Assembly (NCBI GenBank): GCA_025060295.1
Contig: JANXCH010000003.1
Coordinates: 1-64,000, forward strand
Direction: 5' to 3'
Length of the DNA stretch: 64,000 nucleotides
DNA from: Dehalococcoidia bacterium
GTDB lineage: Bacteria; Chloroflexota; Dehalococcoidia; Lucifugimonadales; HRBIN23
Below, piece after piece: positions 1 through 64,000 of the stretch. Numbering within the stretch: the first letter of the stretch is position 1; every line of letters begins with the position of its first letter. Below the pieces are notes generated by a model, which was not told the origin of the DNA, ran no database searches, and worked only from the letters and a program-made list of their open reading frames with translations. Made by a program: the position numbers and the translations under genes.

Positions 1-1
1 G

Positions 2-103
2 CCGACACCCACGCCCACGCCCACACCCACACCTACACCTACACCTACACCTACACCTACGCCCACACCCACCCCTACTCCTACACCCACACCTTTAGTT
101 CAA
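2..103 (+). repeat. Thr-Pro codon repeat (first linker)
   Basis: An in-frame run of alternating proline (ccn) and threonine (acn) codons, including several identical cct-aca units at about 28-60. It encodes an extended TPTP linker in the surface protein and could vary in length by slippage. Confidence 0.85.
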
Positions 104-2686
104 TGCGTCTTCGTAGTAGGTGTCAATGTTAGTCCGCCCACGGTGCCACCCGGCCAACCCGTCCAAGTGACCGTGGTGAAAGTGAACCGCTGCACCACCT
201 CCGCTCCGTATACCTTGATCGTCCGCCTGGATGGCGACATCAAGGCTACTCTGTCGGGGACGCTCCCACCGCAGCAGACCCGGCGCAACACCGTCTCCCT
301 GACTACACCTGTCCCGGGTCCGCACACGGTAACGGTGGACGGTGTGTCGGCCACCTTCACCGTCATAGGCACAAGGCTGCTCGGGTCTGTGGTGGCCTCC
401 CCCGTTGTGACCTTCGCGGGCTCCCCTGTGGTGAAGGAAGTTGCCTTGCTTAACCAGGGTGCAGCAGGCACCTTCTCCCTCTCGTGCACCGAGACCCGCG
501 ACGGGACCTCACTGGGCACGGTGTTTGCTGCGTCCGGGCTCATTGGTGCCAATGCCACGAGGATCTTCACCTTCGCTCAGGATGGTCAGCCTGGCACTTA
601 CACCGTTACCTGCACAGCTGACGGCACAACCTTCAGCACCACTTTCGTCAAACTGCCCCGGCCTATTGTGCGTTGGCCGCCCATTATTCGCCGCGTGGGC
701 CTGATTCAGCAGACACCTGCGCCTCCGGTTGCCTCCCTGCACGAGTATGAGAGGGTGCAACAGGTGAGTGCGGCGTGGAATGGCGGAGCCCCTTCTCTGC
801 CCTCCCCGCAGCAACAAGCCCTGGCCATCCTTCTGACACTGCCACCGGGGGCCGCCCTCACACAACCTTTCACCGACCCTGTAACGGGTGCCCGCTTTGA
901 CGGCCGGGACACCGTGACCCTCGATCTTCGCGACGCGCGCGGCACCCGCATCATGACCCTTATTGCCCGCGTGGAACCTTTGGTGCGCTTGGATCCCACC
1001 ACCGCTCAAGCCCGGGTGCGTGAACTGCGCACCCAGATTGGCCCCCACACCGAGGACTTCACCGCCCGGGATGGGGCCGTGGGCCGAGTGGAAACTTTCT
1101 TTGACGCTGTGCTTGTTGACCTGCCTCCAGAGGAGTTTGCTTTAGGTGTGGCCCACACCAAGACCGTCAGTCCTGATGCCCTGGCCCCCTTCCAGGCTTT
1201 GGCCAGGAACGAGGGATTGAGGATTCGCGACCTGGCCTTCGCCACCATCGTGGATACCACCCTGCGCCCCCGCACCACCGTGGGCGAAGTGCGGGTGCGC
1301 ATGACGGTGGGCCAGACCTGGGTGGAGCGCATGGGTGGGGCCGGGCAAATCCGCATCGGACGCCTTGCCGATGACGGACGGGCGAGTTTCCTGACTACCC
1401 GCCTCGTGGAGACTCGCGACGGACGCGCAACCTTCGAAGCCATTTCCCCCGATGGGTTGTCCACATTCCTCCTGATGGCTGTAGAGCGCCCGCCGGCCGC
1501 CTTCCAACCCGTGCTCAGCGATCTGCAGGTGGAACCCCCAGCCGTCGAGCCCGGCCGCTCGGTACAGGTAACGGTGCAGGTTACCAACCGCGGCACTGCC
1601 GAGGGCACGTATTCCGACGTGCTCCTGATAGATGGCACGCCCGTGGCCACCGCAGCCGTAACCGTGCCTCCTGGCCAGACTCGCACCCTCACCTTCGCCC
1701 CCCTATTGGAGCGTGAAGGCACCTTCACTCTGCGGGTCGGCGACCTGACCGCTCGCGTCACTGTGGCGCGCCGGCCCCCTGCCACCGATATCGTCCTGGG
1801 CACGCCGCCCGCCCTTCCGCCACGTGTGGACGCCGGCCGCCCCGTGGAAGTCTCCCTGCCCATAACTAACCGTGGCACTGCCACAGGCGTCGTGGAGGTG
1901 CGGTTCTTCGCCAACGACGCCCTTCACGATGTGCGCTCCTTAGCCATAGGGCCGGGGGCCACGGCTACTGCCACATTCACCTTTACCCCTGTGGCTGGGG
2001 TGGATGCCACTTATGCCCTGCGCTTGGAGGTGCCGGGTGTGGGGGCACGCACCCTCTCCCTGCGTGCAGTGCCACCCCCCACACCTGCCCGTTACACGGT
2101 CGCCCCTGAGCGGATAGCCCCCGACCGCCCGCTGGCAGGGCAAGCCTTCACCGTCGCTTTCTCCCTCACCAACATCGGCGACACTGCTGAACCCCGCTTC
2201 ACGGGCGCCATCGTGGCCGTTGGCCCCGTCACCCGCGAGGTGGCCATCCCTCCCCAGACCCTGGAACCCGGAACGGGGCGCATCCTCGAGCAGGCGATTA
2301 CTCTGGACACCCCGGGGGCTTACACCATCTCTATCCGCTTCGACACTCAGACGGTGGAGTTGGGTCGGGTAACAGTGCAACCACCGCCCACACCGACACC
2401 CACACCCACGCCACGGCCGCCGACGCCCACCCCTACCCCCACACCGGTGCCGCCCACACCGACACCGGTGCCACCTACACCGACCCCGACACCCGCCGTG
2501 GTACCCACACCCACACCGGTGCCGCCTACACCGACACCCACGCCGCGGCCCCCGACGCCCACACCCACCCCGGTGCCGCCGGCGCCCGCACCCTTCCCCA
2601 CGGGCTTGGTGGTGGGCATCATCATCGCCGTGGTAGTCGTGGCGATCGTTGCCGTAGTGCTCCTGCGGATGCGCCGTCGGGGCTAG
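2..2686 (+). CDS. Large membrane-anchored surface protein with CARDB-like domains (5' partial)
   Basis: The reading frame is open to the left edge, so the apparent GTG start at 143 is internal. The visible part begins with a Thr-Pro linker (2-103), then CARDB/Ig-like beta domains (the first begins VNVSPPTVPPGQPV), a middle region resembling PGF-pre-PGF-type extracellular domains (W-V-E-R near 1320 and S-T-F-L-L near 1465), and three more CARDB-like repeats marked by VTNRGTA, ITNRGTA and LTNIGDT. A second long Thr-Pro linker (2386-2590) precedes a C-terminal hydrophobic helix ending in RMRRRG, a typical stop-transfer anchor. The domains should lie outside the membrane. CARDB repeats occur in adhesins and cell-surface proteins; no catalytic domain is visible. 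The ligand is unknown. Confidence 0.85.
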   Translation, partial: PTPTPTPTPTPTPTPTPTPTPTPTPTPTPTPLVQCVFVVGVNVSPPTVPPGQPVQVTVVKVNRCTTSAPYTLIVRLDGDIKATLSGTLPPQQTRRNTVSLTTPVPGPHTVTVDGVSATFTVIGTRLLGSVVASPVVTFAGSPVVKEVALLNQGAAGTFSLSCTETRDGTSLGTVFAASGLIGANATRIFTFAQDGQPGTYTVTCTADGTTFSTTFVKLPRPIVRWPPIIRRVGLIQQTPAPPVASLHEYERVQQVSAAWNGGAPSLPSPQQQALAILLTLPPGAALTQPFTDPVTGARFDGRDTVTLDLRDARGTRIMTLIARVEPLVRLDPTTAQARVRELRTQIGPHTEDFTARDGAVGRVETFFDAVLVDLPPEEFALGVAHTKTVSPDALAPFQALARNEGLRIRDLAFATIVDTTLRPRTTVGEVRVRMTVGQTWVERMGGAGQIRIGRLADDGRASFLTTRLVETRDGRATFEAISPDGLSTFLLMAVERPPAAFQPVLSDLQVEPPAVEPGRSVQVTVQVTNRGTAEGTYSDVLLIDGTPVATAAVTVPPGQTRTLTFAPLLEREGTFTLRVGDLTARVTVARRPPATDIVLGTPPALPPRVDAGRPVEVSLPITNRGTATGVVEVRFFANDALHDVRSLAIGPGATATATFTFTPVAGVDATYALRLEVPGVGARTLSLRAVPPPTPARYTVAPERIAPDRPLAGQAFTVAFSLTNIGDTAEPRFTGAIVAVGPVTREVAIPPQTLEPGTGRILEQAITLDTPGAYTISIRFDTQTVELGRVTVQPPPTPTPTPTPRPPTPTPTPTPVPPTPTPVPPTPTPTPAVVPTPTPVPPTPTPTPRPPTPTPTPVPPAPAPFPTGLVVGIIIAVVVVAIVAVVLLRMRRRG
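2386..2592 (+). repeat. Thr-Pro/Pro-rich codon repeat (second linker)
   Basis: Imperfect tandem codons for T-P, R-P-P and V-P-P units between the last CARDB-like domain and the C-terminal transmembrane helix. This is the usual wall- or envelope-spanning linker composition. Confidence 0.85.
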
Positions 2687-2708
2687 GTAGCACCTAGATA
2701 CCCATCCT

Positions 2709-2745
2709 GGGGCCGCCTCCTCAAGGGAGGCGGCCCCGGTTTTTT
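2709..2745 (+). terminator. Rho-independent terminator after the surface protein
   Basis: A 12-bp perfect GC-rich stem (2709-2720 with 2726-2737) has a 5-nt loop and is followed by GG and a run of six T. It starts 23 nt after the stop codon of the surface-protein gene. Confidence 0.9.
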
Positions 2746-2760
2746 CCCCCGGTCCGTAAG

Positions 2761-2790
2761 TTGACCCGTCACCCCCATGCGGGGTAGGAT
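2761..2790 (+). promoter_or_regulatory. Promoter of tRNA-Arg
   Basis: A TTGACC -35 (2761-2766) and a TAGGAT -10 (2785-2790) are separated by 18 bp and end 9 bp before the tRNA. They match the sigma-70 consensus at 5/6 and 4/6. Confidence 0.65.
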
Positions 2791-2799
2791 GGGCATGGC

Positions 2800-2872
2800 G
2801 TCCCAGTAGCTCAGGGGACAGAGCGGCCGCCTTCTAAGCGGCGGGTCGGGGGTTCAAATCCCTCCTGGGACG
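2800..2872 (+). tRNA. tRNA-Arg (anticodon TCT)
   Basis: A 73-nt cloverleaf. The acceptor stem is 2800-2806 with 2865-2871, discriminator G at 2872. The anticodon stem GCCGC/GCGGC encloses loop CTTCTAA with TCT at 2833-2835. The T-arm has the standard GGTTCAAAT core. CCA is not encoded. It reads AGA codons, which are rare in this GC-rich window. Confidence 0.95.
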
Positions 2873-2984
2873 CGGGTTTTTCGTTTCTCAAGGAAGTCCC
2901 GCCTGCTTGCCGAGGGGGGCCTCTGCGCCCTAGGATGGAGGCGATGGATTCTCCGCCTTCCCAGGGCGTCGGAGGTCTGCCGCG

Positions 2985-3566
2985 ATGAACCCGATGGTCC
3001 TCGTCCTCCTCCTGAACCTGCTCTTGGGCACGGTGGGCATCGCCTTCATCTTCCGTACCTTGGTGGAGAACTGGTCGGCGGGCATTGTGGTGCGCCACAC
3101 CGGCAACCTGACCCCCGGCCGCCGCATCAAGATCATTACCCCTACTCAGATTATCAAAGGAGACATCCTGTCCATCGGGCCGGTGCGCACCGCCTTATGG
3201 GAGGTGGGTGACGGGGAACACCTCCCCAGTATCCGCACGGGGCGCATCATCAAAGTCCCCAACGCCTTCCTCCTCAACAACCCCATCGTGGTGTATGGGG
3301 ATGTCATCGTGGACGAGGTCATCGCCCAGGTGAAACTGGACGGCCACCGCATCAGCGATATCGTGGAGGACATGCGCCAAGCGATACGGCTGCGGGGGCA
3401 CAAGGTGGTCGGCGTCAGCCTCTACCAGAAGGATGACCGCTGGGTGGTGCACGGGGTGTTTGAGGTGGAGACGCCTAACCTGGCCGATGAGCGGGGGATG
3501 GTTCTGCAAGCCTTTTGGCAACGGCAGAGCCAGCGCCAGTCGGAGAAATCCGCTACGCCTAGCTGA
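2985..3566 (+). CDS. Minimal MscS-domain membrane protein
   Basis: A 193-aa protein with one N-terminal hydrophobic helix (residues about 3-24) followed directly by a beta domain of the mechanosensitive channel MscS type (VVRHTGNLTPGRRI, IKGDILSIG, then IKVPNAFLLNNPIVVYG, matching the family's V-x-I-P-N-S/A-x-L signature) and an alpha/beta C-terminal part. MscS channels normally have at least three transmembrane helices, so this is a reduced form. It may assemble as a heptamer around one helix per subunit or partner another membrane protein. GGAGGT lies 8 nt before the ATG. It is monocistronic and convergent with the M20 peptidase gene. Confidence 0.75.
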   Translation: MNPMVLVLLLNLLLGTVGIAFIFRTLVENWSAGIVVRHTGNLTPGRRIKIITPTQIIKGDILSIGPVRTALWEVGDGEHLPSIRTGRIIKVPNAFLLNNPIVVYGDVIVDEVIAQVKLDGHRISDIVEDMRQAIRLRGHKVVGVSLYQKDDRWVVHGVFEVETPNLADERGMVLQAFWQRQSQRQSEKSATPS

Positions 3567-3576
3567 ACCGTTTGGG

Positions 3577-3614
3577 GGAGAATAGCATCGGCCCTACCCA
3601 GGGCAGGCTTCTCC
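3577..3614. terminator. Hairpin between convergent genes (possible weak bidirectional terminator)
   Basis: Nested inverted repeats: GGAGAA (3577-3582) with TTCTCC (3609-3614), and inside GCCCT (3591-3595) with AGGGC (3600-3604). It sits where the MscS-like and M20 genes converge. There is no clear T-tract. Confidence 0.35.
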
Positions 3615-3618
3615 TGAC

Positions 3619-4971
3619 CTACCGCCCCAGGGCCTCCACAATGCTGGCCATGTGCAGAATGGCCCTCTGGTAGTCCTGCAAACGGATGTTCTCGTTAGGG
3701 GCGTGGATGCGGTTATCGGGGTACCCCGCCCCTGCGGCCATAGCCACCGGCAGACCCCGCTCGGTGAAGAAGCACATGGGGCCACTGCCCGCCATAGTGG
3801 GCACCAACACCGCCGGCGTGCCGTAGACCTCCTGGGCAGCGTCAGCCACCAGGCGCACCCACGGGCTGTCCAAGGGGGTGCGGGCGGGCGCGCTCCCCCC
3901 CGGATGCTCGATAACCTCTATGTCCCCGAACCCGTGCACCCGCAGGTGCTCCCGCAACAGGGCCACCACCTCCTCGGGGCGCTGATCGGGCACCAAGCGA
4001 AAGTCCACCTTGGCCCGTGCCTCGGCTGGCACAATGGTCTTGGTGCCTGGCCCCGTGTAGCCCCCGACGATGCCACAAATGGAGCACGAGGGTTCAAAGT
4101 ACAGGCGGCGGCGATAGGCGTAGCCCCGCACCCCCTTCACGAACTTTTTGATCCCCAGGCTTTGGGCCAACTGGGCATCCTCCTCCGGGAGACGGCGCAG
4201 AGCCTCCCGCTCCAACCGGGTAGGCGGGCGCACCCTATCGTAGAAACCCCGAATGCGCACCCGCTCCCCCGGCCCCTTGAGAGTAGATAAGGCCCATACT
4301 AATCGCCACGCCGGGTTGGGCACGACCGCCCCGTAAGAGGAGTGCACATCCCGATTGGCCCCTCTGGCCACCAGTTCCACATAGGCGATGCCCTTCAACC
4401 CCAAGGTGACAGTGGGGGCACCCTCCCAAGTTACGCCCCCACCCTCCCAAATACATCCCTCCGCCCGTAACAGGTCGGCGTGCTGGGCAACCCAATCCCC
4501 GAAATGGGGGCTTCCGATCTCCTCGGCACCCTCCAGCACCCATCGCACCGTGCAGGGCACGGTGCCATACACAGCGCGCCACGCCTTCACCGCTTGCAGG
4601 CGCGCCACAAAACACCCCTTATCGTCCGAGACCCCGCGAGCGTAGGCCTTACCGTCCCGAACGGTCAAGCGGAAGGGGGGACTATCCCACAACTCCAACG
4701 GCTCAGGCGGCTGCACATCGTAATGGTCGTAGATGAGGACGGTGCGGGCCGAGCGCCCCTTCTGTTCCGCATACACCACCGGGGCCACCCCCGGCAGGGG
4801 GAACAAACGCACAGTGAAGCCCGCCTCCTCCAGCATGGCTTTCACCACCTGGGCGCACTCCTCCACCCCCATCCTCTGGGCGCTGACGCTGGGCTGATTA
4901 CACAGGCGTTCCAGATCGGCCAGGGCCTGGTCCATATGTGCCAGGATGTAGGAACGCACACGCTCGTCCAT
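3619..4971 (-). CDS. M20-family metallo-dipeptidase/peptidase
   Basis: A 450-aa zinc peptidase of the M20 (PepV/CNDP-like) group. The sequence shows the first metal/catalytic motif YDHYDVQP (residues about 79-86), the bridging aspartate segment GRGVSDDKG-like (ARGVSDDKG), the general-base motif EGAEEIGS and the inserted dimerisation domain. It should hydrolyse small peptides or N-acylated amino acids in the cytoplasm; no signal peptide is visible. The length is normal. AAGGAG lies 6 nt before the ATG. The fmdB-like gene upstream on the same strand ends at 5047 and may be co-transcribed. Confidence 0.9.
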   Translation of the reverse strand: MDERVRSYILAHMDQALADLERLCNQPSVSAQRMGVEECAQVVKAMLEEAGFTVRLFPLPGVAPVVYAEQKGRSARTVLIYDHYDVQPPEPLELWDSPPFRLTVRDGKAYARGVSDDKGCFVARLQAVKAWRAVYGTVPCTVRWVLEGAEEIGSPHFGDWVAQHADLLRAEGCIWEGGGVTWEGAPTVTLGLKGIAYVELVARGANRDVHSSYGAVVPNPAWRLVWALSTLKGPGERVRIRGFYDRVRPPTRLEREALRRLPEEDAQLAQSLGIKKFVKGVRGYAYRRRLYFEPSCSICGIVGGYTGPGTKTIVPAEARAKVDFRLVPDQRPEEVVALLREHLRVHGFGDIEVIEHPGGSAPARTPLDSPWVRLVADAAQEVYGTPAVLVPTMAGSGPMCFFTERGLPVAMAAGAGYPDNRIHAPNENIRLQDYQRAILHMASIVEALGR

Positions 4972-5046
4972 TATGTTCTCCTTACGGTGAAAATGGAATG
5001 ACCAGGCGCCGTGGCCATACCCATAGGGAGCCCAGGCACCGTGAGC

Positions 5047-5247
5047 CTACGAGGGCGTGCCCCGGAAGGCGTCCTTTTCGGCGGGGCGCAGGTAGGAGCC
5101 TGTCTTGGCCCCAAACACCGAGACGAGACGGCGCGCCCGGCTCTGGCCACAGCGGGGGCAGGGGGCAGGGGCGTCGGCCTCGGCATAGGATCGGCGTAGT
5201 TCAAAAATATGTCCACACGCAGCGCACTGATACTCGTAAATGGGCAT
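5047..5247 (-). CDS. FmdB-family zinc-ribbon protein
   Basis: A 66-aa protein beginning MPIYEYQCAACGHIFE with a second pair PCPRCGQ. This is the CxxC...CxxC zinc ribbon typical of the FmdB putative regulatory family (N-terminal M-P-x-Y-x-Y-x-C). The frame is open further upstream, but GGAGG lies 8 nt before this ATG and the upstream stretch overlaps a TTGACA promoter, so the short form is chosen. The role is unknown; the family is often called regulatory without direct evidence. Confidence 0.85.
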   Translation of the reverse strand: MPIYEYQCAACGHIFELRRSYAEADAPAPCPRCGQSRARRLVSVFGAKTGSYLRPAEKDAFRGTPS

Positions 5248-5301
5248 AGGCGACACCTCCAACCAGTGTTGGGAGATGGCATTTCCCAGTTCCACTTCTA
5301 A

Positions 5302-5331
5302 GGGATACCCGAACCCTCGGACTTCTGTCAA
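5302..5331 (-). promoter_or_regulatory. Promoter of the fmdB-like gene
   Basis: On the minus strand a perfect TTGACA (-35; 5326-5331) and TATCCC (-10; 5302-5307) are 18 bp apart, placing the transcript start near 5295, downstream of the alternative upstream start codon. Confidence 0.55.
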
Positions 5332-5394
5332 GGCGAGGTGAGGGGCTTGCATCCCCCTATGGGCAGACGCCCCCAGGACCTTCCCCGCTCACAA

Positions 5395-5430
5395 AGACCG
5401 GGGCCCCGCCTGCAGGTGCGGGGCCCCGGG
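5395..5430 (-). terminator. Terminator hairpin after ftsZ
   Basis: A perfect 12-bp stem (5398-5409 with 5418-5429) with an 8-nt loop begins 24 nt downstream of the ftsZ stop codon. On the minus strand it is followed by TCTTTGTG, a weak T-tract. Confidence 0.6.
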
Positions 5431-5453
5431 AGGTACAGGATAGCGTGACAGGT

Positions 5454-6575
5454 CTAGCGGTAACCGTTAGTCGGCTTGCGCGGACTGGCGGGGGGCGGGG
5501 TGCTGGAAGGCGTCCGCTCCCGCAGGAAGGGGGGCAAATCCAAGTCGGGGAGTTTGCCCGTTGCCATCAGCCGCTCAAACTCGTCCATCTTCTGAGTCAC
5601 TGCCCCCTCCCCGGGGAAGCCCGTAGCGATGACGGTGATTTTCACCTCGTCCTCCATCTTGCTGTCCTGCACCATGCCGAAGAAGATGGCTGCCTCGGGG
5701 TCGGCGTTCTGGCTGATGTACTCGGCAGCCTGATGCACTTCAGCCAAGGTCAGGTTCTCACCCCCGGTGATGTTGAACAGGATGCCCTTTGCCCCGTCCA
5801 TGGTGTAGTCCAGGAGCGGGCAAGAGACCGCCGCCCGCGCCGCCTCCTCGGCACGGCGCTCGCCCCGAGCACGGCCGATGCCCAACCAGGCGGGGCCGCC
5901 CCCGGTGAGCACCGCCTTCACATCGGCGAAGTCCAGGTTGATCTCCCCCGGGATGGTAACCAGTTCGGCGATGGCCTGCACACCCTGGCGCAACACCTCA
6001 TCGGCCAAGCGGAAGGCGTTGTTCACCGTGAGCTTCTGATCGGTGAGCACCATCTTCAAGCGGTCGTTGGGGATAGTGATGAGGGCATCCACCTTGTCCT
6101 TGAGGCGGTGGATGCCGTCCTCGGCGATACGCCGCCGCTTCGGCCCCTCAAAGGAGAAGGGCTTGGTAACCACGGCGACGGTCAGCGCTCCCATCTCCTT
6201 ACAGATCTCGGCCACCACAGGGATAGCACCTGTGCCGGTGCCCCCGCCCATGCCCGCCGCCAGGAACACCATATCGGCCCCGCGCAAAGCCTCGGCGATC
6301 TCGTCGCGGCTCTCCTCGGCGGCCTGGCGTCCCAGTTCGGGGTTGCCCCCCACCCCCATGCCGCGGGTCAGTTTCTCCCCGATGGACAGACGGTTGGGCA
6401 CCTCCGAGCGGGAGAGAGCCTGCACATCGGTGTTCACCACATAGTATTCCACCCCGGGAATGGGTTCCCGAAACATCCGGCTCACGGCATTGGAACCGCC
6501 CCCCCCAATGCCCAACACCTTGATGCACGGGACGCCCAGGGATTCGGCGCGGAAGTTCTGCTGCAGTGTCCCCAT
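5454..6575 (-). CDS. ftsZ: Cell division GTPase FtsZ
   Basis: Tubulin-like GTPase that polymerises into the cytokinetic ring. The tubulin signature GGGTGTG is at residues 110-116 and the T7 catalytic-loop segment NLDFADV at 213-219, so nucleotide binding and hydrolysis look intact. At 373 aa it is of normal length. The C-terminal linker is very short: the GTPase body ends near residue 320 and a DLPPFLR motif, like the usual conserved C-terminal FtsA-binding peptide, lies near 346-352. It is followed by a 21-residue Pro/Ser-rich basic tail instead of ending the protein. GGAGGT precedes the ATG. ftsA lies 32 bp upstream in the same operon. Confidence 0.97.
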   Translation of the reverse strand: MGTLQQNFRAESLGVPCIKVLGIGGGGSNAVSRMFREPIPGVEYYVVNTDVQALSRSEVPNRLSIGEKLTRGMGVGGNPELGRQAAEESRDEIAEALRGADMVFLAAGMGGGTGTGAIPVVAEICKEMGALTVAVVTKPFSFEGPKRRRIAEDGIHRLKDKVDALITIPNDRLKMVLTDQKLTVNNAFRLADEVLRQGVQAIAELVTIPGEINLDFADVKAVLTGGGPAWLGIGRARGERRAEEAARAAVSCPLLDYTMDGAKGILFNITGGENLTLAEVHQAAEYISQNADPEAAIFFGMVQDSKMEDEVKITVIATGFPGEGAVTQKMDEFERLMATGKLPDLDLPPFLRERTPSSTPPPASPRKPTNGYR

Positions 6576-6607
6576 AGAGACCTCCTTCTCAATCTATACC
6601 CTGCGTT

Positions 6608-7858
6608 TCACAGGGCAACCCGCCTGGCGCGCTCGCGCAGCCAGTGCATAACCGAAACCATCGGCTTCTCCTTGTGCCCGTTCTGTGCACCCAGGGAGCC
6701 CCGATGGGAGACCGCCTGGCGCGTGCCCCACACCAGGGCACCCACCACGGCGGCGCAGGACGGGGCGTGCCATCCGTGCGGGAGCCCCTCTACACCCCGA
6801 GGCGTGGCCACCCGCACCGGAGCATCCAGGCCCTCCCGGAACAGGGCGTCCAGCCCCCGCAGGTTGGCAGTGCCGCCGGCCAGCACGATGCCCGCAGGCG
6901 GCACGGCCCGCAAGGCGAAGGTTTGCCGGATGGTGTAGTACACCAAGCGTAGCACCTCTATCCCCCGCTCTCGCAGGTGGCGAACCACCTCCCGGCGCGC
7001 CACACGGCTGGTGCCCCGCTCCCCGAACTTGGCCACCTCCACTTCCTCCGGCCCAGAGACATCAGGCACCACACTGCCCCAGCGCAGTTTGGTATCCTCG
7101 GCCACATCCCAGGGCATCTTGAAGGCCACCGCCAGGTCGTTGGTGAAGTGCCAGCCCCCCACGGGTAGCACCGCCAGGTTCCAGAGCGCCCCGTGCTGGT
7201 AATAGGCCACGGTGGTGCTTCCCCCCCCGATGTCCACCAGGAGCACCCCCACCTCCCGCTCGTCCCGGGTCAGGGCCGATTCGCCACAGGCCAAGCCCCC
7301 AGCCACCAGGTAGCGCACCTTACAACGGCTGTGCTCCAGCGCCTGCACCAGGGCGCGCAGGGGCGTGGACGCCCCCGTGATGCACAGGGTCTCCACGCTG
7401 ACGCGGGTGGCGTGCATCCCCAGGGGGTTGCGGATACCCTCCAGACCGTCCAGGGAATAGTTCTTAGGAACCAAGTGCAGCAGTTCCCTGTCTGGGGAAA
7501 GCTCCCGCGGGTAGGCTGCGTCCACGGCGCGCTGGAGCGTCTCCTGGCTAATGGGCAAGGCGTAGTGGGTGGAATGGACCGTGCCCCAGCGGGTGGATGC
7601 CTCCAGATGGCTTCCCCCCACAGTGGCCGTGACCCACCCGATATCCACCCCGGCGCTGCGGGAGGCCTCCTCCAGAGCCGCCCGCACCGCCATCTCCGCA
7701 TCGGCGATGTGGACGATGACGCCCTTCTGCACCCCCCGGGAGGGGACGAGGCCACTACCGATAGCCTCTAGGACACCGTTGGGATGCAAGCGGGCGACCA
7801 GAACACGAATAGTGGAGGTGCCGATATCTACGGCGGTATAGCAGGTGTCCGTATGCAT
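6608..7858 (-). CDS. ftsA: Cell division protein FtsA
   Basis: A 416-aa actin-like ATPase that tethers FtsZ to the membrane. Visible: the phosphate-1 motif AVDIGTSTIRVLVA (residues about 9-22), the SHS2/1C region, the phosphate-2 motif LLVDIGGGSTTVAYY, the adenosine motif IVLAGGTANL, and a C-terminal amphipathic helix (MHWLRERARRVAL) that is the expected membrane-targeting sequence. AAGGAG precedes the ATG. It lies between rsmH and ftsZ with no ftsQ or mur genes, a reduced division cluster. Confidence 0.95.
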   Translation of the reverse strand: MHTDTCYTAVDIGTSTIRVLVARLHPNGVLEAIGSGLVPSRGVQKGVIVHIADAEMAVRAALEEASRSAGVDIGWVTATVGGSHLEASTRWGTVHSTHYALPISQETLQRAVDAAYPRELSPDRELLHLVPKNYSLDGLEGIRNPLGMHATRVSVETLCITGASTPLRALVQALEHSRCKVRYLVAGGLACGESALTRDEREVGVLLVDIGGGSTTVAYYQHGALWNLAVLPVGGWHFTNDLAVAFKMPWDVAEDTKLRWGSVVPDVSGPEEVEVAKFGERGTSRVARREVVRHLRERGIEVLRLVYYTIRQTFALRAVPPAGIVLAGGTANLRGLDALFREGLDAPVRVATPRGVEGLPHGWHAPSCAAVVGALVWGTRQAVSHRGSLGAQNGHKEKPMVSVMHWLRERARRVAL

Positions 7859-7943
7859 CTATGCTCCTTTCCCTCCGTGGTAGGAGCCTCTCCGGCCTGG
7901 CAGCGGCCAGGCAAGTTCCGTGTCGTGTCCTATCAGGGATGCC

Positions 7944-8009
7944 GAGGGCTGTAGCCGAGGGGAGAGATGTCCAACGGGGGTGCCGTTGTGCAGCAAGGCT
8001 ACAGCCCCC
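7944..8009. other. Nested inverted repeats in the rsmH-ftsA spacer
   Basis: The 194-bp spacer contains a long imperfect stem of about 13 bp (7944-7956 with 7997-8009, core GGCTGTAGCC/GGCTACAGCC) enclosing a second perfect 6-bp hairpin, CAACGG/CCGTTG (7972-7977 with 7983-7988). Near the ftsA start there is another hairpin, CCTGGC/GCCAGG-like (about 7896-7912). Transcribed on the minus strand it would form a structured leader before ftsA. No known riboswitch core was recognised. Confidence 0.5.
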
Positions 8010-8052
8010 GGCCCCTGACCATCTAGGAGAGGGGATGAGCCCTCCCCATCCG

Positions 8053-8982
8053 CTACAACGCTGCGCCGGGGGCCGCCGCCAGGCGTTGGGCGACCCGCAG
8101 GCGAGCGCTTCGTGCCTCCCGATGGGTGCGAACCTCCTCCCGGGAGGGGGTGATGGGCTTCTTGGTCACGATGCCCACCGTCAGGCGCTGGGCCTCCCGG
8201 CGGAGCACCTGCTTGACCACCCGGTCCTCCCCCGAGTGGTAAGCGATGACCACCAGCCTTCCCCCCGGCCGCAGGAGGGGAATCGCCTGGGTCAGGCCGG
8301 CCTCCAGGGCGTCCAGTTCCCCATTGACCGCTATGCGCAGGGCCTGGAAGACCCGTGTGGCCGGGTGCCGATAGCCTTTGCCCCTTCCCACCACCTGCGC
8401 CACCACTTGGGCCAGATGGGTGGTAGAAGTGATCGGGCGGGCCTGCACGATGGCCCGGGCGATGGCCCCTGCCCGGCGCTCGTCCCCATACTGGGCGAAG
8501 ATGCGCGCCAACTCCCGTGCCGGCCAGGTGTTGACGATGGTGTGGGCCGTGAGGGGGGAGCGGGGGTCAAAGCGCATGTCCAGGGGTTCCTCCCTCTGGA
8601 AGGAGAAGCCCCGCCCCGACGCCTCCAGCAAACGGCGGGACAGCCCCAAGTCAAACAGGATGCCGTCCACCCCCTGCCAGCCGTAGTGTCGGGCCACCTC
8701 CTCCAGGTGGGCGAAACTGGCCCGCACCAGCAGCGCCCGCTCCCCGAAGGGTGCCAGGCGCTGGCGGGCCACCTCCAGGCTGTCCGGGTCCACCTCCAGC
8801 CCCAACAGGTATCCGTTGGGGGTGCTGGCCTCCAGAATGGCCTGGGCGTGGCCCCCCTCCCCCAGGGTGCAATCGATATATCGCCCCCCGGGATGCACCT
8901 GCAGACCCTCCACCACCTGGGCCACCAGCACAGGACGGTGGTACACGGTGGGGGCGGGCCCTGGGCACTGGCTATCGGCCAT
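8053..8982 (-). CDS. rsmH: 16S rRNA (cytosine1402-N4)-methyltransferase RsmH (MraW)
   Basis: A 309-aa SAM-dependent enzyme that N4-methylates C1402 in the decoding centre of 16S rRNA. Recognised by HRPVLVAQVVEGL, the SAM-binding motif YIDCTLGEGGHAQAIL (residues about 35-50), FDLGLS, RGFSFQREEPLDMRFDP and VIAYHSGEDRVVK, close to the family's DLGVSS, GFSF...PLDMRMD and YHSLEDR. The conserved L in YHSLEDR is G here. It is normally the second gene of the dcw cluster; mraZ, ftsL and the mur genes are missing, and it leads into ftsA-ftsZ. Confidence 0.95.
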   Translation of the reverse strand: MADSQCPGPAPTVYHRPVLVAQVVEGLQVHPGGRYIDCTLGEGGHAQAILEASTPNGYLLGLEVDPDSLEVARQRLAPFGERALLVRASFAHLEEVARHYGWQGVDGILFDLGLSRRLLEASGRGFSFQREEPLDMRFDPRSPLTAHTIVNTWPARELARIFAQYGDERRAGAIARAIVQARPITSTTHLAQVVAQVVGRGKGYRHPATRVFQALRIAVNGELDALEAGLTQAIPLLRPGGRLVVIAYHSGEDRVVKQVLRREAQRLTVGIVTKKPITPSREEVRTHREARSARLRVAQRLAAAPGAAL

Positions 8983-9002
8983 CTTCAGTTGTTACGGCGG
9001 TA

Positions 9003-9011
9003 AGGGTAGCA
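9003..9011 (-). promoter_or_regulatory. Possible extended -10 promoter of rsmH
   Basis: On the minus strand TGC-TACCCT (extended -10) lies about 20 bp before the rsmH start. The best -35, TTGCTA, is spaced 19 bp away, so the assignment is weak. Confidence 0.35.
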
Positions 9012-9106
9012 CGATTTCTCCAAAAGATAGCAATACACAAGAACAGCATTTCAGCCCCTTTTTGGCCACAGCACTAGCCGTCATTATAGCCCTTTTACCA
9101 GGATTT

Positions 9107-9134
9107 TTGGGGGCCTGTGCAAGTGTGCTATGAT
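9107..9134 (+). promoter_or_regulatory. Promoter of mog-trmD
   Basis: TTGGGG (9107-9112) and TATGAT (9129-9134) are 16 bp apart, with TG one base before the -10 (extended -10). Transcription would start near 9141, ruling out the upstream GTG at 9117 as the start of mog. Confidence 0.6.
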
Positions 9135-9164
9135 GGGGATAGCCCCAAGGGGCAGAGAAAACCT

Positions 9165-9656
9165 GTGGTGCGGGTTGCCATACTGACCTCCAGCGACGCC
9201 GGGGCACAAGGCCTGCGGGAGGATATCAGCGGCCAGCGCATCCGCCAGTGGGCGGAGGCTCAGGGCTGGCAAGTGGTCCACTATGCCATTGTGCCCGATG
9301 AGCGTGGAGTGATTGTAGACCGTTTGCGCCAGTGGGCACAAGAGGCTGACCTCATTCTGACGACCGGCGGCACGGGCCTCGGCCCGCGCGACATCACCCC
9401 CGAAGCCACTCTGGAGGTGGTGGAGCGCCTGGTCCCAGGCCTGGCCGAAGCCATGCGGGCCTTGACGGCCCACAAGACTCCCCTAGCTTACCTGAGCCGT
9501 TCGGTTGCGGGCATTCGGGGCAGGTGCCTGATTATCAACCTCCCCGGCAGTCCTCGGGCCGTTGCCGAATGCCTAGAAGTCCTCCAACCCCTTCTGCCCC
9601 ACGCCCTCGACATCCTGCGGGGGAGTGCCACGGGGCATCCCGTTTCTCCTGCCTAG
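9165..9656 (+). CDS. mog: Molybdopterin adenylyltransferase-like protein (Mog/MoaB family)
   Basis: About 163 aa of the MoaB/Mog fold, which adenylates molybdopterin before metal insertion. Visible: [13 protein letters not shown] at the N-terminus, [17 protein letters not shown] (the conserved GGTG molybdopterin-binding loop and Mog-type PRDxTPEA), [12 protein letters not shown] and [12 protein letters not shown]. The start is GTG at 9165 or 9168; the longer GTG at 9117 overlaps the promoter. trmD begins 4 nt after its stop. No other molybdenum cofactor genes are in the window, so the molybdoenzyme served is unknown. Confidence 0.88.
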
Positions 9657-9660
9657 ACCC

Positions 9661-10428
9661 ATGCTGTTCCACATCCTCACCCTTTTCCCCGGCATGTTCC
9701 AGGGCCCCTTGAGCGAGAGCATTTTGGAGCGGGCGCAATCTGCGGGCTTGCTGACGGTGCACCTGGTCAACTTCCGGGAGTTCGCCACCGACCGCCACAA
9801 AACGGTGGACGATTACCCCTATGGAGGCGGGGCGGGGATGGTGCTCAAGCCCGAACCCCTCTTCGCCGCTGTGGAGGCGGTGCAGGCCGACATTCGTCAA
9901 CGGCGGGGCGAAGCGGGGGTGCAGGACACCCCCGTCATCCTCCTGACCCCGGCGGGACGCCTGTTCACCCAGCAGGAGGCCCAGCGCCTGGCCCAGAAGG
10001 AGGAGGTGATCCTCATTTGCGGCCATTACGAAGGCGTGGATGAGCGGGTAGCAGAGCACCTGGCCACCGACCAACTCTCCATCGGCGACTTCATCCTCAC
10101 CGGGGGGGAACTGCCCGCCCTCTGCATCGTGGACGCGGTGGCGCGTCTGCTCCCGGGCGTCCTGCACAGCCCCCTTTCCCCCGCCGAGGAGAGTTTCACC
10201 AACGGCCTACTGGAATACCCCCACTACACGCGTCCACCCGAGTTTCGGGGGTGGAAGGTGCCGGAGGTGCTCCTATCGGGCAACCACCAGGCCATCGCCC
10301 GTTGGCGTCGGGAGCAATCCCTCCTGCGCACCCTTCAGCGTCGTCCGGACTTGCTGGCCAAAGCCACTTTGACCGAAGACGATAAGCGCTTCCTGGAGGA
10401 GGCGCGCCGCCGTTTGGGGTTGGGGTAA
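9661..10428 (+). CDS. trmD: tRNA (guanine37-N1)-methyltransferase TrmD
   Basis: A 255-aa SPOUT methyltransferase that makes m1G37 in tRNAs and so prevents +1 frameshifting. It begins [13 protein letters not shown], has [11 protein letters not shown] (the active-site loop), [13 protein letters not shown], and [17 protein letters not shown] (the SAM-binding trefoil knot). The ATG at 9661 is chosen because family members start at this point; the 12 upstream residues overlap the end of mog. The usual rpsP-rimM-trmD-rplS neighbours are missing; here it is paired with mog. Confidence 0.96.
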
Positions 10429-10512
10429 GGCTCGGCTGTTCCCTCTGGCAAACGGATAAACACCCCAGTGGGCAGGGATGCCGTAGGGCATCACCGTGGT
10501 CCTGGGGATATC

Positions 10513-11522
10513 ATGGAACAAAGACACCATAGGGTAAAGGAGATGAAACTGGACATCGTCTACTATAAAGATGCTCGCCATATGGGTGAAGTGGACGATT
10601 GCTCCATCAGCCTCATTGTTACCAGCCCACCTTATTGGAACATTAAAGATTATTCCCTGGATGGATACCAGAGGCGTCCGCGCGCGTCAAAAATAGAGGG
10701 ACAAATCGGCGCTATCCAGGATTATGACGCTTACATGGAAGCACTCACAGCTGTGTGGAAGGAATGCGAGCGTGTGCTCAAGCCAAACGGAAAGTTGTGC
10801 ATCAATGTGCCACTCATGCCCATTCCCAAGAAGGCAATAAGTATTCAATATACGCGATACATTGTTAATATCTATTCCAGCATAGAAAGGGATATTTTGA
10901 CCAAGACCCAGCTCCGGCTGATGGATATATATATCTGGGACCGTGCTAAGACCGTGCTAACCCCACAAAGCGCTTGATGTTCGGGAGTTATCCATATCCG
11001 CCTAATTTTTATGCCCAAAACACGATTGAGTTCATTGGGGTGTTTGTGAAAGACGGAGAGCCTGAAAAGAAGCCGCAGGCTATTAAGGAAGCCAGCAAAC
11101 TCACGGAAGAGGAGTGGGTGAAATTCACCAAGCAAGTGTGGACGCTCCCTATACCCAATGTCCGCGACGAAGCATATGGTCTCCATCCCGCCATTATGCC
11201 CCTTGAAATGGCTGAGAGGCTTATTCGTCTGTACTCTTTCGTGGACGATATCGTGTTAGACCCTTTTATGGGCTCCGGAACAACCGCCAAAGCAGCACGC
11301 ATGTGGGGAAGACATTACATCGGCTATGAAATTGACCCATCCTTTCAGCCAGTTATAGAGCGGAAACTGGCTCAACTATCCCTTGCTCAGCAAGATCTCT
11401 GGAGGCTGTGCGTCCATAACAGGGGGGAGAGGACGATTGGTATAAAGCACTCGGGGAGTTCCACAAGCATTCTGGCCATTACTCCCTACCACAGCACAAC
11501 AACGCAGGCGCTACTTCCGTGA
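10513..11522 (+). pseudogene. Beta-class DNA methyltransferase disrupted by an 11-bp tandem duplication
   Basis: Two overlapping frames together make one N4/N6 amino-methyltransferase. The 5' frame (ATG at 10513 or 10543, stop 10975-10977) has motif IV TSPPYWNIKDY. The 3' frame (open from before 10950 to 11522) has FGSYPYPPNFYAQNTIEFIGVFVKDG and motif I DPFMGSGTT. The order IV then I marks class beta. The break coincides with two perfect copies of GACCGTGCTAA at 10939-10949 and 10950-10960. Removing one copy joins the frames as DRANPTKRLMFGSY. Base composition is visibly more AT-rich than the flanks, suggesting acquisition. As it stands no full-length enzyme is made. Confidence 0.85.
10939..10960 (+). 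repeat. Perfect 11-bp tandem duplication inside the methyltransferase gene
   Basis: GACCGTGCTAA occurs twice head to tail (10939-10949, 10950-10960). Eleven bases shift the frame by two, and the downstream stop at 10975 ends translation. The second copy is in frame with the C-terminal half. Confidence 0.97.
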
Positions 11523-11889
11523 ATACCGCCGGCGTGAAGAAAGTGAAGCGCATAAAGCGGTGAAGCGATATGTTATCCAAAATGCGGAGACACTCTTCGG
11601 CAGAGGCGCAAAACTTTTTGAGGAAGAATATGTGTTTGCCTCCGGCGATGCAGCGAATTTGGTTCTCACTATGCCAGATGGGCGCTACATCACCGTAGAA
11701 GTAGAAGTGGATGTGGGAAGTGCAGACCTCCCTGGGCTATTGCAAGCCATCAAATATCGCTATATGTTCCCGGTTCAAGAACAACTACCCCTCGACAATG
11801 TCCAAGGTTATCTTGTTGCCAAGCGCATCGCCCCTGAAATCAAGGAATTGTGTCAACGCTATGGTGTGAACTGGATAGAAGTCCCCTAG
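11423..11889 (+). pseudogene. Nuclease-like hypothetical gene, probably frameshifted
   Basis: The clear part is the ORF from GTG 11560 to 11889 (109 aa) with VEVEVDVGSADLPGLLQAIKYR and VQGYLVAKRIAPEIKELCQRYGVNW, a pattern like the PD-(D/E)xK core of NucS/DUF91-type nucleases (acidic E-x-E, then Q-x-x-K-Y). Its frame stays coding-like upstream to about 11503 (RRRYFREYRRREE). A different frame carries coding-like DDWYKALGEFHKHSGHYSLPQ (about 11432-11494) with no usable start codon. The switch lies near CAACAACG at 11497-11504. It may be the partner of the broken methyltransferase. Nuclease assignment is tentative. Confidence 0.5.
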
Positions 11890-12003
11890 ACCACCTCGCA
11901 CACCACCCTGCCCCACCACCTTGAGTGCCTACCGTCACTCCCCGAGGGTGCCACGCCTGGCGCTACCCCTTTCGCTACCGCCGGGGCGCACCCTGAACAG
12001 CCC

Positions 12004-13473
12004 CTACCCCCGCCCCACCAGACGCTCATAGAGTGCAAGATACGCCCGCGCCGACCGCTCCCAGGAGAAGTCCATCCCCATCCCGTTGCGCACCAGCGCC
12101 CGCCACAGGCGTGGCTGGCCGTAGACGCGCAAGGCACGCCCCACCGCCTCCAGCATGGCCGTAGCGTTGTAGGCGTCAAACAGGAAGCCCGTCCCCTGCC
12201 CGGTGGCGGGGTCAAACTCCTGCACCGTGTCCTTCAGCCCCCCTGTTGCCCGCACAATGGGCACTGTCCCGTAGCGCAGGGCATACATCTGGGTCAAGCC
12301 CGACGGCTCATAGCGCGAGGGCATCAGGAGCATATCGGCACCCGCCAGAATGTGATGGGCCAGGGCATCCTCAAAGGCCAGGCGCACCGCTACCCGCCCC
12401 GGGGAGCGGGCCGCCGCCTCCTGGAAGAAGGCTTCGTAGCGCTCCTCCCCCCGTCCCAAGAGCACAAACTGCACCCCCATCCCCATCAAGGCATCCCACC
12501 CCGCCATCACCAAATCTATCCCCTTCTGCTCCGTCAGGCGGGAGACCATGGCAAGGAGAGGAGTGTGGGCATCCGCAGTCAGCCCCAGGAGGCTTTGCAA
12601 ATGGGCCTTGCAGGCCGCTTTCCCCGAGGCGCTATCCCGCCGCCCGTAGCGCCGCACGATAAAAGGGTCCCGCTGGGGGTCCCACACCGTGTCGTCCACC
12701 CCGTTCAGGATGCCCACCAGGTCTTGCGCCCGCTCCCGAAACACCCCTTCCAACCCAAAGCCGTATTCCGGCGTCTGCACCTCTTGGGCATAGGTAGGGC
12801 TCACAGTGGTCAGGGCATCGGCGAACACCAGCCCCCCCTTCAGAAAGTTGATTTTTCCGTAAAACTCCAGGTAGCGGGGGGAGAACAACCCTTCGGGCAA
12901 CTCTAGAAGGTGCCAGTCCAACCCCCAGAACAGGCCCTGATAGCCCAAGTTGTGCACCGTGAACACGGTCTTCGTACCCCTCAGTTCCGGGTAGCGCTCG
13001 GGTTGGGCCTTCAAAAAGGCGATGGCCAGAGCAGTTTGCCAATCGTGGCAGTGGAGGATGTGGGGAGGCTCCCGCCGCAAGGCCTCCAGGACGGCTCTGC
13101 TGAACACCACAAAGCGTGCGGCGTTATCGGGATAGTCCTGGCCGGGCGGGCCGTAGAGATGATCCCGATCAAAGTAAGCATCGGCCCGCACCAGGTAGAC
13201 GGGCACTGTGCCGTCCAGACGTGTCCGCAGCACATGGGCCGATTCCCGCCGCCCCGACAATGGAACGGAGAGGGTTACGCCTGTGTCCTCCCAGGGGAAG
13301 CCGCCTTGCAACACGCACCGATAGGCGGGCATATACAGGGAGACCTGCACACCTAGCGCCGCCAGGGCCTTGGGGAGTGCTCCTAACACATCCCCCAGGC
13401 CACCGGTGCGGGCGAAGGGGGCTATCTCCGGGGCGGCCATGGCCACCCGCAAGGGCTGGTCAGGAATGTTCAC
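12004..13473 (-). CDS. glgA: Glycogen synthase GlgA (ADP-glucose, GT5)
   Basis: A 489-aa GT-B glycosyltransferase transferring glucose from ADP-glucose to alpha-1,4-glucan. N-terminal VAMAAPEIAPFARTGGLGDVLGALP holds the nucleotide-sugar loop, here R-T-G-G-L (residues 22-26) where many relatives have K-x-G-G-L. Also visible: HCHDWQTA, FTVHNLGYQG, VSRLTEQKG and the C-terminal donor site MPSRYEPSGLTQMYALRYGT. GTG at 13473 is chosen because AGGAGGT lies 7 nt upstream; the longer frame lacks a Shine-Dalgarno. It is divergent from glgC across 165 bp, completing the ADP-glucose route. Confidence 0.95.
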   Translation of the reverse strand: MNIPDQPLRVAMAAPEIAPFARTGGLGDVLGALPKALAALGVQVSLYMPAYRCVLQGGFPWEDTGVTLSVPLSGRRESAHVLRTRLDGTVPVYLVRADAYFDRDHLYGPPGQDYPDNAARFVVFSRAVLEALRREPPHILHCHDWQTALAIAFLKAQPERYPELRGTKTVFTVHNLGYQGLFWGLDWHLLELPEGLFSPRYLEFYGKINFLKGGLVFADALTTVSPTYAQEVQTPEYGFGLEGVFRERAQDLVGILNGVDDTVWDPQRDPFIVRRYGRRDSASGKAACKAHLQSLLGLTADAHTPLLAMVSRLTEQKGIDLVMAGWDALMGMGVQFVLLGRGEERYEAFFQEAAARSPGRVAVRLAFEDALAHHILAGADMLLMPSRYEPSGLTQMYALRYGTVPIVRATGGLKDTVQEFDPATGQGTGFLFDAYNATAMLEAVGRALRVYGQPRLWRALVRNGMGMDFSWERSARAYLALYERLVGRG

Positions 13474-13551
13474 GCAACCGACCTCCTGCCTTTTCTCGGC
13501 ATCGCAGCCCACTCCCGTCTACCCGCTTTCTCGGCGAAGCACCCCTCTGGC

Positions 13552-13580
13552 TTGCAGGGGACCTCACGTCAGGATACCAT
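13552..13580 (+). promoter_or_regulatory. Possible promoter of the glgC operon
   Basis: TTGCAG (13552-13557) and TACCAT (13575-13580) are 17 bp apart, 58 bp before the glgC start. Match to consensus is modest. Confidence 0.4.
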
Positions 13581-13638
13581 AGAAGGGTAAAAACAGGGTG
13601 CGCTGGGAAGCGAGAGCCCGCGCCCTAGGAGGGAGCGG

Positions 13639-14940
13639 ATGGACAAGGTGGTGGCGCTCATCTTGGCGGGCGGACAAGGGCAACGCCTCAGCATCTTGGC
13701 CGAGGAACGCGCCAAGCCCGCTGTCCCCTTCGCCGGCAAGTATCGCATCATCGACTTCACCCTCAGCAACTGCGTCAACTCGGGCATCTACAAGGTGGGC
13801 GTGCTGACCCAATACCGCCCCCACTCCCTCTTGGAGCACATCGGTGCCGGCCGCCCCTGGGATCTGGACCGAGAGCACGCCGGCCTCTCCATCCTTCAGC
13901 CCTACACGGGACGCCACTTCGGGGACTGGTACCAGGGCACCGCCGACGCCGTGTTCAAAAACCTCTCCTTTGTGGAGGAGATGCGGGCGGATACCGTCCT
14001 CATCCTGGCGGGCGACCACGTGTACAAAATGGACTACCGCGATATGATCGCCTTCCATCAGACCCAAAAGGCCCATGTTACTGTTGGCGTTATTGAGGTC
14101 CCCTGGGAGGAGGCGCACCGCTTCGGTATCCTGACCCTCAATGACGAGGGGCAGGTGCTGACCTTTGAGGAGAAACCCCCCCATCCTCGCAGCAACCTGG
14201 GGTCAATGGGCATTTATGTGTTCTCTCGGCCTGTCCTGCAGCAGGTTTTGGAGGCCGACGCCCGCAACCCCACCTCCAGCCACGACTTCGGGAAAGACAT
14301 CCTGCCCGCATTGGTGGGAGAGTATCGGGTGTTCGGGTATCGCTTCAAGGGCTATTGGCGGGATGTGGGCACCGTCAAAGCCTATTGGGACGCCAACATG
14401 GAGTTCCTGGAGGATCCGCCTCCCTTGAACCTGCACGACGGGGAGGGACGGGTGCGCACCCGCCCCCAGGACCGGCCCCCGGCCTACATCGGCCCCACCG
14501 CCTCCCTGGAGAAGGCCCTGGTGTGCCACGGCTCCCGTATCCACGGCATCATCCGCCGCTCTGTCCTGTTCCAAGGAGTCGTGGTGGAGGAGGGAGCCAT
14601 CGTGGAGGACTCCATCCTCTTTGACGATGTGGTGGTGCGTAAAGGAGCCCACCTGCGGTACGCCATCGTAGACAAGGAGGTGGTGGTCGGGGAGGGAGCC
14701 ACCATCGGCTGCACCGATGACAACTCCCCTAACCGCGATGAGCCAGATATCCTCTCCTCGGGGATCACCCTAGTGGGGAAGCGGGCCGCTATCCCCCCTT
14801 ACACCCATATCGGGCGCAACTGCAAGGTGATGCCCGGGGTGACGGCTACCGCTTTTCCCTCCGACGGCTTCGTCTCCAGCGGCACCACCATCGCCCCCAA
14901 AGGGGGGCTGTCTGCAGTGCGGCGCTCCGCAGCGGTCTAG
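13639..14940 (+). CDS. glgC: Glucose-1-phosphate adenylyltransferase GlgC
   Basis: A 433-aa ADP-glucose pyrophosphorylase, the committed step of glycogen synthesis. N-terminal [25 protein letters not shown] is the nucleotidyltransferase signature with the pyrophosphate loop. It is followed by [16 protein letters not shown], a [10 protein letters not shown] segment, [11 protein letters not shown] and a C-terminal left-handed beta-helix domain (from about residue 290) with hexapeptide-like turns. The ATG follows GGAGGGA. First gene of glgC-malQ-glgP-glgB-GH57; 7 bp separates it from malQ. Family members are usually controlled allosterically by glycolytic intermediates; this cannot be seen here. 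Confidence 0.96.
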
Positions 14941-14947
14941 GCGGAGG

Positions 14948-17080
14948 ATGGATAGGGCCTCCACTGTTGCGCTCCTGCACCGCCTCGCCAGGCTCTACGG
15001 CGTCCAAACGGCCTACACGGACGCCTCCCACCACAGGCGGTTTGCTTCTCCAGAGGCTTTGCTGGCTGTGCTGCGGGCTCTGGGCGCTCCCCTGGCCACT
15101 TTGAACGATCTCCCCTCTGCCCTCCGCCAGCGCCGTCAAGACCTGTGGCGGCAAACGGTCGAGCCAGTGGTGGTGGCCTGGGAGGGGGCCTTGCCCGCCC
15201 TGCGAGTGCGCCTCCCAGCCGCTGCAGAGCAGGCTACCCTTGTTGTTCACCTGGCCACCCAGAGCGGGATGCACCACACCTGGGCGTGGCCACTCTCCGC
15301 CCTCCCCACTCGGCAGCGGGCAGTGGTGGAGGGCGTGCCTTACGTAGTGAAAACCCTTTCCCTGCCCGTTTCTCTGCCCTGGGGCTACCACCGCCTCACC
15401 CTCGAGGGGCCCCTAGGCAGGGCAGAGGGCTTGGTCATCTCGGCCCCCCTGCAGGCCTTTACCCCGCCACCCACAGATGGCCCCACATGGGGGGTGTTTC
15501 TGCCTCTCTATGCTCTACACACCCAAGACGGCTGGGGTGCTGGCGACTACACCGCTCTCAGGCGTCTGGCCGAGTGGGTGGCCCACTTGGGAGGTAGCGT
15601 CGTGGCCACCCTCCCCCTGCTGGCCCTCTTTCTGGAGGATCCCTGCCACCCCAGCCCCTACTCCCCCATCAGCCGTCTGCTGTGGAACGAGTTTTACCTG
15701 GATATCACCGCTGTGCCCGAAGTGCAGACCTCCTCTGAAGCCCGAGCCCTGCTGGATACCCTGCGCCGAGAAGCCCACACCGGGCGTTCCGCACCCCTGG
15801 TGGACTACCCGGCGCAGATGCGCGCCCAACGCCGTGTGTTGGAGGCCCTGGCCCGCTCCTTCCAGACAAGCCTCACCCACGACACCCCGCGCGCCCGGGC
15901 CTTCCGCCAGTTCCTGCAGACCCATCCTTGGGTCGAGGCCTATGCCCGCTTCCGCGCCTGCGGGGAGAGGCTTCGCACGCCCTGGCGGGCGTGGCCCCCA
16001 CCCCTGCGCGACGGTTGCGCGTCTCCCCCGCCCGATGACCTTCCCTCGACCTTCTACCACCAGTATGTCCAGTGGCTTGCGCACGAGCAGATGGACGCCC
16101 TGGCCCAGCAGGCGCGCCAGCGGGGTGTGCGTCTGTTGCTGGACTTCCCCCTGGGGGTGCACCCGGATGGCTTTGATACCTGGTGGCAGAGGGGGGTATT
16201 TGTAGAGGGGGTCTCGGTCGGTGCTCCTCCAGACGCCTTCTTCAGCCACGGTCAAAACTGGGCCTTTCCCCCCATGCACCCTCAACACCTGCGCCAACAA
16301 GGCTATGCCTACTTCCGCGCCAGCCTGCGCCACCACCTGCGCTGTGCGGGTCTTGTGCGCATAGACCATGTGATGGGCTTCCACCGCCTGTTCTGGATTC
16401 CCGCGGGAATGGAGGCCAAAGAGGGCGTCTATGTGCGCTACCCTGCCGCGGAGTTCTATGCTATCCTGGCCCTGGAGTCCCAGTGGCATCGGGTCGTGGT
16501 GGTCGGAGAGGACCTGGGCACTGTACCTCCGGAGGTGCGCCCAGCCATGGCCCGGCACGGCCTGTTACGATCCTATGTGCTTCCCTTTCACCTGACGCCC
16601 ACGCCCGCTCGCGCCCTTGCCCGCGTGCCATCCCGTGTGGTGGCCTCGCTGAACACCCACGATATGCCCCCCTTTGGCGCCTTCTGGGCCGGGGACGATA
16701 TCCGCCTGCGCCAGGCTCTGGGTTTGCTGGACGAGGTGGGCGCGGCTCGCGAGCACAGGCACCGCCGCACCCTCAAGGAGGCCCTCGTATCCTATCTGCT
16801 CCGCAAGGGCTTTCTGCGGGGCGATCCCTCTGACCCCCTGGCCGTGTTGGAGGCCTGCCTCACCTTTCTGGCCCACAGCCCCGCCCAGTTCCTGGTGGTC
16901 AACCTGGAAGACCTGTGGCTGGAGACCCAGCCCCAGAACATCCCCGGCACCACCACCCAATACCCCAACTGGCTTCGCAAGGCCCGCTACTCCCTGGACG
17001 AGTTCTCCCGTTTACCCCAGGTGGTAAACATCTTGGATCGGGTGAGCCGAGCTCGCCCCCGCCCTGCCCAGACCCCATGA
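14948..17080 (+). CDS. malQ: 4-alpha-glucanotransferase MalQ (GH77)
   Basis: A 710-aa amylomaltase with an N-terminal extension of about 170 residues, as in the long E. coli-type enzymes. It transfers maltooligosaccharide segments between alpha-1,4-glucans. Catalytic residues are visible: nucleophile Asp in GLVRIDHVMGFHRLFWIP, acid/base Glu in VVVGEDLGTVPPEV and the third Asp in LNTHDMPPFGAFW. DFPLGVHPDG also matches the family. The stop overlaps the next start (ATGA at 17077-17080), indicating translational coupling with glgP. It probably recycles short glucans produced by phosphorylase. Confidence 0.94.
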   Translation: MDRASTVALLHRLARLYGVQTAYTDASHHRRFASPEALLAVLRALGAPLATLNDLPSALRQRRQDLWRQTVEPVVVAWEGALPALRVRLPAAAEQATLVVHLATQSGMHHTWAWPLSALPTRQRAVVEGVPYVVKTLSLPVSLPWGYHRLTLEGPLGRAEGLVISAPLQAFTPPPTDGPTWGVFLPLYALHTQDGWGAGDYTALRRLAEWVAHLGGSVVATLPLLALFLEDPCHPSPYSPISRLLWNEFYLDITAVPEVQTSSEARALLDTLRREAHTGRSAPLVDYPAQMRAQRRVLEALARSFQTSLTHDTPRARAFRQFLQTHPWVEAYARFRACGERLRTPWRAWPPPLRDGCASPPPDDLPSTFYHQYVQWLAHEQMDALAQQARQRGVRLLLDFPLGVHPDGFDTWWQRGVFVEGVSVGAPPDAFFSHGQNWAFPPMHPQHLRQQGYAYFRASLRHHLRCAGLVRIDHVMGFHRLFWIPAGMEAKEGVYVRYPAAEFYAILALESQWHRVVVVGEDLGTVPPEVRPAMARHGLLRSYVLPFHLTPTPARALARVPSRVVASLNTHDMPPFGAFWAGDDIRLRQALGLLDEVGAAREHRHRRTLKEALVSYLLRKGFLRGDPSDPLAVLEACLTFLAHSPAQFLVVNLEDLWLETQPQNIPGTTTQYPNWLRKARYSLDEFSRLPQVVNILDRVSRARPRPAQTP

Positions 17081-18780
17081 GCACCCCCTCGCCCCAACCG
17101 GTTATCGCCTACTTCTGTATGGAGATAGCCCTTACGGCAGACATGCCCACCTACAGTGGGGGGTTGGGTGTCCTCGCGGGCGACACCCTGCGGGCCGCTG
17201 CCGATATGGGCCTCCCCCTGCTGGGCGTCACATTGGTGCATCGCCAGGGCTACTTCCGCCAACACCTGGGGCGATACGGCAGCCAACTGGAGGAGCCCGC
17301 CCCGTGGTCCCCCGAAGCCCTTCTGGAGCCCCTCTCCTTGCGGGTCACCCTTCCTCTGGCGGAACGGCTGGTGCACATCCGGGCGTGGCGCTACCGCGTG
17401 CAGGGGCTGTCAGGGCACACCGTCCCCGTGTACTTCCTAGATACCGACCTGCCGGAGAACGACCCCCTGGATCGCTCCATCACCGATTGGCTCTATGGAG
17501 GAGAGTCCCGCTATCGTTTGCGCCAGGAGGCAGTGCTCGGGCTAGGGGGCGTCGCCCTTCTGCGTGCTTTGGGGGTGCCGGTGGGCATCTACCACTTGAA
17601 CGAGGGGCATACCGCCCTGGTGCCCTTGGCCCTGCTGGATGCCCACTTATCCCAGCAGGGCAAAACCCTCCCCGAGCCCGCCGACCTGGAGGCGGTGCGT
17701 CGCAAGTGCGTCTTCACCACCCATACCCCTGTCCCTGCGGGCCACGACCAGTTCCCCTTGAGCATGGTGCGGGCGGTGCTCGGGGAGCGGGTGGTGGCCC
17801 TTCTGCACGCCATCGGGTGCTCCCACGACAACACCTTGCACATGACCCGCCTGGCCTTGACCCTGTCGGGGTGGACCAACGCCGTCTCCGCCCGCCATCG
17901 GGAAGTGGCCCAGGGCATGTTCCCCCAGGCCACCTTGCACGCCATCACCAACGGCATCCACCACCCCACGTGGGTTTCGCCCCCCTTCCGTGCCCTGTAT
18001 AACCGCTACCTGCCCGGCTGGGAGAAGGATGCCTTTCTGCTGCGCTATGCCTCCACCATTCCCCTGGATGCCCTCACCGAGGCTCACCGGGAGGCCAAAC
18101 ACCTCCTCCTGCAAGAGGTGGCACGGCGTACCCAGCGGCGGTTAGACCCCCAGGTGTTCACTATCGGCTTTGGGCGCCGCGCCACGGGGTATAAACGCAT
18201 GGACTTCGTGTTTACTGACATGGGGCGTTTGCGTCAGATAGCGGAACGGGTGGGGAAAATACAGATTCTCATGGCAGGCAAAGCCCATCCCCGTGACACC
18301 GAAGGCAAAGAGTTAATTCGCAAAGTTTTCGCAGCGTCTGCAGCCCTGGGAGAAGTTCTCCCCGTTGTGTACCTGGAGGACTATGACCTGACCCTGGCCC
18401 AGCTCTTATGTGCTGGCGTCGACCTCTGGCTGAATACTCCTCGCAAACCCCTTGAGGCCTGTGGCACCAGTGGGATGAAAGCCGCCCTCAACGGTGTCCC
18501 CAGTTTCAGCGTCCTGGACGGGTGGTGGTTAGAGGGGCATATTGAGGGGGTGACCGGTTGGGCCATCGGTGGCCCCGAGCCCGTCAGCAATATGGCCTAC
18601 GAGGCCCACGACCTCTACGACAAACTGGAGCGCATTATCCTGCCCATGTTTTATCGCCAACCCCGCGCCTATCAAAAGGTCATGCAAAGTGCCATCGCCC
18701 TCAATGGCCCCCTGTTCAGCGCGCAGCGCATGCTCCACCAATACCTTGTGCATGCCTATACCCGCCACAACCTTCCATGA
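17077..18780 (+). CDS. glgP: Alpha-glucan phosphorylase, short form (GT35)
   Basis: A 567-aa PLP-dependent phosphorylase releasing glucose-1-phosphate from alpha-1,4-glucan. Start [36 protein letters not shown] is characteristic of the short bacterial/archaeal type (mammalian/E. coli enzymes are about 800 aa). Also seen: [39 protein letters not shown] and the PLP-lysine region [21 protein letters not shown]. The N-terminal DUF3417 domain found in some relatives is missing. It overlaps malQ and glgB by ATGA. Confidence 0.94.
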
Positions 18781-20690
18781 CCACAGCCACCGTGCGGTAC
18801 GACGGAAGCCTGCTGACGGATCTCGACCTTTTCCTGTTTAACGAGGGCACGCACACCCGCGCCTACACCAAACTGGGGGCGCACCCCCTCGTCGTCAATG
18901 GCGAAAAGGGAGTATATTTCGCAGTGTGGGCACCCAATGCCGAACATGTTTTCGTCATCGGCGACTTTAACGCCTGGCGGAAGGGCCCACACCCCTTGCG
19001 CCCCAGGGGCCATTCGGGAATTTGGGAGGGGTTTATCCCTGGCGTAGCGCCCGGCACACGCTACAAGTTCCACATCTGTGGACGGCACGGCTACCACGCC
19101 GATAAGGCCGACCCCTTCGCCTTCTTCACCGAAACACCCCCCGCCACGGCGTCCGTTGTCTGGGACCTCTCCTACTCCTGGGGGGACAGCGCGTGGATGG
19201 CCGAGCGCCGCCGGCGCAATAGCCTGGACGCCCCCATCGCCATCTACGAGGTGCACCTGGGATCCTGGATGCGGGGCGAGGGGGGGCGCTTCCTCACCTA
19301 TCGGGAACTAGCGCCCCTCCTGGCCAGTTATGTCAAAAAGATGGGCTTCACCCATGTGGAGTTCCTGCCCGTCATGGAGCACCCCTTTTACGGTTCCTGG
19401 GGCTATCAGATGTTGGGATACTTCGCCCCCACCAGTCGTTACGGCACCCCCCAGGACTTTATGTACTTGGTGGACCACCTCCACCAAAACGGTATCGGTG
19501 TCATCCTGGACTGGGTGCCCGCCCATTTCCCCGACGATGCCCATGGGCTGGTTTTTTTTGATGGCACCCACCTTTACGAGCACGCCGATCCGCGCCAGGG
19601 CATCCACCCCGACTGGAACAGCCGTATTTTCAACTACGGTCGCCACGAGGTGCGCAGTTTTCTGCTCAGCAGTGCCCTCTTCTGGCTGGATGTCTACCAC
19701 GCCGACGGCCTACGCATCGACGCCGTCGCCTCCATGCTCTATCTGGACTACTCGCGCAAGCCGGGGGAGTGGGTGCCCAACATCTACGGGGGGAAGGAGA
19801 ACCTCGAGGCCATCGCCTTCCTGCGCCGTCTGAACGAGGAGGTCTACCGCGCCTTCCCCGATGTGCAGACCATCGCTGAGGAGTCCACTGCCTGGCCTAT
19901 GGTCTCCCGCCCCACCTACCTGGGGGGTCTGGGCTTCGGGCTCAAGTGGGACATGGGCTGGATGCACGACACCTTGCACTACTTCTCCCGCGACCCCATC
20001 TACCGCAAATACCACCACGACCGCCTCACCTTTCGGGGCCTCTATGCCTTTTCCGAAAACTTCATCCTCCCCCTCTCCCACGATGAGGTGGTGTATGGCA
20101 AAGGCTCCCTCCTGTCCAAAATGCCCGGCGATTCCTGGCAGAAGGCGGCGACCCTCCGTCTCCTTTTGGGCTACCAATACGCCCAGCCCGGCAAGAAACT
20201 GCTGTTCATGGGCGGGGAGTTCGGCCCATGGCAGGAATGGAACCACGACTCCGCTCTCCCCTGGCACCTGCTAGACCAGCCCCTACACCGAGGGATTCAG
20301 CTGTGGGTCAGCGACCTCAACCGCCTCTATCGGCAGGAGCCTGCCCTGCACCTGCACGATTGCCAGCCGGCGGGGTTTGAGTGGGTGGACTGCGCCGATG
20401 CGGAGCAGAGCGTGGTCTCCTTCCTGCGCAAGGGAGCCACCCCCCGCGAGACCATCTTGGTGGTGTGCAACTGCACCCCCGTGCCCCGCTTCAACTACCG
20501 GGTGGGCGTGCCTCTCCCCGGCTTCTGGCGAGAACTGCTCAACAGCGACGCCCAGGTGTATGGCGGGAGTGGTCTAGGTAACCTGGGAGGTGTGCAGGCC
20601 ACCCCGATCCCCTTCCATCACCGCCCGTACTCCCTTGAACTCACGCTCCCCCCCTTGGCTATCCTTTTCCTGAAGGGGCCAGAGACCTAA
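18777..20690 (+). CDS. glgB: 1,4-alpha-glucan branching enzyme GlgB (GH13)
   Basis: A 637-aa branching enzyme introducing alpha-1,6 links in glycogen. It has an N-terminal CBM48-type domain ([20 protein letters not shown], about residues 44-63), a TIM barrel with catalytic nucleophile Asp in [17 protein letters not shown], acid/base Glu in [10 protein letters not shown] and the third Asp in [14 protein letters not shown], and a C-terminal beta domain. The ATG at 18777 overlaps the glgP stop; the longer frame runs inside glgP and is not used. The next gene starts 2 nt after the stop. Confidence 0.96.
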
Positions 20691-20692
20691 AG

Positions 20693-23113
20693 ATGGAACG
20701 CTACATCTGCATCCACGGCCACTTCTATCAGCCTCCCCGGGAGAACCCCTGGCTGGAGACCATTGAGGTGCAGGACTCGGCCCACCCCTATCACGACTGG
20801 AACCAACGCATCACCGCCGAGTGCTATGCCCCCAACAGCGCCTCCCGCATCCTGGATGCCCAGGGACGCATCACCGCCATCGTCAACAACTACGCCCACA
20901 TCAGCTTCAACTTCGGCCCCACCCTTCTGGCCTGGATGGAGCGCCACGCCCCCGCCACCTATCAGGCCATCCTGGATGCCGACGCCCAGGGGCGCAAAAC
21001 CTTCTCCGGCCACGGCCCTGCCATCGCCCAGGCCTATAACCACATCATCCTCCCCTTGGCCACGCGCCGCGACAAAGAGACACAGATCATCTGGGGCATC
21101 CGGGATTTTTACCACCGCTTCCGTCGCCCCCCCGAGGGGATGTGGCTCCCCGAAACGGCCGTGGATACCGAAACCTTGGCAATTCTGGCCGAGCAGGGTA
21201 TCCGTTTTACCCTTTTGGCACCCCATCAGGCCCGGCGTTTTCGGCGGGCCGACGGCCCCTGGCAGGACTGCAACGGGGGCATTGATCCCACCACCCCCTA
21301 CCAGGTCCACCTCCCCTCTGGGCGCACCATCGCCGTCTTCTTTTACGACGGCTCCATCGCCCACGCCGTCGCCTTTCAGGACCTGTTGCACAATGGGGAG
21401 GCCTTCGTCCAACGCCTGGTGAGCGCCTTTCGGGAGGGGCGCCCTTGGCCCCAAATCGTCCACATCGCCACCGACGGCGAGACCTACGGCCACCATCGCC
21501 CCCACGGGGATATGGCCCTAGCCTATGCCCTCCACGCCCTCCGGAGCCGGCGTTTGGCCCGCCTGACCGTATACGGAGAATACCTGTCCCGGCATCCCCC
21601 TGCCTACCACGTGGAGATCGTGGAGAACTCCTCCTGGAGTTGCGCCCACGGTGTTCAACGCTGGCGCACAGCCTGCGGGTGCCACACCGGGCGCCACCCT
21701 GAATGGAGCCAGGCGTGGCGCGCCCCCCTGCGAGAGGCGATGGACTGGCTCCGCGATACCCTTGCCCCCCTCTACGAGGAGGCGGCCGCCCGCCTGGTGC
21801 GCGACCCCTGGGCCGCCCGCAACGATTACATCACCATCATCCTGGACCGCTCGCCGGAAGTGTGGCAGGCCTTCCTTTCCCAGCACGCCCGCCGCCCCCT
21901 TTCCCTTCACGAGCAGGTTACCCTGCGCAAACTTTTGGAACTGCAGCGCCACACCCTGCTGATGTATACCAGTTGCGGCTGGTTCTTTGATGACATCTCC
22001 GGCCTGGAAACGGTGCAGGTGCTCCAGTACGCTGCCCGTGCCCTGCAACTGGGGGAAGACCTGTTCCAACGCCCTTTGGAACCCGACTTTTTGCGCATCC
22101 TAGAGCGTGCCAAAAGCAACTTGGCCGAGCACGGCGATGGCAGACGCGTGTACGAGCGCTTTGTGCGGCCGGCTATGGTGGACCTGAAACGGGTGGGGGC
22201 ACACTATGCCGTCAGCGCCCTCTTTGAGTCCTATCCCCCCCAGACGACCGTCTACTCCTACAGCGTGGAGCAGGAGGACCTTCAAACGCTGAGCATGGGG
22301 GAGAGCCGTCTGGCCATCGGGCGGCTGAAGGTTACGTCGCAAGTCACCCTGGAGTCCGCCCGGCTGTGCTCAGCGGTCGTGCACTTCGGCGGGCACAACT
22401 TGGTGGGGGGTGTGCGGGAGCTCCGCGATGAAGAGGCCCACCCCTTACACACCGAGGAACTGACCCACGCCTTCCTGCGGGCGGACATCCCCGCCGTCCT
22501 CTCCCTCCTGGAGCAACACTACACAGCGGCCACCTATTCCCTGCACTCCCTGTTCCGGGACGAGCAGCGGCGCATCATCGCCCGTATCCTCCAGGCCACC
22601 GTGGACGAAGCGGAGACTGTGTATCGGCAACTGTATCAGCGCCACCAACCCCTCATGCGCTACCTGGTCAGCCTGGGCTATCCCCTCCCCCGCGCCTTAC
22701 ACCGTGCCGCAGAAGTGGCCCTCAACGCCGACCTGCGCCGAGCCCTCAACGGCAACGGCCTGGACTGGGCACGCCTCACCACTCTGGTGCAAGAGGCCCA
22801 GACATGGCAAGTGGGATTGGATCGGGAGACCCTGGCCCACCTCCTCCGTGAGGCCCTGGAACGCCTGATGGAGCGCCTCGCCGACTCCCCAGACGACATT
22901 CCCCTCCTCAAACATGTGAAGGACGGGGTTGCTGTGGCCCGCACCCTCCCCTTTGCACCCGACCTGTGGAAACTGCAGAACACCTACTACACCCTTCTCC
23001 AACACGTCTACCCCGACTACCAGCGGCGCGCCCAGCAGGGCGAGGGGGAGGCGAAGGTGTGGCTCGACCTGTTCACCGCCCTGGGCGGGCTCCTTGCGGT
23101 GCGCGTGCCCTAG
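20693..23113 (+). CDS. GH57-type glycoside hydrolase with DUF3536
   Basis: An 806-aa protein opening YICIHGHFYQPPRENPWLETIE, the GH57 N-terminal motif. PPEGMWLPETAVDTETL carries the family's catalytic-glutamate segment, with HIATDGETYGHH later as the acidic motif. The C-terminal half (from about residue 330) is helical and matches DUF3536. GH57 enzymes act on alpha-glucans (amylase, branching or transferase). The DUF3536 subgroup is poorly characterised. Its place 2 nt behind glgB says it works on glycogen or its products. A second branching or debranching activity is possible. Cytoplasmic: no signal peptide. Confidence 0.85.
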   Translation: MERYICIHGHFYQPPRENPWLETIEVQDSAHPYHDWNQRITAECYAPNSASRILDAQGRITAIVNNYAHISFNFGPTLLAWMERHAPATYQAILDADAQGRKTFSGHGPAIAQAYNHIILPLATRRDKETQIIWGIRDFYHRFRRPPEGMWLPETAVDTETLAILAEQGIRFTLLAPHQARRFRRADGPWQDCNGGIDPTTPYQVHLPSGRTIAVFFYDGSIAHAVAFQDLLHNGEAFVQRLVSAFREGRPWPQIVHIATDGETYGHHRPHGDMALAYALHALRSRRLARLTVYGEYLSRHPPAYHVEIVENSSWSCAHGVQRWRTACGCHTGRHPEWSQAWRAPLREAMDWLRDTLAPLYEEAAARLVRDPWAARNDYITIILDRSPEVWQAFLSQHARRPLSLHEQVTLRKLLELQRHTLLMYTSCGWFFDDISGLETVQVLQYAARALQLGEDLFQRPLEPDFLRILERAKSNLAEHGDGRRVYERFVRPAMVDLKRVGAHYAVSALFESYPPQTTVYSYSVEQEDLQTLSMGESRLAIGRLKVTSQVTLESARLCSAVVHFGGHNLVGGVRELRDEEAHPLHTEELTHAFLRADIPAVLSLLEQHYTAATYSLHSLFRDEQRRIIARILQATVDEAETVYRQLYQRHQPLMRYLVSLGYPLPRALHRAAEVALNADLRRALNGNGLDWARLTTLVQEAQTWQVGLDRETLAHLLREALERLMERLADSPDDIPLLKHVKDGVAVARTLPFAPDLWKLQNTYYTLLQHVYPDYQRRAQQGEGEAKVWLDLFTALGGLLAVRVP

Positions 23114-23142
23114 CGCGGGGAGGGTGCGGCGCCCCAGTGTTT

Positions 23143-23148
23143 TACAAT
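23143..23148 (+). promoter_or_regulatory. Possible -10 element before the semialdehyde dehydrogenase gene
   Basis: TACAAT (5/6 match to the -10 consensus) lies 31 bp before the GTG start in the only gap between two gene groups. No convincing -35 was found. Confidence 0.35.
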
Positions 23149-23179
23149 AAAGCCAACCCCAGGACGCAGGGAGGGAAGC

Positions 23180-24637
23180 GTGCTCCATGAGCGCAGTGTC
23201 CTCAACTACATTTTCGGCCAATGGCGCGCTGCCGAGAGCGCCGAAGCCCTGGATGTGGTCAACCCCGCCACCCAGGAGGTATTAGGCCACACTCCCCTCT
23301 CCACGCCCCGCGATGTGGACGCCGCCGTGCAAAGCGCCGTCCGCGCCTTCCCCCAGTGGGCACGCACCCCCGCCGTGGAGCGGATTCAATACCTGTTCCG
23401 CTTCAAGGCCCTTGTAGAGGCCCACATGGATGCCCTGGCCCGCACCATCGTCCAGGAGAACGGCAAGACCCTGGCCGAAGCCAAAGCAGAACTGCGCCGG
23501 GGGATCGAGAACATCGAGGTGGCCTGTGGCATCCCCTCCCTGATGCAGGGGTATACCTCCGAGGATGTGGCCCAAGGGATAGACGAACTGGTGTTGCGCC
23601 AGCCCTTGGGGGTGGTGGTGGCCATCACCCCCTTCAACTTCCCGGGGATGATTCCCCTGTGGTTCCTGCCCTACGCCATCGCCTGTGGCAACACCTTCAT
23701 CCTCAAGCCGTCGGAGAAGGTGCCCCTGACCGCCCAGCTCCTCGTCCAGTTGCTGGAGCAGACGGGCCTGCCCCCCGGTGTGGTGAACCTGGTGCACGGC
23801 TCCAAGGAGACAGTGGACGCCCTGTTGGACCACCCCCAGGTGCGGGCGGTGAGCATGGTGGGCTCCACCCCTGTGGCCCGTTACATCTACGCACGGGCGG
23901 CGGCCAACGGCAAGCGCGTCCAGTGCCAGGCGGGAGCCAAGAACCACGTGGTCATTATGCCCGACGCCGATATGGCCCTGGCGGCGCGGGCCATGGCGGA
24001 GAGCGCCTTCGGCTGTGCGGGGCAGAGGTGTTTGGCCGCCTCGGTAGCAGTAACGGTGGGAGAGGCCCACGCCCCCTTCCGGGAGGCCATCGCCGAGCAT
24101 GCCCTCTCCCTACGGGTAGGCTATGGCCTGGAGGAGGGCATCCAGATGGGGCCGGTCATTTCCCGCCAGAGCAAGGCGCGCATTGAGGGCCTTATCGCCC
24201 AGGGTTTGGAGGAGGGGGGGCGCCTGGTGGTGGACGGGCGTAACCCCCGCATCCCCCGCTACGAGCAGGGCAACTTCATCCGCCCCACCATCGTGGAAGG
24301 CATCCCCCTGACCAGCGACCTGATGCGCACCGAAATCTTCGGCCCCGTGCTTACCCTGGTGCATGTGCGCACCCTGGAGGAGGGCATCGGGGTCATCGCC
24401 GCCAATCCCTACGGCAACGCCGCCAGCATCTTCACCCGCAGTGGGGCGGCAGCACGCCAGTTCCGCAGCCAGGTGCCGGTGGGGAATGTGGGGGTCAACA
24501 TCGGCGTGCCGGCGCCGGTGGCCTTCTTCCCCTTCAGCGGGTGGAAGGAGAGTTTCTTCGGGGTGTTGCACGGGCAGGGGCGAGATGCGGTGGGCTTCTA
24601 TACCGAGCAGAAGGTGGTGATCGAGCGATGGGGATAG
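23180..24637 (+). CDS. mmsA: CoA-acylating methylmalonate-semialdehyde dehydrogenase (MmsA-like)
   Basis: A 485-aa aldehyde dehydrogenase of the MmsA/IolA group, which converts methylmalonate semialdehyde (or malonate semialdehyde) to an acyl-CoA with NAD+ and CoA. Group-specific features: NYIFGQW at the start, [48 protein letters not shown], and the catalytic Cys in GCAGQRCLA (about residues 278-286). In place of the usual E of the general ALDH motif it has QAGAKNH, as MmsA enzymes do. GTG start behind AGGGAGG. It is not linked to other valine or inositol genes here. Confidence 0.9.
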
Positions 24638-24641
24638 CCCC

Positions 24642-24670
24642 TTGCCCTGGGAAGGGCCCTGCGCTATGCT
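24642..24670 (+). promoter_or_regulatory. Promoter of tRNA-Asn
   Basis: TTGCCC (24642-24647) and TATGCT (24665-24670) are 17 bp apart, ending 12 bp before the mature tRNA. Confidence 0.6.
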
Positions 24671-24682
24671 AGGAGATGGCGC

Positions 24683-24757
24683 TCCCCGATAGCTCAGTGG
24701 TAGAGCGGGCGGCTGTTAACCGCTTGGTCGCAGGTTCGAATCCTGCTCGGGGAGCCA
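24683..24757 (+). tRNA. tRNA-Asn (anticodon GTT), CCA encoded
   Basis: Acceptor TCCCCGA (24683-24689) pairs with TCGGGGA (24747-24753), discriminator G at 24754 and encoded CCA at 24755-24757. D-arm AGCTCAGTGGTAGAGC, anticodon loop CTGTTAA with GTT at 24715-24717, and T-arm GCAGGTTCGAATCCTGC all fit. Confidence 0.96.
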
Positions 24758-24901
24758 TATTTGGCGCAGCGTGGACAATTCCACCTTGCCCCTATCCGAT
24801 GCTCCCGAAGGAGCGTGGGCATGGTGTGTTGGCTCCTTACCGCCCCCGCCCCCGGTTGTGCTGACCCCCTTGTGTGCTCGGCCGAGTATTGAGGGGCGAC
24901 G

Positions 24902-25504
24902 ATGCGTCTGCTTGTGCCCACACCGTGGCGCGTGCGTATCCCCTGGGGGCGGTGGCTGGCGGTGGCGGTGCAGGCAGGCATTATGCTAGCCTTCTGGCTG
25001 GCCCTGTCCGGACGCGTCCGCCTGCCCTACCTCGCCTTCGGCGTGGTGGCAGTGGCTATTGTGCTCCTCCTCAACCGCGAGGTATTCAGCCTGCGGGGGC
25101 CGGTGGGGCGGCCCACCACACTGCGCAAGGCATTGACCATCGCAGGGCGGTGGATAGGCTATGGGGGCTGGCTCCTGTATAGCATCGCCCTCGCTAATGT
25201 GCAGGTGGCCTATGTCGTTCTCCATCCCCGCATGCCCCTGCGCCCGGCCCTTTTGCGCTTTCGCGTCCCCCGCCTTCGGGAGACGGCCCAAGTGGTGCTG
25301 GCCAACTCCATTACATTGACGCCGGGGACGGTTACCGCCGACCTGCAGGATGGCCAGTTCACCGTCCACACCCTCATGCCCAGCCTTGCAGGGGCGCTGG
25401 TGGCGGGGGAGATGCCCCGCCGGGTAGCCGCCCTGTTCGGAGATAGCGTGGAGGGAGCCACTGAAGTTACCTGGGCATCCTCTTTGAAAAACCTGCACCC
25501 ATGA
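24902..25504 (+). CDS. mrpE: Na+/H+ antiporter subunit MrpE-like (MbhA position)
   Basis: A 200-aa membrane protein with two or three N-terminal helices and a cytoplasmic tail. PALLRFRVPRLRETAQVVLANSITLTPGTVTADL is the recognisable MnhE/MrpE core. First gene of an eleven-gene operon in Mbh order (E, F, G, DUF4040, MbhE, B, C, D). The next ATG overlaps the stop by 4 nt. GAGGGG precedes the ATG. MrpE is a structural subunit of multisubunit cation/proton antiporters. Confidence 0.9.
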   Translation: MRLLVPTPWRVRIPWGRWLAVAVQAGIMLAFWLALSGRVRLPYLAFGVVAVAIVLLLNREVFSLRGPVGRPTTLRKALTIAGRWIGYGGWLLYSIALANVQVAYVVLHPRMPLRPALLRFRVPRLRETAQVVLANSITLTPGTVTADLQDGQFTVHTLMPSLAGALVAGEMPRRVAALFGDSVEGATEVTWASSLKNLHP

Positions 25505-25770
25505 CGGCTTTCGTCACAGGAGTTACCCTTGCCCTAGCGGTGCTGGCCCTAGTGCCCCTAGTGCGCATCGTCCGCGGCCCCACCACCTTTGACCGGGTGC
25601 TGGGCCTGGGGCTGATAGGCACGAAGGCTATCCTTTTGCTGGTGCTCATCGGTGTGGTCTACGACCGCTTGGACATGTTCGTGGACCTGGCCTTGGCCTA
25701 TGCCATCCTGAACTTCATCGGCGTGCTGGCCATTGCCAAGTTCCTGGAGCGTCGGGGGGAGGAGCCGTGA
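25501..25770 (+). CDS. mrpF: Na+/H+ antiporter subunit MrpF-like (MbhB position)
   Basis: An 89-aa, three-helix protein with VRIVRGPTTFDRVLGLGLIGTKAI, the MnhF/MrpF signature (R-G-P-x-x-x-D-R). It overlaps mrpE by 4 nt and mrpG by 4 nt. Confidence 0.92.
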   Translation: MTAFVTGVTLALAVLALVPLVRIVRGPTTFDRVLGLGLIGTKAILLLVLIGVVYDRLDMFVDLALAYAILNFIGVLAIAKFLERRGEEP

Positions 25771-26090
25771 GCACCGCCCTGGCCATCGCCCTTCTTGTGG
25801 GGGGGCTGTTTTTTGTGCTGGTAAGTTCCCTGGGGGTGCTGCGCCTCCCCGATTTTTACACCCGCTGCCACGCCCTGGGCAAATCGGACACCTTGGGGTC
25901 TATCCTTGTTTTGGGAGGGCTGGCGGTGCACGAGGGGCTGACCCTCACCTCCTTCAAGATGCTCCTTATCCTGGCCTTTGTGGCCCTGGGCAACCCCACC
26001 GCCACCCACGCCCTCACCCGCGCCGCCCTGCGCACCGGCCTAGAGATGTGGAGCCGAACGGCTCCAGAAAAGGAGAGCAAGACCCCGTGA
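25767..26090 (+). CDS. mrpG: Na+/H+ antiporter subunit MrpG-like (MbhC position)
   Basis: A 107-aa, three-helix protein with SSLGVLRLPDFYTRCHALGKSDTLGSILV, the MnhG/PhaG signature (G-x-x-R-x-P-D-x-x-x-R-x-H-A). GTG start overlapping the mrpF stop; its own stop overlaps the next GTG. Confidence 0.92.
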   Translation: MSTALAIALLVGGLFFVLVSSLGVLRLPDFYTRCHALGKSDTLGSILVLGGLAVHEGLTLTSFKMLLILAFVALGNPTATHALTRAALRTGLEMWSRTAPEKESKTP

Positions 26091-26332
26091 TCTGGGCTTT
26101 GGACTTTTGGCTTCTGCTTTTGCTGATCCTGACGGGGGTGCTGGCCCTGCACCTGCGCAACCTGCTGGCGGCGGTTATTGCCTTAGGGGCCTACAGTTTC
26201 CTGATGGCCTTGCTGTTCGCCCACCTGGGGGCAGTGGATGTGGCCTTCACCGAACTGGTGCTGGGAGCGGGTATCACGGGGGTGCTCATGGTGTTTGCCC
26301 TGGCCGTGTTGGGCAGGAGGGCCGAGGATTGA
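26087..26332 (+). CDS. DUF4040 antiporter subunit (MbhD-like)
   Basis: An 81-aa, three-helix protein: WLLLLLILTGVLALHLRNLLAAVIALGAYSFLMALLF and AHLGAVDVAFTELVLGAGITGVLMVFALAVLGR, the DUF4040 pattern with A-x-D-V-A-x-T-E. In canonical Mrp this domain is fused to the C-terminus of MrpA; here, as in archaeal Mbh/Mbs complexes, it is a separate gene. GTG start overlaps the mrpG stop. Confidence 0.85.
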   Translation: MIWALDFWLLLLLILTGVLALHLRNLLAAVIALGAYSFLMALLFAHLGAVDVAFTELVLGAGITGVLMVFALAVLGRRAED

Positions 26333-26613
26333 AGGCGCTGGCGGCAGTTATCATCGCCTTTTTCCTCGCCGTTTTGGTCTTCGTGGAGGGGGACTTGCCC
26401 CGTCGGGGCGACCCCCAAGCCCCCGCCCACCAACATGTGGCCCCCTATTATATTCAGCGCTCCCTGGCCGACACCAAGACGCCCAACCTGGTTACCGCCG
26501 TGTTAGCCGACTATCGGGGCTACGACACCCTGGGGGAGACGGTGGTCATCTTCGTGGCGGGGCTGTCCTGCATCCTCATCCTCCTGCGGGAGAGGCAGAC
26601 GCATGGGGGATAG
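26329..26613 (+). CDS. MbhE-like antiporter subunit
   Basis: A 94-aa protein from a TTG that overlaps the previous stop (26329-26332). It has one helix at each end and a middle segment VAPYYIQRSLADTKTPNLVTAVLADYRGYDTLGETVVIF. The A-D-Y-R-G-x-D-T-x-G-E motif is typical of MbhE and of the matching part of MrpA/MrpB. The next start (26603) lies inside this gene. Confidence 0.82.
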   Translation: MKALAAVIIAFFLAVLVFVEGDLPRRGDPQAPAHQHVAPYYIQRSLADTKTPNLVTAVLADYRGYDTLGETVVIFVAGLSCILILLRERQTHGG

Positions 26614-27043
26614 GTATCCCAGCCTGGTGGTGCAGTTGGTGACGCGGGCGGTGGTGCCCGCCATCCAACTGTTCGCCCTGTATGTGCTGTTTCATGGCCA
26701 CTCCAGCCCCGGTGGGGGGTTCCAGGGGGGTGTGCTCCTGGCTGCCAGCATCGTGTTGCAGAGGCTGGTGCAAGGGCACGAGGCGTCCGCCCGCCAGTTT
26801 CCCTCGCGCCTGGCCTTGCTGCTGGCAGCCATCGGGCTGTTGGCCTTCATCGGCACGGGGCTGGTCCCTGTTGTGCGCGGGGGAGCGTTTTTGGACTACG
26901 GCCTCTTGCCCTTGCCCGGGGCTGCGCCCGCTACCGTGCGCTACTACGGCATCCTCGCAGTGGAGGCGGCCATCGCCCTGACGGTATGGGGCACCCTGGT
27001 GGCCATCTACGACCGCCTCAGCGGGAAGGCAGACGATGCTTGA
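26603..27043 (+). CDS. mrpB: Na+/H+ antiporter subunit MrpB-like (MnhB domain; MbhF position)
   Basis: A 146-aa, four-helix protein with VVPAIQLFALYVLFHGHSSPGGGFQGGVLLAASIVLQ, the MnhB signature (H-G-H-x-x-P-G-G-G-F-Q-G-G). It overlaps its neighbours by 11 and 8 nt. Confidence 0.92.
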   Translation: MGDRYPSLVVQLVTRAVVPAIQLFALYVLFHGHSSPGGGFQGGVLLAASIVLQRLVQGHEASARQFPSRLALLLAAIGLLAFIGTGLVPVVRGGAFLDYGLLPLPGAAPATVRYYGILAVEAAIALTVWGTLVAIYDRLSGKADDA

Positions 27044-27410
27044 GGACTTTGCGGGCCGCTACCCTTACTTTCTAACCGCTGCCCTGTTGGTGTTAGGCCT
27101 GTACGGCATGCTGGCCAAACGCAACCTGTTCAAACAGGTCATCGGCATGACCATCTTCCAGACGGCCATTTTCCTGTTCTTCATTCAGGGGGCGGCCAAA
27201 TGGGGGGGCACGGTGCCGGTCCTTGACCCCGCACGGGGAACGGACCCCGCCCAGTATGTGAACCCCCTTCCCCATGTGCTCATCCTGACTGCCATCGTAG
27301 TGGGGGTAGCCAACACGGGGGTGGCCTTGGCCCTGCTGTACACCATTCACCGACGCTTCGGCACCTTGGACGAAGCTCGTATTTTGGAGAAGGCGAAGGG
27401 AGAGCATTGA
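27036..27410 (+). CDS. mrpC: Na+/H+ antiporter subunit MrpC-like (NuoK homologue; MbhG position)
   Basis: A 124-aa, three-helix protein related to NuoK: GLYGMLAKRNLFKQVIGMTIFQTAIFLFFI and NPLPHVLILTAIVVGVANTGVALALL, where D-P-L-P-Q-A-L-V-L-T-A-I is the usual MrpC form. It overlaps the TTG of the next gene by 4 nt. Confidence 0.92.
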   Translation: MLEDFAGRYPYFLTAALLVLGLYGMLAKRNLFKQVIGMTIFQTAIFLFFIQGAAKWGGTVPVLDPARGTDPAQYVNPLPHVLILTAIVVGVANTGVALALLYTIHRRFGTLDEARILEKAKGEH

Positions 27411-28885
27411 GCCACCTTCCCCTTCTGGTGCCCGTCGTCTACCTGGTGTTTTCCTTGCTGTCGGTGCTGGGGGGCTTGTGGCGTCGCTCCCTGGGGTATG
27501 CCCTGGCATTGGTGGGGGCGGGGGTGTGTGTGCCCCTGGCCCTGTGGGGGCTATTTCAGGCCTTGAGCCAAGGACGCATCCGCTACGCCCTGGGGGGATG
27601 GCCACCCCCCTTCGGGATTGAATATGTCCTTGACCCGTTGGCGGGATTGCTGTGTGCCCTCATCGCCACTATTGGGCTGGTGGTCTTGGTCTACGCTCGT
27701 TGGTCGGTGGCGCGGGAGGTGCCCGAAAAGGCCCCGCTCCTGTATCCTGTCGCCCTGCTCCTGCTGTCGGGGTTGACGGGGATTGTGGTAACGGGCGACC
27801 TGTTTAACCTGTTCGTGTTCCTAGAGATCGCCTCCCTCTCCGCCTACGCCCTGTTGGCCACGGGGCGGGGCTTAGCCCCTCTGGCCGCCTTCCGTTACCT
27901 CATGATGGGGATGATCGCAGGGAGTTTCTACCTGCTGGGGGTGGGTTTCCTGTACTTCTCCACAGGGTCGTTGAACATGGCCGATGTGGCGGAGCGTTTG
28001 GAGCCTTTGGCGGGTTCCCGGGCGGTGGCGGCAGCAGCGCTCCTGATGGCGCTGGGTTTGGGGCTGAAGATGGCCCTGTTTCCCCTGCACCTGTGGCTCC
28101 CCGATGCCTACACCTACGCCCCCTCGGCGGTTACGGGCCTCATCGCCCCAGTCATGACCAAAGTGGCGGGCTACGCCCTCATCCGCCTCACCCTGGATGT
28201 ATTCGGCCCCGCCTACATGACGGAGAGGGTGCCCCTGCTGCCTGTGGTGGGGTGGCTGGCGGCGGGGGGCATCTTGGTGGGGTCGGTGATGGCCATCGCC
28301 CAGACGGACTTCCGACGCATGTTGGCCTATAGCAGTGTGGGGCAGGTGGCCTATGTGGCGCTAGGACTAGGGCTGGGCAACCCGATGGGCCTGGTCGGTG
28401 CCCTTCTCCACACCCTGAATCACGCCTTCATGAAGGGGTGCCTGTTCCTGGTAGCCGGAGGTGTTTTTTACCGGGAGGGGGTAACGGAGGTGCCCCACTA
28501 TGCCGGGTTGGGGCGCACCATGCCCTGGACGATGGCTGCCCTCACAGTGGGGGCTGTGGGGATGATCGGCATCCCCCCCACGGCGGGGTTCTTCAGCAAA
28601 TGGTATCTGGTGCTGGGGGCGCTGGACGCCCGCAACTGGGTTTTCGTGGGGGTAATCCTGGTGAGCAGTTTGCTCACCGCCGTCTACTTCTTCCGCGTCC
28701 TCGAACAGGTCTATACCGCACCCCGCCCGGCGGATATGCCCGCTGCGCCCCACAGTGACCCGCCCCTGGGAATGCTGGTGCCTATCCTTGTATTGGGGGC
28801 GGGTGTGCTGGTGCTGGGGCTGATTAACAGCCTGATCGTGACCCATGTGTTGCAACGGGTGGCGGCCCCCCTTGCTGGAGGCTAG
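27407..28885 (+). CDS. mrpD: MrpD/NuoN-like proton-pumping antiporter subunit (MbhH position)
   Basis: A 492-aa, about 14-helix protein of the NuoL/M/N family. It has a Glu in helix 5 (FNLFVFLEIASLSAYALLA), a transport Lys in helix 7 (LGLGLKMALFPLHLWLPDAYTYAPSAVTGLIAP) and TDFRRMLAYSSVGQVAYV with a following His-containing helix (LNHAFMKGCLFLVAGG). The pump machinery looks intact. It starts at TTG, overlapping mrpC. Confidence 0.92.
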   Translation: MSHLPLLVPVVYLVFSLLSVLGGLWRRSLGYALALVGAGVCVPLALWGLFQALSQGRIRYALGGWPPPFGIEYVLDPLAGLLCALIATIGLVVLVYARWSVAREVPEKAPLLYPVALLLLSGLTGIVVTGDLFNLFVFLEIASLSAYALLATGRGLAPLAAFRYLMMGMIAGSFYLLGVGFLYFSTGSLNMADVAERLEPLAGSRAVAAAALLMALGLGLKMALFPLHLWLPDAYTYAPSAVTGLIAPVMTKVAGYALIRLTLDVFGPAYMTERVPLLPVVGWLAAGGILVGSVMAIAQTDFRRMLAYSSVGQVAYVALGLGLGNPMGLVGALLHTLNHAFMKGCLFLVAGGVFYREGVTEVPHYAGLGRTMPWTMAALTVGAVGMIGIPPTAGFFSKWYLVLGALDARNWVFVGVILVSSLLTAVYFFRVLEQVYTAPRPADMPAAPHSDPPLGMLVPILVLGAGVLVLGLINSLIVTHVLQRVAAPLAGG

Positions 28886-28909
28886 CGCCCGCCGAAGGAG
28901 CCTGATGCG

Positions 28910-30403
28910 ATGGAGACGCTTGTCCACTGGGGCCCGCTTCTGGCCGTGCTCATCTCCCTGGGGGCAGCGGGTCTCATCGTGCTGTCGGGGCGGAACCCCA
29001 ACCTGCGGGAGGCGTGGACGCTCCTGGCGGCGGGGGGGAAGTTGGCCATCCTGCTGGCCATGCTCCCCACCGTGCTGAAGGAGGGGGCGACACCCCTCCT
29101 CTCCACCCTGGAGTTGGCCCCCGGCCTGTCCCTGGCCCTGCACGCCGATGCCCTGGGGATGCTGTTCGGCCTCTCCGCCTCGTTTCTGTGGGTACTGACC
29201 TCCTTCTACTCCATCGGATATATGCGGGGGCTGGGGGAGCACAAGCAGACCCGCTACTTCGCCAGTTTCGCCGTGTGCCTATCGGCCACGATGGGCATCG
29301 CCTTTGCGGGCAACCTGTTGACCCTCTTGGTGTTTTACGAGGTGTTGACCATCGCCACCTACCCCCTGGTGATTCACAAGGAGACGCCCGAGGCCATGGC
29401 GGCGGGGCGCAAGTACCTGGTCTATTTGCTGACGGCGGGGGTGGTGCTCCTACTGGGGGTGGCGTGGACGGTGGCCCTGGCAGGCACAGGCACCTTCACC
29501 CCTGGGGGCTTTCTGGAGGGGAAGGCATCGCCGACTGTGCTATTGGTGCTGTTCCTGCTGTTCTTCCTGGGGTTTGGGGTGAAGGCGGCGGTGATGCCCC
29601 TGCACAGTTGGCTCCCGGCGGCCATGGTGGCCCCCACGCCGGTGAGCGCCCTACTGCACGCTGTGGCAGTGGTGAAGGCGGGGGTGTTCGGCATTGCGCG
29701 GACGGTGGGGTTTGTGTTTGGCCCCCCAGTGGTGGAGGCCGTCGGGGCGGTGCCGGTGGCATCGGCCCTGGCGGGGGCGACGCTGGTAACGGCGTCGGTG
29801 CTAGCCCTGCGCCAGGACAGCATCAAGTTGCGGCTGGCTTACTCCACCGTGGGCCACCTCTCCTATGCGGTGCTGGGGTTAGTGCTCCTCGTCCCCAGCG
29901 GGTGGACCGGGGGCCTGTTTCATATGGTCAGCCATGCCGCGATGAAGATCACCCTCTTCTTTGTGGCGGGGGCGATTTATGTCAAGACCCACGTGGAGCG
30001 GGTGAGCGACCTGGACGGCCTGGGACGCCAGATGCCCTGGACGTTGGGGGCCTTCGCTGTGGCGTCGGTAGGCTTGGCAGGTTTGCCCCCCGTGGCGGGG
30101 TTCGTCAGTAAGTGGTTTCTGGCCCTGGGGACGCTGGACAGCGGATATGCTGTCTACCTGGCCCTGCTCATGGTGAGCGGGCTGTTGAATGCGGCGTACC
30201 TGTTCCCTATCCCGGTGCGGGGGTTCCTGCGTCCTGCGGGGCACTCGGCGCGGAGGGATGAGGCCAACCCCCTGTTGTTGGTGCCGGTGCTTTTGGCCTG
30301 TGCCTTGAGCGTCATCTTGGGGTTAGCCCCCAACATCCCCTTTCCCTTGTTCACCCTGGTGGAGCGAGCCACCACTGCCGTGCTGAACGGGGGTGGGCCG
30401 TGA
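28910..30403 (+). CDS. Second NuoL/M/N-like antiporter subunit
   Basis: A 497-aa, about 14-helix protein: LTLLVFYEVLTIATYPLVIH (helix-5 Glu), FGVKAAVMPLHSWLPAAMVAPTPVSALLHAVAVVKAGVFGIARTV (helix-7 Lys and the MrpA/NuoL-like T-P-V-S-A-L-L-H-A-V segment), DSIKLRLAYSTVGHLSYA and SHAAMKITLFFVAGAI. The S-A-L-L-H motif makes it closer to NuoL/MrpA than the preceding gene. It starts 24 nt after mrpD. Confidence 0.9.
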   Translation: METLVHWGPLLAVLISLGAAGLIVLSGRNPNLREAWTLLAAGGKLAILLAMLPTVLKEGATPLLSTLELAPGLSLALHADALGMLFGLSASFLWVLTSFYSIGYMRGLGEHKQTRYFASFAVCLSATMGIAFAGNLLTLLVFYEVLTIATYPLVIHKETPEAMAAGRKYLVYLLTAGVVLLLGVAWTVALAGTGTFTPGGFLEGKASPTVLLVLFLLFFLGFGVKAAVMPLHSWLPAAMVAPTPVSALLHAVAVVKAGVFGIARTVGFVFGPPVVEAVGAVPVASALAGATLVTASVLALRQDSIKLRLAYSTVGHLSYAVLGLVLLVPSGWTGGLFHMVSHAAMKITLFFVAGAIYVKTHVERVSDLDGLGRQMPWTLGAFAVASVGLAGLPPVAGFVSKWFLALGTLDSGYAVYLALLMVSGLLNAAYLFPIPVRGFLRPAGHSARRDEANPLLLVPVLLACALSVILGLAPNIPFPLFTLVERATTAVLNGGGP

Positions 30404-30642
30404 GCCGATGGGCATCCCTGCTTGGAGTGGCTTTGGCTTTGGGGGTGGCGGTCGGGCTGGACCTGTGGGTGCGGGCGGGGAAATATGCGACGTGGTGGGG
30501 ACGGATGCCGGGGGTTTATGCCCTGCTGGGCCTGTTCGGGAGCATCGGTATGGTCTGGTTGTGTAAGACGGTGGCCCACCGCTGGCTGGAGCGCCCCCTC
30601 TCCTACTACGGCGACGACAGGGAGGCTCACGAGGATGAGTAA
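30400..30642 (+). CDS. Small two-helix membrane protein of the antiporter operon
   Basis: An 80-aa protein with two hydrophobic stretches (about residues 5-24 and 38-58) and an acidic C-terminus (DDREAHEDE). The GTG start overlaps the previous stop and its own end overlaps the next ATG, so it is translationally embedded. I do not recognise a family. Its position suggests an accessory subunit between the second and third pump subunits. Confidence 0.75.
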   Translation: MSRWASLLGVALALGVAVGLDLWVRAGKYATWWGRMPGVYALLGLFGSIGMVWLCKTVAHRWLERPLSYYGDDREAHEDE

Positions 30643-32398
30643 CCTCCCCCTGCCCGTCCTTTTCTATGGTGTCGCCCTGCTCCTGCCCGCCCTCCCTCGT
30701 CCCCTGCGGGCGTGGGCGTGTTTAGTGCCGCCGGCGGTGGCGTTAGCCGTTCTGGTGGCGTGGGAGCCGGGGCAAGTGCTCCTTTGGCGCTTCCTGACCC
30801 TCACTCTGGTGGTGCAGAGGGTAGATGGCCTGAGCCTGGCGTTCGGATATGTGTTCGCCCTGTTCGGTCTGCTGGCGGGTCTATATGCTTTACACCTGCG
30901 GGATACACCTCAGCAGGTGGCCAGCCTGGTGTATGTGGGGAGTGCCTTGGGAGCCGTGTTGGCGGGCGACCTGTTTACCCTGCTGGTGTTCTGGGAGGCG
31001 ATGGCGTTGGCGTCCACCTATCTGATTTGGGCGCGGGGGACGCCCAGTGCCCGCCGTGCAGGGATGCGCTACCTGTTTGTCCACCTAGCCGGGGGGAGCC
31101 TGCTGATGGCCGGGGCTGTGCTCCACTGGCACGCTACCGGCTCCCTCTACTTCGGCCCCCTGGAGGGGGGCATAGGGGCGTGGTGCATCCTCCTGGCCTT
31201 TGCCATCAACGCCGCCATCCCGCCCTTGCACGCCTGGCTCCCCGACTCCTACCCCCAGGGGACGGTAACGGGGAGTGTGTTCCTGAGCGCTTTCACCACC
31301 AAGGCGGCGGTGTATGCGCTGGCGCGGGGCTTCGCTGGATGGGAGGTGCTGATATGGGTGGGGGCAGTGATGGCGGTGTATGGGGTGCTGTTCACCATCG
31401 TGGAGAACGACATACGGGGTATCCTGTCCTACCACATCGTGAGCCAGGTGGGGTATATGGTCGCCAGCGTGGGTGTGGGGGGCCCCAGCGGTGTCAACGG
31501 AGCCACAGCCCACGCTGTGGCCAATATCCTCTTTAAGGGCTTGCTGTTCATGGCGACGGGGGCGGTGGTGTATGCCACGGGCGCCAGCCGGTTGACCCAG
31601 GTGGGGGGGCTCCTGCGCCCTTTGCCGTGGGTGCTGGCGCTGTATATGGTGGGGGCCTGTTCCATCTCCGGGGTGCCCCTATTTAGTGGGTTCATCTCCA
31701 AATCCCTGGTCATCCACGCCGTTGAAAAAGCCCGCTACGACGCGGCGGCCTTGATGCTGTACCTGGCGGCCGTGGGAACCTTTTTGAGCATCGGGTTGAA
31801 ACTGCCGTGGCTGGCGTGGTGGCGTCCCGCGCCCGGACCGGTGGAGGTGCGCCCCGTCCCGCCCAATATGTATGTGGGCATGGTGCTCGCCTCGGTAATC
31901 AACATCGTCGTGGGCATTTATCCCCAGGCGTTGTACGGGGTGCTACCCTTTGCTGTGGATTACCAGCCGTATACTCTCCCCCACCTGGTGGAGACGGTGC
32001 AGGTGTTGGGGTTCACGGCTGTAGGGTTTGGTCTGGTGCGGGGCCTCCTGAAGGCGACGCCGACCATTACTTTGGACACCGACTGGTTCTACCGCCGGCC
32101 GGGACGGGTGCTCTTTGACCTGATAGTGGATGGGGTGAATGGCCTGTTCGGGGGGGTAGAGCGGGTAACCCTGCGGGGAGTAGGGGCCCTTGTGCAAGCC
32201 AGCCGCAATCCCATCGGCACACTGGTGCGCGCCGCAGAGGTTCTCCGCCCGCGGGGGCGTTTAGCGCAAGGGGCTTCTAACCCTTCGGAGCCTTCCGCCT
32301 ACGACCCAGACCGCTATCGCCTGCCCATAGGGGTGCTGGGCCTGCTGCTTCTGGCCCTGTTTGTGGCGGTGATGGTGTGGCTGTGGTGGATGGGGTAG
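30635..32398 (+). CDS. Third NuoL/M/N-like antiporter subunit with C-terminal extension
   Basis: A 587-aa protein: FTLLVFWEAMALASTYLIW (helix-5 Glu), LLAFAINAAIPPLHAWLPDSYPQGTVTGSVFLSAFTTKAAVYALARG, NDIRGILSYHIVSQVGYM and HAVANILFKGLLFMATGAV. In the usual helix-7 'x-x-K-x-A-x-x-P-L-H' segment the Lys position is Ala/Asn (FAINAAIPPLH), a possible loss of one pump residue. The last 130 residues form an amphipathic region and a final helix (IGVLGLLLLALFVAVMVWLWW), recalling the NuoL lateral arm plus anchor. ATG overlaps the small gene. Last gene of the operon. Confidence 0.88.
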   Translation: MSNLPLPVLFYGVALLLPALPRPLRAWACLVPPAVALAVLVAWEPGQVLLWRFLTLTLVVQRVDGLSLAFGYVFALFGLLAGLYALHLRDTPQQVASLVYVGSALGAVLAGDLFTLLVFWEAMALASTYLIWARGTPSARRAGMRYLFVHLAGGSLLMAGAVLHWHATGSLYFGPLEGGIGAWCILLAFAINAAIPPLHAWLPDSYPQGTVTGSVFLSAFTTKAAVYALARGFAGWEVLIWVGAVMAVYGVLFTIVENDIRGILSYHIVSQVGYMVASVGVGGPSGVNGATAHAVANILFKGLLFMATGAVVYATGASRLTQVGGLLRPLPWVLALYMVGACSISGVPLFSGFISKSLVIHAVEKARYDAAALMLYLAAVGTFLSIGLKLPWLAWWRPAPGPVEVRPVPPNMYVGMVLASVINIVVGIYPQALYGVLPFAVDYQPYTLPHLVETVQVLGFTAVGFGLVRGLLKATPTITLDTDWFYRRPGRVLFDLIVDGVNGLFGGVERVTLRGVGALVQASRNPIGTLVRAAEVLRPRGRLAQGASNPSEPSAYDPDRYRLPIGVLGLLLLALFVAVMVWLWWMG

Positions 32399-32438
32399 GC
32401 CGTCCACCCGCGGAGCGCGGTGGAGGGAGAAGGCAGAT

Positions 32439-32444
32439 TATAAT
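32439..32444 (+). promoter_or_regulatory. Perfect -10 element of the restriction-modification genes
   Basis: TATAAT at 32439-32444 stands 60 bp before the methyltransferase start, in a short gap. No good -35 is seen at 16-18 bp, so activation by another factor is possible. Confidence 0.5.
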
Positions 32445-32465
32445 AGGGTCAGCAGTGCCACGCGG

Positions 32466-32484
32466 GCGGGGGGTAACCCCCCGC
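32466..32484 (+). other. 8-bp perfect hairpin in the methyltransferase leader
   Basis: GCGGGGGG (32466-32473), loop TAA, CCCCCCGC (32477-32484), flanked by CAGT (32453-32456) and ACTG (32485-32488). It lies between the -10 box and the start codon, so it would be in the 5' leader RNA or act as a DNA palindrome. Confidence 0.6.
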
Positions 32485-32503
32485 ACTGCAGGGAACACCG
32501 AGG

Positions 32504-33430
32504 ATGCAGACACGGCGTCGGCGTGAAGGAACACGCACCAGCGTTTTCGGCTCGCCCGGGCGCTTCGGGCACGACTCCACGCCTTTCTACGCCAGTCGGC
32601 TGTATGAGGGGTTGCCACAGGAGCGCCGAGTGGCTTATCAGGAGAATCCCCTCCCCACCGAAGCGGTAAACCGTATCTTCTGTAAGTCCAGCGAGAGCAT
32701 GGAGGAACTCCCCGATTGCAGTGTCCACCTCATGGTTACTTCGCCACCCTACAATGTGGGCAAAGAGTACGATGAGGACTTGACCCTAGACGAGTATCGG
32801 GCCTTCCTGCGCCGGGTGATGCGGGAGGTTTACCGGGTGTTGGTGCCAGGGGGCCGTGTCTGCTTCAATATCGCCAACCTGGGCCGCCGCCCCTACTTAC
32901 CGCTCCACGCATTCCTCATCCAAGACTTCCTGGATCTGGGCTTTTTGATGCGGGGGGAAATCATTTGGGATAAAGCCAGCAGTGCTAGTCCCTCCACGGC
33001 CTGGGGCAGTTGGCAATCGCCGGCGAACCCCACTCTGCGTGATACCCACGAATACATCCTGGTGTTCTCCAAAGAGACCTTCACACGCCCTCGCCCCTCG
33101 GGGCGGGAGCCGACCTTGACCCCCCAGGAGTTCCTGGAGTTCACCAAGAGCGTGTGGCGCTTCCCCGCGGAACCAGCCACCAAAGTGGGGCATCCCGCTC
33201 CCTTCCCCGTAGAACTCCCCTACCGGTGCATTCAACTGTATACCTACTCGGGGGAAGTGGTGTTAGACCCCTTCATGGGGAGTGGGAGCACCGCCTTGGC
33301 AGCGTTGAAAACAGGACGGATGTATGTGGGCTACGAAGTCAACCCTGAATATTGCCACCTGGCCCTCAACCGTATCAGTGCCTGCAAGGTGGCCTTGCCC
33401 GGCCTCCTCACCACTGGTCAAAACGCATGA
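32504..33430 (+). CDS. Beta-class DNA methyltransferase of a type II restriction-modification pair
   Basis: A 308-aa SAM-dependent amino-methyltransferase. Motif IV VTSPPYNVGKEYDED is at residues 78-92, target-recognition region between, and FxGxG motif DPFMGSGSTALAALKTGRMYVGYEVNPEY near residue 260: order IV then I, class beta. TSPPY fits N4-cytosine or N6-adenine enzymes. It carries about 55 extra N-terminal residues; another start is not evident. The stop overlaps the ATG of the next gene (ATGA), the tight coupling expected for a modification enzyme and its partner nuclease. Confidence 0.9.
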   Translation: MQTRRRREGTRTSVFGSPGRFGHDSTPFYASRLYEGLPQERRVAYQENPLPTEAVNRIFCKSSESMEELPDCSVHLMVTSPPYNVGKEYDEDLTLDEYRAFLRRVMREVYRVLVPGGRVCFNIANLGRRPYLPLHAFLIQDFLDLGFLMRGEIIWDKASSASPSTAWGSWQSPANPTLRDTHEYILVFSKETFTRPRPSGREPTLTPQEFLEFTKSVWRFPAEPATKVGHPAPFPVELPYRCIQLYTYSGEVVLDPFMGSGSTALAALKTGRMYVGYEVNPEYCHLALNRISACKVALPGLLTTGQNA

Positions 33431-34035
33431 ATCCCACCGTTCTCGCCTTTTTGCAAGACCCTCAAAAAGTCTCGATCATCCGCAACAAGTTACCTCTAGC
33501 CTTTGAAATCTGCGACAGCCGCTTGCCGGGGAACCCCGCGGTGGGCATCTTGCGGGAGCACGTGGTAGTGGCTCTGTTCATCGCCTTCCTGGGTGAAGAC
33601 CGCGTCAAAAAGGCCACCTCAGGTGTCGCACCTGATGTAGACTGTTATGTGGACGGATTGCCCCTGTCCATTAAGACGATTACTGGAAGCGGGGAAGTCC
33701 GTTCCAAATGGACGACCACACCTGGGAAAGTGGAGGAGTTCCTGACCATCTTCCATCCCACCGCTGATATCTTACTCTTCCAAATACGCTGGAATGCTGA
33801 GGGTGCTATATACTTTATCCCTATAGAAGCCCAAAAAGATATTTTCCATCGCCTGCAAGAGCGTTATTTCACCTACCGAGGTGAAACAAACACCCGTGGT
33901 GTGAGTTTTTCTCGGGAGGCCGTGAGCGAGTTTATAGGTCATCCTCAAACCTTTTCTCTCCCTATTTTCTGGCACCGTTCCGGCTCTGTCCAGAATCCCT
34001 ACCAGGAATGGGTGCGTTTCTGGCGCAACCCGTAA
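33427..34035 (+). CDS. Putative type II restriction endonuclease (ThaI-like)
   Basis: A 202-aa protein translated from the ATG overlapping the methyltransferase stop. It contains REHVVVALFIAFLGED followed by APDVDCYVDGLPLSIKTITGSG: P-D at 69-70 and S-I-K at 81-83, a PD-(D/E)xK-type nuclease core in which the second acidic residue is Ser. Spacing and context resemble the ThaI family (CGCG cutters), but that rests on recall, not a search. Codon use is slightly more AT-rich than the neighbours, as is common for mobile restriction genes. Confidence 0.72.
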   Translation: MNPTVLAFLQDPQKVSIIRNKLPLAFEICDSRLPGNPAVGILREHVVVALFIAFLGEDRVKKATSGVAPDVDCYVDGLPLSIKTITGSGEVRSKWTTTPGKVEEFLTIFHPTADILLFQIRWNAEGAIYFIPIEAQKDIFHRLQERYFTYRGETNTRGVSFSREAVSEFIGHPQTFSLPIFWHRSGSVQNPYQEWVRFWRNP

Positions 34036-34047
34036 GGTGAGGTGCCC

Positions 34048-36249
34048 ATGCCCGTGCCCCGTGAAGTGCTAGAGGAGATCGCCCTCACACCCGACGAGTA
34101 TGCCCTTATCTGCCGCGGTTTAGGGCGGGAGCCGAACCCCCTGGAACTGGGCATGTTCGCCGCCCTCTGGTCGGAGCACTGCGGCTACAAGCACTCCAAA
34201 AACCTCCTCAAGCGCCTCCCCTCGGCTTCCCCCCGCCTTTTGGTGCGCCCCGGCGAGGAGAACGCCGGCGTGGTGGACATCGGCCACGGCTGGGCCATCG
34301 CCATGAAGATTGAATCCCACAACCACCCCTCGGCGGTGGAGCCTTTCCAGGGGGCCGCCACCGGCGTGGGGGGCATCGTGCGGGACATCCTCACCATGGG
34401 CGCACGCCCCATCGCCCTGCTCAACTCCCTGCGCTTCGGCCCTCTGTCCGATCCCCGCTCCCGCTACCTCTACCGCGGCGTGGTGGGGGGCATCTCCTGG
34501 TATGGCAACTGCATCGGCGTCCCCGATGTGGGGGGCGAGGTGTTCTTCTCCCCCGCCTACGCCAAAAACCCCCTGGTGAACGCCATGTGCGTGGGCCTCC
34601 TGCGGGCCGACCGCCTGGTACGGGCACGGGCCAGCGAGCCGGGCAGTTTCCTGATGCTGGTAGGGGCCGATACGGGACGCGACGGCATCCACGGGGCCTC
34701 GGCCCTGGCGTCCCGCACTTTCACCGGCGAGCGGGAACTGCGCCCCACCGTCCAGGTGGGTAACCCCTTCCTGGAGAAGGTGCTCATTGAGGCTTGCCTG
34801 GAAGCCCTGGAGCGCTGTTGGGATGGCATCGTGGGGATGCAGGACCTGGGAGCCGCAGGCCTCACCAGCGCCACCGTGGAGAGCGCCGGGCGCGGCGGAT
34901 GCGGGGTGCGTGTGGACGTCTCCCGCGTCCCCCGCCGCGAACAGGGGATGACACCCTACGAGGTCATGCTCTCCGAATCCCAGGAGCGCATGCTGGTCAT
35001 CGTCCGCCGAGGGTGGGAAGAACGCCTCACAACCGTCTTCGCCAAGTGGGACCTGACCTCGGCCATCGTGGGGGAGGTAACGGACGATGGCCTGGTGCGT
35101 GTCTACGACGGCTCCCACCTGGAGGGGGTGGTGCCCATCCGTCTGCTGGTGGACGCCCCCCGCTACGACCTCCACCCCCAAAAACCGGAGTGGCTCACCG
35201 CCCTGCAACGGGAAGACCTCTCGGCCCTCCCCGAACCGCCCCTTTCCCCCACCCAGGCACTCCTGCGCCTGTTGGCTTCCCCTAACATCGCCAGCCGCGA
35301 GCCTATTTATCGCCAGTATGACCACCAGGTGCTTATCAACACCGTTGTCCCCCCGGGGGCGGCCGACGCGGCGGTGCTCCGCATTAAGGGCACCCCCACC
35401 CGTATCGCCCTGGCCTGCGACGGCAACGGCCGCTTGACCTTCCTGGACCCCCGGGCCGGGGGGGCCATTTCTGTTGCCGAGGCGTGCCGCAACCTGGCAT
35501 GCGTGGGCGCCGAGCCCGTCGCCCTCACCGATGGCCTCAACTTCGGCGACCCCGAACGTCCCGTGGTGGCCTACCAGATGGAGGAGTGTATCACCGGCAT
35601 GGCCGAGGCCTGCCGTGCCCTGGGCGTGCCCATCATCAGCGGGAATGTGAGCCTCTATAACGAGACCGACAGCCAGCCCATTTACCCCACGGCGATGGTG
35701 GGGGCACTGGGGCTTCTGGAACGCCACACCACCGCCGCCTTCCGCCACGAGGGGGATGTGGTATTCCTGTTGGGAGCCGACGCCATACGGGGAGACCCCT
35801 CCACCCTGGCGGGCAGCGAGTTCCTTGAGGTGGTCTACGGCAAGGTGGCCGGCCGCCCCACCATTGACCTTAACCTAGAGGCCCGTGTGCAGCGCCTGTG
35901 CCGTCGGGCTGTGGGGCTGGGCCTCCTCTCCTCCGCCCACGACTGCTCCGAAGGGGGACTGGCAGTGGCCCTGGCGGAATGCGCTATCCTGGGGGAGAAG
36001 GGCTTCCGCGGGAGTTTCCCAATCCAGGGGCATTGGGCACCCGCTCTGTTCGGAGAAGCCCAAAGCCGTATCGTCGTCTCCCTGGCCGAGGCCCAGGTGC
36101 CTGCCCTCCTGGGGCTGGCCCAGGAGGAGGGGGTGCCCCTCCTGCGCTTGGGACAGGTGGGGGGCGATCGATTTATGATCCCCCCCCTGATAGATGTGCC
36201 CCTGGATGTCCTGCAGCGCGCCTGGCGGAGTGGGCTGGAGGTGCCCTAG
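34048..36249 (+). CDS. purL: Phosphoribosylformylglycinamidine synthase subunit PurL
   Basis: A 733-aa, short-type FGAM synthase large subunit for the fourth step of purine synthesis (FGAR + ATP + ammonia to FGAM). Visible: LGMFAALWSEHCGYKHSK, KIESHNHPSAVEPFQGAATGVGGIVRDILTMGARPIA (ATP/FGAR loop), GMQDLGAAGLTSATVE, SESQERMLV and SAHDCSEGGLAVALAE. The short type needs PurQ and PurS for ammonia delivery; neither is in the window. ATG 34048 is preferred over GTG 34042 for its GAGGT upstream. Confidence 0.96.
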   Translation: MPVPREVLEEIALTPDEYALICRGLGREPNPLELGMFAALWSEHCGYKHSKNLLKRLPSASPRLLVRPGEENAGVVDIGHGWAIAMKIESHNHPSAVEPFQGAATGVGGIVRDILTMGARPIALLNSLRFGPLSDPRSRYLYRGVVGGISWYGNCIGVPDVGGEVFFSPAYAKNPLVNAMCVGLLRADRLVRARASEPGSFLMLVGADTGRDGIHGASALASRTFTGERELRPTVQVGNPFLEKVLIEACLEALERCWDGIVGMQDLGAAGLTSATVESAGRGGCGVRVDVSRVPRREQGMTPYEVMLSESQERMLVIVRRGWEERLTTVFAKWDLTSAIVGEVTDDGLVRVYDGSHLEGVVPIRLLVDAPRYDLHPQKPEWLTALQREDLSALPEPPLSPTQALLRLLASPNIASREPIYRQYDHQVLINTVVPPGAADAAVLRIKGTPTRIALACDGNGRLTFLDPRAGGAISVAEACRNLACVGAEPVALTDGLNFGDPERPVVAYQMEECITGMAEACRALGVPIISGNVSLYNETDSQPIYPTAMVGALGLLERHTTAAFRHEGDVVFLLGADAIRGDPSTLAGSEFLEVVYGKVAGRPTIDLNLEARVQRLCRRAVGLGLLSSAHDCSEGGLAVALAECAILGEKGFRGSFPIQGHWAPALFGEAQSRIVVSLAEAQVPALLGLAQEEGVPLLRLGQVGGDRFMIPPLIDVPLDVLQRAWRSGLEVP

Positions 36250-36271
36250 ACCATTCTCCCGGGGGAGGCCT

Positions 36272-37318
36272 ATGACCCGAAAGGCCAGTGGCTCCCTTCC
36301 ACGGCCCCTACGCCTGACCCTGTGGACGGTAGGCGTGGCAGGCTCCATGGCCCTGGGGGCTTTCCTGCTCACCCTGGCCCTGCGGGAGGTCCAGACTGCT
36401 CAGGTGGCCGCCGTGTTCGGACGGGCCTCGGTGCCTCTCCTGTTAGCTGGGCTAGGGGTATTTATGCTCGCCTCTTTGGCGCGGGGCCTGCGCTGGTGGG
36501 TTCTGTTCGTGGGGGTGCGCGTCTCGCTGATGCGCCTGCTACTGGTGGAGCACACCGCTCTGGGCGTGAACAACGCCACCCCCCTCCCTCTCCTGGACGA
36601 GCCGGTGCGTGTGGGCTTGTTAGCCCTGCACGGCGTCCCCACGGGGATGGTGCTGGCCACTATGGCCACTCAGCGCACCTTTGAGTTCGGGGCACAAGCC
36701 CTTCTCGCCAGTGTGGGGGTGCTGTTCCTGCCGCCCCTGCGTCCCTTGGCCCCCTACATCTGGGGGGGCGTTATCGTCGCCCTAGCGGCGGTGTGTGCCC
36801 TTTTCCTAGTGGGGCCGCGGGTGATGCGCATCCCCGGTTTGGGGCAAGTCTCCCCCGTGCGGGACTTCAGCCGAACTGTGCTCCTATTACGCAACCGTCC
36901 TGTGCGGGTATTGGTAGCCTTTATCCTCACCCTTGCCTATGCCCTGGGCATCGGGATGAGCGGATGGTTGGTGGCGCAAGCCTTTGCCCTTCCCATCCCC
37001 CTACTGGGGATGGTCTTCCTCACCCTTCTGACCCTTTTTGTGGCCGATTGGATCCCTGGCCTCCCCGCCTCGGTGGGCACCTTTGAGTTCATCGCTGTAA
37101 CCCTGCTGGATTTGTGGGGTGTGGAGCGGGCCTCCGCCTTTAGTTTTGCCATCCTCCTCCACGCCTTATTGTTTTTGCCTCCCACCCTCGTGGCAGGTGT
37201 GTACCTGCCTGTGGCAGGGTATCGTTCTGTGCGAGCGGTGCTGGGCCTCTTGCGGACGCGCCCCAGCCTTACACCCCCACCCTCTGCGCCGGTGGATGCT
37301 ATCTTGCGGAAACAGTGA
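36272..37318 (+). CDS. UPF0104/lysylphosphatidylglycerol synthase-like flippase-domain membrane protein
   Basis: A 348-aa, about 8-helix integral membrane protein. ARGLRWWVLF, VEHTALGVNNATPLPLLDEPVRVGLLALHGVP and WIPGLPASVGTFEFIAVTLLDLWGVERASAFSFAILLH match the LPG_synthase_TM (UPF0104, AglD-like) family. The P-A-S-V-G-x-F-E-x segment is the clearest family mark. Members are thought to flip or modify lipid-linked molecules. GGGGGAGG precedes the ATG. Confidence 0.82.
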   Translation: MTRKASGSLPRPLRLTLWTVGVAGSMALGAFLLTLALREVQTAQVAAVFGRASVPLLLAGLGVFMLASLARGLRWWVLFVGVRVSLMRLLLVEHTALGVNNATPLPLLDEPVRVGLLALHGVPTGMVLATMATQRTFEFGAQALLASVGVLFLPPLRPLAPYIWGGVIVALAAVCALFLVGPRVMRIPGLGQVSPVRDFSRTVLLLRNRPVRVLVAFILTLAYALGIGMSGWLVAQAFALPIPLLGMVFLTLLTLFVADWIPGLPASVGTFEFIAVTLLDLWGVERASAFSFAILLHALLFLPPTLVAGVYLPVAGYRSVRAVLGLLRTRPSLTPPPSAPVDAILRKQ

Positions 37319-37389
37319 TCACCTTACCCTTTCCCCGCTGTCTGCGCTATCTTGAGCGCAGAACACACTGATAAGTGGGAGGTGCGCCT

Positions 37390-38607
37390 ATGCCTGGCCC
37401 CTTGGAGGGCATCCGTGTGGTGGAAGTGGCCAACTGGGTGGCCGGCCCCGCCACGTGCGCCATCTTGGCTGAACTGGGGGCCGAGGTCATCAAGGTGGAA
37501 CATCCCGAGACGGGCGACCCGATGCGCAGTGTAACCACCACGCCCCTGGGCGTTATGCCCTACACCTCCGGCGTCAACGTCGCCGTTGAGGAAGACAACC
37601 GGGGCAAGAAGAGCATCGCCGTCAACCTGGAGCACCCTGAGGGGCAAGAAATCCTCCACAAACTCACCGCCCACGCCGATGTGTTCGTAACCAACCTTAT
37701 CCCCCGTCGGCAGGAGCGCTATCGCCTGCGGTACGAAGATCTGTCCGCTCTCAATCCTCGCCTGATCTATGTCTCCCTCACCGGCTACGGACAGGAGGGG
37801 CCCGAAAAGGACCGCCCCGGCTTCGACTACGCCGCTTTTTGGGCCCGCTCGGGCATTATGGGCACCATCGGCGAACCCCAGTGGACGCCCGTCAACCAGC
37901 GCCCCGGCATGGGCGACCACACCACAGCCCTAGCCATGGCCGCCGCAGTGGGCTTCGCCCTGTTTGAGCGGGAGCGGTCGGGCAAGGGCCAGCGGGTGGA
38001 CTGTGCCCTGCTGCACACCGGCCTGTGGGTGCTGGGCATGGATGTGGTGGCCGCCTTCTATCACAAGTGCGCCGTGCGCAAAATGGCCCGCACCGAGGTA
38101 ACCAACCCCCTCTTCAACTACTATCAGGCGGCCGATGGGAAATGGATTCAACTGGTGATGATCGAGTCGGACCGCTTCTGGCCCAACTTCTGCCGGGCCA
38201 TGCGCTTGGAGCACCTGCGCCATGACCCCCGCTTCGCCACCCACGCCGCCCGCCGCCAGAACTGCCGCGACCTGATTCGCATCCTGGACGAGCGCTTCGC
38301 CACTTTGCCCCGCCACGAGTGGGCACAACGCTTGGATGCCGAGGGGTGCATCTGGGCTCCTGTGCAAACCTTGGACGAGGTCATCAACGACCCCCAGGTG
38401 CACGCCAACGGCTATGTGGCCACCCTGCGCCACACCAGCGGGGAGGAGTTCCAGGTGGTGCGGGCGCCTATGAAGTTCCGCCGCACGCCCGGGACCATCC
38501 CAGGCCCCGCACCCGACCTGGGCCAACACACCGAGGACGTTCTCCACGCCCTGGGCTACACTTGGGATGATATCCTGCGCCTCAAGGAGCGGGGCACCAT
38601 CCGCTAG
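37390..38607 (+). CDS. CaiB/BaiF family class III CoA-transferase
   Basis: A 405-aa enzyme moving CoA between carboxylic acids. N-terminal LEGIRVVEVANWVAGPATCAILAELGAEVIKVEHPETGDPMR is diagnostic. The presumed catalytic Asp is in QRPGMGDHTTALAMAAAVGFALFERERSGKGQRVDCALL. Other marks are NRGKKSIAVNLEHPEG and SLTGYGQEGPEKDRPGFDYAAFWARSGIMG. Substrates cannot be told from the sequence. GGGAGGT lies 6 nt before the ATG at 37390, ruling out the GTG at 37375. It is followed 8 nt later by mtnP. Confidence 0.92.
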   Translation: MPGPLEGIRVVEVANWVAGPATCAILAELGAEVIKVEHPETGDPMRSVTTTPLGVMPYTSGVNVAVEEDNRGKKSIAVNLEHPEGQEILHKLTAHADVFVTNLIPRRQERYRLRYEDLSALNPRLIYVSLTGYGQEGPEKDRPGFDYAAFWARSGIMGTIGEPQWTPVNQRPGMGDHTTALAMAAAVGFALFERERSGKGQRVDCALLHTGLWVLGMDVVAAFYHKCAVRKMARTEVTNPLFNYYQAADGKWIQLVMIESDRFWPNFCRAMRLEHLRHDPRFATHAARRQNCRDLIRILDERFATLPRHEWAQRLDAEGCIWAPVQTLDEVINDPQVHANGYVATLRHTSGEEFQVVRAPMKFRRTPGTIPGPAPDLGQHTEDVLHALGYTWDDILRLKERGTIR

Positions 38608-38615
38608 GAGGGGTT

Positions 38616-39485
38616 ATGCCCACAGCAGTGAGCTTGGCCGTTATTGGGGGGAGCGGGCTTTACCAGATGGAAGGTCTGCGGGTGCTGGAGGAGGTGAAAC
38701 CCACCACCCCCTTCGGCGACCCCAGCGATGCCATCCTCATCGGGGAGCTGGAGGGGGTGCGCGTAGCCTTCCTTCCCCGGCACGGGCGGGGGCATCGCCT
38801 CTCCCCCTCGGCTTTGCCCGTACGGGCCAACCTCTTCGCCCTGAAGACCCTGGGGGTGGAGCGCCTTCTCAGCATCAGCGCCGTAGGGAGTCTGCGGGAG
38901 AACATCCGCCCCCTCGACCTAGTGGTGCCCGACCAGGTGCTCGACCGCACCCAGGGGCGCCCCTCCACCTTTTTTGACGGGGGACCAGTGGTGCACATCG
39001 CCTTTGCCGACCCCTTCTGCCCCGTTTTATCCCAGGTTGTGGCCCAGGGGGCCCAGGCCACCGGCGCCCGCGTGCACCGTGGGGGCACCTACCTGTGCAT
39101 TGAAGGCCCCGCCTTCTCCACAAAGGCCGAGAGCCACCTCTACCGCTCCTGGGGAGCCGATATCATCGGCATGACCGCCCTGCCCGAGGCCAAACTGGCT
39201 CGGGAGGCGGAGATGTGCTATGCCATTCTCGCGATAGTAACCGACTACGATGTATGGCACCCCACCCACGCCCAAGTGTCGGTGGAGGTGGTGGTGCAGA
39301 ACCTGCGTAAGGGGACAGCCACCGCCCAGTCCGCCCTGCGACGCATCCTCCCCGCCATCCCACAGGAGCGGGCATGCCCTTGCGCCAGCGCCCTCCAGAA
39401 CGCCATCGTTACCGACCCCCGCTTCATCCCTGTTGAGGTGCGGCGGCGTTTGGCACCCCTGATTGGCAAATATCTTCCCCCCTAA
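38616..39485 (+). CDS. mtnP: S-methyl-5'-thioadenosine phosphorylase
   Basis: A 289-aa PNP/MTAP-family enzyme splitting methylthioadenosine into adenine and methylthioribose-1-phosphate. Visible: VIGGSGLYQMEGL, FLPRHGRGHRLSPSALPVRANLFALKTLGVERLLSISAVGSL, DRTQGRPSTFFDGG, CIEGPAFSTKAESHLYRSWGADIIGMTALPEAKLAREAEMCYAILAIVTDYDVWH. In the last motif MTAP usually has N-M-T; here it is G-M-T-A, and 'DQVLDRTQ' fits MTAP better than inosine phosphorylase. It is in an operon with the CoA transferase gene. Confidence 0.93.
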   Translation: MPTAVSLAVIGGSGLYQMEGLRVLEEVKPTTPFGDPSDAILIGELEGVRVAFLPRHGRGHRLSPSALPVRANLFALKTLGVERLLSISAVGSLRENIRPLDLVVPDQVLDRTQGRPSTFFDGGPVVHIAFADPFCPVLSQVVAQGAQATGARVHRGGTYLCIEGPAFSTKAESHLYRSWGADIIGMTALPEAKLAREAEMCYAILAIVTDYDVWHPTHAQVSVEVVVQNLRKGTATAQSALRRILPAIPQERACPCASALQNAIVTDPRFIPVEVRRRLAPLIGKYLPP

Positions 39486-39517
39486 CCCTTCCGGCGGAGC
39501 GGCCATTCCCCCCCGTC

Positions 39518-39526
39518 TGGTATCAT
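39518..39526 (+). promoter_or_regulatory. Extended -10 promoter of the rhodanese-THEP1 genes
   Basis: TGG-TATCAT (extended -10 with 5/6 hexamer match) lies 49 bp before the rhodanese start codon in the gap after mtnP; no clear -35. Confidence 0.45.
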
Positions 39527-39574
39527 AGACAACTGGGCGCTGGCCCCACCGCACCACAGGGAGGTAAGGAGTCC

Positions 39575-39934
39575 ATGGTCCGACGCGACCCCGGCGAGCC
39601 CTTCGCCCGCATCAGCGTGGACGAGGCCTACCAGATGCTCCAGAGAGAGCGGGAGAATGTGGCCATCATTGATGTGCGCACCCCCGAAGAATACCAGAAG
39701 GGGCACGTTAAAGGGGCCCATTTTTTGCCTGTGGACCAGATCCTGGAGCGGATTCACGAACTGCCCAAGGGCAAAAAACTCCTCTTCATCTGTCAAGCGG
39801 GCCAGCGCAGCGCCCTGGCCGCCGAGATGGCGGCGGCTATGGGCGTGGATCCCGACCTCCTCTACAACATCGAAGACGGCACTCCCGCCTGGATAGAGCG
39901 CAACTACCCCACCAGTTACGGCAACGACCCCTAA
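39575..39934 (+). CDS. Single-domain rhodanese-like sulfurtransferase
   Basis: A 119-aa protein: VAIIDVRTPEEYQKGHVKGAHFLPV is the rhodanese N-motif and LLFICQAGQRSALAAEMAAAMG holds the active-site Cys in loop C-Q-A-G-Q-R. A six-residue loop beginning with Cys fits sulfur transfer rather than phosphatase activity. Cytoplasmic. AGGTAAGGAG precedes the ATG. The THEP1-like gene follows after 9 bp. Confidence 0.92.
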   Translation: MVRRDPGEPFARISVDEAYQMLQRERENVAIIDVRTPEEYQKGHVKGAHFLPVDQILERIHELPKGKKLLFICQAGQRSALAAEMAAAMGVDPDLLYNIEDGTPAWIERNYPTSYGNDP

Positions 39935-39943
39935 CGGGCCCCT

Positions 39944-40531
39944 ATGCCTCCCTGCGCTTTCCTCCTCACGGGTCGCCCTGGCGTCGGAAAGACCACCCTC
40001 CTTCGCCTCGCCCTGCAGCGCTGTCCTGTGCAGGCGGCAGGCTTCTACACTGAGGAGGTGCGCCACAAGGGTGTGCGCATCGGGTTTGACCTGGTAACTT
40101 TGGACGGCCAGCGCGTCCCCCTGGCACGGGAGGGGCTGGTGTCCCCCTGGCGGGTGGGGCGCTACGGGGTGGACAGGGACGCCCTCCACCACATCGGCGT
40201 GGCGGCGGTGCGCAAGGCCCTCCAGCACCGCATCCTGGCCGTGGTGGACGAAATCGGCCGCATGGAACTGTGCTCCCCCCATTTCGTCCAAGCGATTGAC
40301 GAGGTGCTGCACACTGGCATCCCCCTCTTGGGGACGATTATGCTGAAACCCCATCCTGTCGCCGATAGGGTAAAATCCATGCCAGGGGTGCGAGTGGTGG
40401 AGGTGCTCCCCCCCCAGCGGGAGGCGGTGCTGAAGCAGACGGTGGAATGGCTGACCGCGTGCGGCACCTTTGCCGAGGGGGCGCACGCGGGCACACAAAG
40501 ACACCCCTGCACGACGCTTCATACCATGTAA
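39944..40531 (+). CDS. THEP1-family nucleoside triphosphatase
   Basis: A 195-aa P-loop NTPase: Walker A LLTGRPGVGKTTLL (residues about 7-20), GFYTEEVRHKGVRIGFDLVTL, and Walker B-like AVVDEIGRMEL. These are the marks of the THEP1/NTPase_1 family (hydrolysing NTPs; YeiR-like cousins act in modification pathways). The family is widespread in archaea and thermophilic bacteria. The physiological role is unknown. Confidence 0.88.
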   Translation: MPPCAFLLTGRPGVGKTTLLRLALQRCPVQAAGFYTEEVRHKGVRIGFDLVTLDGQRVPLAREGLVSPWRVGRYGVDRDALHHIGVAAVRKALQHRILAVVDEIGRMELCSPHFVQAIDEVLHTGIPLLGTIMLKPHPVADRVKSMPGVRVVEVLPPQREAVLKQTVEWLTACGTFAEGAHAGTQRHPCTTLHTM

Positions 40532-40549
40532 CTCACGGAAGGAGAAAAG

Positions 40550-41005
40550 ATGCCATACCTGCGCAAAAAGCGTGCCCAAGCCAAGCATCGGAAAAAAGAG
40601 CAGAAGCGGTGGCTGCGCCGCCGGCTGGCCCGCCTGCTGTTACGGGGAGAACTGTCTTTGGAGCAGGTGCGGGCCCAGGCTGGGGAGGCTTTCCCCGCCG
40701 TGCTGAAGGCAGCTGTGGAGTTGAGCGCCCAGGAGCCCCCCGCCACACCCGCCATCGCTACGGCCATCACCCGCAGCCTGTCGGCGCTCACACCTCCCGG
40801 GGCCAAACCCCTCACCCTTGTCGCCCCTCGGCCCGCTCCCGCCCCGGCCCGTTCTGTCCCGGCGGGAGGCCCGCGTCTGCCCCGTCCGCCTCGGGCGGGC
40901 GTCCCCCGCCCCACCCGTCCCCCTCGGCCCCCCACCACACAACCCCAGCCCCCGGGTGGTGGAACACCCCCATCCTCGCCCCCTCCTGCGGGGTCATCCT
41001 CCTAG
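40550..41005 (+). CDS. Small basic protein with proline-rich tail (unknown)
   Basis: A 151-aa protein. The first 35 residues are strongly basic (KKRAQAKHRKKEQKRWLRRR), residues 36-80 could be helical, and from about 90 onward it is nearly all Pro/Arg/Gly/Ser. AAGGAG precedes the ATG. No family recognised. The N-terminus could bind nucleic acid; the tail is probably disordered. It lies between the THEP1 gene and the APH-kinase fusion, 9 bp before the latter. Confidence 0.6.
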   Translation: MPYLRKKRAQAKHRKKEQKRWLRRRLARLLLRGELSLEQVRAQAGEAFPAVLKAAVELSAQEPPATPAIATAITRSLSALTPPGAKPLTLVAPRPAPAPARSVPAGGPRLPRPPRAGVPRPTRPPRPPTTQPQPPGGGTPPSSPPPAGSSS

Positions 41006-41014
41006 GAGCCTCCC

Positions 41015-42646
41015 GTGGCACACCCCGCCCTGGTGCGTGACCTCCTCCGTCCCGAGGCCTACCCCTCCGAGGAGCGTCCCCAGGCGGTGCAGTTGGTGGA
41101 GACCCACATCTCCTGGCTCTTTCTTACCGGCCGTTATGTCTACAAGGTCAAAAAGCCGGTGGACTTCGGCTTTCTGGACTTCACCACCCTGGAGAAACGC
41201 CGCCACTTCTGCCACGAGGAGGTGCGTCTCAACCGGCGCCTCTCCCCCTCTGTTTATCTGGGGGTGGTGGAGGTGTATTGGGACGGCCTCCACCACTCCT
41301 TCGTCGGGCCGGGGGAAGTGGTGGACTACGCCGTCAAAATGGTGCACCTGCCCCGGGAGCGCACCCTGTCCGCCCTGCTTCAAACCCACCAGGTGAGCGC
41401 CGCCCAGATACGTGCCGTCGCCCGCCGCATCGCCCAGTTTCACGCCACCGCCGACACCAACCCTGCCATCACCCAGATGGGGGGCCTGGACACCGTGCGC
41501 CACAACATCCAGGAGAACTTCATCCAGACCGAGCGCTACCAGGGGAGGAGCATCTCGCCCCAGACTTATGACCTCCTGCGCGCCTACAGTGAGGCCTTTA
41601 TGGAGGTGCACGCCCCCCTGTTCGCCCAGCGCCAGGCTCAGGGGCGCATCCGCGACGGGCACGGCGACCTCCACACCGGCCAAATCTACCTCCTGGACGC
41701 CGACATCCTGTTCCTGGACTGCATTGAGTTCAACGAGCGCTTCCGCTGGGCCGATGTGTGCGCCGATGTGGCCTTCTTGGCCATGGACCTGGATTACCAC
41801 GCTCGCCCCGACCTGTCCCAGGCCTTGGTGGATGAATATGTGCGCATCTCGGGCGATACGGGGCTTCTGGCGTTGTTGAACTTCTACAAGACCTACCGCG
41901 CCTATGTGCGGGGCAAGGTGGAGAGCTTTCGCCTGGACGAGGAGGGCCTTTCGGCCGAGGAGCGCCAAACCATCCTCCAGCGGGCACAACGCTACTTCGC
42001 CCTGGCCGAAGGCTATGGGCGGGTGCTGCAGGGCCCGGCGCTTATTCTGGTGGTGGGCCTTATCGGCACGGGGAAGAGCACCCTGGCCCGCAACCTGGCC
42101 TCCCTGCTGGGCGGGGAGGTCATCTCCTCCGATGTGGTGCGGAAGACGCTCGCGGGCCTTGCACCCACCGACCGCCGATGGGAGCCCTGGGGACAGGGCA
42201 TCTACAGCCCCACAATGGACCTCCGCACCTACCAGGCCATGCTCGAGCAGGCGGACGCCCTGCTAGCCCAGGGGAAGGTGGTCATCCTGGATGCCTCCTT
42301 CCGCTCTGCGGCACGGCGGCAGGAGGCGATAGCCCTAGCACGCCGAAGGGGGATCCCCTACTTCGTCGTAGAGGCGTATGCCCCCGAGGAGGTGGTGCGG
42401 GAACGCCTCCTGCGCCGCCAAGAGCATCCCCACGGCCCCAGCGATGGCCGCCTGGAGTTGCTCCCCGCCTTTCGGGAGCACTTTGACCCGCTCACCGACA
42501 TCCCGACGGAGCATCTGGTGCGGGTGAACACCTCCGGCCCCCCTCGGGAGTCGGCCTATCAGGCATTGAAGGGGCTCCTGCGCCTCGTGTTGGCCCAATC
42601 GCCGAGCCCCTCCACCCACCCCCTTGAGGCGCGGCCCCGTTTCTAA
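41015..42646 (+). CDS. Fusion of aminoglycoside phosphotransferase-like and P-loop kinase domains
   Basis: A 543-aa protein. Residues about 30-330 are an APH-like kinase (YVYKVKKPVDFGFLDFTTLEKRRHFCHEEVRLNRRL, catalytic RDGHGDLHTGQIYL, and D in LDCIEFNERFRWADVCADVAFLAMDLDY). Residues about 345-520 are a P-loop kinase: Walker A VVGLIGTGKSTLARNLA, VVILDASFRSAARRQEA. This two-domain arrangement is known as a widely distributed uncharacterised family ('bifunctional aminoglycoside phosphotransferase/ATP-binding protein'); resistance is not implied. GTG start after AGGAG. Confidence 0.88.
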   Translation: MAHPALVRDLLRPEAYPSEERPQAVQLVETHISWLFLTGRYVYKVKKPVDFGFLDFTTLEKRRHFCHEEVRLNRRLSPSVYLGVVEVYWDGLHHSFVGPGEVVDYAVKMVHLPRERTLSALLQTHQVSAAQIRAVARRIAQFHATADTNPAITQMGGLDTVRHNIQENFIQTERYQGRSISPQTYDLLRAYSEAFMEVHAPLFAQRQAQGRIRDGHGDLHTGQIYLLDADILFLDCIEFNERFRWADVCADVAFLAMDLDYHARPDLSQALVDEYVRISGDTGLLALLNFYKTYRAYVRGKVESFRLDEEGLSAEERQTILQRAQRYFALAEGYGRVLQGPALILVVGLIGTGKSTLARNLASLLGGEVISSDVVRKTLAGLAPTDRRWEPWGQGIYSPTMDLRTYQAMLEQADALLAQGKVVILDASFRSAARRQEAIALARRRGIPYFVVEAYAPEEVVRERLLRRQEHPHGPSDGRLELLPAFREHFDPLTDIPTEHLVRVNTSGPPRESAYQALKGLLRLVLAQSPSPSTHPLEARPRF

Positions 42647-42658
42647 CGCCAGCGCCCC

Positions 42659-43228
42659 TTAGGGAGAACCCTTCAGCAGAGGCTCCAGGACCTGCAGCAA
42701 GTCCTTTTCCCCCATGGGCCCTACGAACTTCTTCACCACGGTGCCCTGGGCATCCACGATGTACTTTTCGGGGATACCCGTAACGCCCAGTTCCAGGGCG
42801 ATGCGCCCATGTGTGTCCATGCCGCTGGGGTAGGGCACCTGGAAACGCTCCAGGAAGGCACGGGCATCCTCCTCCCGGTCCCACACATTGACCCCGATGA
42901 ACTCCACGGGCATACCCTGGGCACGCAGATCCCGATAGGCCTGTGCCAAAGCAGGGGCCTCTGCACGGCACGGCGCACACCACGACGCCCAAAAGTCCAT
43001 CATCACCACCCGCCCTCGCAGGTCGGACAGGCGCACCACCCGACCGTCAAAGGTAACAAGGGCCACGTCGGGCACGGGGCGCGGGCGGATAACCACCTCC
43101 CCCAGGGTGGCACGCACCGCCACCTGGGCGGGCGCTCCGCCACTGCGCCCCAATCCCCATGCCAACACCCCCACCAATGCTAGAAAGGGTATGAGAAGCC
43201 CCACCGCCAGCATCCAGCGCCGACGCAT
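42659..43228 (-). CDS. TlpA/CcmG-like membrane-anchored thioredoxin
   Basis: A 189-aa protein with an N-terminal signal anchor (MLAVGLLIPFLALVGVLAWGL) and a thioredoxin-like domain: VVMMDFWASWCAPCRAEAPAL has the CxxC redox pair, and GVTGIPEKYIVDAQG the cis-Pro and CcmG-like G-V-x-x-x-P-E. It should face outside and reduce apocytochrome c or CcmH thiols for haem attachment. Last gene of the ccm operon. GGAGG precedes the ATG at 43228; the longer frame is in the upstream gene. Confidence 0.9.
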   Translation of the reverse strand: MRRRWMLAVGLLIPFLALVGVLAWGLGRSGGAPAQVAVRATLGEVVIRPRPVPDVALVTFDGRVVRLSDLRGRVVMMDFWASWCAPCRAEAPALAQAYRDLRAQGMPVEFIGVNVWDREEDARAFLERFQVPYPSGMDTHGRIALELGVTGIPEKYIVDAQGTVVKKFVGPMGEKDLLQVLEPLLKGSP

Positions 43229-43230
43229 GG

Positions 43231-44253
43231 CTAGCCCTCCCCTGCCGGGGACTGGGGCGAGCGGCGCACTGCCCACACCAACACCCCCAGCAACACCGCC
43301 CCCAGCACACCCCCAGGCACCACCACCACCCACGGGGGGCGGCTCACCGTGTCCACCACCGCCAGGAACCACGGGGGCTGAGGCAATCCCACAAGACGGA
43401 AGGACACCACCTCCCCTGCGGGCACCCCTCGCGCCTCCAGCAGGCGATACACCCGCCCCCCAACCGTCGCAGGCTCCAGCCCCTGCAGGTGGGGGCTTTC
43501 CACCTGGGCCAAATCCTCAGGAAGCATAAGGCGCACCACCCCCGCCCCCAGGGGCACGGGGAGCGTGAAGTCCAGGGCATCACCCCGATACACCACCCGA
43601 TAGGTGTACAGCACCTCATAGCGCCCGGGAGGCACCGCCGAGGTCAAGGCGAACCCTTGTTCCCCCTGCACCACCTCCCCCCCAGGAGGCAAAGTGGCTG
43701 CCACATCCAAATTCTGTGCCTCCGCCGGCAGGCCGAACCGTAAAACCCCCCTCGGCAACCTTTGCATATCGGGCACCGCTGTGCGGTCAGTGGAGTTCTC
43801 CACCTGCACAGCGTGCAGGAACTCCAGCACCCGCCGGCGGGCGTCGGCACCCGTCGCCACCAGAGTCATGGAGGGCACACGCACCCCCTCCACCCCGGAA
43901 GTTTTTTCATAAATGGGTAGGGGGATGGGCTGCTCCCAAGCCTGCGCCCCCTGCGCCACAGCGCTGTAGACAACCCCCTGGTAAGAGGTGCTCACCAGGT
44001 AGGCCAAATCACGCCCCTGGGGAACCCCCTCAAAACGGAAGGCCCCGTCGGCACCCGCCGTCGCCGTGCGCATATCCACTAAGGTGCGCTGGCGCACCAC
44101 CTCTAAGGTAACCGGCAAGTCGGGCGGAACGGTTCCCCCCGCCGTGCCGTTGATGATGCGGCCCTCCACCACACCACCCTCCTGGGCACGCAACACCCAG
44201 GGCCAGAGGCACACCATCCCCACCAGGAACACCAGAACAACCCACCCTTTCAC
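43231..44253 (-). CDS. Exported beta-rich membrane-anchored protein of the ccm operon
   Basis: A 340-aa protein with a signal peptide (VVLVFLVGMVCLWPWVLRAQ), then a carboxypeptidase-regulatory/transthyretin-like domain (VVEGRIINGTAGGTVPPDLPVTLEVV...GAFRFEGVP), further beta structure, and a C-terminal helix (VVVPGGVLGAVLLGVLVWAVRR). GTG at 44253 overlaps the stop of the gene upstream (GTGA). Similar proteins with unknown role occur in bacterial ccm loci. It could scaffold CcmF-CcmH outside the membrane. Confidence 0.75.
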   Translation of the reverse strand: MKGWVVLVFLVGMVCLWPWVLRAQEGGVVEGRIINGTAGGTVPPDLPVTLEVVRQRTLVDMRTATAGADGAFRFEGVPQGRDLAYLVSTSYQGVVYSAVAQGAQAWEQPIPLPIYEKTSGVEGVRVPSMTLVATGADARRRVLEFLHAVQVENSTDRTAVPDMQRLPRGVLRFGLPAEAQNLDVAATLPPGGEVVQGEQGFALTSAVPPGRYEVLYTYRVVYRGDALDFTLPVPLGAGVVRLMLPEDLAQVESPHLQGLEPATVGGRVYRLLEARGVPAGEVVSFRLVGLPQPPWFLAVVDTVSRPPWVVVVPGGVLGAVLLGVLVWAVRRSPQSPAGEG

Positions 44254-44588
44254 GGCTCGGGGCCCCTTTCGCCAGAGGAGGAGACCGACGGGGCGACGGG
44301 GAATGCTGGGGGCACCCCCTGACCCTCCCGCACAGCCTTGAGCACGCGCGCCGCCTCCGTGCGCAGGGCCTGGTAGCGCTCCTGCGCCTCCTGCGGGGGG
44401 ATGCGCCCCAAATCCGCATCCAATCGCAACGCCACCATCTCGTCTAGTAAAGCGTTCCATCTGTCCTCCAACTCCCCCCCACCCGGCGAAGATGCCCCGC
44501 GCGTGCGCGTCCCCCGTCCCCGCACAAAAGGCCACAGCACCACCCCCACGCTTATACCCACCAGCAGAAGCCCGATCAGAAAAACCAC
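44250..44588 (-). CDS. Small CcmI-like single-helix protein
   Basis: A 112-aa protein with an N-terminal helix (VFLIGLLLVGISVGVVLWPFV) and a cytoplasmic helical segment: LEDRWNALLDEMVALRLDADLGRIPPQEAQERYQALRTEA. The 'L-x-D-x-x-x-G-x-x-x-x-x-x-x-Y-x-x-L' pattern is that of the N-terminal part of CcmI-type proteins. The CcmI C-terminal domain is missing. It begins 9 nt after ccmF ends, GTG start. Confidence 0.7.
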   Translation of the reverse strand: MVFLIGLLLVGISVGVVLWPFVRGRGTRTRGASSPGGGELEDRWNALLDEMVALRLDADLGRIPPQEAQERYQALRTEAARVLKAVREGQGVPPAFPVAPSVSSSGERGPEP

Positions 44589-44597
44589 ACCGTCCCC

Positions 44598-46601
44598 CTA
44601 CGGGCGCACGGGTTGAGGTACAGCCCCCTCATAGCCCGGCGCAGTGGCCAGCGCCGCCCGCCTCTGGGGCCACAGGGACACCACCACCCCCAACACCGCC
44701 AGCGGCCCCGCCCCAAACCACATCCACCACACCATCGGGTTGACCATCACGCGGAACAGCACGCTTCCATCCTCGAGAAACTCGCTGGCGATCATGTACA
44801 GATCCTCGGCAGGCGTGGAGCGGATGGCGGCACGGGTCGCCACCACTGGCCCGATGGGCGAAGTGGGGAAGAAAGCCGTCCACGGCGTATAGAGGCCCTC
44901 CAGCCTCCCGTCACGGTAAACGGCTAGTGTCGCCAACTGCTCCTCCCGGTCGCCCCGCACCTGCACGCGAGAGGCAAGGAACTGGACCGTCCACCCGTTT
45001 ACCGTTACCTGTTCCCCCGGGCGGAGCACCACATCCCGCTGAACGCCGTAAAAGGTAGACGCCGTGACCCCCAGCCCCAGCACCACGATGCCCAGATGCA
45101 CCACATACCCTCCGTAGCGGGGGCGATTACTTACCAGCAGGCGCAGAAAAGCCGTCAGCCACCCCTCGCCCCTCCGGTGACGCACCCACGTTCCGTGCAC
45201 CCACTCTTTAAGGATGGCCGCCGCTACCATCCCCAAGATGGCGAACGAGACCACCGCATAGGGCTTGCGGATTCCCACAGCCAGCAAAACGGCTACTATG
45301 ACCAACGCCGTACCCCCTGGCACCAGGAAAGCCTCCCGCACCGAGGCCAAAGTCGCCCTCCGCCACGGCAGCAAGGGCCCTAATGCCATAAGGAACAGCA
45401 GCGCCAAAAACAGCGGGCCGTTGATGCGGTTATAAAAGGGCGCCCGCACCGTAACTGCCTCGCCGAAAAACACCTGGGAGATGAGAGGGTAAATTTCCCC
45501 CCACAGGGTCGTGAAGGTGATGGCCAACAGCACCAGATTGTTATACAGAAACGCCGCCTCCCGCGACCAGGAGGACTCCAGCCCCCCCGCGCTCTTCAAA
45601 GAAGGGGCTCGCCACATCAGAACCAGCACGGCGCTCACCACCACCACACCCATAAAGGCCAAGAACACCCACCCCATCGTAGACTGGGCGAAGGAGTGCA
45701 CCGACGGCACCGGCCCCCCCCGGTTCATGAACATCCCGAACAGGGCCAACCCCATGGCCAAAATGATCAGCGCATAGTTCCAGGTGCGGAACAGACCCCG
45801 CCGCACCTCCACCATAGCCGAGTGGATGAAGGCGGTCATGGCGAACCAGGGCATAATCCCCGCGTTCTCCACCGGGTCCCACGCCCAGTAGCCTCCCCAG
45901 CCCAGGATGGTATAGGCCCACCACGCCCCGAACAGGTTGCCCATGCTGAGCAGGAGCCACGCCACCAGCCCCCAGGGACGCCCCGCATCCAACCAGGCCG
46001 AGCCCTTGTGCCCCGCCAGCAAAGCCCCCATCCCAAAGGAGAAGGGCACTGCCACCGACACCAGCCCCGTCATCATCGTGGGGGGATGAATGAACATCCC
46101 GTAGTGAATCAACAGGGGGTTGATGCCCCGCCCATCGGGAGGGGTGAAGGGCAGACGGGCGAAGGGGTTGGCCAACGCCAGGGTTACGGCCAACAGGAAT
46201 ACGGTGAACAGTCCCAGCACGCCCGCCGTATAGGGCAGGAAAGGTTGGGTGCGGCGGGGGGCAAAGCGTATTGCCAGGGCACCCAGCACCGCCATCGCAA
46301 AGGCCAGGAACAGCAACGACCCCTGGTTGCCTGCGTAGAAGGCCACCCACGTCAAGTGCCAATCCAAGGCGCGGTTGCTGTTCTCAAAGACATACCGCAC
46401 CGAGAAATCCCGCCCCAGGAAGGCCCCGATCAGCCCTGCGATGGAGACAGCCAACATCACGGGGACGAGGTAAAGGGCCCAGCGGGCGCTCTCCACAAGG
46501 AGGGGGCGCTGTCGCCACGCCCCCAGGAACGACCCCACCGCCCCATACCCCGCCAAAGCCAAAGCCAGCACCATCGCCACAAGACCACTATCGGCTGCCA
46601 T
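44598..46601 (-). CDS. ccmF: Cytochrome c haem lyase subunit CcmF
   Basis: A 667-aa, about 15-helix membrane protein. The tryptophan-rich haem-handling WWD domain is clear: GNLFGAWWAYTILGWGGYWAWDPVENAGIMPW (about residues 218-249). VAFYAGNQGSLLFLA, IHYGMFIHPPTMMTG with conserved His, and the C-terminal periplasmic domain with GGYVVHLGIVVLGLGVTAS also match. It attaches haem b to apocytochrome c CxxCH motifs. CcmA-E are not in the window. AGGGGG precedes the ATG. Confidence 0.95.
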   Translation of the reverse strand: MAADSGLVAMVLALALAGYGAVGSFLGAWRQRPLLVESARWALYLVPVMLAVSIAGLIGAFLGRDFSVRYVFENSNRALDWHLTWVAFYAGNQGSLLFLAFAMAVLGALAIRFAPRRTQPFLPYTAGVLGLFTVFLLAVTLALANPFARLPFTPPDGRGINPLLIHYGMFIHPPTMMTGLVSVAVPFSFGMGALLAGHKGSAWLDAGRPWGLVAWLLLSMGNLFGAWWAYTILGWGGYWAWDPVENAGIMPWFAMTAFIHSAMVEVRRGLFRTWNYALIILAMGLALFGMFMNRGGPVPSVHSFAQSTMGWVFLAFMGVVVVSAVLVLMWRAPSLKSAGGLESSWSREAAFLYNNLVLLAITFTTLWGEIYPLISQVFFGEAVTVRAPFYNRINGPLFLALLFLMALGPLLPWRRATLASVREAFLVPGGTALVIVAVLLAVGIRKPYAVVSFAILGMVAAAILKEWVHGTWVRHRRGEGWLTAFLRLLVSNRPRYGGYVVHLGIVVLGLGVTASTFYGVQRDVVLRPGEQVTVNGWTVQFLASRVQVRGDREEQLATLAVYRDGRLEGLYTPWTAFFPTSPIGPVVATRAAIRSTPAEDLYMIASEFLEDGSVLFRVMVNPMVWWMWFGAGPLAVLGVVVSLWPQRRAALATAPGYEGAVPQPVRP

Positions 46602-46610
46602 AGGTTCCCC

Positions 46611-47120
46611 CTACGGGCTTGCGCGCCCCCCCGACGGACGACGCTGGGCTAACCGCTCCTGCACAGCCTCGTCCACAGCCTTCAGATACGGCTCCAGGTC
46701 GTCCATAGGCGGCGGGGCAGAAGGGCGGGGGGCCATCATCCCCCGCGTTGCCCACCACAGCAGGAGCACCGCCACGACCACTCCGGCGGGGGGCACCAGC
46801 CACACCAGCCAATGGCCCCCCTGGGCGGGAGGAGCCGCCAACACCCCCGGCCCGAACCGCTCCACAAAGTACTGCAGGATTTCCTGCTCTGTCCTGCCCT
46901 GGGCCAGCATCTCCCGCACTGCCTCCCGCATCTCCTTGGCCTGCTGGGCGCGGGACTGGTCTATCGTCTCCCCCGGGCAGACGGGGCAGATGAGTTGGCG
47001 GTCAAGGGCCTGAGCGCGCTCCTCCAAAGACGCCGGGCCGGGCGCACACGCCCCAATACCCGCCACCACGATGCCCAGCGCCAGCACTCTCCCCAGCCAC
47101 CGTAAAAACCCCAAACCCAC
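46611..47120 (-). CDS. ccmH: Cytochrome c maturation thioredoxin-like CcmH
   Basis: About 169 aa: an N-terminal hydrophobic segment ending GIGAC (possible lipoprotein site), then EERAQALDRQLICPVCPGETIDQSRAQQAKEMREAVREML, the CcmH active motif (canonical L-R-C-P-V-C-Q), and a C-terminal helix WLVWLVPPAGVVVAVLLLWW. CcmH keeps apocytochrome thiols reduced. The GTG at 47120 is preferred because GGAGGT lies just upstream; ATG 47147 would add nine residues. First gene of the operon ccmH-ccmF-ccmI-like-exported protein-ccmG. Confidence 0.9.
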   Translation of the reverse strand: MGLGFLRWLGRVLALGIVVAGIGACAPGPASLEERAQALDRQLICPVCPGETIDQSRAQQAKEMREAVREMLAQGRTEQEILQYFVERFGPGVLAAPPAQGGHWLVWLVPPAGVVVAVLLLWWATRGMMAPRPSAPPPMDDLEPYLKAVDEAVQERLAQRRPSGGRASP

Positions 47121-47212
47121 ACGGCACCTCCATACATAGGTTACCACACGGCATCTCCCCCCCTTGTGAAAGATTTCCCGACCAAAGGTAAGATAGAGAG
47201 AAGGAGGAGTGT

Positions 47213-49417
47213 ATGCTCTACCGTTGGGGTCTGCTGATGGTACGCTGGCGGTGGGTGGTGCTGGGGGTGTGGGTGATACTTCTGGCGCTGGCTCTGCCCC
47301 TGGCGCCTCGAGCGGGGGAATATCTCAAGTCGGGCTTCGGGCGGGCCGATGTGGAATCCGAACGCGCCCTGACCCTCCTCAAGGAGCGTTTCGGCCTTGC
47401 CGAAGCGACCATCACCTTTGTGTTCCAGCATCCCACCCTGCGGGCCACCGATCCCGCCTTCATCGCCCTGGAAGAGCAGGCATTAGCGCCCCTACGGTCC
47501 CACCCCGCCGTGCGGGACATCATTACCCACTATGGAAGCCTCAACCCCCGCATGGTCTCGGCCGATGGCGACACGGCCTACGCCCTGGTGTTCCTACGGG
47601 GGAGCATCGACGACGCCATGGACATCTACGAGGATCTGCGGCGCTTGGTGGCTACACCCCCAGAGATGCAGATGTGGGCCACAGGGGGCATCCCTATCTT
47701 CTCGGAGGTGCAACACATCGCCGAGCGCGACCTACGCCGTGCCGAGGTGATTACCCTCCCCATAGTGTTGGTGGCGTTGGTGCTTGTGTTTGGAGGGCTG
47801 GTAGCGGCGGCGGTGCCCCTCATTGTAGGGGCAGCAGGTGTGGCGGTAACCCTAGCCCTTATTGCCCTCCTCTCCCGCACCACGGATATATCTATCTTCG
47901 CCCTGAACATCGCCACCGTGCTGGGTCTGGGGATGGCTGTGGACTACGCATTGTTGGTGGTGAGCCGTTTTCGGGAGGAGTTGCGCCAGCACCCGCGGGA
48001 CGAAGCGGTAGCCATCGCCGTGGATCGGGCCGGGCGAGCCCTCGCCTTTTCGGGCCTTACCACCATTCTGGGTCTCTCGGGTCTCCTGCTGTTCCAATAT
48101 ATGATGCTCCGCTCCATCGGCGTGGGGGGCATTCTGGTAGTGGCCTTTAGCATGGTGGCGGCCTTGACAGCCCTCCCCGCTCTTTTAGCGGTATTGGGGG
48201 CGCGGGTCAATGCCCTATCCATCCTCCCCATGCGCGAGGTACAGGAGACCTGGTGGCGGCGCATCGCCCTGGCGGTGATGCGTCGGCCGTGGGTGGTCAT
48301 CGCCGTCGTGCTAGGCGTGCTTCTGCTGATGGGGAGCCCCTTCCTGCGGGTGCGCATCGGGGCCCTGTGGTCGTCCATCCTCCCCCCGGGGGCAGAAGCG
48401 CGCCAGGGTTGGGAAGTGCTGGCACAGGAGTTTGGCGAAGGGGAACTGGCTCCCATCCTGGTCACGGTGCAAGACCCCCAGGGCATCTTGCGCCCCGAGG
48501 CGGTGCAGAGGCTCTACACCTTCGCCCAGAGTTTGGCCCAAGACCCCCGTGTAGGGCGGGTGGAGAGCATCGTCACCCTGGATCCCCGCCTGACGGCCGA
48601 GCAGTATGCGGCCCTGTATGCCCATCCGACCGAGATCCCCGACCCCGCCTTGCGCTCTGCTGTGGAGACCCTCGCCCGCCCCGATGTTACCTACATGCGT
48701 GTGTATAGTAAGCACCCCCCGCTGTCGGAGGAGAGCAAGGCGTTAGTGCGTTCTATCCGTCAGCAGGGGGCGACCACGGGGTTCACGGTAATGGTAACGG
48801 GTGCCACCGCCGACATTATGGACGCCGTCGACCTGATGTACGGGCAGTTCCCGTGGGTGGTGGTCTATGTGGCGGGTGCCATTTACCTGTCGTTGCTGGT
48901 GCTGTTCCGTTCTGTGGTATTGCCCCTGAAGGCGGTCATGCTGAACACCCTCAGCATTTTGGCCAGTTATGGAGCCTTGGTGTTCATCTTCCAGGAGGGC
49001 AACTTCAGCGGGCTTTTGCGCTTTGAGGCGGAGGGCTACACGGAGGCTACGATCCCCATCCTTCTCTTTTGTGTCCTGTTCGGACTGAGCATGGACTATG
49101 AGGTGTTCATGCTGGCCCGCATCAAGGAGGAGTATGACGCCACCCGGGACAACACGCGGAGCGTGGCTCTGGGCTTGGAGAAGACGGGGCGCATCGTCAC
49201 CAGCGCCGCCTTCATCCTGTTTGTGGTGTGCGCCTCCTTTGTGATCGGGGACATCGTGCTCATCAAGGCGTTAGGGGTGGGGGTGGCCCTGGCCGTGCTG
49301 TTGGACGCCACAGTGGTGCGGGCCTTGCTGGTACCGGCGACCATGCGTGTGCTGGGGGACTGGAACTGGTGGGCGCCAGGATGGCTGCGGGGACAACCGG
49401 TGAGAAGTCGACCCTAG
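47213..49417 (+). CDS. MMPL/RND-family transporter
   Basis: A 734-aa protein with the two-fold MmpL layout: helix 1 (VVLGVWVILLALALPLA), a large outer loop, helices 2-6 (with NIATVLGLGMAVDYALLVVSRFREEL, the conserved G-x-x-x-D-Y motif), a second outer loop and helices 8-12 (LFGLSMDYEVFMLARIKEEYD, again D-Y). The paired Asp-Tyr motifs are the proton relay of RND pumps. MMPL proteins export lipids or hydrophobic compounds. GGAGGAG precedes the ATG. Divergent from the ccm operon. Confidence 0.93.
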   Translation: MLYRWGLLMVRWRWVVLGVWVILLALALPLAPRAGEYLKSGFGRADVESERALTLLKERFGLAEATITFVFQHPTLRATDPAFIALEEQALAPLRSHPAVRDIITHYGSLNPRMVSADGDTAYALVFLRGSIDDAMDIYEDLRRLVATPPEMQMWATGGIPIFSEVQHIAERDLRRAEVITLPIVLVALVLVFGGLVAAAVPLIVGAAGVAVTLALIALLSRTTDISIFALNIATVLGLGMAVDYALLVVSRFREELRQHPRDEAVAIAVDRAGRALAFSGLTTILGLSGLLLFQYMMLRSIGVGGILVVAFSMVAALTALPALLAVLGARVNALSILPMREVQETWWRRIALAVMRRPWVVIAVVLGVLLLMGSPFLRVRIGALWSSILPPGAEARQGWEVLAQEFGEGELAPILVTVQDPQGILRPEAVQRLYTFAQSLAQDPRVGRVESIVTLDPRLTAEQYAALYAHPTEIPDPALRSAVETLARPDVTYMRVYSKHPPLSEESKALVRSIRQQGATTGFTVMVTGATADIMDAVDLMYGQFPWVVVYVAGAIYLSLLVLFRSVVLPLKAVMLNTLSILASYGALVFIFQEGNFSGLLRFEAEGYTEATIPILLFCVLFGLSMDYEVFMLARIKEEYDATRDNTRSVALGLEKTGRIVTSAAFILFVVCASFVIGDIVLIKALGVGVALAVLLDATVVRALLVPATMRVLGDWNWWAPGWLRGQPVRSRP

Positions 49418-49503
49418 AGGGCTTATCGCCAAAGCGCCCAGCACGGGATCACAGCTTCCAGAAGGTGTCTCCCCTCCCTGCTGTAGAGGGAGTGTGGTAG
49501 GCC

Positions 49504-49577
49504 GACGGGTAGCTCCCCTGTTCCTCCAGAACCCCTTCCGAGCACCCTTTGCTCCCCAGGAGGGGAGACTGCCCGTC
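49504..49577. other. Imperfect inverted repeat in the gap after the MMPL gene
   Basis: GACGGGTAGCTCCCC (49504-49518) faces GGGGAGACTGCCCGTC (49562-49577), with an inner CCTCC/GGAGG pair. A smaller hairpin (CTCCCT 49474-49479 with AGGGAG 49487-49492) lies just before. The rest of 49418-49600 shows no gene. Confidence 0.4.
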
Positions 49578-49606
49578 CTCGTGACGGTAACTTTCTCTTC
49601 CTTTAC

Positions 49607-49865
49607 ACCCCTGGTATCGTAGCCACGGCCACTGTGGGCGGGACTATTGGTACGGAGGCCTCCCTGTGTTTCCTAGGGATGGGCATCCCCCGCCCACACC
49701 GTCGTGGGGGCGCGACCCGTTCGGCACTGCCACCAACTACGCCCAACTGGCCCCCTGGATTCCCCAGGCCCCGGGCATCGCCGTGAGCCTGGTGGTCTTC
49801 GGCTTCAACCTGCTGGGGGATGCCGTTTGCGACCTGCTGCATCCTGCCTGCAGGGGCGGTCATAG
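49607..49865 (+). pseudogene. Frameshifted 3' remnant of an ABC oligopeptide-type permease (DppC/OppC)
   Basis: One frame reads TPGIVATATVGGTIGTEASLCFLGMGIP and the next, from about 49690, PPPTPSWGRDPFGTATNYAQLAPWIPQAPGIAVSLVVFGFNLLGDAVCDLLHP. Joined they match the C-terminal end of DppC-type permeases (E-A-S-L-S-F-L-G-L-G-V-P-P-P-x-P-S-W-G ... F-N-L-L-G-D-x-L-R-D-x-L-D-P). The join lies in a five-C run; one more C would restore the frame. The rest of the gene and its operon are missing. Confidence 0.75.
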
Positions 49866-49868
49866 CCC

Positions 49869-51896
49869 CTACGCCAGCAGACGCCGCCGCCCCGTGAGGT
49901 AATCCACCAGCATGTATTGGCCCAGGCGCTCGGGACTGGTGTAGAACACCCGCCCCCGATTGATACGGGTCATCTGGTCCACGAAGTCCATCAGGTAGGA
50001 GTTGCGGTCCAGCATAAAGGTGTTGATGATGATGCCCTTGCTGGTGCACCGCTTGACCTCTTTCAGGGTCTCCCGAATGGTGCGCGGGCTGGGGGGATAC
50101 TGGAGGAACAACTGCCCCCCCTCCAGGTGGGCGGTGGGCTCCCCGTCGGAGATCATCAGGATTTGGCGGGTGCCGGTGCACCGGGCCAGCAGTTTCTGGG
50201 CGAGCATTAGCCCGTGTTGGATGTTGGTGTAGGGGTCAAACTCGTCCCATGTCAGGTACGGGAGCTTCTCGGGCTTCACCTCCCGCGCATAGGTGGAGAA
50301 GCCCACGATGTGGAAGCGGTCACGGGGAAACTGGGTGCGGATAAGGTTGTCCAGGGCTAGGGCCACCTTCTTGGCGGCCAGGAAGTTGCCCCGCATGGCC
50401 ATGGAGAGGGAGAGGTCTATCAGCAGCACGGTGCTGGACTGGACGAACTGTTCGCTCTGGAACACCTCAAAGTCCTTGGGGTGGAGACGCACCGGGGTGC
50501 GGGGGCCGTGGCGGAGCAAAGCGTTGAACAGGGTCCGCAACAGGTCTGGGTCGAAAGGCTCTCCGAACTCCCAGGGGCGGGTATGGGAGGTGCGCTCGCC
50601 GGGACCGCCCCGCCAACGGGAGGGGTGTTCCCCCGTGCGGTGGCGACGGATATAGGCGAAGATTTCGTATAGGGCCTTCTGGCCTATTTTGCGCACCCCC
50701 TTGGGGGTCAGCTCCAGCCGCCCCCCGATGCGTCGGATGTAGCCCGCCTGCTCCAACACATCCGCCAGGCGTTGCAGGTAGGCTGCCTCCTGGGCCGCCT
50801 CGGGGCCGAGCACCTGCTCCATCAGGCTCGTGTCTATGCCTCCCGGAGTGCCCTGCTGGAACCGCCGCAGTTGGCGCTCCAGCTCATCCATTTGTTGCAG
50901 GCGCGCAATCACATCCAGAGCTTGAGGCAAATCCAGAGGCTCCTGCCCCTGGAAGGGATACTCCCGGCGCAAAGCCCCCATGGGGAACAGGTCCTCCAGG
51001 TTGATGGCCAGGCGGGCCAGTTCCTCCGCCAGTTCCGGGTCTTGCAGGGCCTGTTGTAAGATCTTCTCCAACTGGTGACGCTGGTGGGGGGAGAGGCTCT
51101 GCAGAAGGGATTCCAGGTGGGCCGCCTGGCGCTGGAGATGCTCCACCAGTTCCTCCAAGGTGGTGGGGCGCTGGGCGCCGAAGAGGTGGTGCCAGCGCTC
51201 CATGAACGGGGAGAAGTTGGGCTGGCCCCCCTGCCGGCGCTGTTCCAGAAGACGGTTGAGGTCACGCACAAACTCTTTGAGGCGCTGGATGTCTTGGGGG
51301 GTGAGGCCTTGTAACCCCTCCAGCATATCGTGGAATGTGCGCTGGAGCACCTGCTGTTGCAACGCCTGCAGCAGACGGTCAAAGCGCTCTTTGGCCTCGG
51401 CGCTGGTGAACTCGTAGTCCTTGAGGCGTTGGATGGCCGAGGCAGGTTCCTGGGGAAGGCCGTCCAGAAAGCGCAGAGCCTGCTCCACGGCGCGCTGGAG
51501 GCGGCGCAGGAGATCCCCCTCCAGGGTGCTCCCCTTCCCCTCCTGCTGAAGGGTCTGGAGTTTGTGGGCCGTCTCCTGGGCGCGCCGGACGAGGGCCTCC
51601 CGCTCCAGGCCCAGGATGGCCTCCAGTTCCTTCTGGATGGTGCCCAACACCCCCGAGAGGTTATACCTGTCCAACACCTCTTGGCGGCGCTGGCGCAGAC
51701 GCTGCAGGAGTTCCTGGATGCCGGGCAGGCGCTGGCCATAGCGCCCCCGTAGGCCCCTCTGCATCAGGGAACGCAGAGCGGTGGCCACATCCCCCTGCCC
51801 CATTAGGCTCTCGGACAACTGCTCCATGATGTCGTCTTCATGAAGAGGAAACTCGGCCTGCGTGCCGTCCCACCGGGAATACCTGTAGAACACCAT
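49869..51896 (-). CDS. VWA-domain protein with long helical N-terminus
   Basis: A 675-aa protein. Residues about 60-450 are Gln/Leu/Arg-rich helices, probably coiled coil. The C-terminal VWA domain has the metal-ion-dependent adhesion site: DLSLSMAMRG (D-x-S-x-S), later T in DPYTNIQHG and ISDGEPT. Such proteins pair with MoxR-type AAA+ ATPases; here the ATPase lies 1.3 kb upstream in the same operon with a methyltransferase gene between, 7 nt before this gene. Cytoplasmic. The function may be metal insertion or complex remodelling. Confidence 0.88.
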   Translation of the reverse strand: MVFYRYSRWDGTQAEFPLHEDDIMEQLSESLMGQGDVATALRSLMQRGLRGRYGQRLPGIQELLQRLRQRRQEVLDRYNLSGVLGTIQKELEAILGLEREALVRRAQETAHKLQTLQQEGKGSTLEGDLLRRLQRAVEQALRFLDGLPQEPASAIQRLKDYEFTSAEAKERFDRLLQALQQQVLQRTFHDMLEGLQGLTPQDIQRLKEFVRDLNRLLEQRRQGGQPNFSPFMERWHHLFGAQRPTTLEELVEHLQRQAAHLESLLQSLSPHQRHQLEKILQQALQDPELAEELARLAINLEDLFPMGALRREYPFQGQEPLDLPQALDVIARLQQMDELERQLRRFQQGTPGGIDTSLMEQVLGPEAAQEAAYLQRLADVLEQAGYIRRIGGRLELTPKGVRKIGQKALYEIFAYIRRHRTGEHPSRWRGGPGERTSHTRPWEFGEPFDPDLLRTLFNALLRHGPRTPVRLHPKDFEVFQSEQFVQSSTVLLIDLSLSMAMRGNFLAAKKVALALDNLIRTQFPRDRFHIVGFSTYAREVKPEKLPYLTWDEFDPYTNIQHGLMLAQKLLARCTGTRQILMISDGEPTAHLEGGQLFLQYPPSPRTIRETLKEVKRCTSKGIIINTFMLDRNSYLMDFVDQMTRINRGRVFYTSPERLGQYMLVDYLTGRRRLLA

Positions 51897-51903
51897 ACTG
51901 ACC

Positions 51904-53136
51904 CTACCCCTTTGGGCCTGTGTGAGGCCTCAGCCCATCGCCGATACCTTCCTGAGGGATAGACGCCTCCATCCCCAATTCGCGGCGCATCACCGCACAA
52001 TACGCTGGCTCCGCATCCACTAAAATGAACCGCCGCCCCAACTTCAGGCACGCCTTGCCCACCGTCCCCACCCCTGCGAAGGGGTCCAACACCACATCCC
52101 CGATAAAGGAATAATAGCGCACCAGGCGCTCCACAATCTCCAGGGGAAACACGGCGGGATGGTGGGGATGATGGGCTGGACGGGCATACCACACATTGGT
52201 AACCGCATATCCATCGTCAATGGTCGACGCCGCTACCGCCTCCCTATCAGGGTGGGTGCGGATGTTCCAGTCAATCAGGCGCTCCGTCTGTTTGCGGTAG
52301 ACCAGGAAGTACTCGGTTACCGGGACAGGCTTATACTGCAAGGGATGGCGATCGGCGGCGAAGCGTCTGCCCCGCCCCGTGTTCCACCCCGCCCCCTCGG
52401 GCTTCACCCAGATGATGTCATCCAGGAAGTCAAAGCCCAAGCGCTCCAGGATGGCGTTGATGTGAAAGGGGACGGGGATACGCCGGCTGGAGCGGCTGCG
52501 GCTGGGCCGTCGCACCAGCACCGGGGAGGCGTTGACGATCAGGAACCGCCCTTCGGCCAACACCCGATGGCACTGGGCGAACACCTCCTCCAGCATGGAC
52601 AGGTAGGAGGGGTAGTCGGGGAACTCCCCATACTGGGGACGGGCGTTGTAGTAAGGGGGCGAGGTGAGCACCAGGTGCACACACCCGTCGGGGAGAGCGG
52701 GGAGCACCAGGCGAGCATCCCCACACACCACCTGGGAGGGCAGAGGGTCTTGGATGAGGGGACGCTGGGTGATTACTGGCGCCGGCACCGGATGGGCCCG
52801 GGCATACCCCAGACGGGCCAGCAGAACACCAGGGCGCGTTGCCCCCATCACTTCCCCATCGGCACACCGCACCATCACCTCCCCTACCAGAAGGCCATTG
52901 TGGGGTTCCAGCAGGGCCACCCGCCACGCCTTGTGCCGGTCGTCCACCTCGGGTAAACCCAGGGCCACCGTCACATCGGGGGGAAGGTGCTGGGCTATCC
53001 ACTGGCGGACGCGTTGGCGCGCCTGGGCGGCGGTGGTGATGCACCCCAAGCGGGCAGCCAGGCGATTGACCCGCTGGGGCCGACCCTGACGAGGAATAGC
53101 AGGGTTTGGAGCCGGCTGCCCCGTCAGGGCACCCAT
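51904..53136 (-). CDS. Beta-class DNA methyltransferase with N-terminal extension, inside a MoxR-VWA operon
   Basis: A 410-aa protein. Residues about 1-130 have no recognised domain. The catalytic part follows: VVCGDARLVLPALPDGCVHLVLTSPPYYNARPQYGEFPDY (motif IV at 158-162), DDIIWVKPEG, LQYKPVPVTEYFLVYRK, FPLEIVERLVRYYSFIGDVVLDPFAGVGTVGKACLKLGRRFILVD (motif I). Order IV-I: class beta, N4-C or N6-A. No restriction enzyme is adjacent, so it is an orphan. ATG 53136 is chosen behind GGGGGG; an upstream start is less likely. Confidence 0.88.
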   Translation of the reverse strand: MGALTGQPAPNPAIPRQGRPQRVNRLAARLGCITTAAQARQRVRQWIAQHLPPDVTVALGLPEVDDRHKAWRVALLEPHNGLLVGEVMVRCADGEVMGATRPGVLLARLGYARAHPVPAPVITQRPLIQDPLPSQVVCGDARLVLPALPDGCVHLVLTSPPYYNARPQYGEFPDYPSYLSMLEEVFAQCHRVLAEGRFLIVNASPVLVRRPSRSRSSRRIPVPFHINAILERLGFDFLDDIIWVKPEGAGWNTGRGRRFAADRHPLQYKPVPVTEYFLVYRKQTERLIDWNIRTHPDREAVAASTIDDGYAVTNVWYARPAHHPHHPAVFPLEIVERLVRYYSFIGDVVLDPFAGVGTVGKACLKLGRRFILVDAEPAYCAVMRRELGMEASIPQEGIGDGLRPHTGPKG

Positions 53137-53208
53137 AGCGCACCCCCCTTGCCCATAGAGCCCTATCCCCTTGCCCGCCTCGGCGTCCACGGCCCGGGCA
53201 CGGGGGGC

Positions 53209-54612
53209 CTACCCTTTATAGCGGAAGCGCCCTTCCACCCTCTCCCGATTGAGCCGGCGGTTGAGGTGCAGACCGTCCAACACGAACTCCACCACGGAAG
53301 CAAACAGGGCCTCATTTTCCCCCACGTGGAACTTCCGCAAAGCCGGCTCAAAGCCCTCAATGCCCCGCAGTTTCTCCACATACACAAAGGAGGGGATAGA
53401 AGCACCCGTCTCCACCACCAACCCCTCTTCAAACTTCTGCACCAGAGGGTCAAACTCCCGCACATTGAAGGTGCGGTTGAACACATTCAGCACGGCCTTC
53501 TTCAACAGTTCCTCAATGATGCGTCCCTCCCGCCCCTCCTCCACCGTCTCCAGTTCCAGTTTGCCGGCGGTGGAGGCGTAAAGGAAGGGTAGATCGCTCA
53601 TGCGGGGCACAGCCACCGCCTCGTTGTAGCGGATGGCGCGCCGTAGGGCGGCGGCCAGCAGGGTCTCGTAGTTGGCGATGGTGATGCGCACCGATACCCC
53701 CGAGCGCTGATTGATGTCGGGGCTGCGCCGCGCCAGGGCCGTAAACTCCCCCACAATCTCCCGCATGAAGGAGGGCACCTGCACCCGCTCATCCATATCC
53801 GGGAAGTGAACACGCTCCTGCTCCACAATGGCCAGTTCGTCCTCAATGGTGCGGGGGTAGTGGGTGCGAATCTGGGCTCCGTAGCGGTCTTTCAGGGGGG
53901 TGATGATACGCCCCCGGTTGGTATAGTCCTCGGGGTTGGCGCTGGCCACCACATAGACATCCAACGGTAACCGGATGAGATACCCCCGAATTTGCACATC
54001 CCGCTCCTCCAGCAAATTGAACAGACCCACCTGGATGCGCTCGGGCAGATCGGGGAGTTCGTTGATGCAGAAGATGCCTCGGTTCACCCGTGGAATCAGG
54101 CCGAAGTGGATGGTCAGTTCATCGGCCAGGTAGCGCCCCTCGGCCACCTTAATGGGGTCCACCTCCCCGATAAGGTCGGCGATAGACACATCGGGGGTGG
54201 CCAACTTCTCGGCATAGCGGCGCTCCCGGGGCAGCCAGGCGATTTCCACCTGGTCGCCGTACTGGGCCACCTTGTCCCGGCAGGCCTTACAGATGGGCTT
54301 GTAGGGGTTATCGTTAATCTCACACCCCGCAATGACGGGCACCTCCTCGTCCAGCAGGTAGACCAGCTGGCGAATCAGGCGGGACTTGGCCTGTCCCCGT
54401 TCGCCCAGGAAGATGATGTCCTGGCCAGCCAGGATAGCGTTCTCAATCTGGGGGATGACGCTGTCCTCGTAGCCGATGATGCCGGGGAAAAGGCGCTCCC
54501 CAGAGCGCAGTTTCTGGATGAGGTTTTTGCGCAGTTCCTCCCGCACCGACAGCACCTGATACCCGCTGCGGCGCAGCTCGCCGATGGTCTTAGGCTTACC
54601 CTTCTCTGCCAT
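53209..54612 (-). CDS. MoxR/Mg-chelatase-like AAA+ ATPase
   Basis: A 467-aa AAA+ protein. Walker A IIFLGERGQAKSRLIRQLVYLL is of the degenerate G-E-R-G-x-A-K-S type. A Cys-rich insert (CEINDNPYKPICKACRDKV, a likely zinc site) follows. The Walker B region GIFCINELPDLPERIQVGLFNLLEE has N in place of the usual D before E. Sensor segment VASANPEDYTNRGRIITPLKDRYGAQIRTHYP. With the VWA partner it forms a remodelling pair. GGGGGGA precedes the ATG at 54612; the longer frame covers the promoter. Confidence 0.9.
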   Translation of the reverse strand: MAEKGKPKTIGELRRSGYQVLSVREELRKNLIQKLRSGERLFPGIIGYEDSVIPQIENAILAGQDIIFLGERGQAKSRLIRQLVYLLDEEVPVIAGCEINDNPYKPICKACRDKVAQYGDQVEIAWLPRERRYAEKLATPDVSIADLIGEVDPIKVAEGRYLADELTIHFGLIPRVNRGIFCINELPDLPERIQVGLFNLLEERDVQIRGYLIRLPLDVYVVASANPEDYTNRGRIITPLKDRYGAQIRTHYPRTIEDELAIVEQERVHFPDMDERVQVPSFMREIVGEFTALARRSPDINQRSGVSVRITIANYETLLAAALRRAIRYNEAVAVPRMSDLPFLYASTAGKLELETVEEGREGRIIEELLKKAVLNVFNRTFNVREFDPLVQKFEEGLVVETGASIPSFVYVEKLRGIEGFEPALRKFHVGENEALFASVVEFVLDGLHLNRRLNRERVEGRFRYKG

Positions 54613-54654
54613 CGCCCGTTCCCCCCCTCTGGAGCACAGTATGGCTACTCCATT

Positions 54655-54663
54655 ATTATCCCA
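54655..54663 (-). promoter_or_regulatory. Extended -10 promoter of the MoxR-methyltransferase-VWA operon
   Basis: On the minus strand TGG-GATAAT (extended -10, 5/6 match) lies 42 bp before the ATG. A perfect TTGACA at 54709-54714 is further upstream but its spacing suits only a weak alternative -10 (AAGATA at 18 bp). Confidence 0.45.
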
Positions 54664-54726
54664 TACTTGAGACAGGGATAGGAGTATCTTGGCAGGGGGC
54701 AGGCTCCCTGTCAATGGGGAGGCGCT

Positions 54727-55203
54727 GTGCACCTGCCCCGTTTCTCCCGGATGCTAGGGGGCATGCGTCGTCTGCTGGCTTTCCTACGCGCGCGCCGGGT
54801 GGTGGTGCGGGGGTGGAGCATGGCCCCCACCCTTCTCCCCGGCGACTACCTGCTGGTGGACACCAGCGCCTATCGCTCTGCCCCTCCCCAAAGGGGGGAT
54901 ATCGTTGTGGTGCGGGATCCCCATCACCCCCATAGGCTGCTGGTGAAGCGCGTTGTCGCCTTGCCCGGGGAGAAGGTAGAAGAGGCGGGGGAAGGCGTCC
55001 TGCGCCCCGCAGAGGATGGGAACGGGGGTGCTGCCCCCGGCCCGCGCTCCTGGACGCTGGGCGAGGGGGAGTACTTTTTGCGCGGGGATGGGGAACCCTT
55101 CAGCCGGGACAGTCGGGTTTTTGGCCCCGTCCGCCGGGAGGCCATCCTGGGGCGGGCGTGGCTGGTGTACTGGCCCCTGCACCGCTGGCAACGCCTGGGG
55201 TAG
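54727..55203 (+). CDS. S26-family signal peptidase-like protein without membrane anchor
   Basis: A 158-aa protein: VVRGWSMAPTLLPGDYLLVDTS contains the catalytic Ser (S-M-x-P-T), HRLLVKRVVALPGEKV the catalytic Lys, and YFLRGDGEPFSRDSRVFGPVRREAILGRAW the box-E G-D-x-x-x-S-x-D-S-R. The dyad is complete, but no clear N-terminal transmembrane helix is seen, unlike LepB. It resembles the small S26 group that includes nickel-SOD maturation proteases. GTG start behind GGGGAGG. Convergent with the D-aminoacylase gene, 5 bp apart. Confidence 0.85.
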   Translation: MHLPRFSRMLGGMRRLLAFLRARRVVVRGWSMAPTLLPGDYLLVDTSAYRSAPPQRGDIVVVRDPHHPHRLLVKRVVALPGEKVEEAGEGVLRPAEDGNGGAAPGPRSWTLGEGEYFLRGDGEPFSRDSRVFGPVRREAILGRAWLVYWPLHRWQRLG

Positions 55204-55208
55204 GGACG

Positions 55209-56774
55209 CTACGCCCTGTGGCGCAAGGCCCGTCCGGGGAAAACCCCCGTATGCCTCCCCTGCTCTACCACCACCTTCCCATTCACAATCACCCACTCTA
55301 TCCCCTCGGGGGGTTCGGTGGGATTGTCCAGGGTAGCCAGCGCCCGCACCTTCTGGGGGTCAAAGACGACGATATCGGCGTAATAGCCGTCCCGCAGGAG
55401 GCCCCGGTCGGAAATCCCCAAGGTCTGGGCGGGCAGGCTGGTCATTTTGCGTATCGCCTCGGGCAAGGTGAGGATGCCCTCCTCCCGCACCATATCTCCC
55501 AGAATCAGAGGGTAGGAGCCATAGGTGCGGGGGTTGAGGTGCTCCCCCAAATGCAGGGCATCGGTGCCCACCATGTGGGCGGGGTGGCGGAAGAACTCCC
55601 GAATGTTCACAGGATTGCCCCCCAGACCCACAAAAGAGGGGGTCAGATCCTCGTCCAACAGCAGAGAACACAGGGTGTCCACGATGCTTTTGCCCGTGTC
55701 GTGGGCTATAGCCGCCAGGCTCCACCCGTCATACTTGCGCCACTTGGCCGTGGACAGGTTGGTGACCCGCACACTCCCGAAGTCCCGTCGGTAAAAGTCC
55801 GGGTCGCGGGCGATGGCCAAACGCACATCGGGGTCCTTCAGGCGCTTCACCAGGGCCTGGGGGCCCCCGTTGTGGACCCACTCAGGCACCAGAGCAACCA
55901 AACGGCTACTGGAATACGGGTAGGGATAGGCATCGAAGGTAACCTGCACCCCCTGGGCGCGCGCCTCGTCGACCAGGCGCAGAAGGCGACGCGCTCCCCC
56001 AGGCACCGGGGTGTGGAAGTGCGAGATGTGCAAAGCACACCCGCTGGCACGGGCGATGGCGATGGCCTCCCGGAAGGGGTCGGCGAAGCGGTCGCCCAGA
56101 GTGTAGCGCACATGGGTGGCGTAGATGCCCCCCTCTTGGGCCACCACTTTACAGAGGTCTATCAGCTCCTGAGTGTCCGCATAGGAGCCCGGAGGATAGG
56201 TGAGGCCCGTGGAGAGGCCGAAGGCCCCCTCCCGCATCCCCGTGCGCAGGAGGTCCTGCTGGCGGCGCACCTCGTCGCTGGTGGCGCGCCGCTCCTCCCA
56301 CCCGATAGCGGCGATGCGCAACACCGAGTTGCCAATCAGGTAGCAGATGTTCACCGAGGTCTTGTTGTCGTAGCATCCGAGGTACTCGGCCACGGAGGCA
56401 TAGCGTAGGTCGGGCGGAGGGCGTCCGTCCAGGCCGGCGTTGATATGGGCGAACACCTGGAAGTCATCGGCCGAAAGGAAGGGGGCATAGGAGAGGCCAT
56501 CCACCCCCACCACCTCGGTGGTTACCCCCTGGAGCACCTTGGGCAAATGGCGCGGATCCCGCAACACCACCATCGCCGAATGGGCGTGCATATCAATGAA
56601 GCCGGGGCACACCACCTTGCCGGTGGCGTCTATGGTGCGGATGGCCTGCACCGCCGCGGTATCCCCCCGCAGGAGGCGCAGGCGCTCCCCCTCCACGGCC
56701 ACATCGGCGCGGAACCAAGGGTTGCCCGTCCCGTCCACCACCATCCCGTTGCGCACCAGCAGGTCAAAGGCCAT
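55209..56774 (-). CDS. N-acyl-D-amino-acid deacylase (D-aminoacylase) family amidohydrolase
   Basis: A 521-aa amidohydrolase-superfamily enzyme. Metal ligands are seen in GFIDMHAHSAMVV (H-x-H, about residues 63-66), THVRYT and HISHFHTP; D in MVGTDALHLG. VRNGMVVDGTGNPWFRADVAVEGERL is the usual beta-sandwich start. The family hydrolyses N-acyl-D-amino acids or related dipeptides. AAGGAG lies 6 nt before the ATG. Followed upstream by the htrA-like gene (24 bp), so probably one operon with rplY-htrA. Confidence 0.9.
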   Translation of the reverse strand: MAFDLLVRNGMVVDGTGNPWFRADVAVEGERLRLLRGDTAAVQAIRTIDATGKVVCPGFIDMHAHSAMVVLRDPRHLPKVLQGVTTEVVGVDGLSYAPFLSADDFQVFAHINAGLDGRPPPDLRYASVAEYLGCYDNKTSVNICYLIGNSVLRIAAIGWEERRATSDEVRRQQDLLRTGMREGAFGLSTGLTYPPGSYADTQELIDLCKVVAQEGGIYATHVRYTLGDRFADPFREAIAIARASGCALHISHFHTPVPGGARRLLRLVDEARAQGVQVTFDAYPYPYSSSRLVALVPEWVHNGGPQALVKRLKDPDVRLAIARDPDFYRRDFGSVRVTNLSTAKWRKYDGWSLAAIAHDTGKSIVDTLCSLLLDEDLTPSFVGLGGNPVNIREFFRHPAHMVGTDALHLGEHLNPRTYGSYPLILGDMVREEGILTLPEAIRKMTSLPAQTLGISDRGLLRDGYYADIVVFDPQKVRALATLDNPTEPPEGIEWVIVNGKVVVEQGRHTGVFPGRALRHRA

Positions 56775-56797
56775 CCCAACTCCTTCCACCAGCCCCC

Positions 56798-57913
56798 CTA
56801 GGTGGGGCGTGGGAACTCCTCCAGGATAACCGGGCGTTCCAAAGTCTGGTTTCCCCTCTGGATGGTCACGGTAATGTGCTGGCCGACCTTGAACTCCTCC
56901 CGCAGGAGGCGTTGGAGTTTGCGCACATTCTGCACAGGGATACCATTGAGGGCGGTGATGACATCGCCCGGCTGGATGCCGCCCTTCGCGGCGGGGCTGT
57001 TGCGCTGGACCCCCTGCACCAGCACCCCCTCCCGCACCGCCAGGCCCAACTCCAGGGCCTTCCCGGGGGTAACATTGTCCACCCCCACCCCCAGCCAGGG
57101 CCACACCACCCGGCCATTGGCGACGATGGATCGGACCACGGGAACCACTGTCGTGTTGCCCACGGCGAAGCCGATGCCCTGGGCCTCCCGCACCACGATG
57201 GTATTGATCCCCACCACCTCGCCCCGCATATTCACCAACGGCCCCCCGCTGTTCCCCTCGTTGATGGCTGCATCGGTCTGCACCAGGTCGTTATACACCC
57301 TGTCGCCCACCGCAGTGGAGCGGTTCACAGCGCTCACCACCCCCACCGTTACCGTCGGCTCCCCGGGGAGGCCGAGGGCGTTCCCAATGGCGATGACCCA
57401 CTCCCCCACTTGTACCGTATCGGGGTCGGCGAAGGACAAGGCGGGCAGAGGCTCGGGAGCATTAATCTTCAAGACCGCCAAATCGGTTAGGGGGTCGCGC
57501 CCCACAATCCGCGCCTCAAAAGTGCGTTCATCGCTCAAAGTTACCTGCACCCGTCGGGCATTGGCGATGACATGGTCATTGGTAACGATATAGCCCGCCG
57601 GGTCAAACAAGACACCTGTGCCCGTGCTGACGCCGCGAATGGGGCGCAGGAAGATATCTACCCCCTGGGTCTCGGCGGCGATGCTCACCACAGCGGGGGT
57701 AACCCGCGCCACCACCTCGGCCACAGGCGGCATGCCCTGCGGGGAGGCCGGGGGAGCCTGCACCGGCGCAGGAAGGGTTGCCCCCGCCGGGGTGGGCGTG
57801 GGGCGTGGCGCCGTCTCGGGGCGCAAGCGCAACACCCCACACTGCACCACCAGCAGAGCAGCCAGGGCCACAAGGCCCAGCCAGACCACACCAGGCTTTC
57901 GGGGAAAAGCCAC
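56798..57913 (-). CDS. HtrA/DegP-type serine protease with one PDZ domain
   Basis: A 371-aa protein with an N-terminal signal anchor (VVWLGLVALAALLVVQCGVL), a Pro-rich linker, and a trypsin-like domain with His in YIVTNDHVI, Asp in DPLTDLAVLKI and Ser in INEGNSGGPLVNM. The C-terminal PDZ domain carries NSPAAKGGIQPGDVITALNGIPV. It should degrade or refold misfolded proteins outside the membrane. It starts 3 nt after rplY stops. Confidence 0.95.
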   Translation of the reverse strand: MAFPRKPGVVWLGLVALAALLVVQCGVLRLRPETAPRPTPTPAGATLPAPVQAPPASPQGMPPVAEVVARVTPAVVSIAAETQGVDIFLRPIRGVSTGTGVLFDPAGYIVTNDHVIANARRVQVTLSDERTFEARIVGRDPLTDLAVLKINAPEPLPALSFADPDTVQVGEWVIAIGNALGLPGEPTVTVGVVSAVNRSTAVGDRVYNDLVQTDAAINEGNSGGPLVNMRGEVVGINTIVVREAQGIGFAVGNTTVVPVVRSIVANGRVVWPWLGVGVDNVTPGKALELGLAVREGVLVQGVQRNSPAAKGGIQPGDVITALNGIPVQNVRKLQRLLREEFKVGQHITVTIQRGNQTLERPVILEEFPRPT

Positions 57914-57915
57914 GA

Positions 57916-58587
57916 CTACTCCTCTCCCTCTTCTTCCTTCGCCTTGCGCTCGGGGCGCACCACCTCCACCTCGGCGGGCGCAGGGGCCGCGCCAGGAGGG
58001 GCCTCCACGGCCTCCACCCGCGGCGGAGCCACCAGCACGATGACATCCTCGGGGTCGGCCTTGACCACCACCCCCGCCGGCAAGGACAGGTCCTTCACCC
58101 GCACCACCTTGTCAAAGGAGTCCAAAGACGCAATGTTCACCCGCAGGGCTTCGGGAATTTCCAACGGGAGGCCCTCCACCGTCAGGGTATGGTGGGGGAT
58201 AATGAGGGTGCCCCCCAGGGAGGTTACCGCCGGGGCCTGCCCCTCCACAACCAGGGGCACCTCCGCCTCCACCCGCTGAGTAACATCCACACGGTAGAGG
58301 TCTACGTGCAGAACCTCTTCGGTCAGGGGATGGAACTGAATCTCCCGCACGAAGGCCAAGTGGGTGCCCTCCTCCCCCTGAATGGAGACAAAGAGGGGTT
58401 TACTGCGCCCCACCTGCACCAGGGCCTTGCGTACCTCACCAGTGCGGGCCTGCAAGGGGCGCGATGCGACGCCCGGCCCGTAGAGGTGCAGAGGTGTCCA
58501 CCCCTCCTGCCGCAAGCGCTTCACCTTTTTGCCCAGCACCTGCCGAGGCTGGGTCTGCAGAGTAAGCAGGTGACGACCAGTAACCAC
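57916..58587 (-). CDS. rplY: Ribosomal protein L25 (TL5/Ctc long form)
   Basis: A 223-aa protein: N-terminal 5S rRNA-binding domain (TQPRQVLGKKVKRLRQEGWTPLHLYGPG) and a C-terminal TL5 domain (VTQRVEAEVPLVVEGQAPAVTSLGGTLIIPHHTLTVEGLPLEIPEALRVNIASLDSFDKVVRVKDL), with an acidic/basic tail EEEGEE. GTG start, AAGGAG 6 nt upstream. Lies between ileS and htrA on the same strand. Confidence 0.95.
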   Translation of the reverse strand: MVTGRHLLTLQTQPRQVLGKKVKRLRQEGWTPLHLYGPGVASRPLQARTGEVRKALVQVGRSKPLFVSIQGEEGTHLAFVREIQFHPLTEEVLHVDLYRVDVTQRVEAEVPLVVEGQAPAVTSLGGTLIIPHHTLTVEGLPLEIPEALRVNIASLDSFDKVVRVKDLSLPAGVVVKADPEDVIVLVAPPRVEAVEAPPGAAPAPAEVEVVRPERKAKEEEGEE

Positions 58588-58654
58588 AGCACTCCTTCCT
58601 CACGGTGTGGAAGGGTATCCCCTTCTGCTAGGACGGACGCGGTCCCTGTCTTTT

Positions 58655-58660
58655 ATCATA
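58655..58660 (-). promoter_or_regulatory. Possible -10 of the rplY operon
   Basis: On the minus strand TATGAT (5/6) followed by AAAA lies 67 bp before the rplY start in the 93-bp gap after ileS. No convincing -35. Confidence 0.35.
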
Positions 58661-58680
58661 ACGCAGGGGACAGAGGGCGG

Positions 58681-61600
58681 TTAGGCGGATGGGGCCGTTC
58701 CTTCCGCAGCCTTGCGCAGACCCATCCGCACCGTTACGCCATCCAGGGTCGCTTCCGCAGTGGTGGTATCGGGAGGCGGAGGCCCCTCCTCCAGCTGCAA
58801 GGCCAGGGTCTCCCCTGCGATGTAGTCTCGCCACCCCTCCAAAACAGGGCGGAAGGCAGGAGGTGCCTCCACCCAGAGGTGGATACGGTCGTCCACCTCT
58901 AGGCCGGCCCGGCGGCGTAGGTCTTGCAGGCGGTGCACCAGTTCCCGCGCCAACCCCTCCTGGCGGAGGGCGGGGGTCAGGGTAGTGGTAACGGCCACCC
59001 CATATCCCCCCTCCACCACGGCGCTGAAGCCGGGCTTGTCCTGGGGCACAACGTCTATCGCTTCGGGAGGGATGGTGAACCCCTCTGCTGTGATGAACCG
59101 CCCCGCCCGCGCCGCCTCTACCACCTGTGCCTCGGGCAGGCGCGCCAGGGCTTGGGCTGCCCCCTCAGCCCGTGCGCCGAAGGTGGCCCCCAGCAGATCC
59201 CGCCGCACCCGCGCCGTCCAGGTTACAAAGGCCTCCTCCTGACCCACCACCTCCAGACGCTTGACGTTTAACTCCTCCTGTACCTCGTCAGCCAGCAGAT
59301 GAAGGGCGGACGCCTCCTCGGCCGAGGGCAGTTTCACCAACAAGGCCTCTAACGGCATGCGCACGCGGATGCCTGCCTTACTACGCGCTGCCCGCCCCAG
59401 GCGCACCACGGTCATCGCCACCTTCGTGGCCCTCTGCAGTTCGGGATTGCGCCACGCCGGGTGGGGCGTCGGCCACGAGGCCAGGTGCACCGAGAGGGGA
59501 GCCGTGGGATCCACCGACCGCACCAGATTCTGATACATGGCTTCGGCCACAAAGGGTGTGAAGGGGGCCAGCAAGCGGGTCAGTGTTTCCAAGCAGGTAT
59601 AGAGGGTATGGAAGGCCGCCAGTTTGTCGGTATCGCTCTGGGTCTTCCAGAAGCGGCGGCGGTTGCGCCGCACATACCAGGTAGAGAGCAGGTCCACAAA
59701 GGCCTCAAGACGCCGGGCGGCCGTGGTGGGGTCATAGGCCTCCAGAGATTGGGTAACCTCCTCCACCAGGGCGTGCAACTCCGCCAACAGCCAGCGGTCC
59801 AGCACCGTGCGGGGGCCGGGGTTGGGGTGCTTCGTGGGATCAAAGCCGTCCAGGACGGCGTAGGTAGTGAAGAAGTTATAGGTGTTCCACAGGATGAGCA
59901 GGAAGCGCCGCACCGCCTCGCCCACCAGGGCGACCGAGAACCGCCGGTCGCTCCCCGGCGGGGTGGCCGTGAACAGATACCAGCGCGTCGCATCGGCTCC
60001 GTGCTGGTTGATGACGCTCCAGGGGTTGACCACATTCCCCCGGCTCTTGCTCATCTTCTCGCCCTTCTCGTCCAGCACCAACCCCAAGCAGATGACATGC
60101 CGATAGCAGGGGGCCGTGAACTGCCCTTTGCTGGCATACTCTAACAGACAGGCGATGGCGTGCAGGCTGTAGAACCACCCCCGCGTCTGATCCACCGCTT
60201 CGCAGATGTAATCGGCGGGATATAGGCCATCGGTGGGAAGGGTGGGACGGCTGAAGGGGTAGTGGAACTGGGCGTAGGGCATAGCCCCCGAGTCAAACCA
60301 GCAGTCCAATACCTCGGGGACACGGGTCATGGTGCCCCCGCACTGGGGACAGCGCAAGCGGAAGCGGTCCACATAGGGGCGATGCAGGTCAAGGTCGGGG
60401 GCGTCCAGCAGAGGAAGGGTGTCGGGGGTGGCGTGCGCCCGCACCTCCGCTAGCGAGCCCATGACCATCCAGTGGGGACAGTCCCCACAGCGCCACACGG
60501 GCAAGGGTGTCCCCCAGTAGCGCTCCCGCGACAGGGCCCAGTCCACATTGTTGCGGAGCCACTCCCCGAACCGCCCGTCGCGGATGTGCTCGGGGTGCCA
60601 GGAAATCTCCTGGTTGCGCCGCAACAGCAGGTCTTTGACGGCGGTGGTGCGCAGGTACCACGAGGGCTTGGCGTAGTACAGGAGCGGGGTGTCGCACCGC
60701 CAGCAGAAGGGATAGGTGTGGCGATAGATGGCGTGGCGATACAGCAGCCCCCGACGGGTCAGGTCTTGGATGATAAGGGGATCCGCCTCCTTCACAAACC
60801 GCCCGGCGAAGGGGTACGCCCCCTGCACCACCCCTTGCAGGTCTACCTGCTGGACGAAGTACAACCCCTCGGCCTTGCCCACCTCATAGTCCTCGGCACC
60901 GAAGGCGGGGGCGATGTGCACCACCCCCGTCCCCTCTGCCAGGCTGACGAAATCGGCGGTGATGACGGGGTACGTGCCCTCAAAGGCCTCCTTGGGCACC
61001 TCCTGAATGGACCCATCGGATGTCAGGCGGAGGAGCACATCCTTGCGCGAGGCGCGGTAGGCGGTGGCCTTATCGGTGGCCTCGTACTGGAAGGGGTCAT
61101 ACAAAGGATAGTAGCGCAGACCCCGCAAGGTGTGCCCCGCAAAGGTCTTCACAATGCGGTAGGGCCTCTGCAGGGCCTGGGAGGCCAGGTCTGCGGCCAG
61201 GATCAGGCGCCCAGGATAGCCCTCCACCTCTACCAGAGCATAAGTGGCCTCGGGATGCACCGCCACAGCGGTATTGCCGGGGAGCGTCCAGGGTGTGGTC
61301 GTCCAGGCCACAATGAAAGTGGGCTGGGCCAGGTCGCCCACCAGGGCGCGGGTCTGGGGGGTGTCGGCCAGGGGGAACTGCACATACACCGATGGATCTG
61401 GCGTATCCTCCCTGTAGCCCAAAGCCACCTCGTGGGATGACAGGCTGGTAACACAGCGGGGGCAGTGGGGTGTGGACTTGATCCCCTGGTACAGGAGCCC
61501 CGCGTCTGCGAAGGTCTTCAGGAGCCACCAACAGGTCTCTATGTACTCGTTGGTAAGGGTGATGTAGGCGTTGGACATATCAATCCAGAAGGCGATGCGC

Positions 61601-62010
61601 TCGGTCAGGGCCTCCCACTCCTTCACGTAGCGGAACACCGACTCCCGACAGCGGGCGTTGAAGCGGTCGATGCCGTAGGCCTCAATCTGGGACTTGGAGG
61701 TGAGTTTCAGTTCCTTCTCCACCTCCAGTTCCACAGGGAGGCCGTGGGTATCCCATCCCCCTTTGCGGAACGGGCGATAGCCCCGCATGGTCTTATAGCG
61801 GGGGAACAGGTCTTTGAAGATGCGGGCCAACACGTGGTGCACGCCGGGGGAGCCGTTAGCGGTGGGGGGGCCTTCGTAGAGCACATACAGAGGGGCGTTG
61901 CGGCGCGCCTCGTCCACTTGGCGGAGCATATCCTGCTCCCGCCACCACGCCAGGATACGCTCCTCCAGGTGCGGGAAGTGCACCTTGCTGGAGACCCGTT
62001 GGAAGCCCAT
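58681..62010 (-). CDS. ileS: Isoleucyl-tRNA synthetase
   Basis: A 1109-aa class I synthetase of the long (IleRS2-like) size. HIGH region YEGPPTANGSPGVHHVLARIFKDLFPRYKTMRGY (about 46-79), editing domain (TTTPWTLPGNTAVAV and GTGVVHIAPAFGAEDYEVG), KMSKS as GEKMSKSRGNVVNP, anticodon-binding domain (STWYVRRNRRRFW) and a C-terminal region. WDTHGLPVELEVEKEL and RYWGTPLPVW are typical. The ATG at 62010 is used; the longer frame crosses the T-box. Its leader senses uncharged tRNA-Ile. Confidence 0.97.
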   Translation of the reverse strand: MGFQRVSSKVHFPHLEERILAWWREQDMLRQVDEARRNAPLYVLYEGPPTANGSPGVHHVLARIFKDLFPRYKTMRGYRPFRKGGWDTHGLPVELEVEKELKLTSKSQIEAYGIDRFNARCRESVFRYVKEWEALTERIAFWIDMSNAYITLTNEYIETCWWLLKTFADAGLLYQGIKSTPHCPRCVTSLSSHEVALGYREDTPDPSVYVQFPLADTPQTRALVGDLAQPTFIVAWTTTPWTLPGNTAVAVHPEATYALVEVEGYPGRLILAADLASQALQRPYRIVKTFAGHTLRGLRYYPLYDPFQYEATDKATAYRASRKDVLLRLTSDGSIQEVPKEAFEGTYPVITADFVSLAEGTGVVHIAPAFGAEDYEVGKAEGLYFVQQVDLQGVVQGAYPFAGRFVKEADPLIIQDLTRRGLLYRHAIYRHTYPFCWRCDTPLLYYAKPSWYLRTTAVKDLLLRRNQEISWHPEHIRDGRFGEWLRNNVDWALSRERYWGTPLPVWRCGDCPHWMVMGSLAEVRAHATPDTLPLLDAPDLDLHRPYVDRFRLRCPQCGGTMTRVPEVLDCWFDSGAMPYAQFHYPFSRPTLPTDGLYPADYICEAVDQTRGWFYSLHAIACLLEYASKGQFTAPCYRHVICLGLVLDEKGEKMSKSRGNVVNPWSVINQHGADATRWYLFTATPPGSDRRFSVALVGEAVRRFLLILWNTYNFFTTYAVLDGFDPTKHPNPGPRTVLDRWLLAELHALVEEVTQSLEAYDPTTAARRLEAFVDLLSTWYVRRNRRRFWKTQSDTDKLAAFHTLYTCLETLTRLLAPFTPFVAEAMYQNLVRSVDPTAPLSVHLASWPTPHPAWRNPELQRATKVAMTVVRLGRAARSKAGIRVRMPLEALLVKLPSAEEASALHLLADEVQEELNVKRLEVVGQEEAFVTWTARVRRDLLGATFGARAEGAAQALARLPEAQVVEAARAGRFITAEGFTIPPEAIDVVPQDKPGFSAVVEGGYGVAVTTTLTPALRQEGLARELVHRLQDLRRRAGLEVDDRIHLWVEAPPAFRPVLEGWRDYIAGETLALQLEEGPPPPDTTTAEATLDGVTVRMGLRKAAEGTAPSA

Positions 62011-62300
62011 AGGTTCCCTCCCCAACTGCCGAACAGAAAGCCCGCCCCCGAAGGGACGGGCGCTGGTTCCCGCGGTACCACCCTTCTTCCCCTGGGGATG
62101 CCAGGGGCATCTCGGCGGGGTGCACACGCACCCCCTGCCCTGCTAACGGGGGGCATCCGTCCGCGCCTACTGGGGCCATAGGCCCGTTGGGGCGGCGGCT
62201 CTGGAGGGATACCCCCGCCGGGGGCACGCATCCCCTTGCACCGCACGGGACTCGCTGGGCGGCCCGCCCCGCGGGAGCGTGTCTCCGTCGTCGCCTTTGG
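62011..62300 (-). promoter_or_regulatory. T-box riboswitch leader of ileS
   Basis: The minus-strand leader contains the 14-nt T-box core AAGGGTGGTACCGCGG (rc at 62071-62086) and, 3' of it, the CGTCCCTT antiterminator partner. The competing stem GCCCGTCCC-TTCG-GGGGCGGGC (62040-62061) is followed by TTTCTGTT, so antitermination is the likely mode. AGAG-C and AUCCCTCC-GAG-like segments upstream fit stems II/III. The Ile specifier could not be placed with confidence; AUC occurs at 62210-62208. Confidence 0.88.
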
Positions 62301-62305
62301 GATTC

Positions 62306-62334
62306 AGGGTAAAAACACCGCCCCCACCCGTCAA
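62306..62334 (-). promoter_or_regulatory. Promoter of the ileS T-box transcript
   Basis: TTGACG (-35; 62329-62334, minus strand) and TACCCT (-10; 62306-62311) are 17 bp apart, putting the RNA start near 62299, just 5' of the T-box structures. Confidence 0.55.
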
Positions 62335-62356
62335 GGGGCCGACGGGTCCCCCCTGC

Positions 62357-63706
62357 CTACACGGAGTGAGGGGGTGGGTTCTGCCCACTGGGGGCAGGAG
62401 CCGAGTCGGCCCCGCCCCCCAAAGCGTGGGCCGTCTCCGGCTGGCGGACGGTCTGCACCGCCAACGGCACCAAACGCACCGCATCCCGCAGACGCGCCGG
62501 CTCCGCCAGCATCAGCACCACCGACGCCGCCAGGTAGATGAAGATGTAAATGAAACGGGCCGTGGTGCTGGTGAAGCCCAACTGGGTAGCCCACAGCACA
62601 AACAGCAGCAACGCCCCCCACGCCGTCATATTCAGCCGCACCAGCACCGCCACCGCCAACAGGGACTGGGCAGCGGTGAGCCAAATCTCCTCGGCCTGCC
62701 GGGCATCCAAGGGCAGGTTCAGCAGGCTTCCCGCACTGATGCTATAGGCGAAGGGCAAAGTGCCCACCAACAGCGTCCATTGGTTGACCTTGGACGACAC
62801 CAGCACCATCATCCCCGCCACCGCATCCCCCCGAATGGTCAGGAGCGCCGCCACGAGAATTTCCCCCGACTCTGAGGCCAGGGGGGCGATCCACTGCACC
62901 ATAATGAACTCGCTGACCCCCAGTTGACGCCCCACCTCCAGCAAACCCTCGGCAAACGGCTCGGCCGAGGAGAGGATCATCGCCGCCGAGAACAGGAAAA
63001 TGCCCACAATGGCCACACGCCGGCGCCCTGTGGGAAGGCTGGCGATGGCCTTAGCAGGGCCCATGAGCTCCGGCTCCCGGCGGGGCAGGCGCGAGGTCAA
63101 ATACAGGTAGAAGGCGAACATCCCCACCAACACCAACCCATCCCACCAGGCGATGCTCCGCTTCACAGGGATGGTAAAGGCATACAGAGTGGCCGCCAGC
63201 ATGGCCAACAGCTCCAACGAGACGCCCCGCTCCAAACGCAAGGGCTGGCGCGCCTGCAACCACCATAAAAAGGCCACCAACGGCCACGCCATCCCCACCA
63301 GCAAGCGGTTGGCCCCTGTCATGTTGGCAGTGGCGTAGTGCACATAGGTCATCTCCTCAAAGGGGACGCCCGCACGCGCCTCCTGCCCCGCCTGCCAAGC
63401 GAAGTAGAGGTCCACAGCGTATTCCGGAAGCACGGCGATCAAAGCCACTGCGGCCAACGCTAACGCCGCGGAGACCTCCCGCTCCGCCACCTCCGCTGCC
63501 CAGGAGAGGAGGAACGCCGCCGCCACCACCCCCATCCCAAAAATAATGGCCTCCAACTCGGGGGCCAGGTGGTCGATCCCCGTGGCCTTGATCACCGCCC
63601 CCACCCCCGGGAGGCTCTGCACCACCTCAAAGCCGGCGAGACGAACAACGAGCGGGGGAATACAAATGGCCACGAAGGCCCCGAGAATCGCCCAGTAACG
63701 GCCGAT
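62357..63706 (-). CDS. Sodium/calcium exchanger-family (CaCA) membrane protein, probable AUC start
   Basis: About 449 aa with some ten helices. Both CaCA repeats are present: AVALIAVLPEYAVDLYFAWQ (first alpha repeat with conserved Glu) and WIAPLASESGEILVAALLTIRGDAVAGMMVLVSSKVNQWTLLVG (second, S-E-S-G-E). A perfect AAAGGAGG ends 6 nt before an ATC codon (63706-63704); starting there gives a complete first helix (YWAILGAFVAICIPPLVV). The first standard codon, GTG at 63673, has no Shine-Dalgarno and cuts that helix. Pumps Ca2+ or another cation. Confidence 0.8.
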   Translation of the reverse strand: MGRYWAILGAFVAICIPPLVVRLAGFEVVQSLPGVGAVIKATGIDHLAPELEAIIFGMGVVAAAFLLSWAAEVAEREVSAALALAAVALIAVLPEYAVDLYFAWQAGQEARAGVPFEEMTYVHYATANMTGANRLLVGMAWPLVAFLWWLQARQPLRLERGVSLELLAMLAATLYAFTIPVKRSIAWWDGLVLVGMFAFYLYLTSRLPRREPELMGPAKAIASLPTGRRRVAIVGIFLFSAAMILSSAEPFAEGLLEVGRQLGVSEFIMVQWIAPLASESGEILVAALLTIRGDAVAGMMVLVSSKVNQWTLLVGTLPFAYSISAGSLLNLPLDARQAEEIWLTAAQSLLAVAVLVRLNMTAWGALLLFVLWATQLGFTSTTARFIYIFIYLAASVVLMLAEPARLRDAVRLVPLAVQTVRQPETAHALGGGADSAPAPSGQNPPPHSV

Positions 63707-63725
63707 GGCGGGCCTCCTTTGCGGC

Positions 63726-64000
63726 TCAGGACACCCGCAAAATCCGATAACGGGTAATGCCTTTGGGGACGCGCACCTCTACTTCGTCCCCCTCGTAGTG
63801 GTCCAGCAAGGCCTTCCCCACCGGCGACTCGATGGAGATGCGCCCCGCCCACGCACTACTTTCCCGTGGGTCAACCAGGGTGTACGTAACCTCTTTCCCA
63901 GTATCCATATCGCGCAGAGCCACGGTGCACCCGGGGGCTATCTTCCGCCTCTCCTGAGTGGCAGTGGCCACCGCCATCACTTGCGCCTGCCGCAGCACCC
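63726..64000 (-). CDS. greA: Transcription elongation factor GreA, C-terminal part (partial)
   Basis: The visible 91 residues are the FKBP-like C-terminal domain of GreA/GreB: APGCTVALRDMDTGKEVTYTLVDPRES, ISIESPVGKALLDHYEGDEVEVRVPKGITRYRIL. The N-terminal coiled coil lies beyond the right edge; the frame is open to base 64000. It lies 20 bp upstream of the exchanger gene on the same strand. Gre factors rescue backtracked RNA polymerase. Confidence 0.93.
   Translation of the reverse strand, partial: VLRQAQVMAVATATQERRKIAPGCTVALRDMDTGKEVTYTLVDPRESSAWAGRISIESPVGKALLDHYEGDEVEVRVPKGITRYRILRVS

Follow-up and report, generated by a model that had tools for sequence, protein, structure and literature searches.

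Genes and features between trmD and glgA

The window, a 64,000-nucleotide stretch of a Dehalococcoidia draft genome, carries an AT-rich island between trmD and glgA (10430..11890, 49% GC versus about 65% in the flanks). A DNA methyltransferase (MTase) gene in two halves and the remnant of an endonuclease gene lie there on the plus strand. With P0008, the MTase of the intact relative L022, as the tblastn query, two gap-free matches were obtained. The N-terminal half (10543..10944) matches residues 1-134 with 63% identity and contains motif IV, TSPPY (Pfam N6_N4_Mtase, 6.5e-13). The C-terminal half (10950..11393) matches residues 133-280 with 71% identity and contains RLMFGSY followed by motif I, DPFMGSG (Pfam N6_N4_Mtase, 4.9e-29). 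Both halves exceed the PF01555 cut-off, and on the PADLOC type II MTase profile PDLC03353 they cover positions 6-119 and 122-253, which are nearly contiguous. With TSPPY upstream of DPFxGSG the full class-beta domain is present, but not in one continuous reading frame, since an 11-bp duplication breaks the frame. We take the order TSPPY then DPFMGSG to mark the gene as a class-beta amino-MTase, and the TSPPY motif presumably indicates N4-cytosine methylation. Two more amino-MTases of the same broad class, apparently intact and bearing TSPPY and DPFxGxG type motifs, were observed in the window at 32504-33430 (+) and 51904-53190 (-).

Both genes are complete in their nearest relative, L022 (Candidatus Tariuqbacter arcticus), where an MTase of 283 aa (2587-3438) is followed after 10 bp by a 423-aa endonuclease (3449-4720) with a Pfam RE_AlwI match at residues 94-199 (3.2e-13). 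The original prediction described the MTase lesion, which is indeed there, but overlooked the downstream gene, which is itself broken. Only the C-terminal nuclease domain of the endonuclease is left in the window (11461..11883, plus strand), corresponding to residues 271-411 of 423 in the L022 endonuclease P0007 with 48% identity (E 5.7e-42) and giving a NucS_C match of 1.1e-5. It is an open frame of 147 aa, in which the first start codon is GTG at 11560, and no second copy of the endonuclease was found elsewhere in the genome. Between the MTase and the remnant lies a short plus-strand stretch without detectable homology (11394..11460), in place of the end of the MTase and some 270 endonuclease codons that are present in the relative. 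The distance between the same flanking residues is 841 bp in L022 and 77 bp in the window, so that about 765 bp are missing, a size estimated from one comparison because one intact homologue of the endonuclease was found. The missing segment takes in the endonuclease start, the RE_AlwI region and the normal end of the MTase. Compared with L022, therefore, the start and the first two thirds of the endonuclease gene are gone, and the MTase lacks its normal 3' end. With the RE_AlwI region absent, the gene adjacent to the MTase does not encode a whole endonuclease, which would have both a recognition and a cleavage part. As the deletion took away the usual MTase end, the C-terminal frame overruns it by about 40 residues.

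Two other interpretations of this region were rejected. A putative extra frameshift in the endonuclease remnant (EDDWYKALGEF in another frame, ~11426-11460) did not score above shuffled sequence (p = 0.65), and a BspD6I-like small catalytic subunit, represented by the 147-aa fragment, would have neither a good start codon nor a large subunit elsewhere in the genome. Promoter and terminator scans gave signals at shuffle level.

The duplication and the frame break

Two copies of GACCGTGCTAA lie head to tail on the plus strand (10939..10949 and 10950..10960) and form a perfect 11-bp tandem repeat at 10939-10960, in agreement with the original prediction in both coordinates and perfect identity. 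The N-terminal ORF starts with ATG at 10513 or 10543 and stops at 10975-10977 (TGA); the C-terminal part lies in another frame that is open to 11522. Each copy encodes the residues matching P0008 133-134, so that the gene specifies this pair twice. Together with the gap-free matches on either side, this identifies the lesion as one 11-bp tandem duplication. In same-frame orthologous loci there are 9-12 bases between the end of the N-half match and the start of the C-half match, and the window has 11 bases more. Nearly all of the ~80 orthologues read through the duplication site in frame. Leaving the duplication aside, no stop and no indel is present in the MTase body. As read from the nucleotide sequence, the 11-bp duplication is the sole frame lesion of the MTase body, and the prediction of a DNA methyltransferase gene split by this duplication was borne out by the two Pfam N6_N4_Mtase halves of an otherwise intact body.

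The GACCGTGCTAA pair is the only perfect tandem duplication of period 10-40 in the 64-kb window, for which an order-3 Markov null gives an expectation of 0.15. No other perfect tandem duplication with a period >10 and not a multiple of three was found in the 1.55 Mb surveyed, 96% of the genome. Taken alone genome-wide, such a repeat is not beyond chance; we regard it as a real lesion because its position coincides exactly with the frame break. We consider it very unlikely that an assembly or consensus artefact produced the repeat, with a single 11-mer and an intact MTase in the true genome. The genome is a draft of 23 contigs and the MTase body is otherwise clean, as such an error would have it, but duplications of this kind do not recur in the assembly, this one being the only one in the 1.55 Mb, and the endonuclease truncation next door would require a separate error.

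The last base of the TGA that ends the N-terminal ORF is also the first base of an ATG in frame with the C-terminal part (TGATG, 10975..10979, plus strand), and this ATG at 10977 is the Met of RLMFGSY, which is conserved among orthologues. The overlap is exact and both MTase halves are well conserved, as would be expected if the gene were a functional split MTase, in which re-initiation at 10977 yields the C-half as a second polypeptide and the two halves assemble. We find this very unlikely, since the conserved Leu-Met codons (TTGATG) give the overlap by accident once the frame shifts, no relative with a split at the TGATG site was found, and the N-half has no extra conserved tail. Programmed frameshifting was also considered and set aside, as no slippery heptamer was noticed in the ORF overlap.

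Related loci and the setting of the island

Scanning GTDB genomes for orthologues of the MTase yielded 80 loci, 60 of which have a match to the Helicobacter suis endonuclease, usually together with a second MTase (a homologue of MboIIA). The window and L022 instead have one MTase paired with an AlwI-like endonuclease, and in L023 (Poribacteria) the MTase stands without a recognised partner. No relative carrying the 11-bp repeat of the window was found. Poly-G tracts were observed inside the MTase orthologues of H. bilis (G14, L026:2733), H. cinaedi (G10, L028:2737) and an uncultured Helicobacter (G16, L053:2733), and the latter two orthologues are frame-broken at the tracts. These tracts suggest that in Helicobacter this MTase is genuinely phase-variable through simple repeats. 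The Raineya orbicola orthologue (L078:2573-3423) is in two overlapping frames, with the break near a run of seven T. In-frame stops were seen in the orthologues of H. rappini and a Clostridia MAG (L045, L061), and broken copies of this MTase are therefore not rare.

Neither the MTase (E 1e-35) nor the endonuclease remnant (E 1e-8) had a match in 146 related genomes, and in the same-genus genome G001 unrelated genes fill the trmD-glgA interval. By ORF reading, this interval (L015, G001:C92, 2859-6254) seemingly holds two thiolase-like and two zinc/OB-fold-like genes. Because the island is AT-rich, unmatched in the 146 relatives and replaced in the same-genus genome, the MTase looks horizontally acquired rather than conserved in the lineage. 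No island-flanking repeats marking a mobile element were found, and two weak direct repeats seem fortuitous. Viral contigs contained distant relatives only and no copy of the junction; plasmids contained MTase relatives and no match to the endonuclease.

Probable decay of the pair and comparison with known systems

Since the adjacent endonuclease gene has lost most of its length, we favor a decaying defence system over an on/off switch. What is left at the locus very probably derives from a Type II restriction-modification pair that was acquired horizontally and has begun to decay. In all likelihood the ancestral pair would have consisted of a class-beta amino-MTase and, downstream of it, a restriction endonuclease resembling AlwI (type IIS-like). 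The occurrence of broken copies of the MTase elsewhere in the family was also counted in favor of decay. Of the two genes, the endonuclease probably went first, because loss of methylation while the endonuclease still cuts would harm the cell; PMC11324026 describes such harm as post-segregational killing. Loss of the endonuclease would have removed selection on the MTase, and a duplication shifting the MTase frame would then cost little. The duplication may have arisen at this stage through replication slippage or a similar error, which would have ended the synthesis of full-length MTase.

Both lesions look young because the surviving coding sequence is largely conserved. The window MTase departs from the family at 4 of 86 conserved positions, defined as those that are the same in at least 95% of the orthologues, while most orthologues depart at 0-3 positions and 3 of 70 at 5-6. 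In a tree of the C-half, which has few columns, the terminal branch is 0.42 for the window and 0.20 for L022. The departures and the branch length fit a recent, mild relaxation of selection. The otherwise clean MTase body and the open 147-aa endonuclease fragment indicate that decay is recent or that selection has not wholly gone.

The original prediction had raised a possible on/off switch, and this did not hold up: there are two copies only, there is no long tract, and the partner endonuclease is irreversibly truncated. No long mono- to pentanucleotide tract was found in the MTase gene or upstream of it. It had also been held that further lesions would mean a simple pseudogene, and these are present at the level of the locus but not within the MTase. 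When one-copy and two-copy forms were to be compared among relatives, no relative had the repeat and the gene was not found in the 146 genomes, and hence there is no sign of a repeat kept by selection. Reversion by slippage, as had been proposed, could occur, but rarely, and no dedicated switch would be required for it. According to PMC4022640, which cites Waite et al., short tandem duplications within reading frames belong to the known kinds of inactivating mutation, and insertions of up to 9 bp revert at a frequency of at most about 1e-5. Reversibility is common to any tandem duplication and thus is no proof of a switch.

A phase-variable orphan MTase, in which the repeat slips to one copy at a useful frequency and toggles methylation after loss of the endonuclease, is therefore unlikely, although it has several points in its favor. 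The repeat is a perfect tandem duplication that disrupts the ORF, its length is not a multiple of three, and elsewhere the MTase is intact. PMC4022640 also reports, from Waite et al., that spontaneous tandem duplications in capsule genes control phase variation in pneumococcus, and the Helicobacter orthologues of this MTase bear tracts of G10-G16. Against these points, two short copies would revert rarely, at ~1e-5 at most going by the figure for insertions <=9 bp in that paper, and neither a long tract nor a relative sharing the repeat is seen beside the irreversibly truncated endonuclease. The assembly holds the two-copy form only, with the one-copy allele absent. The switch keeps a small share of the probability because loss of the endonuclease is compatible with a phasevarion. 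We consider it very unlikely that the two-copy 11-bp repeat acts as a slow reversible switch of an orphan N4-cytosine MTase whose endonuclease was lost; if it did, this uncultured bacterium would have a phasevarion based on two copies of a repeat.

Read as early decay, the locus offers a clear snapshot of an acquired restriction-modification system dying, with a truncated endonuclease beside an MTase whose frame is broken by a single short duplication that can still be recognised. A tandem duplication in an MTase gene alone is no evidence of a phasevarion, and the neighboring gene should be checked first.

Among known systems, the L022 pair shares gene order and strand with the window, with 63% and 71% identity for the MTase halves and 48% for the endonuclease remnant, but both of its genes are whole, whereas both are broken in the window. 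The RE_AlwI domain of the L022 endonuclease is shared with the type IIS endonucleases AlwI, MlyI and BstNBI, and this is the part that the window has lost. Type IIS systems with a single MTase exist, e.g. MlyI (PMC4081073). The MboII/HpyAII-like systems found in Helicobacter and other bacteria have a first MTase orthologous to that of the window (60-65% identity in the C-half), but they also include a second, MboIIA-like MTase (PDB 1g60, 1e-88) and, as endonuclease, a protein bearing an HNH-like motif. The window has neither, and no such MTase or HNH-type endonuclease was found among its ORFs between trmD and glgA. Pneumococcal capsule switching (PMC4022640, citing Waite et al. 2001, 2003) likewise involves a perfect short frame-breaking duplication that is revertible in principle; unlike it, the locus in the window has a truncated neighboring gene and is known here from the sequence of one assembly. 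With phasevarions, in which MTases are switched by simple sequence repeats, the window has in common an MTase gene with a frame-breaking repeat, but this repeat consists of two copies of an 11-mer in place of a simple-sequence tract.
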